Below the pieces are notes generated by a model. It saw nothing but the letters and a program-made list of their open reading frames with translations. It searched no databases and was not told the DNA's origin. Shown here in pieces: positions 1 through 42,877 of a stretch of DNA of 42,877 nucleotides. The stretch spans positions 1 through 42,877 of the forward strand of contig JAUNFY010000020.1 of NCBI GenBank assembly GCA_030524805.1, written 5' to 3'. The stretch's first letter is position 1, and every line of letters begins with the position of its first letter. Origin of the DNA: Bacteroidales bacterium (GTDB lineage: Bacteria > Bacteroidota > Bacteroidia > Bacteroidales > Muribaculaceae). Made by a program: the position numbers and the translations under genes.

Positions 1-34
1 TATTGAATCCGTAGAATTATAAACAGCAATAACA

Positions 35-361
35 ATGATGAATTTTATTATCCAGCATAATCTCACAGGTCTTCTTATCGGACTTCTGTCTTTCCTCATC
101 ATCGGCATGTTTCATCCTCTTGTCATAAAATGCGAGTATTATTATGGCACCGGAAGCCGATGGTGGTTTCTTATCGGCGGCATAATCGGAGTGACCGCAT
201 CTCTCTTTGTGCATGACATTTTCTGGTCAACACTTCTCGGGGTGTTAAGTTTCACATGTTTCTGGAGCATTAAAGAAATCAAAGAACAGGAAGAACGCGT
301 CCACCGTGGCTGGTTTCCCAGAAACCCCAAACGCACCTATTATTGGGACAAGCAAAAATAA
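35..361 (+). CDS. DUF4491 family small membrane protein
   Basis: This 108-residue protein is predicted to be an inner-membrane protein. It has three hydrophobic stretches (about residues 10-30, 44-58 and 62-78) and a charged, basic C-terminal tail with the pattern GWFPRNPKR. The TGLLIG start, the FHPLVIKCEYY segment and the GWFPxNPKR end match what I recall of the DUF4491 family of Bacteroidetes, whose function is unknown. Two ATG codons (35 and 38) are possible starts and the sequence does not decide between them. It converges on ligA, and the two stop codons are separated by a strong hairpin. The upstream region lies outside the window, so its promoter and operon are unseen. Confidence 0.8.
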   Translation: MMNFIIQHNLTGLLIGLLSFLIIGMFHPLVIKCEYYYGTGSRWWFLIGGIIGVTASLFVHDIFWSTLLGVLSFTCFWSIKEIKEQEERVHRGWFPRNPKRTYYWDKQK

Positions 362-388
362 AAACCGGAAATCGCAACATCAAATACC

Positions 389-437
389 GGGCCGGGCTGT
401 GAGGATATGTTTAAAGTATATCCTCACAGCCCGGCCC
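389..437. terminator. Perfect 20-bp inverted repeat between convergent genes
   Basis: Positions 389-408 and 418-437 are exact reverse complements over 20 bp, with a 9-base loop. The hairpin sits between the ends of the DUF4491 gene (+) and ligA (-), where a bidirectional terminator is expected. Neither side carries a clear run of T, so its efficiency as an intrinsic terminator is uncertain; it could instead protect 3' ends. Confidence 0.7.
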
Positions 438-459
438 TATAAGTTTCAAAACATATTCC

Positions 460-2466
460 CTATTCTTGAGAAATAATCTTAAGGAATTCCGATTCGTCGA
501 TGATGGGTATGCCGAGAGCCTGGCATTTTTCAAGTTTTGCGGGGCCCATGTTTTCACCGGCAAGCACAAATGAGGTCTTTTTCGATATGCTGCCGACATT
601 CTTGCCGCCATTGCGCTCAATGATTTCCTTATATTCGTCACGGCTGTGGCGGGCGAAAGTACCGGATATCACTATCGATTTTCCTTCCAAAGCATTGCCG
701 GCCGGCTGAATACTATCTTCGCTCACCTGCATCTGGATGCCGGCTGATGCAAGGCGGTCGATGGTGTCGACATTGACGGGATCGCGCAAGAAATCATAAA
801 TACATTGAGCCACAACCGGGCCTACGTCAGGAATCGACTGCAGTTGTTCCACGCTCATGGAGCGCATGCGGTCCATGCTCACAACGCTTTTTGCCAGTCG
901 CTTTGCTGTGGTCTCACCTACATTTGAGATGGACAGCGCATATATCACCCTCTCGAAAGGCACACTCCGCGAATCATCAAGACCCTTGAGTATTCTTTCA
1001 GCACTTTTATCGCCGAACCGTTCCAGGATAGAAAGTTGTTCTTTCGTAAGGTCATATAGGTCGGCCGGAGTCTTCACAAGGTTGCGGTCGTAGAGTAATT
1101 CGGCTGTCTCCTCGCCTATTCCATCAATATTCATCATGCGACGCGCGCAGAAATGTTCTATTCGGCCGGTAATCTGCGGTCGGCATCCATATTTGTTAGG
1201 ACAGAACCAAGCCGCATCCCCCTCATTCTTTACTAGCGGGGTGCCACACACCGGGCAGTGCGACACAAATTGCACCACCTGCGCACCCGGTTCCCTCCTA
1301 TCTTTGTCTACTCCCGTTATCTTCGGTATTATCTCGCCCCCTTTCTCCACATAGAGCCAATCGTGCTCATGAATGTCGAGTTCGCGCATTATGTCGGCAT
1401 TATGAAGCGATGCGCGTTTCACGATTGTGCCGGAAAGCTGCACCGGTTCCAGGTTCGCCACCGGAGTGACCGTGCCCATACGGCCGGTTTCGAAACTTAC
1501 AAACCTGAGCTTTGTGCAGGCATTCTCCGGATTGAACTTGAAAGCCACAGCCCAGCGCGGCGACTTCGCGGTGAAGCCGAGATTGAGTTGCTGGCGCAGT
1601 GAATTAACCTTGAACACCAGTCCATCAGTAGCCACGGGGAGCGTTTTTCTGGCCTCATCCCAATAAGCGATGTATTCGTTGACGTCTTCCTCAGAATGCA
1701 ATATCTTCATTTCGCCCGACACTTTGAAGCCCCAACGGCGGGCAGCCTCCATATTGTCGAAATGATTGTCGGCAGGAAGATCGTCGGAAAGCAGATAATA
1801 GAATATGGCGTCGAGATTGCGCCGTGCCACCTCACGCGGATCCTGAGTCTTCAGAGTTCCGCTTGCCGCGTTGCGCGGATTGGCAAAAAGCGGTTCCTCA
1901 TTATACTCTCGTTCCTTATTGAGCTGCTCAAACACTTTCCAGGGCATCAGGATCTCGCCCCTGATCTCAAACCTATCGGGCCAGTCGCCGGGCTGAAGCA
2001 CCAACGGTATGCTTCGGATTGTCTTGACGTTGGCCGTGACATCATCGCCATGCAGGCCATCACCGCGGGTGACAGCGCGCACGAGACGCCCATTCTCGTA
2101 GGTGATGGAAATTGATGTGCCATCATATTTCATCTCTCCCGTGATTTCAAAATCCTCACCACCGAGACCTTTCCTGACACGTTCGAACCATTCATCGACC
2201 TCACCGATGGAATAAGTGTTGGCAAGCGAAAGCATCGGGCGCTCGTGAGCCACATGCTCGAAACCCTTCGAAAGATCGGATCCGACGCGCCGTGTAGGTG
2301 AGAGAGGATCGGCAAATTCAGGGTGCTCATCTTCAAGTTTTTCGAGTTGCTTCATGAGCATATCAAACTCCTTGTCGCTGATTTCCGGGGAGTTCAACAC
2401 GTAGTAGTTATGATTATGACGGTTGAGTTCTTCGCGCAACTGCCTGATTCTTGCTTCTGCTTCCAT
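460..2466 (-). CDS. ligA: NAD-dependent DNA ligase LigA
   Basis: LigA seals nicks in DNA during replication and repair, using NAD+ to adenylate itself. The 668-residue length is usual for the family. Visible in order: an N-terminal NAD-binding Ia region with the YY pair at 21-22; the adenylation motif KYDG with the nucleotidyl lysine at K113; an OB-fold region; a four-cysteine zinc finger (CPVC ... CPNKYGC) near residues 405-430; helix-hairpin-helix repeats (DGIGEETAELL, DVGPVV); and a C-terminal BRCT domain starting around residue 590 (GKSIVISGTF). The start codon is one base after the truA stop, so the two genes are almost certainly co-transcribed and translationally coupled. ligA is the last gene of the long minus-strand run and ends at the 389-437 hairpin. 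Confidence 0.98.
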   Translation of the reverse strand: MEAEARIRQLREELNRHNHNYYVLNSPEISDKEFDMLMKQLEKLEDEHPEFADPLSPTRRVGSDLSKGFEHVAHERPMLSLANTYSIGEVDEWFERVRKGLGGEDFEITGEMKYDGTSISITYENGRLVRAVTRGDGLHGDDVTANVKTIRSIPLVLQPGDWPDRFEIRGEILMPWKVFEQLNKEREYNEEPLFANPRNAASGTLKTQDPREVARRNLDAIFYYLLSDDLPADNHFDNMEAARRWGFKVSGEMKILHSEEDVNEYIAYWDEARKTLPVATDGLVFKVNSLRQQLNLGFTAKSPRWAVAFKFNPENACTKLRFVSFETGRMGTVTPVANLEPVQLSGTIVKRASLHNADIMRELDIHEHDWLYVEKGGEIIPKITGVDKDRREPGAQVVQFVSHCPVCGTPLVKNEGDAAWFCPNKYGCRPQITGRIEHFCARRMMNIDGIGEETAELLYDRNLVKTPADLYDLTKEQLSILERFGDKSAERILKGLDDSRSVPFERVIYALSISNVGETTAKRLAKSVVSMDRMRSMSVEQLQSIPDVGPVVAQCIYDFLRDPVNVDTIDRLASAGIQMQVSEDSIQPAGNALEGKSIVISGTFARHSRDEYKEIIERNGGKNVGSISKKTSFVLAGENMGPAKLEKCQALGIPIIDESEFLKIISQE

Positions 2467-2467
2467 A

Positions 2468-3223
2468 TCACTTTTTCAGATTAATAAAGTCGTAATCCAC
2501 ATCCCAAAGGAAAAGAGCCTCTCCCGGCATAGACTGGCCTGCTGAGCATCTGTTTTTTGACCGGATGACATCATCAAACTCCTCCAGACTCATTTTGCCA
2601 CGGCCTACATCGACAAGTGTGCCCACGACAGCCCTCACCATATTGCGGAGAAACCGGTCGGCTGAGATTGTGAAGACCGCCATATTTGGTTTTTCCATAT
2701 CCCAGCGTGCATGCGTCACCTTGCAAATATTGGTCTTGGCATCACTATGCAGTTTTGCGAATGACGTGAAGTCTGCCGTCGACAAGAGCTTTTCAGCAGC
2801 GGCATTCATCATATCGATGTCAAGGCGCGATGGGCAAAACCATGAGAGAGGATAGAAGAACGGAGTCTTCTCAAACGCAACGAAATATTTATACGTGCGG
2901 CCCGTGGCATCAAACCGGGCATGAGCATCCTCGGCCACGGGGAAGATTTCATGAATGGCTATGTCGCGGCCTACAAGGCGGTTGAGCGACACGAGCAAGC
3001 GACCGGTATCGGGCAGCTCATCATCGAAATCGAAGTGCGCGTACATGGTGCGGGCATTCACCCCTGTATCGGTGCGTCCTGCCCCGACTATCGGCACCTC
3101 GCGTCGCAAAACCGTAGACAATGCTTCTTCTATGGTTTGCTGCACGCTCGGTGCGTTCGGCTGCCTTTGCCACCCGTGGAATGGTGCGCCACGGTAGCCC
3201 AATCTCATGAAATATCTTCCCAT
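2468..3223 (-). CDS. truA: tRNA pseudouridine(38-40) synthase TruA
   Basis: TruA converts uridines 38-40 in the anticodon arm of many tRNAs to pseudouridine. The 251-residue length is typical. The catalytic aspartate is D52 in the GRTDTGV motif, and the second half carries the conserved FLRNMVRAVVGTLVDVGRG segment. The N terminus (RYFMRLGYRGAPFHGWQRQP) matches the usual TruA start, which supports the chosen ATG. The gene lies 6 bases after speA and one base before ligA in a tight minus-strand cluster. Confidence 0.97.
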   Translation of the reverse strand: MGRYFMRLGYRGAPFHGWQRQPNAPSVQQTIEEALSTVLRREVPIVGAGRTDTGVNARTMYAHFDFDDELPDTGRLLVSLNRLVGRDIAIHEIFPVAEDAHARFDATGRTYKYFVAFEKTPFFYPLSWFCPSRLDIDMMNAAAEKLLSTADFTSFAKLHSDAKTNICKVTHARWDMEKPNMAVFTISADRFLRNMVRAVVGTLVDVGRGKMSLEEFDDVIRSKNRCSAGQSMPGEALFLWDVDYDFINLKK

Positions 3224-3229
3224 CTTCTT

Positions 3230-5128
3230 TCAATATCTCTCCAGATAGGTTATGCCGTAAAGGCCCGACTTGTAGATGTTGAGGAATTGGCGTCCTTCTT
3301 CGGCTGTGATGCGCCCTTCCTTCATCGACTTCGATACCCACGTCTCAAGGTTGCGTACCAGCTTCTTGGGGTTATACTCCACATAATCGAGAACGTCGGC
3401 CACAGGTTCGCCATCGATCACCTGCTCAATCTCATAGCCATCCTTGTCGCATGTGATATGTACGGCGGCAGTGTCGCCGAAGAGATTATGGAGGTCGCCA
3501 AGAATCTCCTGATATGCACCTACGAGGAAGACGCCGATATAATAGGGATCGCCGGCTTTAAGGTTATGAACCGGAAGAGAATGGCTTACGCCCTGAGGCG
3601 CCACGAATCTGTTGATCTTGCCGTCGGAATCGCATGTTACGTCCTGTATGGTGCACTCGTGAGATGGCTTTTCATCAAGTCTGCTGATGGGCATGATGGG
3701 GAACATCTGGTCGATGGCCCAAGTGTCGGGAAGCGACTGGAACAGAGAGAAATTGCAGAAATATTTCTCAGGAAGCATGCGGGCCACCTTGCGCAACTCT
3801 TCCGGCGGATGCTTCATGCTCCTTGTGATGTCGTGCACATCGCGTGCCACGCTCCAGAAAAGTTTCTCAATCTGAGCTCTTGTGGTGAGGTCGAGCAATC
3901 CGAGACTGAACAGTTCGAGTGCTTCCTCACGGATCTGAAGGGCATCGTGCCAATCTTCAAACACCCTTGAGGAATCAATCTTATCCCAGATGTTGTAGAG
4001 TTCACGAGTGAGTTCATGTGCATCCTCCGGAAGTTCATCGTTATCGTTCCAGATAGGGAGCTGTGTTGTCTCGAGCGTCTCTATGATCAGCACGGAGTGG
4101 TGGGCAGTCATAGACCGGCCCGACTCTGTGATGATGTTGGGATGCCGGAGGCCGTTCTTCACACACACATCGGTGAGGGCCGACACTGCGTCGTTGGCAT
4201 ATTCCTGAATGCTATAGTTCATGGAGTTCTCGCCTGAAGATGAGCGGGTTCCGTCGTAGTCCACGCCCAGACCACCGCCAATGTCGACAAAGTCGATATC
4301 GAAACCTGATTTGGACAACTGAACATAGAATTGCATTGCCTCACGCAGGGCATTCTTTATACGGCGGATCTTGGTGATCTGACTGCCGATGTGGAAATGA
4401 ATCAGCTTCAGACAGGCCGTCATCTTGTTTTTCTCCAGAAATTCGAGTGCCTCGAGAAGTTCGCTGGAGTTGAGTCCGAACTTGCTGACATCGCCGCCCG
4501 ATTCCTCCCATTTGCCGCTGCCGGCAGATGTGAGTTTGATACGTATGCCGATGTTAGGGTCTACCTTAAGTCGTTTAGCCACTTTCAATATAAGACGCAG
4601 TTCATTTAGTTTCTCAACCACAATATATATGCGGCGTCCCATCTTCTGGGCAAGAAGGGCAAGCTCAACGTAGTCTTCATCCTTATAGCCATTGCAGACC
4701 ACAAGCGACTTCTCGTGAGTGTTGACAGCGAGCACGGCATGTAGTTCAGGCTTGGAGCCGGCCTCAAGGCCGATGTTATATTTATTGCCGTGGCTGACAA
4801 TCTCCTCCACCACCTGACGCATCTGGTTGACCTTTATAGGATACACCAGATAGTTTTCTCCTTCATAATTATATTCCTGGCTTGCAGTCTTGAAGCAGCT
4901 TGTGATTTTTCTAATCCTGTCGTCAAGGATATCGGGAAATCTCAACAACATCGGAGCCGAGATGTCGCGAAGTTTCAACTCGTCGAGCACCTGGCGAATG
5001 TCGACAGGAGCGTAACCCTGCTTAGGGGTGACCTGCACGTGACCCTTGTCATTAATACTGAAATAAGAAAGTCCCCAGCCGTGTATGTTGTAGAGTTCGC
5101 TGGAATCCTCTATTCTCCACTTCCTCAT
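3230..5128 (-). CDS. speA: Biosynthetic arginine decarboxylase SpeA
   Basis: SpeA is a PLP-dependent fold-III decarboxylase that makes agmatine from arginine, the first step of the agmatine route to putrescine and spermidine. At 632 residues it has family length. The PLP lysine is K99 in YPIKVNQ; the barrel carries HFHIGSQ and the phosphate-binding DIGGGLGVDYDG segment; the late VTCDSDGKI motif holds the conserved active-site cysteine. The ATG start gives the usual IEDSSELYNIHGWG opening. It lies after ssb and before truA. An arginine-consuming gene close to argR is suggestive, but I see no ARG box to prove ArgR control. Confidence 0.97.
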   Translation of the reverse strand: MRKWRIEDSSELYNIHGWGLSYFSINDKGHVQVTPKQGYAPVDIRQVLDELKLRDISAPMLLRFPDILDDRIRKITSCFKTASQEYNYEGENYLVYPIKVNQMRQVVEEIVSHGNKYNIGLEAGSKPELHAVLAVNTHEKSLVVCNGYKDEDYVELALLAQKMGRRIYIVVEKLNELRLILKVAKRLKVDPNIGIRIKLTSAGSGKWEESGGDVSKFGLNSSELLEALEFLEKNKMTACLKLIHFHIGSQITKIRRIKNALREAMQFYVQLSKSGFDIDFVDIGGGLGVDYDGTRSSSGENSMNYSIQEYANDAVSALTDVCVKNGLRHPNIITESGRSMTAHHSVLIIETLETTQLPIWNDNDELPEDAHELTRELYNIWDKIDSSRVFEDWHDALQIREEALELFSLGLLDLTTRAQIEKLFWSVARDVHDITRSMKHPPEELRKVARMLPEKYFCNFSLFQSLPDTWAIDQMFPIMPISRLDEKPSHECTIQDVTCDSDGKINRFVAPQGVSHSLPVHNLKAGDPYYIGVFLVGAYQEILGDLHNLFGDTAAVHITCDKDGYEIEQVIDGEPVADVLDYVEYNPKKLVRNLETWVSKSMKEGRITAEEGRQFLNIYKSGLYGITYLERY

Positions 5129-5154
5129 GTGAAAAAAGTTTTATTGTTTGCAAA

Positions 5155-5478
5155 CTACGGCTGCTGCGGGCGGCCTAAAATTTCAAAAAGTTGCGTATAT
5201 ATCTCCGTACGCTTACGGGTGATTTTGAATTTATCGACATACTGCCGGGTGCGTAACTGACCCTCCACATAGAGTTTCATGCCCTTGCGGATATAGCGGC
5301 CGGCATATTCAGCCTGCTCGCCTATCATGACAATGTTGTGCCATTCGGTGACCTCTGTGTTTCCCCTCAGCTCGTTGGTAGCCAACGAGAAATAAGCCAC
5401 CGGGAAATCCTTTTCAGGATATCTCACTTCGGGATCGCCCCCAACGTTTCCTATCAATATCACTTTATTAACGCTCAT
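5155..5478 (-). CDS. ssb: Short single-stranded DNA-binding protein
   Basis: This 107-residue protein is an OB-fold SSB. It opens with SVNKVILIGNVGGDPEVRY and carries the standard TEWHNIVMIGEQAEYAGRYIRKG and YVEGQLRTRQY core. It stops right after the OB domain and lacks the disordered linker and acidic DDDIPF-type tail that recruit partner proteins in full-length replicative SSB. It is therefore probably a paralogue or accessory SSB; the main ssb should be elsewhere in the genome (inference). It sits 12 bases after the ArgC-like gene and 26 before speA. Confidence 0.92.
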   Translation of the reverse strand: MSVNKVILIGNVGGDPEVRYPEKDFPVAYFSLATNELRGNTEVTEWHNIVMIGEQAEYAGRYIRKGMKLYVEGQLRTRQYVDKFKITRKRTEIYTQLFEILGRPQQP

Positions 5479-5490
5479 GGATCGGAAAGA

Positions 5491-6411
5491 TTAGAATTTA
5501 TGAACTTTAAGGAAGAGCCCCGTCTTTTCCTGCAGACCGAAAAGGAGGTTCATGATATGAACCGCATCACCGGCACCGCCGCGCATGCGGCAGTCGGCAA
5601 CCACAGTGACTGAAAGCATGTCGGGCGATGGTTTCTGAAGCGTGATCAGGGTCTTCTGCGTGCCCTCAACCTCATGACCCGGCACAACACGGGGGAGAGT
5701 GAAAGTGAAGTTGTGGTCGTCGTAAAGATCAGAATAAATCCTGAAAAGCTCATCGATGGCTATTCCGCAGGGAATCTGCATCGAAACCTTAAGGCCACGC
5801 TCGGAAACTTCCTCATGTGAATGCTCCAGAAGGACATTTCCTGAGAAAGAATTCTGGGTCTTGCGCAGCACTTCGAGAATTTCGTGCCTTGCCATGCTGG
5901 CTTTTTCCTCCGTGTCGATATCGGGCGGACATGCGTATTCCACCGTTATGTCTCCTTTGAGAAGAAGGTGTTTTGCAAGAGGATAAAGACCGATCAGGGC
6001 AGCCGCGGCAATAGACCGAGGCACCACTGCCCTGCGACATCCTCTCACAAGGCGCTTGCGGTTGATTTCGGGCAAACCATATTCCATGTCGAGAGCATCG
6101 AAATCGAGCGAAGGACAATGCGACATGTCTATGATGCGGAGTTCCGGCCAGCGGTCGGTGTTCATCCTGAAGCGGTCTGCCACTTCGGAATGAGCATCAA
6201 TGAAAATCACGTCAAGTTGCTGAGGATTTATGTCGGGAGAGAACTCAATATTGCATTCACCGGCGAGTCCATGATGGACAGAAGCCACCTCCCGGCCTAC
6301 CTTGCCGGGTGCGAACGCGCTGATAAGTTCCACATCCGGATGATTGATGAGAATCCTTATAAGTTCTCCCGACATCGCCGTGTCGGCTCCTGCTATGCCA
6401 GCTCGTATCAT
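5491..6411 (-). CDS. ArgC-like protein lacking the catalytic residues (probable pseudoenzyme)
   Basis: The 306 residues follow N-acetyl/succinyl-gamma-glutamyl-phosphate reductase (ArgC) end to end: a Rossmann start with SGELIRILINHP, YGLPEINR at 111-118, and a C-terminal RGGAGDAVHIMNLLFG that matches the usual KGASGQAVxNMNLMF. The working parts are missing. The NPGC active-site segment reads VPRS, with S133 in place of the nucleophilic cysteine. The GSTGAG loop reads ACPPDID. The HxHxPE segment with the catalytic histidine reads MARHEILE. The frame is intact over 921 bases, so the protein is probably still selected, but it should not reduce the acyl-phosphate. It lies 27 bases after argR, where the true arginine genes sit in Bacteroides as I recall. 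A regulatory or binding role is possible; function unknown. Confidence 0.8.
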   Translation of the reverse strand: MIRAGIAGADTAMSGELIRILINHPDVELISAFAPGKVGREVASVHHGLAGECNIEFSPDINPQQLDVIFIDAHSEVADRFRMNTDRWPELRIIDMSHCPSLDFDALDMEYGLPEINRKRLVRGCRRAVVPRSIAAAALIGLYPLAKHLLLKGDITVEYACPPDIDTEEKASMARHEILEVLRKTQNSFSGNVLLEHSHEEVSERGLKVSMQIPCGIAIDELFRIYSDLYDDHNFTFTLPRVVPGHEVEGTQKTLITLQKPSPDMLSVTVVADCRMRGGAGDAVHIMNLLFGLQEKTGLFLKVHKF

Positions 6412-6438
6412 TCTTTAAATGGGGAATTATTATTAAAT

Positions 6439-6915
6439 TTATACGGGGAGTATATGAGAGAGTGCCTTCCGGGCCTGCTCATGGCTGACGCCTTCGCGCA
6501 GCACGATGAAGACGGTGTTGGCACCGGCGATGGTGCCCATTATCTCACGCGAATTAAGCATATCTATGTCGTAGGCAATGCCCGAAGCATATCCGTTTCT
6601 TGTCAGCATCACACCAATGTTGCCTGAGAATTCGAGCGACAGGAACCCTTTTCCGAGATGACGGGCGTAGTCTACAACATGACTGGTCTTCGACTTGATC
6701 CTGGCGGTAGTGGCGTCGGGAAGCATATAGGCATATTCGCCATGCTCAAGAGGCACTTTGGTGGTCTTAAGCATTTTCAAGTCGCGCGACAAAGTGGCCT
6801 GGGTGACAAAAATGCCGCGTGCGGCGAGAAGCTTCAGCAATTCATCCTGACTGCCCACATTGTTGTTCTTGATAATCTCGATAAGATTCTCTATTCTGTC
6901 GTTTTTTCGGCTCAT
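6439..6915 (-). CDS. argR: Arginine repressor ArgR
   Basis: ArgR is the hexameric, arginine-sensing regulator of arginine synthesis and breakdown. The 158-residue protein has the N-terminal winged helix (KNDRIENLIEIIK ... VTQATLSRDLKML, residues 1-50) that binds ARG boxes, and a C-terminal oligomerisation/arginine-binding domain with the conserved GTIAGANTVFIVLRE near residues 125-142. It is 34 bases after the BFN-family gene and precedes the ArgC-like gene. No convincing ARG box was found in the short upstream gap, so transcription probably comes from further upstream. Confidence 0.96.
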   Translation of the reverse strand: MSRKNDRIENLIEIIKNNNVGSQDELLKLLAARGIFVTQATLSRDLKMLKTTKVPLEHGEYAYMLPDATTARIKSKTSHVVDYARHLGKGFLSLEFSGNIGVMLTRNGYASGIAYDIDMLNSREIMGTIAGANTVFIVLREGVSHEQARKALSHILPV

Positions 6916-6949
6916 GGTTGATTTAACTTTAGTGTTGTGTGATACAATT

Positions 6950-7594
6950 TCAATGCTCCTGTGCGGAGGCCTTCCTGCGCTGAATCTCCTGCTTTATCTC
7001 ATCAGCTTTCTCATAATCTTCATTTTCCACGGCCTCCTGCATCATTGTCATGAGCTGTTCGTCGGCAAGCGAATCGATAGAGCCGTCGTTGGGCTTCCGC
7101 ATCCTTTGCGTAGCCTGCCTCACGGGTATTGACTGATTGGAAATGAAATGGCCTGTGGAGGGTGCGAATGAGTCACGGCAAACACCGCAAGTGTCGAGCA
7201 GTTGACGGGTGGTGAAGATCGGCGCGCCTGCCCGCATGGCAAGAGCTATGGCATCGCTGGAACGGGCGTCGAGCGAGTGGGTTTCGCCATCACGAACCAG
7301 AACGATATCGGCAGTGAATATGCCGTTGGGCAACTGCCTGATCACAATCCTGTCGATTCCGACACCGAAAGAATCAAGAATCCGGGCTGTGAGTTCATGT
7401 GTCAGGGGGCGCGGAGTGGAAATCTTCTGAAGCACGCATTCTATCGACTGCGCCTCATTGTAGCCTATGATGATGGGCAGACGAAGATGTCCGCCGTCTT
7501 CCTCAAGCACCATGGCGTACATGCCGTTTTCAATCTGATTGTAGGTGATGCCAATCACGTGCAACTTTACCAATTCGTTTTCCATAAAACTCAT
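6950..7594 (-). CDS. Bifunctional nuclease (BFN/DUF151) family protein with C-terminal UVR motif
   Basis: The 214-residue protein has an N-terminal BFN (DUF151) domain, about residues 6-150, with the typical [19 protein letters not shown] and [20 protein letters not shown] segments, then a linker and a C-terminal UVR-type helix pair ([25 protein letters not shown]). This two-part layout is common in Bacteroidetes; the family was named for nuclease activity reported in a plant member, but its bacterial role is unsettled. The first ATG overlaps the mnmA stop (ATGA). A second in-frame ATG three codons on ([10 protein letters not shown], 7585) is closer to the usual start of the family; both remain possible. 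Confidence 0.88.
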
Positions 7595-8664
7595 TTTTTA
7601 GATTTCAGCGTTATCATCCCCGACCCGAGACATATTTTCATGTCCGGAGTGTAGATGATGGCATATTGTCCGGGGGCTATTCCCTGTATGTCTGATCTTG
7701 AATGAAGGGTATATCCGTCGCTCTCCGCGCTTAGCGAGCCAAATGAGAACTCGGGAGTATGACGTGTCTTGAACGCAACCTCCACCATGTCTTCGCCGGC
7801 ATGGAAAGGATTCAGTGTGATCCAGTGCATCTCCTGAATGTGGATGATGCGGCCATATTGCAGTTTGGTGTCGTAGCCATGGCTTACATAGATGGCATTG
7901 TCGCGGATATTCTTTCTAACCACAAACCATGGGCCGCCGCCAAGGCCGAGACCTTTGCGCTGGCCTATCGTGTAGAACCAATATCCTTTATGTTCACCAA
8001 TCTTTCGACCGGTCTCGATCTCAATCACGGGGCCGGGCCGGGTGCCGAGATGCCTCTCAAGGAAATCGGCATAGTCTATCTTGCCGAGAAAGCAGATGCC
8101 TTGGCTGTCTTTTCGTCCGGCATTCGGAAGGTGAGCTTCCTGTGCGGCATGGCGCACCTCTTCCTTTGTCATGTCGCCGAGCGGGAAAAGTATGTGCGAA
8201 AGTTGTTCGTAGCTGATCTGAGCCAGAAAATCGGTCTGGTCTTTCACCGGATCAGGTGCAGTTGCGAGCCAATACCATCCATCTTTCTCCACTACCTTGG
8301 CATAGTGGCCGGTAGCGGTCTTGTCGAAGTCGTGGCCCCAGCGCTGCTCGAAGAAGCCAAATTTTATAATCTTGTTGCACATCATGTCGGGATGTGGCGT
8401 GAGGCCTGCCTTCACTGTATCAAGAGCATATTGCATCACGTAGTCCCAGTATTCTTCATGGAGCGACACCACTTTGAATGGCAGTCCATATTTTCTTGCT
8501 ATGAGAGTGCACATCTCAATATCTTCCTCGGCAGAGCAATCGCCTTCGCCATTGTCCATACCGATGCGAATATAGAATAGGTGAAGCTCATGCCCCTCCT
8601 TATATAACCGGTCGACGGCCACCGCGCTGTCGACACCACCCGATATCAAAACCGCTATCTTCAC
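7591..8664 (-). CDS. mnmA: tRNA-specific 2-thiouridylase MnmA
   Basis: MnmA puts sulfur on U34 of tRNAs for Lys, Glu and Gln, using ATP and sulfur relayed from a cysteine desulfurase. The 357-residue protein has the PP-loop SGGVDS at 8-13, the first catalytic cysteine C96 in [12 protein letters not shown], and the persulfide-carrying C191 in DSQGICFLG; the C-terminal beta-barrel contains [10 protein letters not shown]. The second cysteine makes it the bacterial MnmA type. Its stop overlaps the start of the BFN-family gene by ATGA, so the two are translationally coupled. Confidence 0.97.
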
Positions 8665-8697
8665 AGTTCTACAAGTAATAGATGTTCAACTTACAAA

Positions 8698-9216
8698 TCA
8701 CACTTCTTCAAGTTCGTCCTCGCTATGGTCTGACGAATGCAGCAGATGCAGCGACAGGAAATAATCGACTGATATCTTGCCCGGGCCGACCAAAAGCAGA
8801 AACATATAGATGCCAAGAAACATCACCGGCAGATAACCGGGCTGCTCCCAGCTTATCAAATAAGGTGCCACATTGACTACCTTGCTGAGAAGATAATGCT
8901 CTGCTACAATCATGGCTATGAACGGAGGAATGATCATGAGCCTGGTAAGGAATCCAATCATGATGAACAAGCTGCAGATGATCTCGATACATATCATAAT
9001 GTTGAGACTGAGTTCAGGACTCATTCCAAATATCGCCGGGAAGGTCTGTGCCATAGCATCGAAGGCATGAATCTGCCTGATGCCGAACTGCAGCAGCATT
9101 ATGCCCACGAAAAGCCGGAGAAACAGCCTGCCGAGATGCGTGTAACTATACCCGGTAGACTTTATATATATCTGTTTAGGCAAGGAAAAGACCTTGTAAT
9201 TCCTGTTCATCTTCAT
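8698..9216 (-). CDS. DoxX family membrane protein
   Basis: This 172-residue protein has four predicted membrane helices (about residues 28-48, 72-92, 95-112 and 128-148) and the DoxX-type pattern LGRLFLRLFVGIMLLQFGIRQ followed by MICIEIICSLFIMIGFLTRL. DoxX proteins are small inner-membrane proteins linked in some bacteria to quinone oxidation or oxidative stress; the exact role here cannot be read from sequence. The acidic tail (HSSDHSEDELEEV) is cytoplasmic if the four-helix topology holds. It lies between the DUF5106-like gene and mnmA. Confidence 0.85.
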   Translation of the reverse strand: MKMNRNYKVFSLPKQIYIKSTGYSYTHLGRLFLRLFVGIMLLQFGIRQIHAFDAMAQTFPAIFGMSPELSLNIMICIEIICSLFIMIGFLTRLMIIPPFIAMIVAEHYLLSKVVNVAPYLISWEQPGYLPVMFLGIYMFLLLVGPGKISVDYFLSLHLLHSSDHSEDELEEV

Positions 9217-9258
9217 CTTGTTGATCTTGTATTAAAGTTCACTTTTAAGCTGTGACTG

Positions 9259-10197
9259 TCAGTTGAGGAGTTGCAGCGACTGCTGAAGGGCAGCCATCGT
9301 GCCGAGATGCTTCCCGACTATCTTCCCATCGGCATCGATGAGATAGATGTCGGGAGTGTCGCGCAGGTCGTAGATTTCCGATACGGTGTCGGAAGCGCCT
9401 ATGGTCCATGCTTTCGGATACCCCTCGAGCTTCTTTTCCCAACCCTCATCCGGATCTGGAATGATGTAGAGCACGTTGAGGCGTCCATCGGCAACAGCCT
9501 TGCTGAAAGCGACGTTTGCCTCCATGCGCAGGCGCGACATACGGCAATCGTCGCAATCCGGGTCACCGAAGATAATCACAGTAGGAGTTGACATCGGGAA
9601 ATAACGGGCGTCATCGCCGTTAGCACGTTTGAATTCAAACATAGCGGGAGTGCCACCAACCAGGGTGTTTTCCAACTGCTTCAACTGCTCTTCATACCGT
9701 GCCCGGCGCGACTGGGGAAACTTCTTGCATGACAACGCTCCGCGTAGTATCTTGACGTAAAGTTCATCGATCCAGACTTCCGCACGCGGACCATAGATAT
9801 TTTCTTCGGCCGCCTTTGTGAACTGCACCAGAAGTGTCGGATTTTTCTGAATGCTCTTCATTAACTTGTCGAGCGCCACGTTCACTTTGTCTTTCGACGC
9901 ATATTGGGCTGCTGTGGCATAAACCTTGAAAGCATGGTTCAACTTCACCTGATCCACTGCATCCTTATTCTTCACATCGAGAGGCGACCAGAAATTTTCG
10001 ACGAGCCAATCGCATTTTTCTGAAAATTCCTTAAGTTCCTCCGGAGCTGTAGGATATTCGAAAAGCGGTTCGACATACAAAATGCCGTTATCAATCACAG
10101 GATCAGCCGACGCATTATCCTGAGCCCGGGCAGGAGCCCATATTGCCAAAGCAGCGGCAGCTGCCAATATTTTCCAGTCTATCCGTATCTTTCTCAT
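9259..10197 (-). CDS. Secreted DUF5106-like protein with thioredoxin-fold domain
   Basis: The 312-residue protein starts with a Sec signal peptide ending near APARA-QD (about residue 25), so it acts in the periplasm. Residues 45-185 form a helical region of the DUF5106 kind found before thioredoxin domains in Bacteroidetes. Residues 195-312 look like a thioredoxin/TlpA fold: STPTVIIFGDPDCDDC with a CxxC pair at C215 and C218, and a later TPDIYLIDADGKI with the cis-proline. It is probably a periplasmic thiol-disulfide oxidoreductase; substrate unknown. It begins 7 bases after the kinase gene stop, so they are co-transcribed. Confidence 0.82.
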   Translation of the reverse strand: MRKIRIDWKILAAAAALAIWAPARAQDNASADPVIDNGILYVEPLFEYPTAPEELKEFSEKCDWLVENFWSPLDVKNKDAVDQVKLNHAFKVYATAAQYASKDKVNVALDKLMKSIQKNPTLLVQFTKAAEENIYGPRAEVWIDELYVKILRGALSCKKFPQSRRARYEEQLKQLENTLVGGTPAMFEFKRANGDDARYFPMSTPTVIIFGDPDCDDCRMSRLRMEANVAFSKAVADGRLNVLYIIPDPDEGWEKKLEGYPKAWTIGASDTVSEIYDLRDTPDIYLIDADGKIVGKHLGTMAALQQSLQLLN

Positions 10198-10204
10198 TGT
10201 TGTC

Positions 10205-11059
10205 TTAATTATAATTGTCAGTCATCAATCTGTCGAGAGGCCGGCGCACGATATCCCGCAACATCCATCCTCGGCGGCCGAGTGCATCACGCAGATGATC
10301 GCCAAGCAGAAAAGCCACCGAACCAACAAAACCTATGCCCTCCTCCCTGAGTTGCCATTCGGGATAGCAACAAAACTCTCTTTCGAGAAAAGTTTCCAGC
10401 ACATCGCCCACCATCGCCGAGATGTAAGGATCGCTGATATGGCTCACGATGAAGGGCATGAAGCCGGCAATCCATTTATTGGCTCCGGGTTGCGAGTATA
10501 ACCGGTCGACCACTTGCGGTGGCGTGAGCCGGTAGCAGGAAAAGAACTCATCAGCGACAGCATCTGGGGCTATACCTTTGAAGACATCGCTGAGCAACCT
10601 TCGGCCGAAAGCCACTCCACCTCCGCAATCATCGAGTATATAACCCAAGGAAACGGATTTTCTGTCGATGACGGAGCCATTGTAATGGCAAGAATTGCTT
10701 CCGGTTCCCATGATGCAGGCAATTCCAGGGCGTGCCCCCAGCACTGCCCTTGCCGCGCCTGCCATGTCACTGTCGGCCACAACATCGGAGCATTCAAACA
10801 CATTGGCAAGACAATCGCTGATTTTGCCAACCATCTGCGGATTACCCACGCCGGCGCCATAGAATCTAATCTCGTCAAAATTCCGGCCGAGGTGTAAGGC
10901 TACCCTATCCATCTCATCTTCAATCTCTTCAACCGATAGAATGTGAGGATTCAGCCCACGACCGGAATAAGTCGCAGGCTCAACCGAGGGCGATATGTTT
11001 TGGGAAATCACCACCCAATCGGTCTTAGTGGAGCCGGAATCAGCCAAGAGTCTTCTCAT
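10205..11059 (-). CDS. BadF/BadG-type ATPase, N-acetylglucosamine kinase-like
   Basis: The 284-residue protein belongs to the ASKHA sugar-kinase-like superfamily. It has the phosphate-1 loop LLADSGSTKTDW at the N terminus, an IACIMGTGSNS phosphate-2 loop and LGYILDDCGGGVAFGRRLL. This matches the N-acetylglucosamine/glucosamine kinase-like proteins of Bacteroidetes, so a role in amino-sugar or cell-wall recycling is likely; the substrate is not certain. An upstream in-frame ATG at 11080 is rejected: the promoter at 11068-11099 places the transcript start near 11064, so the ATG at 11059 is the first one on the RNA and directly gives the usual MxxLLADSGSTKTDW opening. The leader would be only about 5 bases. 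Confidence 0.86.
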   Translation of the reverse strand: MRRLLADSGSTKTDWVVISQNISPSVEPATYSGRGLNPHILSVEEIEDEMDRVALHLGRNFDEIRFYGAGVGNPQMVGKISDCLANVFECSDVVADSDMAGAARAVLGARPGIACIMGTGSNSCHYNGSVIDRKSVSLGYILDDCGGGVAFGRRLLSDVFKGIAPDAVADEFFSCYRLTPPQVVDRLYSQPGANKWIAGFMPFIVSHISDPYISAMVGDVLETFLEREFCCYPEWQLREEGIGFVGSVAFLLGDHLRDALGRRGWMLRDIVRRPLDRLMTDNYN

Positions 11060-11067
11060 ACAATTTA

Positions 11068-11099
11068 CAAAGTTAATCAAAATTCATTAAATATGCAAA
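11068..11099 (-). promoter_or_regulatory. Bacteroidetes promoter for the kinase-led minus-strand run
   Basis: On the minus strand this reads TTTG (11096-11099), 20 bases, TAACTTTG (11068-11075), a full match to the Bacteroidetes -33/-7 consensus TTTG...TAnnTTTG. It faces the kinase gene and fixes its start at 11059. It is about 100 bases from the divergent carB promoter. Confidence 0.85.
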
Positions 11100-11203
11100 T
11101 ATCCACTCGACATCTCATTAATTTAATTAAGGAGTATAACCAAGGTGATATTTTCAAAACGGATGGTCTGCGAGCACTTTTTTTACTAAAAAAAACGACG
11201 ATA

Positions 11204-11235
11204 TTTGCATATATGGGCAATAATTGCTAACTTTA
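11204..11235 (+). promoter_or_regulatory. Bacteroidetes promoter for carB
   Basis: TTTG at 11204-11207, a 20-base spacer, then TAACTTTA at 11228-11235 (one mismatch to TAnnTTTG in the last base). The carB ATG follows 31 bases later. An A/T-rich stretch with T and A runs lies just upstream (11178-11195). Confidence 0.75.
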
Positions 11236-11266
11236 CCAAAAATTTCCATACTCGATCTTACGCAAG

Positions 11267-14200
11267 ATGAAAAAAGTATTGCTACTCGGCTCGGGAGCCC
11301 TCAAAATCGGGCAGGCGGGCGAATTTGACTATTCAGGATCGCAGGCTCTGAAAGCGCTTCGCGAAGAGGGAATTGAATCGGTGTTGATCAATCCCAACAT
11401 AGCCACAATCCAGACATCAGAAGGTGTTGCGGATCGTGTCTATTTTTTACCCATCACTCCCAAATTTGTAGAAGAAGTCATAAAGAAGGAACGCCCCGAC
11501 GGCATCCTGCTTGCCTTCGGCGGACAAACCGCGCTCAACTGCGGCACACAGCTTTATCTCGACGGCACTCTTGACAAATATGGAGTGAAAGTGCTCGGCA
11601 CCTCTGTAGAGGCGATCATGATCACTGAAGACCGCGACCTGTTTGTCAAGAAACTCGACGAGATCAATATAAAGACACCTGTTTCGCAGGCAGTGGAGAA
11701 TCTTGAAGATGCGCTTGAAGTGGCTCACCGCATCGGCTACCCGGTGATGGTTCGTTCGGGTTACGCCCTCGGCGGCCTCGGCTCCGGAATATGCAACAAC
11801 GATGAGGAATTCCGCAAGCACTGCGAGAGCGCACTCGCCTATTCCCGCCAGATTCTGGTGGAGGAATCGCTGAAAGGATGGAAAGAGATAGAGTTTGAAG
11901 TGATACGCGACGCAAGCGACCTTTGCTTCACCGTCGTGCCGATGGAAAACTTCGACCCGCTGGGTATCCACACCGGCGAGAGCATCGTGGTCGCCCCCAT
12001 CGTGTCGCTCAAACCTGAGCAGATTAAAATGCTTGAGGATATCGCCACCAAGGTAGTGCGCCACATCGGCATCGTGGGCGAATGCAATATCCAGTATGCC
12101 TTCAACGCCGAAACCAACGACTACCGCATCATCGAGATCAATGCCCGTCTGAGCCGTTCTTCGGCGCTTGCTTCCAAAGCATCGGGGTATCCTCTCGCAT
12201 TCGTGGCTGCCAAACTTGCACTCGGCTACACACTCGACCAGATCGGAGAACCGGGTACAGACAATTCTGCTGCCAAAGCACCGTCGGTAGACTATATGAT
12301 CGTGAAGATACCGCGTTGGGATCTCTCGAAATTTGTCGGTGTCGACCGCGAAATCGGCAGCTCGATGAAATCTGTCGGTGAAATCATGTCGATAGGCAAA
12401 TCGTTTGAGGAAATCATTCAGAAAGGCCTGCGAATGATAGGTCAGGGAATGCATGGCTTCGTAGGCAACAGCGATTTCCATGTAGACGATATAGAACACG
12501 CACTCACCCATCCTACTGATTCCCGAATCTTCGTCATTGCACAGGCGCTTGAAGAAGGGTACACAGCTGAACAGGTGTCGGAACTGACCAAGATCGACAT
12601 GTGGTTTATCCTGCGTCTTGAAAACATTGTGAAGTTCGCAAAGAACCTCAGCAACAAATACAATTCGGTCAACGACATCGACCGCGAGACAATGCTGGAA
12701 GCCAAACGCCTTGGTTTTTCAGATTTCCAGATTGTCAGACTCGTTGAAAATCCGAAGGGAAACATGGAGACAGAGATGCTTCGCGTGCGCAACCGCCGCA
12801 AGGAGCTGAAAGTGACTCCGTTTGTGCGTCGCATCAACACTGTCGCATCTGAATATCCTGAACTCACCAATTATTTATATGTGACCTACGGTGCCACTGA
12901 AAACGCGATACCGTACGAATTTAACGCGCGCAACAACATCATAGTGCTTGGCTCGGGTGCTTACCGAATCGGTAGCTCTGTGGAATTCGACTGGTGTTCG
13001 GTCAATGCTGCCACTACCTGCCGCAAACTCGGATATAAGGCCGTCATGATCAATTATAATCCAGAAACAGTATCGACCGATTATGATATGTGCGACCGCC
13101 TCTATTTCGATGAACTCAGTTTTGAGCGCGTGATGGACATCATCGACCTCGAGACCCCCTACGGAGTGATAGTGAGCGTCGGCGGCCAGATTCCGAATAA
13201 CCTCGCGATGAAACTCTACAGGAGCCACGTGCCGGTGCTGGGAACATCACCCATCTCCATCGACCGCGCGGAAAACCGTCACAAGTTCTCTGCTATGCTC
13301 GACCAGCTCGGTATCGACCAGCCCCGCTGGAAGGAACTCACTACGGAAGAAGACATCCACAAATTTGTGGAGGAAGTAGGCTTCCCGGTGCTTATCCGCC
13401 CGAGCTATGTGCTGTCGGGAGCTGCGATGAACGTATGCTATGACTATGAGCAGATGCACGAATTCCTCGGTCAGGCCACCAAGGTGTCGAAAGAATTCCC
13501 TGTGGTGATTTCCGAATTCCTGCAAAACACCAAAGAAATAGAATTTGACGCTGTGGCCCGCAACGGCAAGATTGTGGAATATGCCATTTCCGAGCATGTG
13601 GAATATGCAGGCGTCCACTCCGGCGACGCCACCCTGGTCTTCCCTGCCCAGCGTATCTATATGGCAACTGCCCGCCGCATCAAGCGCATCAGCGCCCAGA
13701 TAGCAGAAGCCCTCAATATCTCCGGTCCGTTCAACATCCAGTATCTTGCAAAAGACAACTATGTGAAGGTGATCGAATGCAATCTCCGCGCTTCGCGCTC
13801 GTTCCCCTTCGTCAGCAAGGTGTTGAAGAAAAACTTCATCGACACAGCCACCCGCATCATGCTGGGTGAAGTACCCGACGTGGTGGATACATCCACATTC
13901 GACATCAACTACATCGGCGTGAAGGCATCTCAGTTCTCATTTGCGCGTCTGCACAAGGCCGACCCGGTGCTCGGTGTTGACATGTCGTCGACGGGTGAGG
14001 TAGGTTGCCTCGGACGAGACTTTGACGAGGCCCTTCTCAATGCCATGATATCTGTAGGCCACCATATCCCCACCAAGGGAGTTCTCGTAAGCTCAGGCGA
14101 TGCAAGGGCAAAGGTCAACATGCTTGAGGCATGCCGTCTGCTCCAGTCGATGAACATACCCGTATACGCCACTCCCGGCACATACGCATACCTTTCGGAA

Positions 14201-14470
14201 AACGGCGTGAAGGCCACTCAGGTATGCTGGCCCGATGAGGAAGGCCTATCGGTGCTCGACGTCATCGACGACCACAAGGTGGATCTGGTGATCAACATAC
14301 CGAAGAATCACACCAAGCGTGAACTCACCAACGGCTACCACGTACGCCGCCACGCTATCGACCACAACATACCCTTGCTCACCAACGCCCGTCTTGCCCT
14401 TGCATTCGTGAAGGCATTTGCGGCGCGTCCGGAATCGAGCATCGGCATCACATCCTGGCAGGAATACTGA
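11267..14470 (+). CDS. carB: Carbamoyl-phosphate synthase large subunit CarB
   Basis: CarB makes carbamoyl phosphate from bicarbonate, ATP and ammonia supplied by the glutaminase subunit CarA, feeding pyrimidine and arginine synthesis. The 1067-residue protein has the full layout: two homologous ATP-grasp halves (about 1-400 and 555-935), each opened by an IxxLGSGxxRIG/KIG motif (LLLGSGALKIGQ, IVLGSGAYRIG), an oligomerisation domain between them, and a C-terminal MGS-like allosteric domain from about 940 (KGVLVSSGDARAKVNM). The gene is intact. carA is not adjacent on either side, so the two subunits are encoded apart or carA lies outside the window. Confidence 0.98.
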   Translation: MKKVLLLGSGALKIGQAGEFDYSGSQALKALREEGIESVLINPNIATIQTSEGVADRVYFLPITPKFVEEVIKKERPDGILLAFGGQTALNCGTQLYLDGTLDKYGVKVLGTSVEAIMITEDRDLFVKKLDEINIKTPVSQAVENLEDALEVAHRIGYPVMVRSGYALGGLGSGICNNDEEFRKHCESALAYSRQILVEESLKGWKEIEFEVIRDASDLCFTVVPMENFDPLGIHTGESIVVAPIVSLKPEQIKMLEDIATKVVRHIGIVGECNIQYAFNAETNDYRIIEINARLSRSSALASKASGYPLAFVAAKLALGYTLDQIGEPGTDNSAAKAPSVDYMIVKIPRWDLSKFVGVDREIGSSMKSVGEIMSIGKSFEEIIQKGLRMIGQGMHGFVGNSDFHVDDIEHALTHPTDSRIFVIAQALEEGYTAEQVSELTKIDMWFILRLENIVKFAKNLSNKYNSVNDIDRETMLEAKRLGFSDFQIVRLVENPKGNMETEMLRVRNRRKELKVTPFVRRINTVASEYPELTNYLYVTYGATENAIPYEFNARNNIIVLGSGAYRIGSSVEFDWCSVNAATTCRKLGYKAVMINYNPETVSTDYDMCDRLYFDELSFERVMDIIDLETPYGVIVSVGGQIPNNLAMKLYRSHVPVLGTSPISIDRAENRHKFSAMLDQLGIDQPRWKELTTEEDIHKFVEEVGFPVLIRPSYVLSGAAMNVCYDYEQMHEFLGQATKVSKEFPVVISEFLQNTKEIEFDAVARNGKIVEYAISEHVEYAGVHSGDATLVFPAQRIYMATARRIKRISAQIAEALNISGPFNIQYLAKDNYVKVIECNLRASRSFPFVSKVLKKNFIDTATRIMLGEVPDVVDTSTFDINYIGVKASQFSFARLHKADPVLGVDMSSTGEVGCLGRDFDEALLNAMISVGHHIPTKGVLVSSGDARAKVNMLEACRLLQSMNIPVYATPGTYAYLSENGVKATQVCWPDEEGLSVLDVIDDHKVDLVINIPKNHTKRELTNGYHVRRHAIDHNIPLLTNARLALAFVKAFAARPESSIGITSWQEY

Positions 14471-14528
14471 TACCGGCCTTTTCAGGCACAAAGTATCGGT
14501 AGCATTCCCGGCCAACATACCATTTGAA

Positions 14529-14554
14529 GCGGCGACCGGATATCCGGTCGCCGC
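14529..14554. repeat. Perfect 26-bp palindrome between carB and uvrB
   Basis: The 13-base half-sites GCGGCGACCGGAT and its exact reverse complement meet with no spacer. It lies 58 bases after the carB stop and 33 before the uvrB start. As RNA it could form a GC-rich stem at the end of carB mRNA, but no T run follows, so it is not a standard intrinsic terminator; an operator or cruciform is an alternative. Confidence 0.6.
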
Positions 14555-14587
14555 CGTTGGATTAATCAACCCTCACCTTGCTGAAAC

Positions 14588-16714
14588 ATGGATTTCAAGA
14601 TAACATCAAAATACAAACCGACAGGCGACCAACCGGAGGCTATAGCCGAACTGGTGGAAGGAGTGAACGACGGGCATCCGTCGCAGACGCTTCTCGGAGT
14701 CACCGGCAGCGGCAAGACCTTCACGATGGCCAATGTGATAGCCCAAGTCAAAAAGCCGACTCTCATCCTGAGCCACAACAAGACTCTTGCTGCCCAGCTT
14801 TACGGCGAGATGAAAAATTTCTTTCCGGAAAATTCGGTTCAGTATTTCGTGAGCTACTACGACTACTATCAGCCAGAAGCCTACATACCGGCAAGCGACA
14901 AATACATTGAGAAAGACCTGATGATCAACGACCAGATAGAGCGTCTGCGTCTTTCCACTGTGGCAGCATTGCTGAGCGGGCGGCGCGATGTGGTTGTGGT
15001 TTCGTCGGTGAGCTGTATCTATGGTATGGGAAATCCGGATGATTTTTCAAAATGCGTGGTGAGGATTGAAACAGGACAGAACATCTCGCGCAATGCCTTT
15101 TTGCGCCAGCTTGTAGACTCGCTCTACAGCCGTACCGAGATGGACCCCGGAAGCGGTGAATTCCGAGTGAAGGGCGACACTGTCGACATCAAACTCTCGT
15201 TTGAGGAAATCCAGCTGAGAGTGGTTTTCTGGGGAGATGAAATCGAGATCATCCAGACCATTGACCCGCAGACGGGGACCGTGCTCTCGCAACTTGACGG
15301 TTTCAATATCTATCCTGCCAACATATTTGTCGCCAACAAAGAGCAGACAGCAAGAGCCGTTGACCAAATCGCACTTGACCTCGGGACGCAGGCGGAATTC
15401 TTCAGGAAAGAAGGAAGGATGCTTGAAGCGCAGCGCATCACCGAGCGGGTAAACTATGACCTCGAGATGATAAAGGAACTCGGACACTGTTCGGGAATTG
15501 AGAACTACTCAAGATATTTCGACGGACGGCAACCGGGCATGCGCCCCTTCTGTCTGCTCGACTATTTCCCTGATGATTTCCTCACCATCATCGACGAGAG
15601 CCATGTAACCCTGCCTCAACTGAGGGGCATGAACGCAGGCGACCTCGCACGCAAACTGAACCTTGTCGAATACGGGTTCAGGCTTCCAGCCGCCATCGAC
15701 AACCGCCCGCTTAAATTCGAGGAGTTCGAGAGTCTCACACCCCAGACAATCTATGTCAGCGCCACACCCGGCGACTACGAACTCGTGAAGAGCGAGGGAA
15801 TCGTGACCGAACAGATCATCCGACCCACCGGACTCCTCGACCCGGAAATAGAAGTAAGGCCTTCCATCAACCAGATCGATGACCTTCTTGAGGAAATCCA
15901 GGTAAGGGTGGAACGAGAGGAACGTGTGCTCGTCACCACGCTGACAAAGCGTATGGCTGAAGAACTCGACGCCCATCTCCGCAATTATGGAGTGAGGAGC
16001 GCCTATATACACTCCGATGTCGACACACTCGAACGAATCCAGATTCTCAATGATCTGCGGGAAGGAATTTACGATGTGCTTATCGGCGTAAACCTGCTCA
16101 GGGAGGGTCTTGACCTTCCTGAAGTGTCGCTCGTGGCAATACTCGATGCCGACAAGGAAGGATTCCTGCGCAACCACCGCAGTCTGACACAGACAGCAGG
16201 ACGCGCGGCACGAAATGTAAACGGAATGGTGATAATGTATGCCGACAAAATCACCGACTCAATGCAGAAGACAATCGACGAGACCGAACGCCGGCGCATG
16301 AAACAGCAGCGCTACAATCAGGAACATGGCATCACGCCCACTCCTATAATAAAGGAAACCAACACCGACCTAATCGATCTTTACAAAGGAGACAAGGAGG
16401 ATAACCCCACCGGAAAGAAACCAGTCGCGGCAAAATCCGCTTCCAAGACACCGGGCAAACAAAGCATGGCCAAGGCGCAGCCGGAACCGGTGCCTTATAT
16501 TGAGGAAGAATACAACGACAACGGTATCGCGGCTGATCCTGTAGTGGAATACATGAGTGTGACAGACCTCAACGACCGGATTGCAAAAGTACAGACCGAT
16601 ATGACCAAAGCGGCCAAAGCGATGGACTTCATCGAAGCAGCACGACTGCGCGATGAACTTCTGGCGCTCAGGAATCTTGTGGAAGCAAAAAAAGAGGAAC
16701 ATGCCAATGCTTAG
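14588..16714 (+). CDS. uvrB: Excinuclease ABC subunit B (UvrB)
   Basis: UvrB is the damage-verifying helicase-like subunit of UvrABC nucleotide-excision repair. The 708-residue protein shows the Walker A motif GVTGSGKT at 37-44, the damage-probing beta-hairpin with YYDYYQPEAYIP, the Walker B-type IIDESHV, helicase motifs V/VI (LIGVNLLREGLDLPEV, QTAGRAARN), a low-complexity linker (about 600-660), and a C-terminal UVR domain (MDFIEAARLRDELLAL) that binds UvrC. The ygiQ start lies inside its last codons, so the two are co-translated. Confidence 0.98.
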   Translation: MDFKITSKYKPTGDQPEAIAELVEGVNDGHPSQTLLGVTGSGKTFTMANVIAQVKKPTLILSHNKTLAAQLYGEMKNFFPENSVQYFVSYYDYYQPEAYIPASDKYIEKDLMINDQIERLRLSTVAALLSGRRDVVVVSSVSCIYGMGNPDDFSKCVVRIETGQNISRNAFLRQLVDSLYSRTEMDPGSGEFRVKGDTVDIKLSFEEIQLRVVFWGDEIEIIQTIDPQTGTVLSQLDGFNIYPANIFVANKEQTARAVDQIALDLGTQAEFFRKEGRMLEAQRITERVNYDLEMIKELGHCSGIENYSRYFDGRQPGMRPFCLLDYFPDDFLTIIDESHVTLPQLRGMNAGDLARKLNLVEYGFRLPAAIDNRPLKFEEFESLTPQTIYVSATPGDYELVKSEGIVTEQIIRPTGLLDPEIEVRPSINQIDDLLEEIQVRVEREERVLVTTLTKRMAEELDAHLRNYGVRSAYIHSDVDTLERIQILNDLREGIYDVLIGVNLLREGLDLPEVSLVAILDADKEGFLRNHRSLTQTAGRAARNVNGMVIMYADKITDSMQKTIDETERRRMKQQRYNQEHGITPTPIIKETNTDLIDLYKGDKEDNPTGKKPVAAKSASKTPGKQSMAKAQPEPVPYIEEEYNDNGIAADPVVEYMSVTDLNDRIAKVQTDMTKAAKAMDFIEAARLRDELLALRNLVEAKKEEHANA

Positions 16715-18551
16715 GAAGACAGATTTCTTACCAACTACCGCCGACGAGATGAAGATGCTCGGATGGCAACAGGCCGACGTGATCATATTCAGCGGCGACG
16801 CTTACGTAGACCATCCTTCGTTTGGCGCCGCTGTAATCGGACGTACGCTTCAGGCAGCCGGCTACAAGGTGGCTATCGTGCCTCAGCCCAACTGGCGCGA
16901 CGACCTCCGCGACTTCAAGAAATTGGGAAAGCCACGACTCTTTTTCGGCGTTTCTGCCGGTGCGATGGATTCGATGGTGAACCACTACACAGCCAACCGA
17001 CGTCTACGGCATGACGATGCGTATACTCCGGGTGGGAAACATGGGATGCGTCCCGACTATCCCACTATCGTCTACAGTGAAATATTGCGGCGGCTTTACC
17101 CCGATGTCCCCATCATTGCAGGAGGCATAGAGGCATCGCTGCGCCGCGTGTCACACTATGACTATTGGCAAGACCGCCTGCGGCCGTCGATTATCCTTGA
17201 CGCCCCCGTGGACATGATTTCCTACGGCATGGGAGAGAAAAGCATCACCATGATAGCCGACCGACTCAATGCCGGAGAGAAGATAGGAGACTTGCACGAC
17301 ATACCGCAGACAGTGTTTTTTTGCAGCCCCAAAGAGGCCGGAGCCGCCGATGCGTCAGAAGCCATCGTGCTCGCAAGCTACGAAGACTGCTTGCGCGACA
17401 AACGCCTGCAGGCCGCCAATTTCCGCCATGTAGAGGAAGAAAGCAACAAATGGAGCGGCAAGATATTATATCAAGGTGCAAAAGGCAAGATGATACGCAT
17501 CAACCCCATGTGGCCGCCTTTGCAGACAGGTGAGATCGACGCCTCTTTCGACCTACCTTACACCCGGGTGCCTCATCCGAGATATAAAGACAAGAGAATT
17601 CCGGCCTATGAGATGATCAGACATTCCATCTGCATGCATAGGGGGTGTTTCGGCGGGTGCGCTTTCTGCACCATATCGGCCCATCAGGGTAAGTTCATTG
17701 CCTCGAGAAGCAAGGAATCCATCATGAAAGAAGCGCGCAAGGTTACCGAGATGGAAGACTTCAAGGGATTTATCTCTGATCTTGGAGGACCTTCGGCCAA
17801 CATGTATGGCATGGGAGGCAGAAACAAGGAGGCGTGCAAGAGATGTGTGCGACCATCGTGTCTGCATCCGAAACCGTGCCCCAATCTTGACAACGACCAC
17901 TCGCCTCTCACCGACATATACCGGAGTGTGGATTCTCTTCCGGGAGTGAAGAAATCATTTGTCGGAAGCGGTGTGCGCTATGATCTCGCGATGGCGAAAT
18001 CGAAATCGGAAGAAACAGACAAGGCAAACCGAATCTATCTGGAGCAACTTATCGCCAACCATGTGAGCGGGCGCCTGAAAGTAGCTCCAGAACACACATC
18101 AGCCAAAGTGCTCGACTGCATGAGGAAACCATCGTTTGCGCTATTCCACGAATTCAAAGACATATTCGACCGCGTAAACCGTAAATATGGTCTGCGGCAG
18201 CAACTGATTCCTTATTTCATATCTTCCCACCCTGCCTGCAGGGAGACAGACATGGCGGAATTGGCCTGCATCACCAAGAACCTGAATTTCCAGCTCGAGC
18301 AAGTGCAGGACTTCACTCCGACTCCGATGACTGTGGCGACTGAGATTTACTATACAGGTATCCATCCCTACACCGGCGAGAAAGTTTTCACGGCACGCAC
18401 CGAAAAGGAAAAATTGGCACAACGACAGTTTTTCTTCTGGTACAAACCGGAGATGCGCGAATCGATCAGAAGGGAACTGATGCGTTTGCATCGCCCCGAC
18501 CTATTGGAAAAACTATACAACCACAACCATAAAAACAAATCAAGAAAATGA
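16701..18551 (+). CDS. ygiQ: YgiQ family radical SAM protein
   Basis: This is a large radical-SAM protein of the YgiQ/UPF0313 family, whose reaction is not established. It opens with TDFLPTTADEMKMLGW and SGDAYVDHPSFGAAVIGR, typical of the family. The 4Fe-4S motif is CFGGCAFC (CxxxCxxC) about halfway, with a further cysteine cluster (CKRCVRPSCLHPKPC) after it. Starts at 16701 and 16707 both lie within uvrB; the AGAGGA stretch at 16693-16698 is slightly better placed for 16707. An ATG at 16653 would overlap uvrB by 60 bases and gives an extension not expected in the family. Its stop overlaps the dpp5 start (ATGA). Confidence 0.93.
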   Translation: MPMLRKTDFLPTTADEMKMLGWQQADVIIFSGDAYVDHPSFGAAVIGRTLQAAGYKVAIVPQPNWRDDLRDFKKLGKPRLFFGVSAGAMDSMVNHYTANRRLRHDDAYTPGGKHGMRPDYPTIVYSEILRRLYPDVPIIAGGIEASLRRVSHYDYWQDRLRPSIILDAPVDMISYGMGEKSITMIADRLNAGEKIGDLHDIPQTVFFCSPKEAGAADASEAIVLASYEDCLRDKRLQAANFRHVEEESNKWSGKILYQGAKGKMIRINPMWPPLQTGEIDASFDLPYTRVPHPRYKDKRIPAYEMIRHSICMHRGCFGGCAFCTISAHQGKFIASRSKESIMKEARKVTEMEDFKGFISDLGGPSANMYGMGGRNKEACKRCVRPSCLHPKPCPNLDNDHSPLTDIYRSVDSLPGVKKSFVGSGVRYDLAMAKSKSEETDKANRIYLEQLIANHVSGRLKVAPEHTSAKVLDCMRKPSFALFHEFKDIFDRVNRKYGLRQQLIPYFISSHPACRETDMAELACITKNLNFQLEQVQDFTPTPMTVATEIYYTGIHPYTGEKVFTARTEKEKLAQRQFFFWYKPEMRESIRRELMRLHRPDLLEKLYNHNHKNKSRK

Positions 18552-20650
18552 ACAAAGCAAGTTTCGCAATGAGCGCCCTTGTAGTTCCTTTATGTCTGTG
18601 CACATCGTGCAAACAGGAGGGAACGGGCGAGAAGGTCATCGAGAAACCGGAGATCTCAGTAGTCGACGGCATGATGACTCCGGAAGTGCTTGAGTCGCTC
18701 GGCCAGGTGAACGGGGCTACCCCTTCGCCCGACGGAAAGACAATAGCCTTCACCATCAAGTATGAAGACATCAAGGAAAACAAAGGAAACTCCGAAATCT
18801 ACAGTGTGGATGTCGAGAGCAAGGAAGTGACCAGGCTCACACACACGGCCTCGTCCGAGGGAAACCTCCAATGGATTGACAATGGAGAACGTCTCGCCTA
18901 CATCGCTAAAGACAAGGAAACCGAGAAACCTCAGATATTCTCTATGAAGCCCGACGGAACCGATGTGATATGTCATTCTTCGGTGGCTACCGGTGTCGAC
19001 TGTTTCCTTTTCTCGCCTGATTCAAAGAAGGTGGTATATTCCACTCATATCAAGGATTTTAACCAAAAGGATTCCACTCTTTTCGCCGGTCTGGACAAGA
19101 CCAGCGGACGCCTCGTAGACGACCTGATGTATAAGCACTGGGATGAATGGGTGGAGGCGATTCCCCATCCTTTTGTGGCGGAGTTCGATGGTAAAGCACT
19201 CGCCGACGGCAAAGACATCATGGCAGGAGAACCCTTCGAATGCCCGATGAAACCTTTCGGAGGCGCCGAATCTTTCGCATGGCATCCCGACAGCAAACAG
19301 CTCGTCTACGTAAGCCGTAAGCTTAAAGGTCAGGACTACGCTTTCTCGACCGACAGCGATATCTATCTCTACAATCTGGAGAACGGCGCGACAGAATGCC
19401 TCACTCCCGGCGAGGAATGGCCCGGCTATGACACCGATCCCGCATTCTCGCCCGACGGCAAGACCCTGGCATTCCTCTCGATGAAGACCGCGAAATATGA
19501 GAGCGACAAGAAGCGCCTGATGCTCATGGACATGAGCAACCGCACTACACGCGACCTCACCGAAGGCTGGGACCGCTGGCCGGAACAAATGGCGTGGGCC
19601 AAGGATGGCAAGCAGATTTTCTTCTGCGGCTATTCCGACGGCGTGATGCCAATCTTCAAGGTGAATGTGGCTGATGCAAAAATTGATGTGGTGGCTGAAG
19701 GCCAATATGATTATGTCGGCGTGCAACCTCTCGGCGATTCCGAGCGTCTCGCCTGCATGCGCCACTCAATGCTTGAACCTAACGATATCTACGTGGCTGA
19801 TGCTGCAAATGTTGACCGTCTGACAGAAATAAACAAAGACATAATGTCGCAGCTTGCAGAGGTGACAGTTCAGAAGCATCTCGTACCCACCACCGATGGC
19901 AAGGAAATGACCTGCTGGGTAGTGCTTCCCCCGAATTTCGACCCCAACAAGAAGTATCCTGCCATTCTCTACTGCCAGGGTGGTCCGCAGCAGGCAGTAA
20001 GCCAATTCTGGAGCTATCGCTGGAACTTCCGTATCATGGCAGCCAACGGATATGTTGTGATAGCGCCCAACCGTCGCGGCCTTCCCGGATTCGGCGAGGA
20101 ATGGAACCGCCAGATTTCCGGCGACTACGGCGGTCAGAACATGCGCGACTATTTCTCCGCCACTGATTATATCGCTTCGCAGCCTTGGGTGGATGAGAAG
20201 AAGATCGGCGCCATCGGCGCAAGCTACGGCGGATTCTCCGTGTATTGGCTCGCAGGCCACCATGAAGGCCGCTTCGCAGCCCTCGTGGCTCATGCCGGCA
20301 TCTTCAACATGGAGGCCCAGTATCTCGAGACAGAGGAGATGTGGTTTGCCGACTTCGACATGGGTGGTGCTCCCTGGGAGGCACAGAACGCTACCGCCCA
20401 GCGCACTTTCGCAACTTCGCCCCATAAGTTCGTCAACAACTGGACCGCTCCTATTTTAGTGACCGTGGGAGAACTTGACTACCGCATCCTTGCCTCACAG
20501 GGCATGATGGCTTTCAATGCAGCCAAAATGCATGGTCTGGAAGCCGAGATGCTCGTCTTCCCCGATGAAAACCATTGGGTACTGAAGCCGCAGAATGCCA
20601 TATTGTGGCAGCGCACTTTCTTCCGCTTCCTCGACCGCTACCTGAAATAA
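18548..20650 (+). CDS. dpp5: S9 family peptidase, dipeptidyl-peptidase 5 type (lipoprotein)
   Basis: The 700-residue enzyme is a prolyl-oligopeptidase-family serine peptidase that cuts dipeptides from peptide N termini. It has a lipoprotein-type signal with the lipid cysteine at C21 (LCTSC), a beta-propeller domain built of SPDGK-type repeats (about 55-420), and an alpha/beta-hydrolase domain with nucleophile S559 in GASYGGFS, D644 in GELDYR and H676 in DENHWV. Long stretches (LMYKHWDEWVEAIPHPF, PAILYCQGGPQ, GDYGGQNMRDY) match Porphyromonas DPP5 as I remember it. This points to peptide feeding in the periplasm. The start overlaps ygiQ by four bases. Confidence 0.94.
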   Translation: MNKASFAMSALVVPLCLCTSCKQEGTGEKVIEKPEISVVDGMMTPEVLESLGQVNGATPSPDGKTIAFTIKYEDIKENKGNSEIYSVDVESKEVTRLTHTASSEGNLQWIDNGERLAYIAKDKETEKPQIFSMKPDGTDVICHSSVATGVDCFLFSPDSKKVVYSTHIKDFNQKDSTLFAGLDKTSGRLVDDLMYKHWDEWVEAIPHPFVAEFDGKALADGKDIMAGEPFECPMKPFGGAESFAWHPDSKQLVYVSRKLKGQDYAFSTDSDIYLYNLENGATECLTPGEEWPGYDTDPAFSPDGKTLAFLSMKTAKYESDKKRLMLMDMSNRTTRDLTEGWDRWPEQMAWAKDGKQIFFCGYSDGVMPIFKVNVADAKIDVVAEGQYDYVGVQPLGDSERLACMRHSMLEPNDIYVADAANVDRLTEINKDIMSQLAEVTVQKHLVPTTDGKEMTCWVVLPPNFDPNKKYPAILYCQGGPQQAVSQFWSYRWNFRIMAANGYVVIAPNRRGLPGFGEEWNRQISGDYGGQNMRDYFSATDYIASQPWVDEKKIGAIGASYGGFSVYWLAGHHEGRFAALVAHAGIFNMEAQYLETEEMWFADFDMGGAPWEAQNATAQRTFATSPHKFVNNWTAPILVTVGELDYRILASQGMMAFNAAKMHGLEAEMLVFPDENHWVLKPQNAILWQRTFFRFLDRYLK

Positions 20651-20680
20651 GGTATACCTTACAACCTCAATATACAAAAG

Positions 20681-20719
20681 GAATCCCGCCGATCTTGCAG
20701 ACAGCGGGATTCTTTTTTT
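20681..20719 (+). terminator. Intrinsic terminator after dpp5
   Basis: A 9-bp stem GAATCCCGC / GCGGGATTC (20681-20689 and 20704-20712) is followed by seven T at 20713-20719. It lies 30 bases after the dpp5 stop. On the minus strand a weaker T-rich tract (CCTTTTG) follows the same stem, so it may also end the efflux operon that comes the other way. Confidence 0.9.
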
Positions 20720-20774
20720 CGATATATAGAGAAATTTTGTCGAGGTTGAGAAAACCTCAGAGTATATGTGAAGT

Positions 20775-22079
20775 TCAGAGTCGGCCTGTAGCGTTGAGGT
20801 ATTGGGATATGCTAGTCCGGAATGCGCCGTAGGAAGAAATGTATTCGCCCTGCGATTTTACGTGCAGAGTCTGAGCATCGAGAAGATCGGTTATCGTGTT
20901 CATGCCCGCTTCATAGTAAGCTTTGGTGATTCGCAGGTTCTCGGCACTTTGGTCGATATCCTGATGGGCTATCTGCATCTTTCTGTATGCCCCCGTGAGG
21001 TTGTCCCATTTATCAGAAATCTCTATTTCAAGTTTCTGACTGAGGTCGTTGAGTTCGGTGCGGGCGTTCTCAAGTTCGATATTCTTTTTCCGAATGCTGT
21101 GCGATCCACCCCACCATGCTGAAATCGGGACATCAACAGTGAGCATCACGGCGCCAAAATTATGGTTCTGATCGAATATATCATGATAAAACCATCCGGC
21201 ACCCACGCCGACCTTTGGCAAGTACTCTCCCACCTTCATCCTCTTCTCCAGCACTTTTGCCTCGACGTTTTTTTCAAGCAACCGGCGGTCGGACGTGTCA
21301 TATACTGCCGTACCGCTGTCGGTATAGATGGAATCGGGACATGCCGGCAACGCTTCAGGAACGTCTTCCTCCACATCGATAGCCGCCGTCACACCGAGCC
21401 CCATCTGCTGACTGAGCAGTTTCTTCATCAGTCCGATTCCGTTGTCAAGATCAATCAATGAATTGCGATATTCATTACGCTTGAGTTCCGCTTTCAGCAG
21501 GTCGTTTCTGACCACAATACCGGCTTCGACAGCGGCACCGACATCAGCCACAAGGCTATCAAGCATCTCAATGGCATTCACTACAGTAGTCCGAAGTGCT
21601 TTCAGCGATACAAGCTTCCAGTATAGGTCGTCGGTAGCCACGAGCACGTCATCGGCCGCCTGGTCTTTCCTTATCCGCGCCACGTCCTCACCTACGGCAG
21701 CAAGTTTGTTGCCGTTTACAATCTGGCCACCCATGAAGACCGGTTGCACAGCCCAGACACCGGCAGCCTTGCCATTCTTAATCACCCCGAGGGTGAAGAG
21801 ATCGAGCACTGTATATTGTATCATGTCGTGGTTGGCCCAAAAGGCAGACGCACCTGCAGAAATTTCAGGGAAATACTTTGTAAAAGCCTCCTTGCGGGTT
21901 TCCTGCGCGGCCTCGAGGTTCCGGGCCGAAGTGATGATAGCGGCATTGTTTTTCACCGCAAGTTCACGGCATTGCCTGAGGCTATATATTGAATCTGCAT
22001 CTGGAGAGGCCGCGCGGGCATTGCCGGCGACAACAGCCACCGCCAGCATCAATGCCAATTTATAAATTGTTGATTTCAT
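20775..22079 (-). CDS. TolC family outer-membrane efflux protein
   Basis: The 434-residue protein has a Sec signal peptide (cleavage near GNARA-AS, residue 23) and two homologous halves of long helices and short strands typical of TolC channels (for example LAVKNNAAIITSARNLEAAQE and LRITKAYYEAGMNTITDLLDAQ). It forms the outer-membrane duct of a tripartite pump with the two genes upstream (pump at 22152 and adaptor at 25324). It is the last gene of that operon, 72 bases after the pump gene. Substrate cannot be told from sequence. Confidence 0.93.
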   Translation of the reverse strand: MKSTIYKLALMLAVAVVAGNARAASPDADSIYSLRQCRELAVKNNAAIITSARNLEAAQETRKEAFTKYFPEISAGASAFWANHDMIQYTVLDLFTLGVIKNGKAAGVWAVQPVFMGGQIVNGNKLAAVGEDVARIRKDQAADDVLVATDDLYWKLVSLKALRTTVVNAIEMLDSLVADVGAAVEAGIVVRNDLLKAELKRNEYRNSLIDLDNGIGLMKKLLSQQMGLGVTAAIDVEEDVPEALPACPDSIYTDSGTAVYDTSDRRLLEKNVEAKVLEKRMKVGEYLPKVGVGAGWFYHDIFDQNHNFGAVMLTVDVPISAWWGGSHSIRKKNIELENARTELNDLSQKLEIEISDKWDNLTGAYRKMQIAHQDIDQSAENLRITKAYYEAGMNTITDLLDAQTLHVKSQGEYISSYGAFRTSISQYLNATGRL

Positions 22080-22151
22080 GACTGAAATATATTAAAATCA
22101 GAATAAACATATTGAAGTTGTTCAAACAACCTCATTGCAGGCAATAATCGC

Positions 22152-25100
22152 CTACATAAGATGAGTCTCCAGTGGTTCGGGAAGAGGTTTGTCGGCATTT
22201 TTCGATTTACCCTTCATCATGGCGTATGCCACCGGAATCACAGTAAGGATGAAAACCATAGTGATCGGAGTGCCCCAGAAGATGACCACTCCCATCGGTT
22301 TCCAAAGGGCACTGTTGCCTGTTACCATAGGAAGCACGCCCATGGTGGCTGCAGCCGAAGTGAGGAATATTGGGCGCATCCTACGTTTAGAGGCATTGAT
22401 CACTGCATCGCGAACGGTCTGCCCTTCATTGCGCAGTTCCTCGGCATAGTCGAGAAGCACGATGGCATTCCTGACCAGAATACCCATAAGAGATACTATA
22501 CCGAGCACACAGGTGAGCGAAAGGTCCACACCCTGAACTATGAGTCCGAAAGCGGCTCCGGGGATGCAAAGGGTCAATGAAAGAAGCAGAAGCAGAGAAG
22601 TGTCGGCCTGCGCATAGTGGAAAAGAAGGATGAAGAAAATCACGGCCACCGCAAGCGCAAGTCCTGTCATGATTTCCGGCAAAGTCTGCATGTCTTCCTC
22701 CCATTCACCGCCACGGGTTATGGTAACTTCTTTCGCGAAGCCATGGCGGTCGATACTGTCCATCAAAGCTTCAGTGCGGTCGATAACGTTTATGTTGCGC
22801 TGCACGTCGGCGATTACCGAAATAACAGGCACACCATTATAGTGGGTGAGTGTGCCCGGATGCCATTCGGCATTTACATCGGATATCTGCCTCAATGGCA
22901 CTGTGCCGAATCCGATTACCGGCATGGGTTCCTTAAGCAACTGTCCTATATCGCTGCGTGCGGCCGTCGGAGTCTTTAAAGTCACCGGAATACCATAATC
23001 ACCTTCCCAAACAGTGGCCACCGGCAGACCGGGAGAATAACGCATGGCAAGAGTGGCCTCAAGAATGGTTGAGTTCAGTCCGAGCCTTTCTGCGCGGGTC
23101 TTGTCGGGAATTACGACAGCCGATGCAAGCGGATTCTGCAGCGAGAGGCGCACATTGCGCAGTCCGGGCACAGTGCGTGCTATGGCTGCAATGGAGTCGG
23201 CCACTGCGTGCAGTGTCTGTTGAGAAACTCCCGACAGACGTATCTGGATAGGATATTCCGCCATTGAATAGCTCAGTTGCTTGAATTTTATGAAGGCATC
23301 GGGGAAATAACCCTCATACTTTCCGGTGTATTCATTGAGCACCTCGATAGTGGCGTCGTTGCTCTTGGTGTTGACGATAAACTGAGCATAGTTGGGACCT
23401 CCCACTTTGGGTGCATATGTGGTCTGGAAGCGAGGTGAAGAACACCCGTGAAAAGATGCTATAGACACTACTCGCGGATCTTTGGAAAGGATTGCTTCGA
23501 GGGAGTCGGCCACCTCTGAAGTGCGTTGCACTGAAGTGCCACTCGGCAAAGTTATCTCCACAGCAAACTGATTTCGCTCGGCAATCGGCATGAGCTGCAT
23601 AGGGCGCGAAAGAAATAGCCATGTGCCGGCAATCACACATATCACACCCACTGCAATCGTGGTGCGCGGAAAGCGGAAACACAAATCCACCACCTTGTTG
23701 TAGCCATTCTGCATCGAGATAAAGAAACTGAATTTCTTCTTGCCTGAGGCAATCGCTTCCTGCTGAAGTTTGTAAATCGGTTTCTTTATCAACTTATATT
23801 GCAGGAATGGCACGAGGAGTTCGGCGAGGAAGAGCGATATTATCAGGATGATGGTCATGCCCCAGGGGAAGTCGGTAAGGAAGTCGCGAAACATACCCTT
23901 GATAGTGACAAGAAACGGGAAGAACGTGACCGAAATGGCCAGGGTGGCCGAGAAAATAGCCTTGAAGAACTCTGTACCCGCCCGCAGGGTGGCGCTGTAG
24001 TGATCCATACCCTCCGATATAAGTTCGACATAGTCGTCGATAATCACTACAGAATTGTCCACTATCATGCCCAGCGTGACTATAAGGCACGCGAGAGTCA
24101 CAGTGTTGAGTTCTATTCCGAAAAGATAGAAGAACCCGAGCGAGATAAAAATGGCGATTGGAATAGTGGAAGCTGCGATAAGTGCCACCTTGAACGGCAA
24201 CAGCAGCATTATCACAATCACCACGGCGATGATGGCCACCAAAAGCTCCACGAGGAAATAATTGACCGAACTGTTCACCACCACCGGTTGGTCGGTAATT
24301 GTGAAGAGAGTCACGCTCTGAGGCAGTTCTTTCTGAAAAGCATCGATCTGCTTTCCTACCTCTTTGCCCATCTCCACAATATTGTAGCCATCCTTCATCT
24401 GCACGCTGAGGAGGATACATTTCTGAAAATTATTGGTGATATAACTTTCCGGTTCCGGATATTCGCGCTTGATGTCGGCTATGTCGCCCAGACGCACAAT
24501 GCTGCCATCGGGAGAGCTGAACACAATCATTTCCGCTATGTCGGAAATGGAATTGACCGAGCGTTTCACTTTTATGGGATTAGAATAGTTCCCGTCTTTA
24601 AGCGCTCCGCCTGTCGTCTTCAGCCCCTGAGCGAGAAGGGTTGCGCCGACAGTGGTTTCCGACAGCGCATAGTGTTTCAATTTCTCAGGGTTCAAATATA
24701 CAGCGAATTCTTCCTGCTGCATTCCGGAGACAGTCATGGTGCCGACACTTTCTACAGTGCGCAGCCTATCCTTGAGATTGTCCATATACGTCTTCAGCTC
24801 ACGGTAGGTTTTGTCATCGCTTTGCATCGTTATCAGGAGCGCTGAAGTGTCGCCGAAATTACTCAGTGTCTCCACAGCAAGCACTCCGGGAGGAAGAGTC
24901 GGTTTCACACCTTCCATTCCAATCTTGAATTCGTTCCAAAAAGGTTTGGAGTCGTTCACATCGTTGTCAAGTTCCACAAAGATTATCAGCATCCCGTCGG
25001 TAATCTGCGAGTGAGTTTTCTCCTTGTCTACTTCCTTATATGAGAATATATAGTCTTCAAGCGGCTTGAGGACCTCTTGCTCTATCTCCTCCACGGTAGC

Positions 25101-25310
25101 ACCGGGATAAACGGCCGCCACCACTCCCTCGCGGATTGTGAAAGATGGAAACTCGTTCTTGTCCATCACCTTGAGGGCATAGATACCGAAAGCGATGAGC
25201 ACACACACAAGAAGTATCACTTCCTTGCTATATTTCATGCCGGCCACCACTATTGGGTTTGGCTTCGCCAGTTTCTGGGGCACTTTGTCGGGTGTATTGT
25301 TATCAGCCAT
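22152..25310 (-). CDS. RND family efflux pump, inner-membrane subunit
   Basis: The 1052-residue protein is a full-length RND transporter driven by the proton gradient. It has an N-terminal helix, two large periplasmic loops and two bundles of membrane helices (about 345-545 and 870-1025). The TM4 proton-relay region reads LGMIVDNSVVIIDD with D418; the second half has the matching LMGILVRNAIVLLDYAEE. It is of the general drug/metal (AcrB/HAE1-like) class rather than SecDF or MmpL. It sits between the adaptor and TolC genes, 13 bases after the adaptor stop. The substrate is unknown. Confidence 0.95.
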   Translation of the reverse strand: MADNNTPDKVPQKLAKPNPIVVAGMKYSKEVILLVCVLIAFGIYALKVMDKNEFPSFTIREGVVAAVYPGATVEEIEQEVLKPLEDYIFSYKEVDKEKTHSQITDGMLIIFVELDNDVNDSKPFWNEFKIGMEGVKPTLPPGVLAVETLSNFGDTSALLITMQSDDKTYRELKTYMDNLKDRLRTVESVGTMTVSGMQQEEFAVYLNPEKLKHYALSETTVGATLLAQGLKTTGGALKDGNYSNPIKVKRSVNSISDIAEMIVFSSPDGSIVRLGDIADIKREYPEPESYITNNFQKCILLSVQMKDGYNIVEMGKEVGKQIDAFQKELPQSVTLFTITDQPVVVNSSVNYFLVELLVAIIAVVIVIMLLLPFKVALIAASTIPIAIFISLGFFYLFGIELNTVTLACLIVTLGMIVDNSVVIIDDYVELISEGMDHYSATLRAGTEFFKAIFSATLAISVTFFPFLVTIKGMFRDFLTDFPWGMTIILIISLFLAELLVPFLQYKLIKKPIYKLQQEAIASGKKKFSFFISMQNGYNKVVDLCFRFPRTTIAVGVICVIAGTWLFLSRPMQLMPIAERNQFAVEITLPSGTSVQRTSEVADSLEAILSKDPRVVSIASFHGCSSPRFQTTYAPKVGGPNYAQFIVNTKSNDATIEVLNEYTGKYEGYFPDAFIKFKQLSYSMAEYPIQIRLSGVSQQTLHAVADSIAAIARTVPGLRNVRLSLQNPLASAVVIPDKTRAERLGLNSTILEATLAMRYSPGLPVATVWEGDYGIPVTLKTPTAARSDIGQLLKEPMPVIGFGTVPLRQISDVNAEWHPGTLTHYNGVPVISVIADVQRNINVIDRTEALMDSIDRHGFAKEVTITRGGEWEEDMQTLPEIMTGLALAVAVIFFILLFHYAQADTSLLLLLSLTLCIPGAAFGLIVQGVDLSLTCVLGIVSLMGILVRNAIVLLDYAEELRNEGQTVRDAVINASKRRMRPIFLTSAAATMGVLPMVTGNSALWKPMGVVIFWGTPITMVFILTVIPVAYAMMKGKSKNADKPLPEPLETHLM

Positions 25311-25323
25311 GGCAGTGATGTTT

Positions 25324-26388
25324 TTACTTGGTTGCTACTACGTGAGTTCCTGTACCTACTTTCTGCATGCCACCGACGATGAGGCTGTCGCCGCGAGCGA
25401 GGCCGCTTTCGACGGCCACTCCATTGTCTCTGAGTTCGGATGCTTTCACGAATTTACGTTGAGCCATACCGTTGCACACAACCCATACAAACTGTCGGTT
25501 GTCGGCACTCAGCAACACCGCCTGCGACGGCACCACAAAACCCTCGCCTGCATCAGCATCTCCTGCCGGAGCAAGACCTGCAACTTCCACATTGCCTATC
25601 ATGCCGGGAAGAATCTTGCCACCTCCGTCGGGTATGTCGAAGCGAACTTCGTAGGAACGAGTGAGCGGATCAGCCTCAACGGCCTTGGATATAGATGCAC
25701 CCTTGACGGTCAGATCGTCTAATGCCGGGAATGAAATGTCGGCCGTAGAGGTCGCGCCAAATCTGCTTATATCTTCTTCAGGCACAGATATCGAAATTTT
25801 CAGGCGACCGGTGTCTACAATCTTCATCACCGGCTGTGCCATCATCACATCCTGGCCGACATCGGCCAATTTATCTGCCACATAGCCTGAAATCGGGGCT
25901 GTGAGCGAGGCGTCACCAACAGCCCTGTCGGCGATAGCCACGGCGTTTTCCGCCTGCTTCAACTTGGCCTGCACCTCGACCCATTTCACCTCTGGCAAGG
26001 CATTCTGATCATGAAGTATCTTCAGTCGGTTGTAGAGATCCTTCACCTGCTCGAGTTCCGCCTGAGCTATGTTGCGCTCATTGCCGAGGCTTTGGCTCCT
26101 CACTTTAGCAAGAATCTGACCTTTGGCAACCTTGTCGCCCTTTTCTACATAAATATTGGTGATTTTGCCGGGCACCGAAAAACTTACGAGCGATTCCTCA
26201 CCCGAAAGCACAGTGCCAGAGAATGTATTGCTTCCGGCAACGCCTGCTCCGGAGGACTTGCCGACTTCCATAACGTTGACTTTCACTACAGGCGCTTCTT
26301 CGGGAGCTTCGTGCCGCCCGCATCCTGAGGTTATTGCGACAGAAATGAGAAATAAAAGTCCCAAGGAATGATTAATTGTGTTTTTCAT
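25324..26388 (-). CDS. RND efflux periplasmic adaptor (membrane-fusion protein), lipoprotein
   Basis: The 354-residue protein links pump and TolC. It has a lipoprotein signal with the lipidated cysteine in TSGC (residue 23), a lipoyl-like half motif (VSFSVPGKITNIYVEKGDKVAKGQILAKV split over 70-100), an alpha-helical hairpin (about 100-150), the second lipoyl half (DASLTAPISGYVADK) and a beta-barrel. It is first in the operon. No close match to the TAnnTTTG promoter was found before it, and no regulator gene is adjacent. Confidence 0.94.
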   Translation of the reverse strand: MKNTINHSLGLLFLISVAITSGCGRHEAPEEAPVVKVNVMEVGKSSGAGVAGSNTFSGTVLSGEESLVSFSVPGKITNIYVEKGDKVAKGQILAKVRSQSLGNERNIAQAELEQVKDLYNRLKILHDQNALPEVKWVEVQAKLKQAENAVAIADRAVGDASLTAPISGYVADKLADVGQDVMMAQPVMKIVDTGRLKISISVPEEDISRFGATSTADISFPALDDLTVKGASISKAVEADPLTRSYEVRFDIPDGGGKILPGMIGNVEVAGLAPAGDADAGEGFVVPSQAVLLSADNRQFVWVVCNGMAQRKFVKASELRDNGVAVESGLARGDSLIVGGMQKVGTGTHVVATK

Positions 26389-26493
26389 AGTTGGCTTAAG
26401 ATTTAGTTAGTTTATGTGGACGCAGGCATCTTTATGCCCGGCTTTATCACTATAACGTCTATTAGAGTTTATTGTTTAATGATTATCAACGAC

Positions 26494-26524
26494 AAAAATC
26501 CCCGCATCCGGAAGAATGCGGGGA
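26494..26524 (-). terminator. Intrinsic terminator of the OmpP1/FadL gene
   Basis: On the minus strand an 8-bp stem CCCCGCAT / ATGCGGGG (26516-26523 and 26500-26507) is followed by ATTTTTG. It lies about 60 bases after the stop of the OmpP1/FadL-like gene and separates it from the efflux operon. Confidence 0.85.
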
Positions 26525-26583
26525 AATGATTTATCAAGTTACAGATTGCGCCACCTAACGGGCGGATTCAGGACAGACAGCAC

Positions 26584-28305
26584 TTAGAACCTGAAGCCTG
26601 CCGAAAGAAGAATCTGGTTGTTGCAGAGTGTCAGCTTCGAGGTCGGGCTCGGAATCTGCGGATTGGCAGGGTCGGGAGTATAGGCATGATACTCGCTGCT
26701 CATGCGCTTATGCACGAATGCCGCGTCGATGTAGAAATTATTGAAATTGTAGCCAAGACCGCAGGTGATGTAGTTGGTGTCATTGTCAAACCTATAGTTG
26801 GTCATTGTTCCTGAAGTGGCTATCAACATCGAGCCATCCTTTGCCTCCGACTTCACAGGCGACGACACGTGTGCATAACCGGCACGGACGCTGAATCGAG
26901 GAGTTATGCGATATTCTGCACCCACCCTTAGCGTGGTGGTAGATTTGTAATAGTCCTCGATATCCCTGTTGGTGGCATACCACGGGTCGGTGGAATATCT
27001 TGCCGGCGAAGCTTTTTTCATACCGCCGGGAGCATAAAACGGATCGCCCCAGCCCCAGTCGGGATAATAGTCGTCATAATCATAGTCGTAGAAACTGCCA
27101 CCACCGTCGTAGAATCTCATCTTGTTGTATTTCTGCCATTCGAAATCGGCGCTCACGATAAGATTACGCCCAATCACACCAGCCGCGCTTACGGTAAGTT
27201 TCCATGGAGTGCGGAAGTTGTAGGAGTTTGTTCCCCAGTAACCGCCATTGGTGACAGCATTGTTCTGCTGCATGTCGGTGATATCAGCACCGGGATATTT
27301 GAAATAAGTCTGCGCCAGATAGCTTTCATTGATAGAATACCATGTAGGGGATGCGAACGAGAGTCCCACGCGCAGTTCCTGTATAGGGCGATAGATCAGA
27401 CCAAGTTTCACGTTGTAGCCAGTTCCGCTTGCCGAGTAGTAATTGGTCATCTTCCATTCCGCCGATGAATTTGACAATCCGCTCGGATTCTCGACAGCGG
27501 CGTTGTCAAGTTTCTCACCCCACACCGACGTCATGTTGTAGTTAAGGTCGGTGATGCCGAAATCAAGACCCCAGAAAAGTTTGTTGGCAAAGTTGCCACC
27601 GATAGCGATGTTGTATTCATTGACGCCGCCGCTTGTGACCACGTCAAAGACACCGCTACCGGAAGTTGCGGAATTCCACTGTCCTATCCAGTTCGGCTGA
27701 TCGTCGTCGCCGGTGGGAGTGATGAAATAGCTGTCGTAGCCGAGGATGGAAAGCCAGGGGGCAGCAATACCGCCGTCGTTGGGATTATAGGCATCAAACG
27801 AATCTGACGACTCGACATCAGCCACAGTAATGCCTTCTGTGTTGGACACACCGGCAATATAGTTGGTCAGTGAATTGTAAAGTTTCGGCACCACACCAGA
27901 GTAGTGGGCGTTGAATGAAGCGGCGCGGTTGTAGGTGAAACCAAGGTTGAGATTCGGCATCACTTTATTGTAAAGATTGAAACTAACCACACCGCCGGCA
28001 TTATTGAAGGGAAACTTCGTCTGATTTTGGGTGTTTTTGTTGCCCTGGGTTTCAGACGTTGCCGACTGCAGGTCGAGATTCATTGTAAGACCGACCTCAC
28101 CCCTGCGGTATACTCCTATGCCGGCAGGATTATATGTGATGGCACTGAGGTCGCCACCGAGTGCACCGAAGGCGCCACCCATGCTCATGAACCTTGCCGT
28201 ACCTTTCAAGTCGGACTGAGAAAACCTATATCCGTCAATAGCACTCTGCGCATTCAAGAGGAACGGAAGAGTGAGGAAAGCTCCTGCCAAATAAAATTTT
28301 TTCAT
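26584..28305 (-). CDS. OmpP1/FadL/TodX family outer-membrane protein
   Basis: This 573-residue protein is a predicted outer-membrane beta-barrel for hydrophobic compounds. It has a signal peptide ending at LLNAQ-SA, then the family opening GTARFMSMGGAFGALGGDLSAITYNPAGIGVYRRGE, many amphipathic strands, and a C-terminal aromatic strand ending AGFRF. A notable insert near residues 410-430 is rich in D and Y (YDYDYDDYYPDWGWGDP) and probably forms an exposed loop. I chose ATG 28305, because an earlier in-frame ATG at 28335 would add ten polar residues before an otherwise normal signal peptide. It follows the low-complexity gene by about 50 bases. Confidence 0.88.
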   Translation of the reverse strand: MKKFYLAGAFLTLPFLLNAQSAIDGYRFSQSDLKGTARFMSMGGAFGALGGDLSAITYNPAGIGVYRRGEVGLTMNLDLQSATSETQGNKNTQNQTKFPFNNAGGVVSFNLYNKVMPNLNLGFTYNRAASFNAHYSGVVPKLYNSLTNYIAGVSNTEGITVADVESSDSFDAYNPNDGGIAAPWLSILGYDSYFITPTGDDDQPNWIGQWNSATSGSGVFDVVTSGGVNEYNIAIGGNFANKLFWGLDFGITDLNYNMTSVWGEKLDNAAVENPSGLSNSSAEWKMTNYYSASGTGYNVKLGLIYRPIQELRVGLSFASPTWYSINESYLAQTYFKYPGADITDMQQNNAVTNGGYWGTNSYNFRTPWKLTVSAAGVIGRNLIVSADFEWQKYNKMRFYDGGGSFYDYDYDDYYPDWGWGDPFYAPGGMKKASPARYSTDPWYATNRDIEDYYKSTTTLRVGAEYRITPRFSVRAGYAHVSSPVKSEAKDGSMLIATSGTMTNYRFDNDTNYITCGLGYNFNNFYIDAAFVHKRMSSEYHAYTPDPANPQIPSPTSKLTLCNNQILLSAGFRF

Positions 28306-28321
28306 AGCGATTGGATTTAAG

Positions 28322-28352
28322 TTCCCGTCCGGCAAAAGCGGCCAGACGGGAA
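28322..28352 (-). terminator. Hairpin between the low-complexity gene and the OmpP1 gene
   Basis: An 8-bp stem TTCCCGTC / GACGGGAA (28322-28329, 28345-28352) begins eight bases after the stop of the low-complexity gene. No T run follows, so it may be a weak terminator or an RNA-stability stem that lowers expression of the downstream porin gene. Confidence 0.5.
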
Positions 28353-28359
28353 TGTGAAT

Positions 28360-29520
28360 TTATCTTCTTGTGCCGCGGCCGGTGCTCCGGCTGCCGCCAC
28401 CTCCAGTGGAGCGATGCGAACCGCCTCCGAACGAGCCGCTGCCGAATGAACCGTTGCCCGACGAGCGGTTGGTGTTATAGGTGCTTCGGTTGGTGTTTGT
28501 GGAGCGGTTGGTGTTGTAGGTGCTTCGGTTGGTAGTGCTGTTGGTACGGTGCTGGGTTGTGGAGTTGTATGTACCCGAACCCCTCTGATTTCCACTTGTG
28601 CGGTTGTTGCCCACTCCGGTGTTACGGTTGGTACCTGTGCCAGTGTTGCCTGTACCTCTATAGCGGTGGCCGTCGTTGCCGATGGTGTAGCCTGAGTTTT
28701 TGTTGGTGCTGTTGGTGTGCTGCATACCGTTTGTGGAGTTTCTGTAGTTGCTCGTGCGGTGGTTGCCTCCGATGCTCCAGTTTGAACCGGAAGAGGCATT
28801 ATTTCCACCGGGACGTCCTACAGAATGATTTCCGCCCGGACGATTGCCACCAGCCCAACCCATGCCGGGTCTTACCGGGCGGTTGCCACCGGGACTCCAT
28901 GTGGAGTTCGGTCTACCCCATCCGGGTCCCCAACCGGGACCTCCCCAAGCAGGGCCACCCCAGCTCGGACCCCAACCGGGTCCCCAACCCCCTGATGGTC
29001 CCCAACCCCATGACCAGGACGGACCCCAGCCCCACGACCACGACGGACCGTAATACCAGGGGTCGTACCAGCCTATATTCCATGCCCAGGGGTTATAGTA
29101 GCTTCTATAAAAAGGCCAACCGTAGGAATAACCCGGCAGGAAAACAGGAGTGAAGCCATTGTAGACAATCTCCACGTTGCCGTAAGAGTTGTCAAGCACT
29201 TCAGCAAGCAGGTCTTCATTGTCGAGCACAATAGTAGGATTGTAGAATTTCTGTATCTGCTGGGTGTAGACGAAGTCGTCTTCCGAACCGACACCATTAC
29301 CAATCGTGTCAACCGGGCTTGAGTAGTACTGTCCGCGGAGATTGTAGGCATCCACGTCCATGTCTCCGAAGTTCTCGATATAGTTAGGGTTCTTTTTAGT
29401 TGCCCCTACATTTTTATCAGTCTTCGGATTGAAATATATATCATCGACATAATCGTCGGCCAACACATAAGCAGGAGCCATGACTCCTAATGTCAGTGCG
29501 ATCAAGATGCTTCTTCTCAT
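28360..29520 (-). CDS. Secreted low-complexity protein, W/G/P-rich then N/S/T/R/G-rich
   Basis: I do not recognise the function. The protein (386 residues from the ATG at 29520; another ATG two codons earlier at 29526) has a signal peptide ending near VLA-DD. Residues 25-150 are ordinary and acidic to aromatic (DDIYFNPKTDK, YTQQIQKFYNPTIVLDNEDLL). From about 150 to 210 comes a repeat region of GWGPSWSWGWGP type, then a GGNRPGGN section, and to the end an N/S/T/R/G-rich tail with NTNRST repeats finishing in GTRR. The tail is very basic and likely disordered. Similar proteins occur in Bacteroidetes as hypothetical surface or periplasmic proteins. It may pair with the OmpP1-like gene after it. 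Confidence 0.78.
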   Translation of the reverse strand: MRRSILIALTLGVMAPAYVLADDYVDDIYFNPKTDKNVGATKKNPNYIENFGDMDVDAYNLRGQYYSSPVDTIGNGVGSEDDFVYTQQIQKFYNPTIVLDNEDLLAEVLDNSYGNVEIVYNGFTPVFLPGYSYGWPFYRSYYNPWAWNIGWYDPWYYGPSWSWGWGPSWSWGWGPSGGWGPGWGPSWGGPAWGGPGWGPGWGRPNSTWSPGGNRPVRPGMGWAGGNRPGGNHSVGRPGGNNASSGSNWSIGGNHRTSNYRNSTNGMQHTNSTNKNSGYTIGNDGHRYRGTGNTGTGTNRNTGVGNNRTSGNQRGSGTYNSTTQHRTNSTTNRSTYNTNRSTNTNRSTYNTNRSSGNGSFGSGSFGGGSHRSTGGGGSRSTGRGTRR

Positions 29521-29685
29521 TCTCATAATTCGTTTGTGTTAGTTTTCTGATTACTTTTTATTATTAAGACAATTAAAGCCACGATTGGTTTAAAAAAAGG
29601 CAAGCTGCCAGAAGCAATAGTAAGCAACGAGACTGCAAACCTGAAGTATTTTTAACTATTTTTCACTTTACCGAATGCCGTGGAG

Positions 29686-30495
29686 TCAGAATTTAAGGTA
29701 AAAGTCCTTGCCGAGGGTGCGGTATTCATCGGTAGGCACACCGGGTGAAATCTCAAGAGTGAGATGCCCGATAGCCGGAGCGGACGAGGCGGTTTCTCCA
29801 CCATGCCTCCACTGTAGGAGCATTCTTTTCCAAGGAGCGTTGGCATGTCCTCGCACGTAGCATTTTCTTTCGAGCTGATAACCGCACACTGCAGCGGTAG
29901 CCTCTACATCATCGGCCACTTCCAACGGCACCACCATCGCCAGCCTGCCACCATCGGACAGCAGCCGGCAGGAAAGAGACAGCAACGTATGTGGCGACAA
30001 ATCCCCCTGATGCCTTGCCACCTCCCGAGGAGTGGAGGCATTGGCGAGGCCGGAGTCAAAATAAGGAGGATTCGACACGATAAGGTCGAACTTCCCCTCG
30101 CCGACAGAACGGCTACAGAATTCGGCAGAGAAGGAATCCTGACTAATCATGATTCTTGAGCTCCAAGGTGAAGCAACTATATTCTCAACCGCTTCCTCCA
30201 CTGAATCCCGGTCGATGTCGATGCCGGTTATTTCGGCTTCTGGGGCTCTCTGTGCCATCATGAGCGCGATTACCCCGCAGCCCGTGCCGACGTCAAGTAT
30301 CCTCTTTGCATCACGCACATCAGCCCAACAGCCAACCAACACACCGTCGACCCCCACCTTCATCGCACTGCGGTGATGGCTGACGCTGAACTGCTTAAAC
30401 CGGAACTTGCCGGGTCTATGTCGGTCTTTACCGGGCATTGCTTGATCGTTTCGCATAAATCCGCCGCTTTTGCTTGCATGGGCGGGAGTTGACAT
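29686..30495 (-). CDS. trmN: tRNA1(Val) (adenine(37)-N6)-methyltransferase-like (TrmN6/YfiC)
   Basis: This SAM-dependent methyltransferase is of the YfiC/TrmN6 type, which makes m6A37 in tRNA1(Val). Visible motifs: FRFKQFSVSHHRSAMKVGVDGVLVG, SAM-binding ILDVGTGCGVIALMMAQ, IDIDRDS, and the catalytic NPPY in LIVSNPPYFDSG. Length is 269 residues from the ATG at 30495. Starts at 30456 or 30438 would remove a poorly conserved basic leader and are also possible. It lies 27 bases after the yraN stop, with a tandem 18-bp duplication in between. Confidence 0.88.
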   Translation of the reverse strand: MSTPAHASKSGGFMRNDQAMPGKDRHRPGKFRFKQFSVSHHRSAMKVGVDGVLVGCWADVRDAKRILDVGTGCGVIALMMAQRAPEAEITGIDIDRDSVEEAVENIVASPWSSRIMISQDSFSAEFCSRSVGEGKFDLIVSNPPYFDSGLANASTPREVARHQGDLSPHTLLSLSCRLLSDGGRLAMVVPLEVADDVEATAAVCGYQLERKCYVRGHANAPWKRMLLQWRHGGETASSAPAIGHLTLEISPGVPTDEYRTLGKDFYLKF

Positions 30496-30500
30496 TGAAT

Positions 30501-30536
30501 GATATTATCTCGAAAACAGATATTATCTCGAAAACA
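30501..30536. repeat. Tandem 18-bp duplication at the yraN-trmN junction
   Basis: The 18-base unit GATATTATCTCGAAAACA occurs twice without a gap (30501-30518 and 30519-30536). The copy inside yraN supplies its last codons and TAA stop; the other forms most of the leader before the trmN start. It looks like a recent slippage duplication. Confidence 0.95.
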
Positions 30537-30912
30537 GCGGAGGCAGGAAGGCATCTTCCATATAGTCGAGCTCATAATCGTCGGGAGTGCCACATACAGT
30601 AGCGACATCAAAGCGATATGTGTAGTCATGTTCCAAAGAGCGAAGATATGTGTTGGCACCTCTCACCACATTGCGTATTTTGACGGGAGTTATGGCCTCA
30701 GCCGGATCCATATTCCTGTCGGTCCGGGCCTTTACTTCCACAAAGGCTATCATGCCGTCTTTCTGCACTATGAGATCAATCTCGCTTCTTGAAGTCGGCG
30801 AACGCCAGTTGGTTTCCCTCACTGTGTATCCTTTCGATATGAGCCACTCCATTACAATGTGTTCGGCTTGACGCCCCCATTCAATGGCCTGTTGCTTGCC
30901 GTTGTCTGCCAT
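30523..30912 (-). CDS. yraN: YraN family (UPF0102) nuclease-fold protein
   Basis: The 129-residue protein has the family pattern: an N-terminal helix GRQAEHIVMEWLISKGY, ETNWRSPTSRSEIDLIVQKDGMIAFVEVKART with the PD-(D/E)xK-like residues E, D and ExK, and ITPVKIRNVVRGANTYL. YraN proteins resemble Holliday-junction resolvases and are thought to act on DNA, but their job is not settled. It starts 6 bases after the nadC stop and ends inside one copy of the 18-bp duplication, giving the C terminus LFSR. Confidence 0.93.
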   Translation of the reverse strand: MADNGKQQAIEWGRQAEHIVMEWLISKGYTVRETNWRSPTSRSEIDLIVQKDGMIAFVEVKARTDRNMDPAEAITPVKIRNVVRGANTYLRSLEHDYTYRFDVATVCGTPDDYELDYMEDAFLPPLFSR

Positions 30913-30918
30913 GAAGAA

Positions 30919-31770
30919 TCAGAAAGCCTTGAACGACATGTCAAGTCCCTTCACGCTATGGGTCAGTGCGCCGACGGAGATGAAGTCCACACCGGTCTCA
31001 CCATAGGCACGCAGAGCGTCGAAAGTGATACCGCCGGAGGATTCAGTTTCCACCCGGCCGTCGACGAGAGCCACAGCTTCCTTAGTGGCTTCGGGGGTGA
31101 AGTTGTCGAACATGATACGGTCGATTCCACCAATCTCGAGAGTGCGACGGATATCGTCGAGCGAGCGGCATTCAACCTCTATTTTCAGGGCGTCCTTACC
31201 ATTTGCCTTGCAATATTCCTTGGCTCTCTTCACAGCGTTTTCCAGACCTCCTGCAAAATCCTCGTGATTGTCTTTGATAAGAATCATGTCGAAGAGGCCC
31301 ATGCGATGATTCATTCCTCCACCGATCTTGACAGCTTCCTTTTCGAGAATCCTCATGCCGGGAGTAGTTTTGCGTGTATCGAGCACTTTGGTGTGCAGTC
31401 CTTTGAGCTGATCCTGATATTTACGGGTCATGGTGGCCACGCCGCTCATGCGCTGCATCACATTGAGCATGGTGCGCTCCGCCACGAGGAGACTTCTCAC
31501 AGAACCTTCAGCCGTGAATGCCACATCGCCGGGATTTACTTCAGCTCCATCGCTGATAAATACGTTGATCTTGATCTCAGGATCGACCTTGTGGAGAATC
31601 TTTTCTGCAATCTCCACGCCAGCAAGTATTCCTTTTTCCTTGATGAGCAGACGCGAGCGTCCCATTGCTTCGGCAGGGATGGTGGAGAGAGTGGTATGGT
31701 CACCGTCGCCTATGTCTTCCGCAAAAGCGAGATCGAGAAGGGCGTCGATTAATTCTTCTTTAGTTTTCAT
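30919..31770 (-). CDS. nadC: Quinolinate phosphoribosyltransferase (carboxylating) NadC
   Basis: NadC turns quinolinate and PRPP into nicotinate mononucleotide and CO2, the joining step of de novo NAD synthesis. The 283-residue protein has the N-terminal AEDIGDGDHTTLS, the RTMLNVMQRMSGVATMT helix, the active-site DTRKTTPGMRILEKEAVKIGGGMNHR, and the ESSGGI phosphate loop near residue 245. nadA and nadB are not in the window. It leads the nadC-yraN-trmN unit and has a full-match promoter at 31839-31870. Confidence 0.97.
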   Translation of the reverse strand: MKTKEELIDALLDLAFAEDIGDGDHTTLSTIPAEAMGRSRLLIKEKGILAGVEIAEKILHKVDPEIKINVFISDGAEVNPGDVAFTAEGSVRSLLVAERTMLNVMQRMSGVATMTRKYQDQLKGLHTKVLDTRKTTPGMRILEKEAVKIGGGMNHRMGLFDMILIKDNHEDFAGGLENAVKRAKEYCKANGKDALKIEVECRSLDDIRRTLEIGGIDRIMFDNFTPEATKEAVALVDGRVETESSGGITFDALRAYGETGVDFISVGALTHSVKGLDMSFKAF

Positions 31771-31787
31771 AATTCAAAAATCTTTCT

Positions 31788-31795
31788 TATTTTTG
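31788..31795 (+). promoter_or_regulatory. Possible -7 element for rlmH
   Basis: TATTTTTG matches TAnnTTTG. The -33 position, 19 bases upstream, reads TTTC, so the match is weaker than others here. It would give a leader of about 77 bases to the rlmH ATG at 31877 and would overlap the nadC leader on the other strand. Confidence 0.45.
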
Positions 31796-31838
31796 CATTA
31801 AATTCATGAGGTGCGGCTCATACGGCCGCATTCAATGG

Positions 31839-31870
31839 CAAAGATAATAAAAATTTTTCAATCAGTCAAA
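31839..31870 (-). promoter_or_regulatory. Bacteroidetes promoter for nadC
   Basis: On the minus strand: TTTG (31867-31870), 20 bases, TATCTTTG (31839-31846), a full consensus match. The nadC ATG lies about 65 bases downstream of the expected transcript start. The promoter lies between the -7-like element of rlmH and the rlmH start, so the two transcripts overlap divergently. Confidence 0.85.
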
Positions 31871-31876
31871 TTAGAG

Positions 31877-32350
31877 ATGGAAATAACGTTGCTGACAATA
31901 GGAAAGACCTCAACCGCATATATACAGACAGGCATCGACGAATACTGCAAGCGGCTGAAACGCTACATACAGTTTTCGATAAAATGCCTGCCTGACGTAA
32001 GGAATGCGCGAAGCCTGAGCGAGCAACAGCAGAAGGAAGCTGAAGGCAACCAGATACTTGGCGAAGTCGGACCTTCCGACCGCGTGGTGCTTCTCGACGA
32101 ACGCGGAGACATGCCTACCTCAAGAGGCTTCGCAGAGTTTATACAGAAAGGGATGCTGAGCGGCAGAAAGCGTCTGGTGTTTGTAGTAGGCGGACCCTAC
32201 GGATTCTCGCAGGAGGTGTATGCGCGAGCCGACTCAAAGATCTCGTTCTCGCGCATGACATTCAGTCATGAGATGATACGCCTGTTTTTCACGGAGCAGG
32301 TCTACCGCGCCATGACAATTCTGAAAGGGGAACCATACCACCACGACTGA
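31877..32350 (+). CDS. rlmH: 23S rRNA (pseudouridine1915-N3)-methyltransferase RlmH
   Basis: RlmH methylates pseudouridine 1915 in helix 69 of 23S rRNA on assembled ribosomes. From the ATG at 31877 the protein has 157 residues, close to the usual 155. It shows the SPOUT knot: VVLLDERGDMPTSRGFAEFI, LVFVVGGPYGFS, and the C-terminal FTEQVYRAMTILKGEPYHHD. An in-frame ATG at 31811 would add 22 residues absent from the family, and lies close to the opposing nadC promoter, so it is not used. It ends four bases before a 15-bp tandem-repeat array. Confidence 0.97.
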   Translation: MEITLLTIGKTSTAYIQTGIDEYCKRLKRYIQFSIKCLPDVRNARSLSEQQQKEAEGNQILGEVGPSDRVVLLDERGDMPTSRGFAEFIQKGMLSGRKRLVFVVGGPYGFSQEVYARADSKISFSRMTFSHEMIRLFFTEQVYRAMTILKGEPYHHD

Positions 32351-32353
32351 CAG

Positions 32354-32443
32354 GTCGGCATGCGACAAGCCTGCATGCGCGGCGTCTGCTTTCGATGTGT
32401 CAGTTTGCAATGAGTCAGCTTGCGACGAGTCCGTTTGCGGAGC
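32354..32443. repeat. Six degenerate 15-bp tandem repeats filling the rlmH intergenic gap
   Basis: Six units of exactly 15 bases start at 32354, 32369, 32384, 32399, 32414 and 32429. They are related to GTCNGCTTGCGANGA; the last three are closest (GTCAGTTTGCAATGA, GTCAGCTTGCGACGA, GTCCGTTTGCGGAGC). The array begins 4 bases after the rlmH stop and ends 1 base before the stop of the converging gene. One plus-strand frame reads pentapeptides SACDK, PACAA, SAFDV, SVCNE, SACDE, SVCGA, but no start or ribosome site supports translation. Confidence 0.8.
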
Positions 32444-32444
32444 A

Positions 32445-32873
32445 TCACAACAGTTCAGGATGCTGACGCAAGAATATTTCCACGCCTTCCTTTATGAGGT
32501 CGGGGCATTTTCTCACAGGTTCCTTTGTCTTCAGATCCTTACAAAGAAATCTGCCATCGTTGATTTCCTTGAAGCGGTCGAGCAGTGTTCTTGTGCGTTT
32601 CATCGCATCAATCTTTTCAATAGGCTCCTCACCCTTCGTGAGCATTCCCTCGGCCACACCCAGAATCGACATTGCTCCGCACATCAGTCCGCTTCCGCCG
32701 AAGCCGGTGCCATAAGCAGCCGAAATGCGCGCGGCCTGTTTTTCATCAAGACCGAGATATCCGGAAAGAGCCATAAGCACACATTGCGAACAGCTGTAAC
32801 CTTTGCCACGTAAAGACACTGCATATTCCTGACTCTTAGCAATTGCCTGATTCATTTCCTTATCTTCATTCAT
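32445..32873 (-). CDS. C_GCAxxG_C_C family (putative redox) protein
   Basis: The 142-residue protein fits the C_GCAxxG_C_C family: CSQCV near residue 28, a glycine-rich GTGFGGSGLMCGAMSILGVAEGM with the central cysteine, then separate cysteines in RFLCKDL and RKCPDLI. These small cysteine proteins are thought to be redox-active or to bind a metal or cluster; no reaction is established. It has its own promoter (32909-32940), stands alone on its strand, and converges on rlmH. Confidence 0.88.
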   Translation of the reverse strand: MNEDKEMNQAIAKSQEYAVSLRGKGYSCSQCVLMALSGYLGLDEKQAARISAAYGTGFGGSGLMCGAMSILGVAEGMLTKGEEPIEKIDAMKRTRTLLDRFKEINDGRFLCKDLKTKEPVRKCPDLIKEGVEIFLRQHPELL

Positions 32874-32908
32874 GATTCATTATGATTTTAAATTTGTAAA
32901 ATATATTG

Positions 32909-32940
32909 CAAATTTAACATCTTTTTTCCATATTTGCAAA
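32909..32940 (-). promoter_or_regulatory. Bacteroidetes promoter for the C_GCAxxG_C_C gene
   Basis: On the minus strand: TTTG (32937-32940), 20 bases, TAAATTTG (32909-32916), a full match. The ATG at 32873 follows about 30 bases after the predicted transcript start. Confidence 0.8.
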
Positions 32941-32982
32941 TTTAATCATCTAATACATGTTCATTATATGTCAACGATGGCA

Positions 32983-32990
32983 TAAGTTTG
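32983..32990 (+). promoter_or_regulatory. Probable -7 element for kup
   Basis: TAAGTTTG is a full -7 match, 57 bases before the kup ATG. The expected -33 site is poor (GTTC at a 20-base spacing), so strength is uncertain or an activator may be needed. Confidence 0.5.
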
Positions 32991-33047
32991 GATGAACCTT
33001 AGCGTCGGGACGTACGTTTTGAATGATGATATTAAAAACAGACGCAA

Positions 33048-35006
33048 ATGACGCAGACAACAAATAAATCGCCCCACATGCTGTCGGCAGCCGGAATCCT
33101 CGTGGCTATCGGCATAGTATTCGGCGACATCGGCACCTCCCCCTTATATGTGATGAAAGCGATAGCGGGTATAAATCCCGACTATGATGCCGACTACATA
33201 ACAGGAGCGATATCGTGCGTGATATGGACACTGACCATACAGACCACTGTGAAATATGTGATGATAGCGCTCCGCGCCGACAACAAAGGCGAAGGAGGCA
33301 TTCTGGCATTATATTCGTTGCTGCGCAAGCATTCGAAGAAATGGCTATACATAGTGGCGGCTCTTGGCGCCGCGGCACTGATTGCCGACGGCATGCTGAC
33401 TCCGGCAATCACAGTATCGTCGGCAGTGGAAGGAATACGCATCATCGCGCCTCATATTCCGGTACTCCCCATAGTGGTGGCCATAATCCTGCTTATCTTC
33501 ATGCTTCAGCAGATGGGCACCCACAAGATAGGGCGCATTTTCGGACCTGTAATGCTGCTGTGGTTCTTTACGCTCGGCACACTGGGAACACTCTCGCTCA
33601 TCAAATGCCCGGCAATACTGCATGCCTTCAATCCTTGGTATGCAATAAAACTCCTGATCAGTTCCCCCTCCTGGTTTCTTATCATCGGAGCGGTATTCCT
33701 GTGTGTGACGGGAGCGGAGGCATTGTATTCCGACTTAGGGCACTGCGGCCGACGCAACATAACCTACGGATGGATATTTGTCAAGACCATGCTCATACTG
33801 AATTATCTCGGGCAGGGAGCGTATCTCATCAGCGGACATCGCGATGTGGCGGTAAATCCGTTTTATGCCATCGTCGACGAAAGATATGTGGGAGCAATGA
33901 TAGTGTTGTCGACCATAGCCGCCATCATCGCGAGCCAGGCTCTTCTGAGCGGTGCTTTCACGATATTCTCGCAGTCTGTGAGCCTTAACCTTTGGCCATC
34001 GCTGAGAATCAAATATCCTACAATCGAACGCGGACAACTTTATATCCCGTCGGTCAACTGGTGCCTGATGGCAGGATGCCTCGCTACCCTCTTTATCTTC
34101 AGGGATTCCTCTCACATAGAGGCTGCCTACGGACTATCGATCACCATCGCGATGCTCATGACCACAATACTTCTCGCATTATGGCTTCATCTGAAAGGAT
34201 TGGGGAAGATATGGTGCATTGCCATAACCGGATTTTTCACAGTGCTCGAACTGCTGTTTTTCGTGGCGAACCTGACTAAATTTGCACATGGCGGCTGGTA
34301 CAGCCTGTTTGTGGCTCTGGTAGTCGGGGCCATAATGATCATCTGGTATCGTTCGTGTGCGCTGCGTACATCCTATATTGAATATTATCCACTGAAGGAG
34401 AAAACACCGATCATACGCGACATGATCGGCGACAGGCAGATACCGCTTTTCGCATCCAACATCATCTACCTCAGCCGCTCGTCGGACCCCGACATGATAG
34501 AGTCGAAACTGTTGTATTCAATCATCAACAAACAGCCGAAACGTGCCGACCATTATTGGCTGCTCCATATTGAATATTCCGATGCCCCCGACACACTTGA
34601 ATATGAAGTGAGGACAATACTCGACCGGCACATTTTTGCTGTCACCTTCCATGTGGGATACAGGGTGAATCCACAGATAAATGTATTTTTGCGTCAGGTG
34701 GTAGAAGATCTTGTGGCGGCGGGTAAACTCGACCTCACGAGCAGTTATCCATCGCTAAGGGCACATCACATAGCGGGCGACTTCCGGTTTGTGATACTGC
34801 GGAGGATATTTTCAGCCTCGAGCAGCTGCCGCCCGAGTGAACGCTTCCTTTTGAAGATGCACGACAAGTTGCGCTGGCTCTGCATCTCGGAGCGGGACAA
34901 ATATGGACTTGACACGAGCACCGTCACACTGGAGACCGTGCCGTTGATCCTGACCACCACCCCGTCCCAGCAGATCACACGACGCGAGCCGGAGGCAGAC
35001 TCCTGA
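33048..35006 (+). CDS. kup: KUP family potassium uptake protein
   Basis: Kup is a proton-coupled K+ importer of the inner membrane. The 652-residue protein has the signature start SAAGILVAIGIVFGDIGTSPLYVMKA, NKGEGGILALYSLLRK, the FGPVMLLWF and GAEALYSDLGHCGRRNI motifs, twelve predicted membrane helices up to about residue 450, and a cytoplasmic C-terminal domain of about 200 residues ending in a charged tail. It stands alone on the plus strand before crcB. No riboswitch was recognised in its leader. Confidence 0.96.
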   Translation: MTQTTNKSPHMLSAAGILVAIGIVFGDIGTSPLYVMKAIAGINPDYDADYITGAISCVIWTLTIQTTVKYVMIALRADNKGEGGILALYSLLRKHSKKWLYIVAALGAAALIADGMLTPAITVSSAVEGIRIIAPHIPVLPIVVAIILLIFMLQQMGTHKIGRIFGPVMLLWFFTLGTLGTLSLIKCPAILHAFNPWYAIKLLISSPSWFLIIGAVFLCVTGAEALYSDLGHCGRRNITYGWIFVKTMLILNYLGQGAYLISGHRDVAVNPFYAIVDERYVGAMIVLSTIAAIIASQALLSGAFTIFSQSVSLNLWPSLRIKYPTIERGQLYIPSVNWCLMAGCLATLFIFRDSSHIEAAYGLSITIAMLMTTILLALWLHLKGLGKIWCIAITGFFTVLELLFFVANLTKFAHGGWYSLFVALVVGAIMIIWYRSCALRTSYIEYYPLKEKTPIIRDMIGDRQIPLFASNIIYLSRSSDPDMIESKLLYSIINKQPKRADHYWLLHIEYSDAPDTLEYEVRTILDRHIFAVTFHVGYRVNPQINVFLRQVVEDLVAAGKLDLTSSYPSLRAHHIAGDFRFVILRRIFSASSSCRPSERFLLKMHDKLRWLCISERDKYGLDTSTVTLETVPLILTTTPSQQITRREPEADS

Positions 35007-35026
35007 AGAGCGGAATGATGATTTTA

Positions 35027-35058
35027 TTTGAGTCTTAAGAAAGAATTCATTAATTTTG
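35027..35058 (+). promoter_or_regulatory. Bacteroidetes promoter for crcB
   Basis: TTTG (35027-35030), 20-base spacer, TAATTTTG (35051-35058), a full match 58 bases before the crcB ATG. It begins 21 bases after the kup stop, so crcB need not depend on kup transcription. Confidence 0.85.
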
Positions 35059-35116
35059 CATTCGCTTAAATTCAATCATCGGAGTTGTAGATACAACTTC
35101 ATCTGCATCAGGAATC

Positions 35117-35488
35117 ATGATAAAGGCTTATCTTGCAATATTCATCGGAGGAGGATTGGGAAGCGTGATGCGCTATGGCATCCAGATGCTGCTCCACGAA
35201 AGAATCGTCGCCTACGACTTTCCCTGGGCCACATTCGGAGTAAACATAGCAGGAAGTTTTCTGATAGGGCTCTTCTATGCCCTTTCCGACCGGATAAACA
35301 TTTCGGCAGAAGTAAGGCTTTTGCTCACCGCCGGACTATGCGGAGGATTCACCACTTTCTCCACCTTCAGCAACGACTGCATGCTCATGCTCCGTCAGGG
35401 CGAATGGGGTATGGCCCTGACCTACGTATCGCTCAGCGTGGTGCTTGGGATATGCGCTTGCTTCGCGGGCGCATCAGCAGACCGTTGA
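35117..35488 (+). CDS. crcB: Fluoride efflux channel CrcB (Fluc)
   Basis: CrcB proteins form dual-topology dimers that let fluoride out of the cell. The 123-residue protein has four membrane helices and the family motifs GGGLGSVMRYGIQ, GVNIAGSFLIGLFYA and GLCGGFTTFSTFSND. The length and motifs are complete. No fluoride-riboswitch pattern was found in its 58-base leader, unlike many crcB genes. It converges on lrgB with only 12 bases between stops. Confidence 0.96.
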   Translation: MIKAYLAIFIGGGLGSVMRYGIQMLLHERIVAYDFPWATFGVNIAGSFLIGLFYALSDRINISAEVRLLLTAGLCGGFTTFSTFSNDCMLMLRQGEWGMALTYVSLSVVLGICACFAGASADR

Positions 35489-35500
35489 CAGCATAGAAAT

Positions 35501-36192
35501 TCAAATGCCGATAAGGTCGAGAATGAAGGGAGTGAGCAGTGCCGTCAGCAGACCATTTATGGTGAGGCCGAGCGATGAGAATGCTCCATAGCGCTCCCCT
35601 CTCTCCATAGCCGCGGATGTGCCAACGGCATGAGCCGCCGTGCCTATCGACAGACCTTGCGCAATAGGACTTTTGATGCGGCTCATTTTCACTATCTGAA
35701 ATCCTGCCATGCCCCCGAAGATGCCGGTGCATACCCTACGGCGGCTGTGAGCGAGGGCAGCCCACCGACAGCTCCGGATATCTCCATAGCTATGGGAGTG
35801 GTGACCGCTTTCGGGGCAAGTGACATTATCACTTCGTGGGATGCTCCCAAGAATTTAGCCATCAACACCACCGACACGATACCTGCCACGCACCCGGCCA
35901 TTTCGGAGATGAGCAGGGGAAGTATCTGTTTGCGGATTGCCGACAACTGTTTATAGAGAGGCAGTCCGAGTGCCACTACAGCCGGTTTCAGCCAGAATTC
36001 TATGAATTTGCCACCCTCCTTGTATGTGTCGTATTCTATTCCGGCCGAGCGCAGGAATACAATAAGCACAATCATCGACACGAGTATCGGATTGAGAAGT
36101 TTAAGCCCCAGCTTTCGCTGAAGCAGTTGCGCGCCGATGAACGACACAAACGTGATGGCTATAAGGAAAACTTCGTTGTTGAAAAAGTCCAT
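35501..36192 (-). pseudogene. lrgB: LrgB family protein, interrupted by a one-base frameshift
   Basis: LrgB/CidB proteins are membrane proteins paired with LrgA/CidA and linked to murein hydrolase control or to pyruvate/glycolate export. The first frame (36192 to 35692) carries LLNPILVSMIVLIVF, LISEMAGCVAGIVSV and SLAPKAVTTPIAMEISGAVGGLPSLTAAV; the rest (AGFQIVKMSRIKSPIAQG, GTAAHAVGTSAAMERGERYGAFSSLGLTING) continues in another frame to 35501. The break is near 35734-35736, where GTA-GGG-TAT needs one more base to read VVVCTGIFGG. Together the halves make a complete LrgB of about 230 residues. Either a recent mutation or a sequencing/assembly error; a classic slippery site is not visible. The partner lrgA ends 6 bases before its start. 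Confidence 0.88.
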
Positions 36193-36198
36193 GAAAGT

Positions 36199-36585
36199 CT
36201 AAATTTCGCGCTGCGTGCGCCTCGCTGTGTTTTTACCATATTTACCGGCCACGATATTCCTCACATATCTGTGGGTCCATCCTGTGACTGCAATAATCAC
36301 TATAGTGCTACCTACCGACGCCCCGATGATGGGCAGCCATTGGTCGGCTATGATACCGAGGCAATTCATCAGACCCACGCCGGCCGGCACGAAGAAGAAG
36401 CCAAGGTTGTGGACAAGAAAATCAGCCACCTTCTCTACCTGACACACCTTTACGATGCCGGCTTTGAGCGATGCCGCGAGCAGCAACATGCCGATTATGC
36501 TCGACGGAACCGGAATTCCCGTGAGCCACACTACAAGTTCGCCTACCGCAAGGCAAGCAAACAGAATACCAAATTGCAGAATCAT
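36199..36585 (-). CDS. lrgA: LrgA/CidA family membrane protein
   Basis: The 128-residue protein has four membrane helices and the LrgA/CidA pattern: LACLAVGELVVWLTGIPVPSSIIGMLLL split over 10-36, VADFLVHNLGFFFVPAGVGLMN, and a basic tail. LrgA/CidA were described as holin-like; more recent work links the pair to transport of small organic acids. It is complete and stands 6 bases before lrgB. A -7-like TAATTTTG on the minus strand at 36649-36656 could start its transcript, which would then carry the stem-loop at 36605-36630. Confidence 0.93.
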   Translation of the reverse strand: MILQFGILFACLAVGELVVWLTGIPVPSSIIGMLLLAASLKAGIVKVCQVEKVADFLVHNLGFFFVPAGVGLMNCLGIIADQWLPIIGASVGSTIVIIAVTGWTHRYVRNIVAGKYGKNTARRTQREI

Positions 36586-36604
36586 GTCAATTTACCTGAA
36601 TACA

Positions 36605-36630
36605 GCCCCGCGGCCATGTCGCGACGGGGC
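36605..36630 (-). other. GC-rich stem-loop in the probable lrgA leader
   Basis: GCCCCGCG (36605-36612) pairs with CG-A-CGGGGC (36622-36630) with one bulged A. It lies 20 bases upstream of the lrgA ATG. It has no T run on the minus strand, so a terminator of the upstream small gene is less likely than a leader structure. Confidence 0.4.
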
Positions 36631-36736
36631 TTCAATCTTTTACTGATGCAAAATTACAAAAAAAATACTATACGGCAGCTATATGCAGCTCACAAAATCA
36701 AACTACATTTATGTCAAATAACAGTCGCGGCTGTTG

Positions 36737-37003
36737 CTAACGGAACATGTCGCGGAGTTTTGCGACTCCGGCCTTGCCGAGGATTAGCAGCGCGGAATAT
36801 TGGAAAGTCTTGGCAAGTCCGAAGAAAACGACCCAGAGAGTTCCTTTTGCCGCCACGCTTATGGGAAGGAGCATCTGCGCAAACGATATGGCATAGCATG
36901 CGATGCAGAGGGCTGCCACAAGCAGTCCTGTCTTGAATGACAACGTCGACAACCACTCTTTCAGAGCAGTCGCGGCTTTACTTAAAGTCTCTTTTGTTTT
37001 CAT
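36737..37003 (-). CDS. Small membrane protein of unknown function
   Basis: I do not recognise a named function. The 88-residue protein has a charged N-terminal helix (KTKETLSKAATALKEWLS), then two to three hydrophobic stretches (about 26-46, 50-64 and 66-78) containing SFAQMLLPISVAAKGTLWVVFFGLAKTFQYS split across them, and a basic end (KLRDMFR). Small proteins of this shape exist in other Bacteroidales. A full -7 match TAACTTTG on the minus strand at 37041-37048 lies 38 bases upstream, though its -33 site is weak. It lies between the fimbrial operon terminator and lrgA. Confidence 0.75.
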   Translation of the reverse strand: MKTKETLSKAATALKEWLSTLSFKTGLLVAALCIACYAISFAQMLLPISVAAKGTLWVVFFGLAKTFQYSALLILGKAGVAKLRDMFR

Positions 37004-37081
37004 CGTAGTTCCTGTAACCCGTCCTGCGGGAGCGGAACTGCAAAGTTAAACAAAAAACTGCAAACGAGTGCATGCTTAATG

Positions 37082-37111
37082 AAAAAAGAGCGGGGGCTTC
37101 CGCTCTTTTTT
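37082..37111 (-). terminator. Intrinsic terminator of the fimbrial gene pair
   Basis: Stem GAGCGG / CCGCTC (37088-37093, 37100-37105) flanked by A6 on the left and T6 on the right, so it works in either direction. On the minus strand it lies about 45 bases after the stop of the fimbrillin-like gene. Confidence 0.9.
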
Positions 37112-37153
37112 CATTTTCGATTGAGTATCAATCCTTATTATCGTAGAAGTTTT

Positions 37154-38239
37154 CTACTTGATGGAAGGGTATTCGATGGCTGAATCAGACTGCATTTCAT
37201 CGACTGTGACGCCAAACTGAATGCCGTCGAAGAGTACAGACGGATTGTCGATAGCGATTTTATAGACGTAGGAATAACCGGCTTTCCATTCTGTGACGGT
37301 GCTGTTGGTGACAGGATACAGGATTCGGCCGCATCCCGTGTCGCCTGCCAGCAGATAGGAAGGCGTCTGGGTGTTGGGGAAGAGTTTTCCGCCGGTGGTT
37401 TTGTCGTATATCTCGCAGTCAACGGCTATGTACGTTCCGGTAAACGCTTTGTTGGAGGCATCGTAGGTAAGCTTGCCGAGTTCCTGGGGCAGAATGAAAT
37501 CAAAGCTTCCGGAAGTGTTGCTTTCGCCAAGGTCGACAGGCTCAGCAGTGAGCGCCACGTTGCCCTGCGTGCCTGAGGCTGCAAAGACAGCTAAATCTGA
37601 CATGGCCGAGAGGTTATGCCAGTTGCCGGCGACATCGCTTCCGGCAGCAGTGGTCTTTATGGGATATGAGAACGAGCCTTTTGTGTAGACATTACCTATG
37701 GTTACGTTTTTAATCTTTACGGTGATGGTGGTGTTGGCACTTGAAAGTAGCACGTTGACTTTCGCGAGTGCATGCCGGAAATTGATGTTGACGGGAGCGC
37801 CGCTTTGTATTTCTCCGATATTCACGGCATAGAGGAGGTCGATATTGCCCGGATTGGTGTAGCCGTTGATGTTTGCCGTGCCTGTGCTTTCGCTGTCGAT
37901 CACGGGCGAGTCGGAGATGTCGGGACTCACGGCATAGAAGTTGACGGGCCGGTCGGGCCAATAGGCGGCAGGCGAATAGGTCCATGAAGTGCCGTCGCGC
38001 GTGACAAGCACATTATCCATCAGAAGCTTGCCTTCGGTGTAAGCGGTGACGCAAAATTCCTTTATGTTGGATGTGGTGGTCACGTCGCTTCTGGTGCCAC
38101 GCGACGCCACTACGTTGAAACTGATTTGCGAAGGATCGTATTTTTCAGGCGACGACACTTCCTCCGAACTGCAGGAAGCGAGTGCTACTGCGGTCAGGAT
38201 GCCTGCTCGGGCAATATAACGTTTTTTCAAAGTTTTCAT
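37154..38239 (-). CDS. Fimbrillin family lipoprotein
   Basis: The 361-residue protein is a predicted fimbrial subunit of the Bacteroidetes fimbrillin superfamily, carried to the surface as a lipoprotein and assembled by strand exchange. It has a lipoprotein signal with C23 in ALASCSS, then the typical ISFNVVASRGTRSD start, YWPDRPVNFYAVSP, FRHALAKVNVLL and a late WKAGYSYVYKIAID strand. The ATG at 38239 is chosen because it starts a normal signal peptide; a more upstream ATG at 38296 would add 19 residues. It follows the Mfa2/FimB-like gene by about 170 bases and is probably co-transcribed. Confidence 0.88.
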   Translation of the reverse strand: MKTLKKRYIARAGILTAVALASCSSEEVSSPEKYDPSQISFNVVASRGTRSDVTTTSNIKEFCVTAYTEGKLLMDNVLVTRDGTSWTYSPAAYWPDRPVNFYAVSPDISDSPVIDSESTGTANINGYTNPGNIDLLYAVNIGEIQSGAPVNINFRHALAKVNVLLSSANTTITVKIKNVTIGNVYTKGSFSYPIKTTAAGSDVAGNWHNLSAMSDLAVFAASGTQGNVALTAEPVDLGESNTSGSFDFILPQELGKLTYDASNKAFTGTYIAVDCEIYDKTTGGKLFPNTQTPSYLLAGDTGCGRILYPVTNSTVTEWKAGYSYVYKIAIDNPSVLFDGIQFGVTVDEMQSDSAIEYPSIK

Positions 38240-38409
38240 AAGATCAAGTTTTAATTGAAGTTGTTTAAACTTCATTAGTAATAAATCGGCTTTCAAAGTA
38301 ACTTTACTTTCAATTATAATGCTTTAACCAGCGTTAATGTTTATTCATAATCGGCTCCGGGTCAGAAAAAGAGACAACTTTTGGCACCGGTCGGCGTGCG
38401 CTTCTCTTT

Positions 38410-39438
38410 TCAATCATTGATTTCAATCTCAATCGTGTTCCAGTTGTCTACATTCACGTCGAAAGTGCCCGAACCCGGTCCCGATTCCGGCAGGTCGGGA
38501 CCCTTGATGTTGATCCAGACGTCGAATGGATCTTCAGCCCGGATTATCAGGGAAGTGACATCGAAGTCATATTCCAGTTTTGTCCCGTCGCGCAGCCAGA
38601 CAAAAAGACTGAGCATATTGTCATGGTCAGTGCCCGACGTGCGGCCGAAAGTCAGGAAATCTCCGCTGATGGTTGAGTCGCCGACCTTGTCGAGAGTGAA
38701 CGGCACCGTGACGGGATCGGGAGAATGTCGGTTGTCGGATAACCTGACCGAAGACGCAAGTCCGCTCATGGACCCGCACATCATTGCCACGCCATCAAGA
38801 TTGCCGACATCGGCAATCCTTACATGATAGCGGCTTACAATCTGGCGTGGATATGCGAGCAGACGAAGGACTGAGGATGCGGAAGAAGAGCGTTGGTGCT
38901 CCATCGCGCCGTCGGGCAGGGAATAGAACAGCTCACCGGGGGCTATGTCAACTTTCTCTATTGAGTTGCTCCAAAGCATGTCGGGGCATTGGCGCACATC
39001 TTCCTTCGCTGTGCCTGACTGCGATTTACGCGAAGATGGCAGTTTTGCTTCTGCGGCAGCCTCGCCCGCTCCATAGAAGAGTTCGCACGTAGGAGTTGTT
39101 ACGGATATCTCGGAATAGCTGTCGGCATTTTCAAATATTATGCTTGAATAGTCATCGTTGATGGTGACGAAATGATAGTCTTCATTTGGGAGGCGCACCT
39201 CTCCCCCGTTTCTGCCGCTGATGTCGAAGCGCCATGGTTTGCCGTTGTCTTCCGGGAAGAATATGCACGCCATACCTTCCGGCGAGGCATCGGGAGCATA
39301 CATCCAGTCGTTGCTCACGAAGAGATGCACGTAGTATTCTCCCGGGCACTCGCGCAGGTCTTCATATATGCACGACTGCAGTCCCGGCAGCAAAGCCACC
39401 GGCAGCAACACAGATCTAATCTTTGATACGACATTCAT
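38410..39438 (-). CDS. FimB/Mfa2 family fimbrial anchor lipoprotein
   Basis: The 342-residue protein fits the Mfa2/FimB anchor family (also DUF5119-like). The signal peptide ends with the lipobox GLQSC, C23, followed by the hallmark IYEDLRECP. The rest is beta-rich with YVHLFVSNDW, FFPEDNGKPWRF and YHFVTINDDYSSIIF. Anchors of this kind start or cap the pilus on the outer membrane, so this and the gene after it form a minimal pilus pair. ATG 39450 is an alternative start; upstream open frame to 39621 lacks a signal and overlaps the divergent region. An 18-bp palindrome lies 29 bases upstream. Confidence 0.86.
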   Translation of the reverse strand: MNVVSKIRSVLLPVALLPGLQSCIYEDLRECPGEYYVHLFVSNDWMYAPDASPEGMACIFFPEDNGKPWRFDISGRNGGEVRLPNEDYHFVTINDDYSSIIFENADSYSEISVTTPTCELFYGAGEAAAEAKLPSSRKSQSGTAKEDVRQCPDMLWSNSIEKVDIAPGELFYSLPDGAMEHQRSSSASSVLRLLAYPRQIVSRYHVRIADVGNLDGVAMMCGSMSGLASSVRLSDNRHSPDPVTVPFTLDKVGDSTISGDFLTFGRTSGTDHDNMLSLFVWLRDGTKLEYDFDVTSLIIRAEDPFDVWINIKGPDLPESGPGSGTFDVNVDNWNTIEIEIND

Positions 39439-39466
39439 AGCGGATATCATTAAGCATTGCGAGCCA

Positions 39467-39484
39467 TTTAAAACATGTTTTAAA
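39467..39484. promoter_or_regulatory. Perfect 18-bp palindrome before the fimbrial operon
   Basis: TTTAAAACATGTTTTAAA is its own reverse complement. It lies 29 bases upstream of the anchor-gene ATG. Such a dyad is a plausible operator for a dimeric regulator of fimbrial expression (inference). The related string TTTAAACAACT follows it at 39480-39490 and recurs on the other strand near 38265-38275, just before the fimbrillin gene. Confidence 0.4.
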
Positions 39485-39549
39485 CAACTGTCATAATAAC
39501 AACGAATGTCGCGCGACTGCGGTTCAAAGGAAAGTTTGCCGAAAAGTTG

Positions 39550-39636
39550 ATGAGATGTTATATAACAATGATAATCATTGCAGCTGGAAGCATTATGACA
39601 TCGCTGGCGTTGATTATTCACTTGCTCAAAGGTTAA
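39550..39636 (+). CDS. Candidate 28-residue membrane peptide
   Basis: A short frame starts at ATG 39550 (another ATG at 39568 gives 22 residues) and encodes a peptide with a single hydrophobic helix (IIIAAGSIMTSLALIIHLL) and the basic end KG. The composition is that of small bacterial membrane peptides. Fifteen bases after its stop an 11-bp stem-loop begins (39651-39683). No good TAnnTTTG promoter was found before it, and it could be a chance frame in the leader region divergent from the fimbrial operon. The approximately 280-base stretch 39439-39717 otherwise holds the palindrome and the hairpin. Confidence 0.35.
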   Translation: MRCYITMIIIAAGSIMTSLALIIHLLKG

Positions 39637-39650
39637 CCCTCATCGCTCGG

Positions 39651-39683
39651 ATAGAGAGCCGATATTATTGCGCGGCTCTCTAT
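39651..39683 (+). terminator. 11-bp perfect stem-loop
   Basis: ATAGAGAGCCG (39651-39661) pairs exactly with CGGCTCTCTAT (39673-39683), loop 11 bases. It follows the 28-residue frame and its right arm runs into the -33 box of the next promoter. The following bases are TTGTATATT, moderately T-rich. It may end the small frame transcript. Confidence 0.55.
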
Positions 39684-39713
39684 TTGTATATTCCTAATAA
39701 TTTATTAATTTTG
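39683..39713 (+). promoter_or_regulatory. Bacteroidetes promoter for the 87-residue protein
   Basis: TTTG (39683-39686), 19-base spacer, TAATTTTG (39706-39713), a full match. The ATG at 39718 lies only 4 bases after the -7 element, at or next to the expected transcript start, so the mRNA is predicted to be leaderless. Confidence 0.75.
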
Positions 39714-39717
39714 TGGT

Positions 39718-39981
39718 ATGGAAGAATCTAAATATCTAAAACTCGCCAAAGAATACTCCATAAAGCAATGGGGATTTGATATTGTGCTTCCTGCTGGGGA
39801 GGAGGACGGATGGCATTATTTCAGTTGTACTCGCCTGAATCGTCCTCATTATGGTAGCCTTCCATCAGCAATTCGTATAAATAGCAAAGGTGAGGTAGAA
39901 TCTTTAGAAGGATATATAATGCGGAGCAAAGTCTCACGTATGGCATATAAATTACGGGATATGAAGAATGTGCCTAACTAA
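39718..39981 (+). CDS. Small protein of unknown function at the island edge
   Basis: I do not recognise this 87-residue protein. It is soluble, mixed alpha/beta, with KYLKLAKEYSIKQWGFD, a GWHYFSCTRLNRPHYG segment and SAIRINSKGEVESLEGY; the last looks like a short beta-hairpin. A full promoter stands directly before it. It converges on the broken toxin gene, and the ancestral end of that toxin frame (39952) would overlap it by about 30 bases on the other strand. A role as the toxin's immunity protein is conceivable from position only; orientation is not the usual one. Confidence 0.65.
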   Translation: MEESKYLKLAKEYSIKQWGFDIVLPAGEEDGWHYFSCTRLNRPHYGSLPSAIRINSKGEVESLEGYIMRSKVSRMAYKLRDMKNVPN

Positions 39982-40077
39982 ATTCACATTCAAAATAGCC
40001 TTATCAACACGTATTAGTTCTATATATTCCATATCAGTAATGATAGCTTCAAGTGTTGAAAATCTATTTGCTGCATT

Positions 40078-40626
40078 TTATACCTGTTCGTCATGTATAA
40101 CTATACGCCCTCCCTCGTTGATTACATTCACAACATGCCCATCGCAGTTTTTAGAGTTTAAGCCGAGCACATATTCACCAGGTTGTGATAGTTGTTTCCG
40201 CAACTTAGTGATTATAATATCATCTGTACCACCTCTTAGAACAGTGGGTTGCAATGGCTTTTTAGTCTTCGGATTGAGCCAAGCTTCTGCGAAATTATCT
40301 CCAAGTCGTTTCATTATTTCGCTTGTATCTTTTTCATAGGCACCAGCAAAGCAGTCAATGCCTCGTCTGCGAGCTGAGAATGCGACAACACACGTTTGGC
40401 AGTTTGATTCATCTTTAAAGGGATTACTCGCTCCGCTATTTGCATCAAGGAAATTCATTGCCTTGATATTTTTCTTCGGCACACCTAACTGTCGTGCTAA
40501 TTCTAAGATATTTTCTTTCTGTATTTCTGTTAGCGTAGGAGCACCTATATTTTCCACAATGGACGCAGCTTCTTTTGCTGCCTTGCGTCCGAGCTTCATT
40601 GCAGCTCCGTAATGTGGGTTAATCAC
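40078..40626 (-). pseudogene. Papain-fold (Tox-PL-like) deamidase toxin domain, broken at both ends
   Basis: The 182-residue open part ends a once longer protein. It holds the papain-fold toxin pattern: NCQTCVVAFSARRRGIDCFAG with the likely nucleophile cysteine, then NCDGHVVNVINEGGRIVIHDEQ with the histidine and the D-x-Q site. Two lesions are visible. Upstream, a one-base loss at 40705-40707 puts it out of frame with the MuF part (40626-41162); restoring it joins PYFIADNKEYVNEALSQ to TIVINPHYGAAMKL. Downstream, TAA at 40078 follows DEQV, yet the same frame continues to 39952 with a family-like end (MEYIELIRVDKAILN). The start at 40626 would be GTG and is probably not used. Family assignment is from remembered Bacteroidales MuF toxins. 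Confidence 0.75.
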
Positions 40627-41162
40627 TATAGTGTTCGTATCGCTTGTTTCCTTAGCGTCTGCTTGCGATAACGCCTCGTTGACGTACTCTTTGTTATCCG
40701 CGATAAATAGGGCGTTGTACGGCGTTTTTCGGCGGCTTCAATGCGGTCGGCGTTATCCTTTACCCAAACCTTAAAATCATCCGGCACATCCTTTATCTCG
40801 TTGATGCTTTCGGTAGAATCTTCTGAATCGTCAGCCCAAAACTCATCTTCGGTCTTCAGGATGGGGATGCAATAGCATAGGCACTGTGGATGCCAGCCGG
40901 TGAATACAAAATCTTTGGGATATTTACCGGCCAACGTGTCGCAGATATCCTCTACATGATGACCATTCCGAGTGGTCTTTATCTTATAGCCTACACGAAA
41001 TCGAACTACTTTTGTGCGTTTCTGCTCACCGAAGCAAAGGAAGGGAATCTCGACCAGCTGCGGATGCACATCAAGTCGCAGGGTCGGAATCTCCATCTGA
41101 TTGTCGGTCGGGAACAGGCAATCTGGAATATATGAGTCATATTTGGAAAGTTCGTTCGACAT
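40626..41162 (-). pseudogene. MuF-type phage head protein remnant, chimeric and frameshifted
   Basis: Residues about 55-150 match the C-terminal part of Bacteroidales phage MuF-like minor head proteins: VGYKIKTTRNGHHVEDICDTLAGKYPKDFVFTGWHPQC (here split in my reading as 55-92), CYCIPILKT and KDVPDDFKVWVKDNADRIEAAEKR. The N-terminal domain of MuF is absent. Instead the first ~50 residues (SNELSKYDSYIPDC, LFPTDNQMEIPTL, VEIPFLCFGEQKRT) resemble the start of a DUF4417-like phage protein, so a deletion probably fused two genes. After PY at 40705-40707 the frame is lost and the last ~25 residues are out-of-frame. Originally the MuF part ran into the toxin domain of the 40078-40626 entry. Confidence 0.7.
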
Positions 41163-41165
41163 TAT

Positions 41166-41196
41166 TTTGTAGTTTGCTGATTATTTATTAATTTTG
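41166..41196 (+). promoter_or_regulatory. Promoter of the candidate small RNA
   Basis: TTTG (41166-41169), 19-base spacer, TAATTTTG (41189-41196). Full consensus match, pointing toward 41199 where no protein gene starts on the plus strand. Confidence 0.65.
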
Positions 41197-41198
41197 CG

Positions 41199-41307
41199 AC
41201 GAGAGGTTAACTGAGGTAGGAGAACCACGAATCCCCCCGGCTCCGGCTGTAATTGGGCAGCAACGCTCTCCGTAACGGCTGAGGTGAGTTCTCGATGCCG
41301 TTTTTTT
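41199..41307 (+). ncRNA. Candidate structured small RNA, family not recognised
   Basis: A promoter at 41166-41196 predicts a transcript from about 41199, and an intrinsic terminator ends it: ACGGC (41275-41279) pairs with GCCGT (41297-41301), with an inner GAG/CTC pair, followed by T7 to 41307. Within the ~109 bases, ACGAGAG (41199-41205) can pair with CTCTCCGT (41266-41273, one bulge), GTT/AAC forms a hairpin around 41206-41225, and GCTG/CAGC (41246-41249, 41258-41261) another. No open frame of useful size lies in it. It does not match any riboswitch or housekeeping RNA that I know. It could be an RNA regulator of the toxin genes on either side. Confidence 0.5.
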
Positions 41308-41845
41308 ATTTCAATTTATGTCGGTGTACATTTCCACTCAAACCTACCACTATTGCCCATTCAATTTTATCTCGTGCTAACTTGGGTGACTTTTCTGAGA
41401 ACAATTGTATCTGCGATTCAACATAATCTCTTGTCATTGCTTTGGTATCTTGTATCAGTACCACGGCACTTGCCCCTTGTTTAGCTGCTGATTCTAATGC
41501 TCGCTTGATTGTGTATTTACCAGTTTCATTAATAGTCTTAGTATCCATTGGATATTTTTCAAAACGTCCATCTTTGACCTTTTGAAACTCAATCTCACTC
41601 CTTTCAGAATCAAGATAAACACGATAACCTTTATTGGCAAGAATATTGCATCGCTCTTCGGCTTTATCGCCTATTCCTGGTGCATTATGTTCAGGATGAA
41701 CAGCCTTGAATCCTCCGCTTTGCGACATATATGAGCGCGACCTATCATATCCGCTTTCCATAAGCTGATTAAATTCACCTTGTCGCTTGGCAAGTGTGCC
41801 GTCACGATGAGAATAATTACGTGTTCCTCCGCTCGCTTTCGCCAT
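41306..41845 (-). CDS. Toxin-like nuclease-fold protein (CdiA C-terminal tRNase-like)
   Basis: The 179-residue protein is soluble and starts with the basic MAKASGGTRNYSHRDG. Its second half has a layout seen in CdiA-type C-terminal nuclease toxins: YRVYLDSERSE, a PMDTKTIN segment that resembles a (D/E)xK site, GKYTIKRALESAAKQGASAVVLIQD, and a final strand IEWAIVVGLSGNVHRHK. Such domains cut tRNA or DNA and often sit at the end of phage MuF proteins; here it is a separate gene. No immunity gene was recognised beside it. The gene is intact and starts 8 bases after the queC fragment end. Function assigned from pattern only. Confidence 0.6.
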   Translation of the reverse strand: MAKASGGTRNYSHRDGTLAKRQGEFNQLMESGYDRSRSYMSQSGGFKAVHPEHNAPGIGDKAEERCNILANKGYRVYLDSERSEIEFQKVKDGRFEKYPMDTKTINETGKYTIKRALESAAKQGASAVVLIQDTKAMTRDYVESQIQLFSEKSPKLARDKIEWAIVVGLSGNVHRHKLK

Positions 41846-41852
41846 ACACTAA

Positions 41853-42038
41853 CTAATCCTCGTATACCGTTGGGTCGATGATACCTGCATCAAGCAACGC
41901 TTCCTTTCGCTCAACACAAGTGCCGCATTTGCCGCAATGTTTCTCGCCTCCCTTATAGCATGAATAAGTTTTGGAGATTATGTGACTGTTTCTGATTAAG
42001 GTTTCTTTTTGCATGTCGTTCAGTTGCACTTTCTTCAA
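41853..42038 (-). pseudogene. queC: C-terminal fragment of 7-cyano-7-deazaguanine synthase QueC
   Basis: QueC makes preQ0 for queuosine in tRNA and, in some phages, for 7-deazaguanine DNA. Only the last ~60 codons are present: [19 protein letters not shown] followed by [20 protein letters not shown], with the four zinc-binding cysteines intact (C-x8-C-x2-C-x2-C). The N-terminal PP-loop ATPase domain (about 160 residues) is missing, and the frame runs into a stop near 42050. Possible starts are TTG 42038 or ATG 42014, neither convincing, so this is a remnant. It marks the right end of the phage-like island. Confidence 0.85.
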
Positions 42039-42060
42039 TGGATTTCTTGTTTAATCCAAA

Positions 42061-42157
42061 TAATTTTTTGTAATTTTGTGTTGGCTGATCGTCCATCGCG
42101 ACTTTCGGCCTCACTCCGGAATACTGACACATTGTGGAAGTCTTCCGGTTTTATTTT
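42061..42157 (+). other. Gene-free stretch with promoter-like and terminator-like elements
   Basis: The 267 bases between the queC fragment and ogt (42039-42305) hold no gene. They include a -7-like TAATTTTG at 42071-42078 with no good -33 box, and a stem CCGGAA / TTCCGG (42116-42121, 42143-42148) followed by TTTTATTTT. Together these could bound a short RNA, but the evidence is weak. The rest up to the ogt promoter shows nothing I recognise. Confidence 0.25.
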
Positions 42158-42232
42158 GAAGTCCTTGGAAAGAATATGGTGACGAGTGTAGGGGCCTCAA
42201 TTTGCGAGGAATTTGAAGGAAATTACATAAGT

Positions 42233-42264
42233 TTTGCCGGAATGGATAATATTTATTAACTTTG
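42233..42264 (+). promoter_or_regulatory. Bacteroidetes promoter for ogt
   Basis: TTTG (42233-42236), 20-base spacer, TAACTTTG (42257-42264), a full match, 41 bases before the ATG at 42306. Confidence 0.85.
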
Positions 42265-42305
42265 CTGAGTCTTTATTTTTGCAATGTTTAGAAACAGGGT
42301 TATTC

Positions 42306-42857
42306 ATGAATATCATTATTAAAGAATATAGGTCGGCTGCCGGGGTACTTGTCGTCGGATCTTATGGCGACAGGATTTGCCTTTGCGATTGGGCTGAGAG
42401 TGGCCGACACCAGTCGAATGTAGGAAGAATATGCCGGTATCTCAAGGCTGATGTGGAAACGGGCACTTCCGGCGCGATTGAATCGGCAATAAATCAGCTT
42501 GAGGAATACTTTGCGGGTGAACGTGAGTCTTTTGACATTCCTCTGCTGCTATGCGGCACAGACTTCCAGAAAAAAGTGTGGGAAGAATTGCTTAAGATTC
42601 CTTATTCATGCGTCATCAGTTACTCGGAACAAGCTCGCCGCATCGGGCGGAGCAACGCAGTGCGCGCGGTGGCGGCGGCCAATGCAGCCAATGCAATATC
42701 CATTATCGTAGGTTGCCACAGAGTGACAGGAAGCAACGGACGGCTGACTGGTTATGCGGGAGGCCTCGCTGCGAAACAGTTTCTTCTCGACCTTGAAAAG
42801 ACGGCAGTTAAAAACCTGCAACCTTGGACCCTTGATGCGGATGAATCTGTGGGATGA
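42306..42857 (+). CDS. ogt: Methylated-DNA-[protein]-cysteine S-methyltransferase
   Basis: This suicide repair protein takes alkyl groups from O6-alkylguanine onto its own cysteine. The 183-residue protein has an N-terminal RNase-H-like domain (1-80) and the C-terminal DNA-binding/active-site domain: FQKKVWEELLKIPYSCVISYSEQARRIG, NAVRAVAAANAANA and GCHRVTGSNGRLTGYAGGLAAK with the acceptor C137. The proline before the cysteine in the usual PCHR is glycine here (VGCHRV), an uncommon change in the active-site loop. The ATG at 42306 follows the promoter at 42233-42264; an upstream ATG at 42234 lies within the -33 box and is excluded. The gene ends 20 bases before the window edge. Confidence 0.95.
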   Translation: MNIIIKEYRSAAGVLVVGSYGDRICLCDWAESGRHQSNVGRICRYLKADVETGTSGAIESAINQLEEYFAGERESFDIPLLLCGTDFQKKVWEELLKIPYSCVISYSEQARRIGRSNAVRAVAAANAANAISIIVGCHRVTGSNGRLTGYAGGLAAKQFLLDLEKTAVKNLQPWTLDADESVG

Positions 42858-42877
42858 TTCTTGGTTTTGTTTCCGAG

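What the first reader, a model, noticed from the sequence alone, without database searches (positions are those of the whole stretch)
39952..41162. Decayed MuF-deamidase polymorphic toxin with two separate inactivating lesions
Seen directly: restoring one T in the run at 40705-40707 joins the MuF-like segment to a papain-fold domain in a single frame. After the TAA at 40078 the same frame stays open for about 40 more codons, with a plausible family-like end. The N terminus also looks like a fusion with another phage gene. MuF-linked toxins are a known class, so the novelty is the combination, the evolutionary decay and the possible living relatives with an intact gene.
Basis: partly seen in the sequence, partly recalled or inferred. 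Interest (0 to 1): 0.72.

Follow-up and report, generated by a model that had tools for sequence, protein, structure and literature searches.

The report
Dead phage toxin, surviving immunity gene
A gut bacterium carries the wreck of a phage toxin gene of a known kind, but the small gene facing it tail to tail is intact and belongs to an undescribed protein family that sits beside such toxins in related bacteria and phages and is probably their antidote.

Summary
Window 39952-41162 (minus strand) is a broken MuF head-protein gene with a papain-fold glutamine-deamidase toxin domain (PF15644/Tox-PL1). It has more than two lesions: a deletion of several kilobases joining DUF4417 to mid-MuF, a frame change near 40705 and a premature stop at 40078. 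An intact homologue exists in the same genus. MuF-deamidase fusions are in print (PMC3482391, PMC11699363).

Of 13 loci found by toxin search, 11 have such an ORF, against 17 of 288 control gene ends; of 16 examined in all, 14. These ORFs form one family: held-out profiles rank 16 of 17 first among 5,405 ORFs. No match over cut-off appeared in Pfam, and none in PHROGs or PADLOC (10, 10 and 6 members tested). Hankyphage gene hp22 scores as a member. A Bacteroidales-type promoter box lies upstream of 10 of 17, against 20 of 286 other ORFs. They are probably separately transcribed immunity genes. In five loci the toxin is broken or absent while this ORF stays open. Immunity is inferred, not tested.

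The parts
39718..39981 (+). Candidate immunity gene, 87 aa, convergent with the toxin and overlapping its tail by 30 bp; predicted alpha-beta4-alpha fold
   Evidence: Homologues G017 65%, G064 60%, G067 55%; ranks first with its close group held out, E 7.5e-5; AF2 pLDDT 84.5, pTM 0.75
39684..39713 (+). Bacteroidales-type promoter-like site (TTG, spacer, TAnnTTTG) ending 4 nt before the ATG; the consensus is recalled, not from a call
   Evidence: Pattern scan; background upstream of other long ORFs 20 of 286
39952..40077 (-). 41-codon toxin C-terminal tail left beyond the premature stop
   Evidence: Matches tails of G064 and G017 toxins
40078..40737 (-). Open piece holding the papain-fold (Tox-PL1) domain; PF15644 match at about 40084-40404; NC, GH, DEQ kept; ends at a premature stop at 40078
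40689..41010 (-). MuF fragment (from mid-MuF, with an HPQC-type motif) up to a frame change near 40705
   Evidence: phrog_16625 E 3e-28; blastn/tblastx to G056, G017, G008
41011..41162 (-). First 51 codons of a DUF4417 gene, fused to MuF by a deletion
   Evidence: 88% to G056, 94% to viral L038; break sharp at 41010|41011 against L036, between 41005 and 41014 against L011 and L039
41163..41305 (-). Non-coding stretch conserved in G056; its A/T-rich end also in L038 and L039
   Evidence: no Rfam match at E 1
41306..41845 (-). Open phage ORF (phrog_36422; CdiA_C below cut-off) with N-terminal MAKASGGTR tag
   Evidence: (93% to G056)
41853..42038 (-). 3' fragment (61 aa) of a phage-type QueC gene; the only PF06508 match found in this assembly
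   Evidence: 84% DNA identity to viral L040 over 119 bp

Best explanation
A tailed prophage has decayed to about 2.3 kb between a fimbrillin/DUF5119 locus and a 6-O-methylguanine-DNA methyltransferase gene. Its MuF minor-head protein carried a C-terminal Tox-PL1 glutamine deamidase or protease. In intact relatives this protein is presumably packed in the head and enters the recipient with the DNA (inferred from MuF literature). The gene here is dead: a large deletion, a frame change and a premature stop (shown). Facing it tail to tail is an intact small gene of one homologous family found beside Tox-PL1 genes in Bacteroidales (shown). Because it lies on the other strand, often with its own promoter box, it can be transcribed without the phage late operon and so protect the lysogen (inferred). 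Its product most likely binds and blocks the toxin (inferred). In this genome it survives as an orphan immunity gene that may still protect against related phages or lysogens (inferred).
For: Toxin and MuF identity. Lesions. Intact relatives. Association: of 13 loci found by searching for the toxin (7, 7, the window in both), 11 have a convergent 78-105-aa ORF overlapping the toxin end (read from the lists). By script, taking only the 10 of these with an open toxin ORF of 200 aa or more, 8 of 10 qualify, against 17 of 288 other long-ORF ends in non-redundant loci (one search printed 18 of 289; one of these was a leaked copy of the G563 toxin, L083); Fisher p 4e-8 as computed with 18 of 289. 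The first control (17 of 286; p 4e-11) had let in the L074 toxin and is superseded. All examined: 14 of 16 convergent, adding G572, L074 and hankyphage. One family: with its close group held out, 16 of 17 members rank first in 5,405 ORFs, other family members aside. One blind hit: L074 8208-8438, in a contig fetched for another reason, proved to face a complete MuF-Tox-PL1 gene. Hankyphage hp22, met beside a toxin match, scores E 3e-4. Promoter box within 70 nt in 10 of 17 against 20 of 286. Open ORF with broken or missing toxin: window, G064, G067, G572, G700.
Against: Immunity is not tested; neither binding nor protection could be shown and no complex was modelled. One of 17 members (G016) ranked only 18th when held out, and G067 and G503 ranked first with weak E (0.13, 0.055). 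Two loci (G056, G008) have the ORF on the same strand. In 4 of 4 records opened of 8 non-Bacteroides records, the next small gene is annotated on the same strand and did not match the family; two of these four (L091, L093) show an unannotated convergent ORF too, so the ORF criterion alone has chance hits. No solved structure matches the model at E 0.001. Five broken toxins against no broken partner is biased by gene length. dS is saturated in 3 of 6 pairs, so selection after toxin loss is unproven. Promoter box absent in G064, G067, G563, G572, G033 and in both same-strand cases. The loci are related by descent, so p-values overstate independence.
Confidence: 0.8

Rival explanations
1. The small lesions are assembly or sequencing errors; the real gene is open.
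For: The assembly has 128 contigs and is 95.5% complete; a frame change in a short run is a common error class (recalled).
Against: Against three relatives the DUF4417-MuF break falls at the same place, give or take a few bases, and by itself removes the MuF N-terminal part; stop, frame change and fusion together are unlikely as errors. The QueC gene upstream is truncated too.
Confidence: 0.08
2. The convergent ORF is not immunity but another phage function (for example a regulator or head accessory) that merely sits there.
For: It lies within the head-gene region of phages such as hankyphage; function untested.
Against: It also occurs beside Tox-PL1 or its tail among genes that by eye are not phage genes (G563, G572), and without toxin in G067; it goes with the toxin domain across different MuF backbones (phrog_16625 type and the Mu type of G016).
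Confidence: 0.15
3. The open 182-codon piece is still made as a short stand-alone toxin, and the pair works as a toxin-antitoxin module.
For: Headless Tox-PL1 ORFs of 292 and 298 aa with a convergent partner exist in G033 and G563; catalytic residues are kept in the window.
Against: The premature stop removes a tail conserved in relatives, and by eye the piece lacks the start region of the G033 and G563 ORFs. The toxin model was too poor (pLDDT 52.8) to judge the tail.
Confidence: 0.07

Closest known systems
MuF polymorphic toxins (PMC5576092; PMC3482391; passages seen)
   Same: MuF head protein with variable C-terminal toxin; small gene next to the 3' end; PMC3482391 reports Tox-PL1 fused to MuF in prophage remnants
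   Different: Here the partner gene is mostly on the opposite strand; the methods passage of PMC3482391 counts same-strand operons and examines head-to-head pairs, so tail-to-tail partners could be missed
Bxa and BxaNT homologues in Bacteroidales (PMC11699363; passages and section 7 seen)
   Same: Same MuF type (phrog_16625 is named Bxa); paper names glutamine deaminase versions followed by a small ORF, modelled in complex
   Different: This locus is broken; the words opposite, convergent, operon and orientation do not occur in the held main text; its supplement was not seen, so its partner may belong to the same family
Imm35 (PF15567, YrhB), linked to Tox-PL1 in PMC3482391
   Same: Small alpha+beta protein beside Tox-PL1
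   Different: No profile support: hhalign probability 0.5, E 0.12 against E. coli YrhB alone; no PF15567 hit for 10 members at E 10
Hankyphage (Bacteroides phage p00/jmh43_hp) minor head protein and hp22
   Same: MuF-type protein with a Tox-PL1 match and a convergent partner overlapping by 18 bp
   Different: Gene open as annotated; hp22 is annotated hypothetical

Membership tests
Tox-PL1 / PF15644 | Match to the curated family over its cut-off | tested here: met
   44.4 bits against 24.1
Tox-PL1 / PF15644 | NC-H-DxQ signature (from passages of PMC3482391) | tested here: met
   NC, GH and DEQ in the window; N75, C76, H164 invariant in 6 of 6 aligned pieces (signature)
Tox-PL1 / PF15644 | Deamidase or protease activity | not testable with these tools
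   No assay; the window copy is very likely inactive
MuF polymorphic toxin | MuF head protein N-terminal to the toxin in one frame | tested here: not met
   The window copy is broken and lacks the MuF N-terminal part; intact homologue G017 meets it
MuF polymorphic toxin | Set in the portal/terminase module of a phage | tested here: inconclusive
   These genes are deleted here; present in G056, L036 and L038
MuF polymorphic toxin | Adjacent small ORF as candidate immunity gene | tested here: met
   39718-39981, but convergent
Imm35 | Match to PF15567 | tested here: not met
   hhalign without support
Orphan immunity gene | Immunity gene kept without a working cognate toxin | tested here: inconclusive
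   ORF open and toxin broken; expression and function not tested

The most novel reading that the evidence does not exclude
Bacteroidales phages guard their capsid-borne Tox-PL1 toxins with one undescribed immunity family placed tail to tail on the opposite strand and transcribed from its own promoter, so that lysogens are immune while head genes are silent; bacteria then keep these genes after the toxin decays as a bank of orphan antidotes against incoming phages, the window and G067 being examples.
Probability: 0.35. Interest if true: 0.75.

Novelty: new variant of a known kind. Interest (0 to 1): 0.55.

Why it matters
MuF toxins are a proposed way for phages to carry weapons in their capsids; by the passages seen of PMC11699363, only Apk2 and Bxa had been characterised. 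A conserved, separately transcribed partner on the other strand would explain how lysogens stay safe, and surveys that count only same-strand or head-to-head pairs would miss it. It names a concrete, testable gene (hp22) in hankyphage, which PMC12135933 calls widespread. The window and four other loci with a broken or missing toxin make orphan phage-toxin immunity in gut Bacteroidales directly testable.

Tried and rejected
Imm35 membership of the small ORF: dropped for lack of profile support. Loss of the catalytic cysteine in G017: dropped; the first C of the NC motif is invariant and only the later C varies. An antirepressor deletion between 41163 and 41155: dropped; viral L038 is colinear there without it, so G056 has an extra gene. 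A tRNA or known RNA at 41163-41305: no hit. Empty insertion site in the genus: the listed DUF5119 matches other than the window's own are 26-45% identical, so not resolved. Selection on the small ORF: dN 0.32-0.43, dS 1.3-2.3 in three pairs and saturated in three; inconclusive. Toxin fold: pLDDT 52.8, not used. IMG/VR pattern scans for the small ORF and the close toxin gave none, though an IMG/VR contig fetched by another pattern (L074) holds both, so those scans miss distant members. Named phage records: none for the window toxin piece, the DUF4417 piece or the L074 small ORF; one for phrog_36422; 26 for the MuF-containing ORF. Two weak order-level matches to the small-ORF profile, G435 and G528 (E 0.001 and 0.007, with stops inside), have no toxin match beside them and were left out of the family.

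Full report
Setting. The window is a whole contig (C102) of an assembly of 2.91 Mb in 128 contigs, 95.5% complete. Three relatives of the small ORF are named MAG records, one titled Bacteroidales bacterium and two Muribaculaceae bacterium; their contig lengths equal those of G017, G064 and G067, which the tool places in the window's genus. The stretch 39700-42060 has 42% GC against 50% for the window.

Observation. The 40626-40078 piece is a PF15644 papain-fold toxin domain. The upstream ORF is a chimera: residues 1-51 are the start of a DUF4417 gene and residues 52-158 are MuF. Against viral contig L036 the break is sharp at 41010|41011; against G056 (L011) and L039 it lies between 41005 and 41014. 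Between the two points lie 4.7 kb in G056, holding the rest of DUF4417, both terminase genes, portal and the MuF start, and 6.2 kb in L036, where large terminase, portal and the MuF start are seen. By eye a small indel lies next to the junction. The MuF frame ends near 40705 and the toxin frame takes over. The stop at 40078 cuts a tail that relatives keep. An intact 885-codon MuF-PF15644 frame exists in G017.

Neighbours. Upstream on the same strand lie phrog_36422 (93% to G056) and a 61-aa QueC end, the only QueC match in the assembly, 84% identical in DNA over 119 bp to a viral QueC gene. Window 41011-41864 is colinear with viral contig L038. So the island is a prophage remnant.

The convergent gene. 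ORF 39718-39981 on the other strand overlaps the toxin tail by 30 bp. In 397 genomes of the family 4 carry it, the window included. In G017 and G064 it also faces the toxin (in G064 only a toxin tail is left); in G067 no toxin is found beside it, and G067 is not among the 7 of 111 genus genomes with a toxin match. A scan of the named genome collection found the same three and no more. A profile of the four rows found G563 (E 2.1e-5) and G572 (E 1.2e-5) among 393 genomes of the order; both face Tox-PL1, a 298-aa open toxin in G563 and only a tail in G572 (59% to the G563 tail, E 2e-17). Two weaker matches with stops inside, G435 and G528, have no toxin match beside them and were set aside.

Unbiased count. 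Loci found by searching for the toxin: 7 in 111 genus genomes and 7 in 393 order genomes, 13 distinct including the window. In 11 of 13 the partner is convergent and overlaps the toxin end (for the window and G700 the end of the tail past the stop was taken); in G056 and G008 it follows on the same strand at +103 and +186. By script, on the 10 with an open toxin ORF of at least 200 aa, 8 of 10. Control: 17 of 288 other long-ORF ends have a convergent 70-110-aa ORF overlapping by 1-40 bp (after removing one leaked copy of the G563 toxin from 18 of 289); p 4e-8 for 8 of 10, 6e-11 for 11 of 13, both computed with 18 of 289. One search gave 17 of 286 but had let in the L074 toxin. With G572, viral L074 and hankyphage, 14 of 16 are convergent, overlaps 4-39 bp.

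One family. With each member's close group held out, the rest rank it first in a set of 5,405 ORFs (other members aside) in 16 of 17 cases; the exception is G016, rank 18; G067 and G503 rank first with E 0.13 and 0.055. Identity between groups is low (15-29% to the window). Tested against libraries: Pfam 10 members, none over cut-off; PHROGs 10 members, none at E 0.01; PADLOC 6 members, none at E 0.01. The model of the window protein is alpha-beta4-alpha, pLDDT 84.5; Foldseek found no PDB match at E 0.001 and only weak matches to small uncharacterised phage proteins in BFVD, best E 0.009.

Hankyphage. The L074 toxin domain matches 30 phage records: 21 named Bacteroides and 1 Bacteriophage sp., all 22 listed at 27.9% identity, and Arthrobacter 4, Mycobacterium 2, Microbacterium 1, Acutalibacter 1. 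I opened one Bacteroides record, PV107405.1: the minor head protein and hp22 converge with 18 bp overlap, and hp22 scores E 3e-4 in 1,414 ORFs. In the four other records I opened, of eight, the next small gene is on the same strand.

Transcription. TAnnTTTG, the Bacteroidales -7 box as recalled, lies within 70 nt upstream of the start in 10 of 17 genes, against 20 of 286 other long ORFs and 617 of 21,540 stretches of any kind; six also have a TTG 17-23 nt before it. In the window and G017 the box ends 4 nt before the ATG. The first start codon was used in the control, which blurs it somewhat.

Literature. Passages only: PMC3482391, PMC5576092, PMC12135933 (no statement on this toxin in the passages). 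PMC11699363: passages and section 7. All others only as search listings. Those listings showed no report of tail-to-tail immunity for these toxins; supplements were not read.

Verdict. The finding given is correct and ordinary in kind: a dead member of a known toxin class. The convergent partner family, its likely separate transcription and its survival beside dead toxins are the new part; its immunity role is inferred.

Noticed in passing
window 41306-41845; L037 4328-4873; L040 8207-10767; L051 10175-14207; L067 1175-2370; L074 1261-1776: Phage ORFs share only an N-terminal tag M[AS]K.SG.TR and then differ: CdiA_C (over cut-off in L037, below it in the window), ADP-ribosyltransferase PF03496 (L051, over cut-off), LPD3 (L039) and ParBc_2 (L074) below cut-off. 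L040 has four in a row with a fifth variant (MAKGHGSSR) and two short stubs. It looks like a second tagged, variable cargo family; no held paper has the two tag words. MAKGSGATR hits are another ORF type, by eye YqaJ-like exonucleases.
   Followed up: partly
L012 2204-5656 (G008); L039 3656-6295: The MuF gene carries an intein-like insert, in L012 at the HPxC motif by eye; both match phrog_85 inside the insert and L039 has a LAGLIDADG match below cut-off.
   Followed up: partly
L010 7787-8665 (G033); L079 574-1470 (G563): Headless Tox-PL1 ORFs of 292 and 298 aa keep only the end of MuF, with a convergent partner, among genes that by eye are not phage genes; possible reservoirs for recombination.
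   Followed up: partly
L008 4308-9655; L039 2-6295: The MuF gene lies on the strand opposite to the portal gene in G017 and in viral L039; invertible DNA was not tested.
   Followed up: no
window 41163-41305: Non-coding stretch between phrog_36422 and DUF4417, kept in G056 and in part in L038 and L039, mainly its A/T-rich end; no Rfam match.
   Followed up: partly
window 41853-42038: The only QueC match in this assembly is a 61-aa phage-type fragment.
   Followed up: partly
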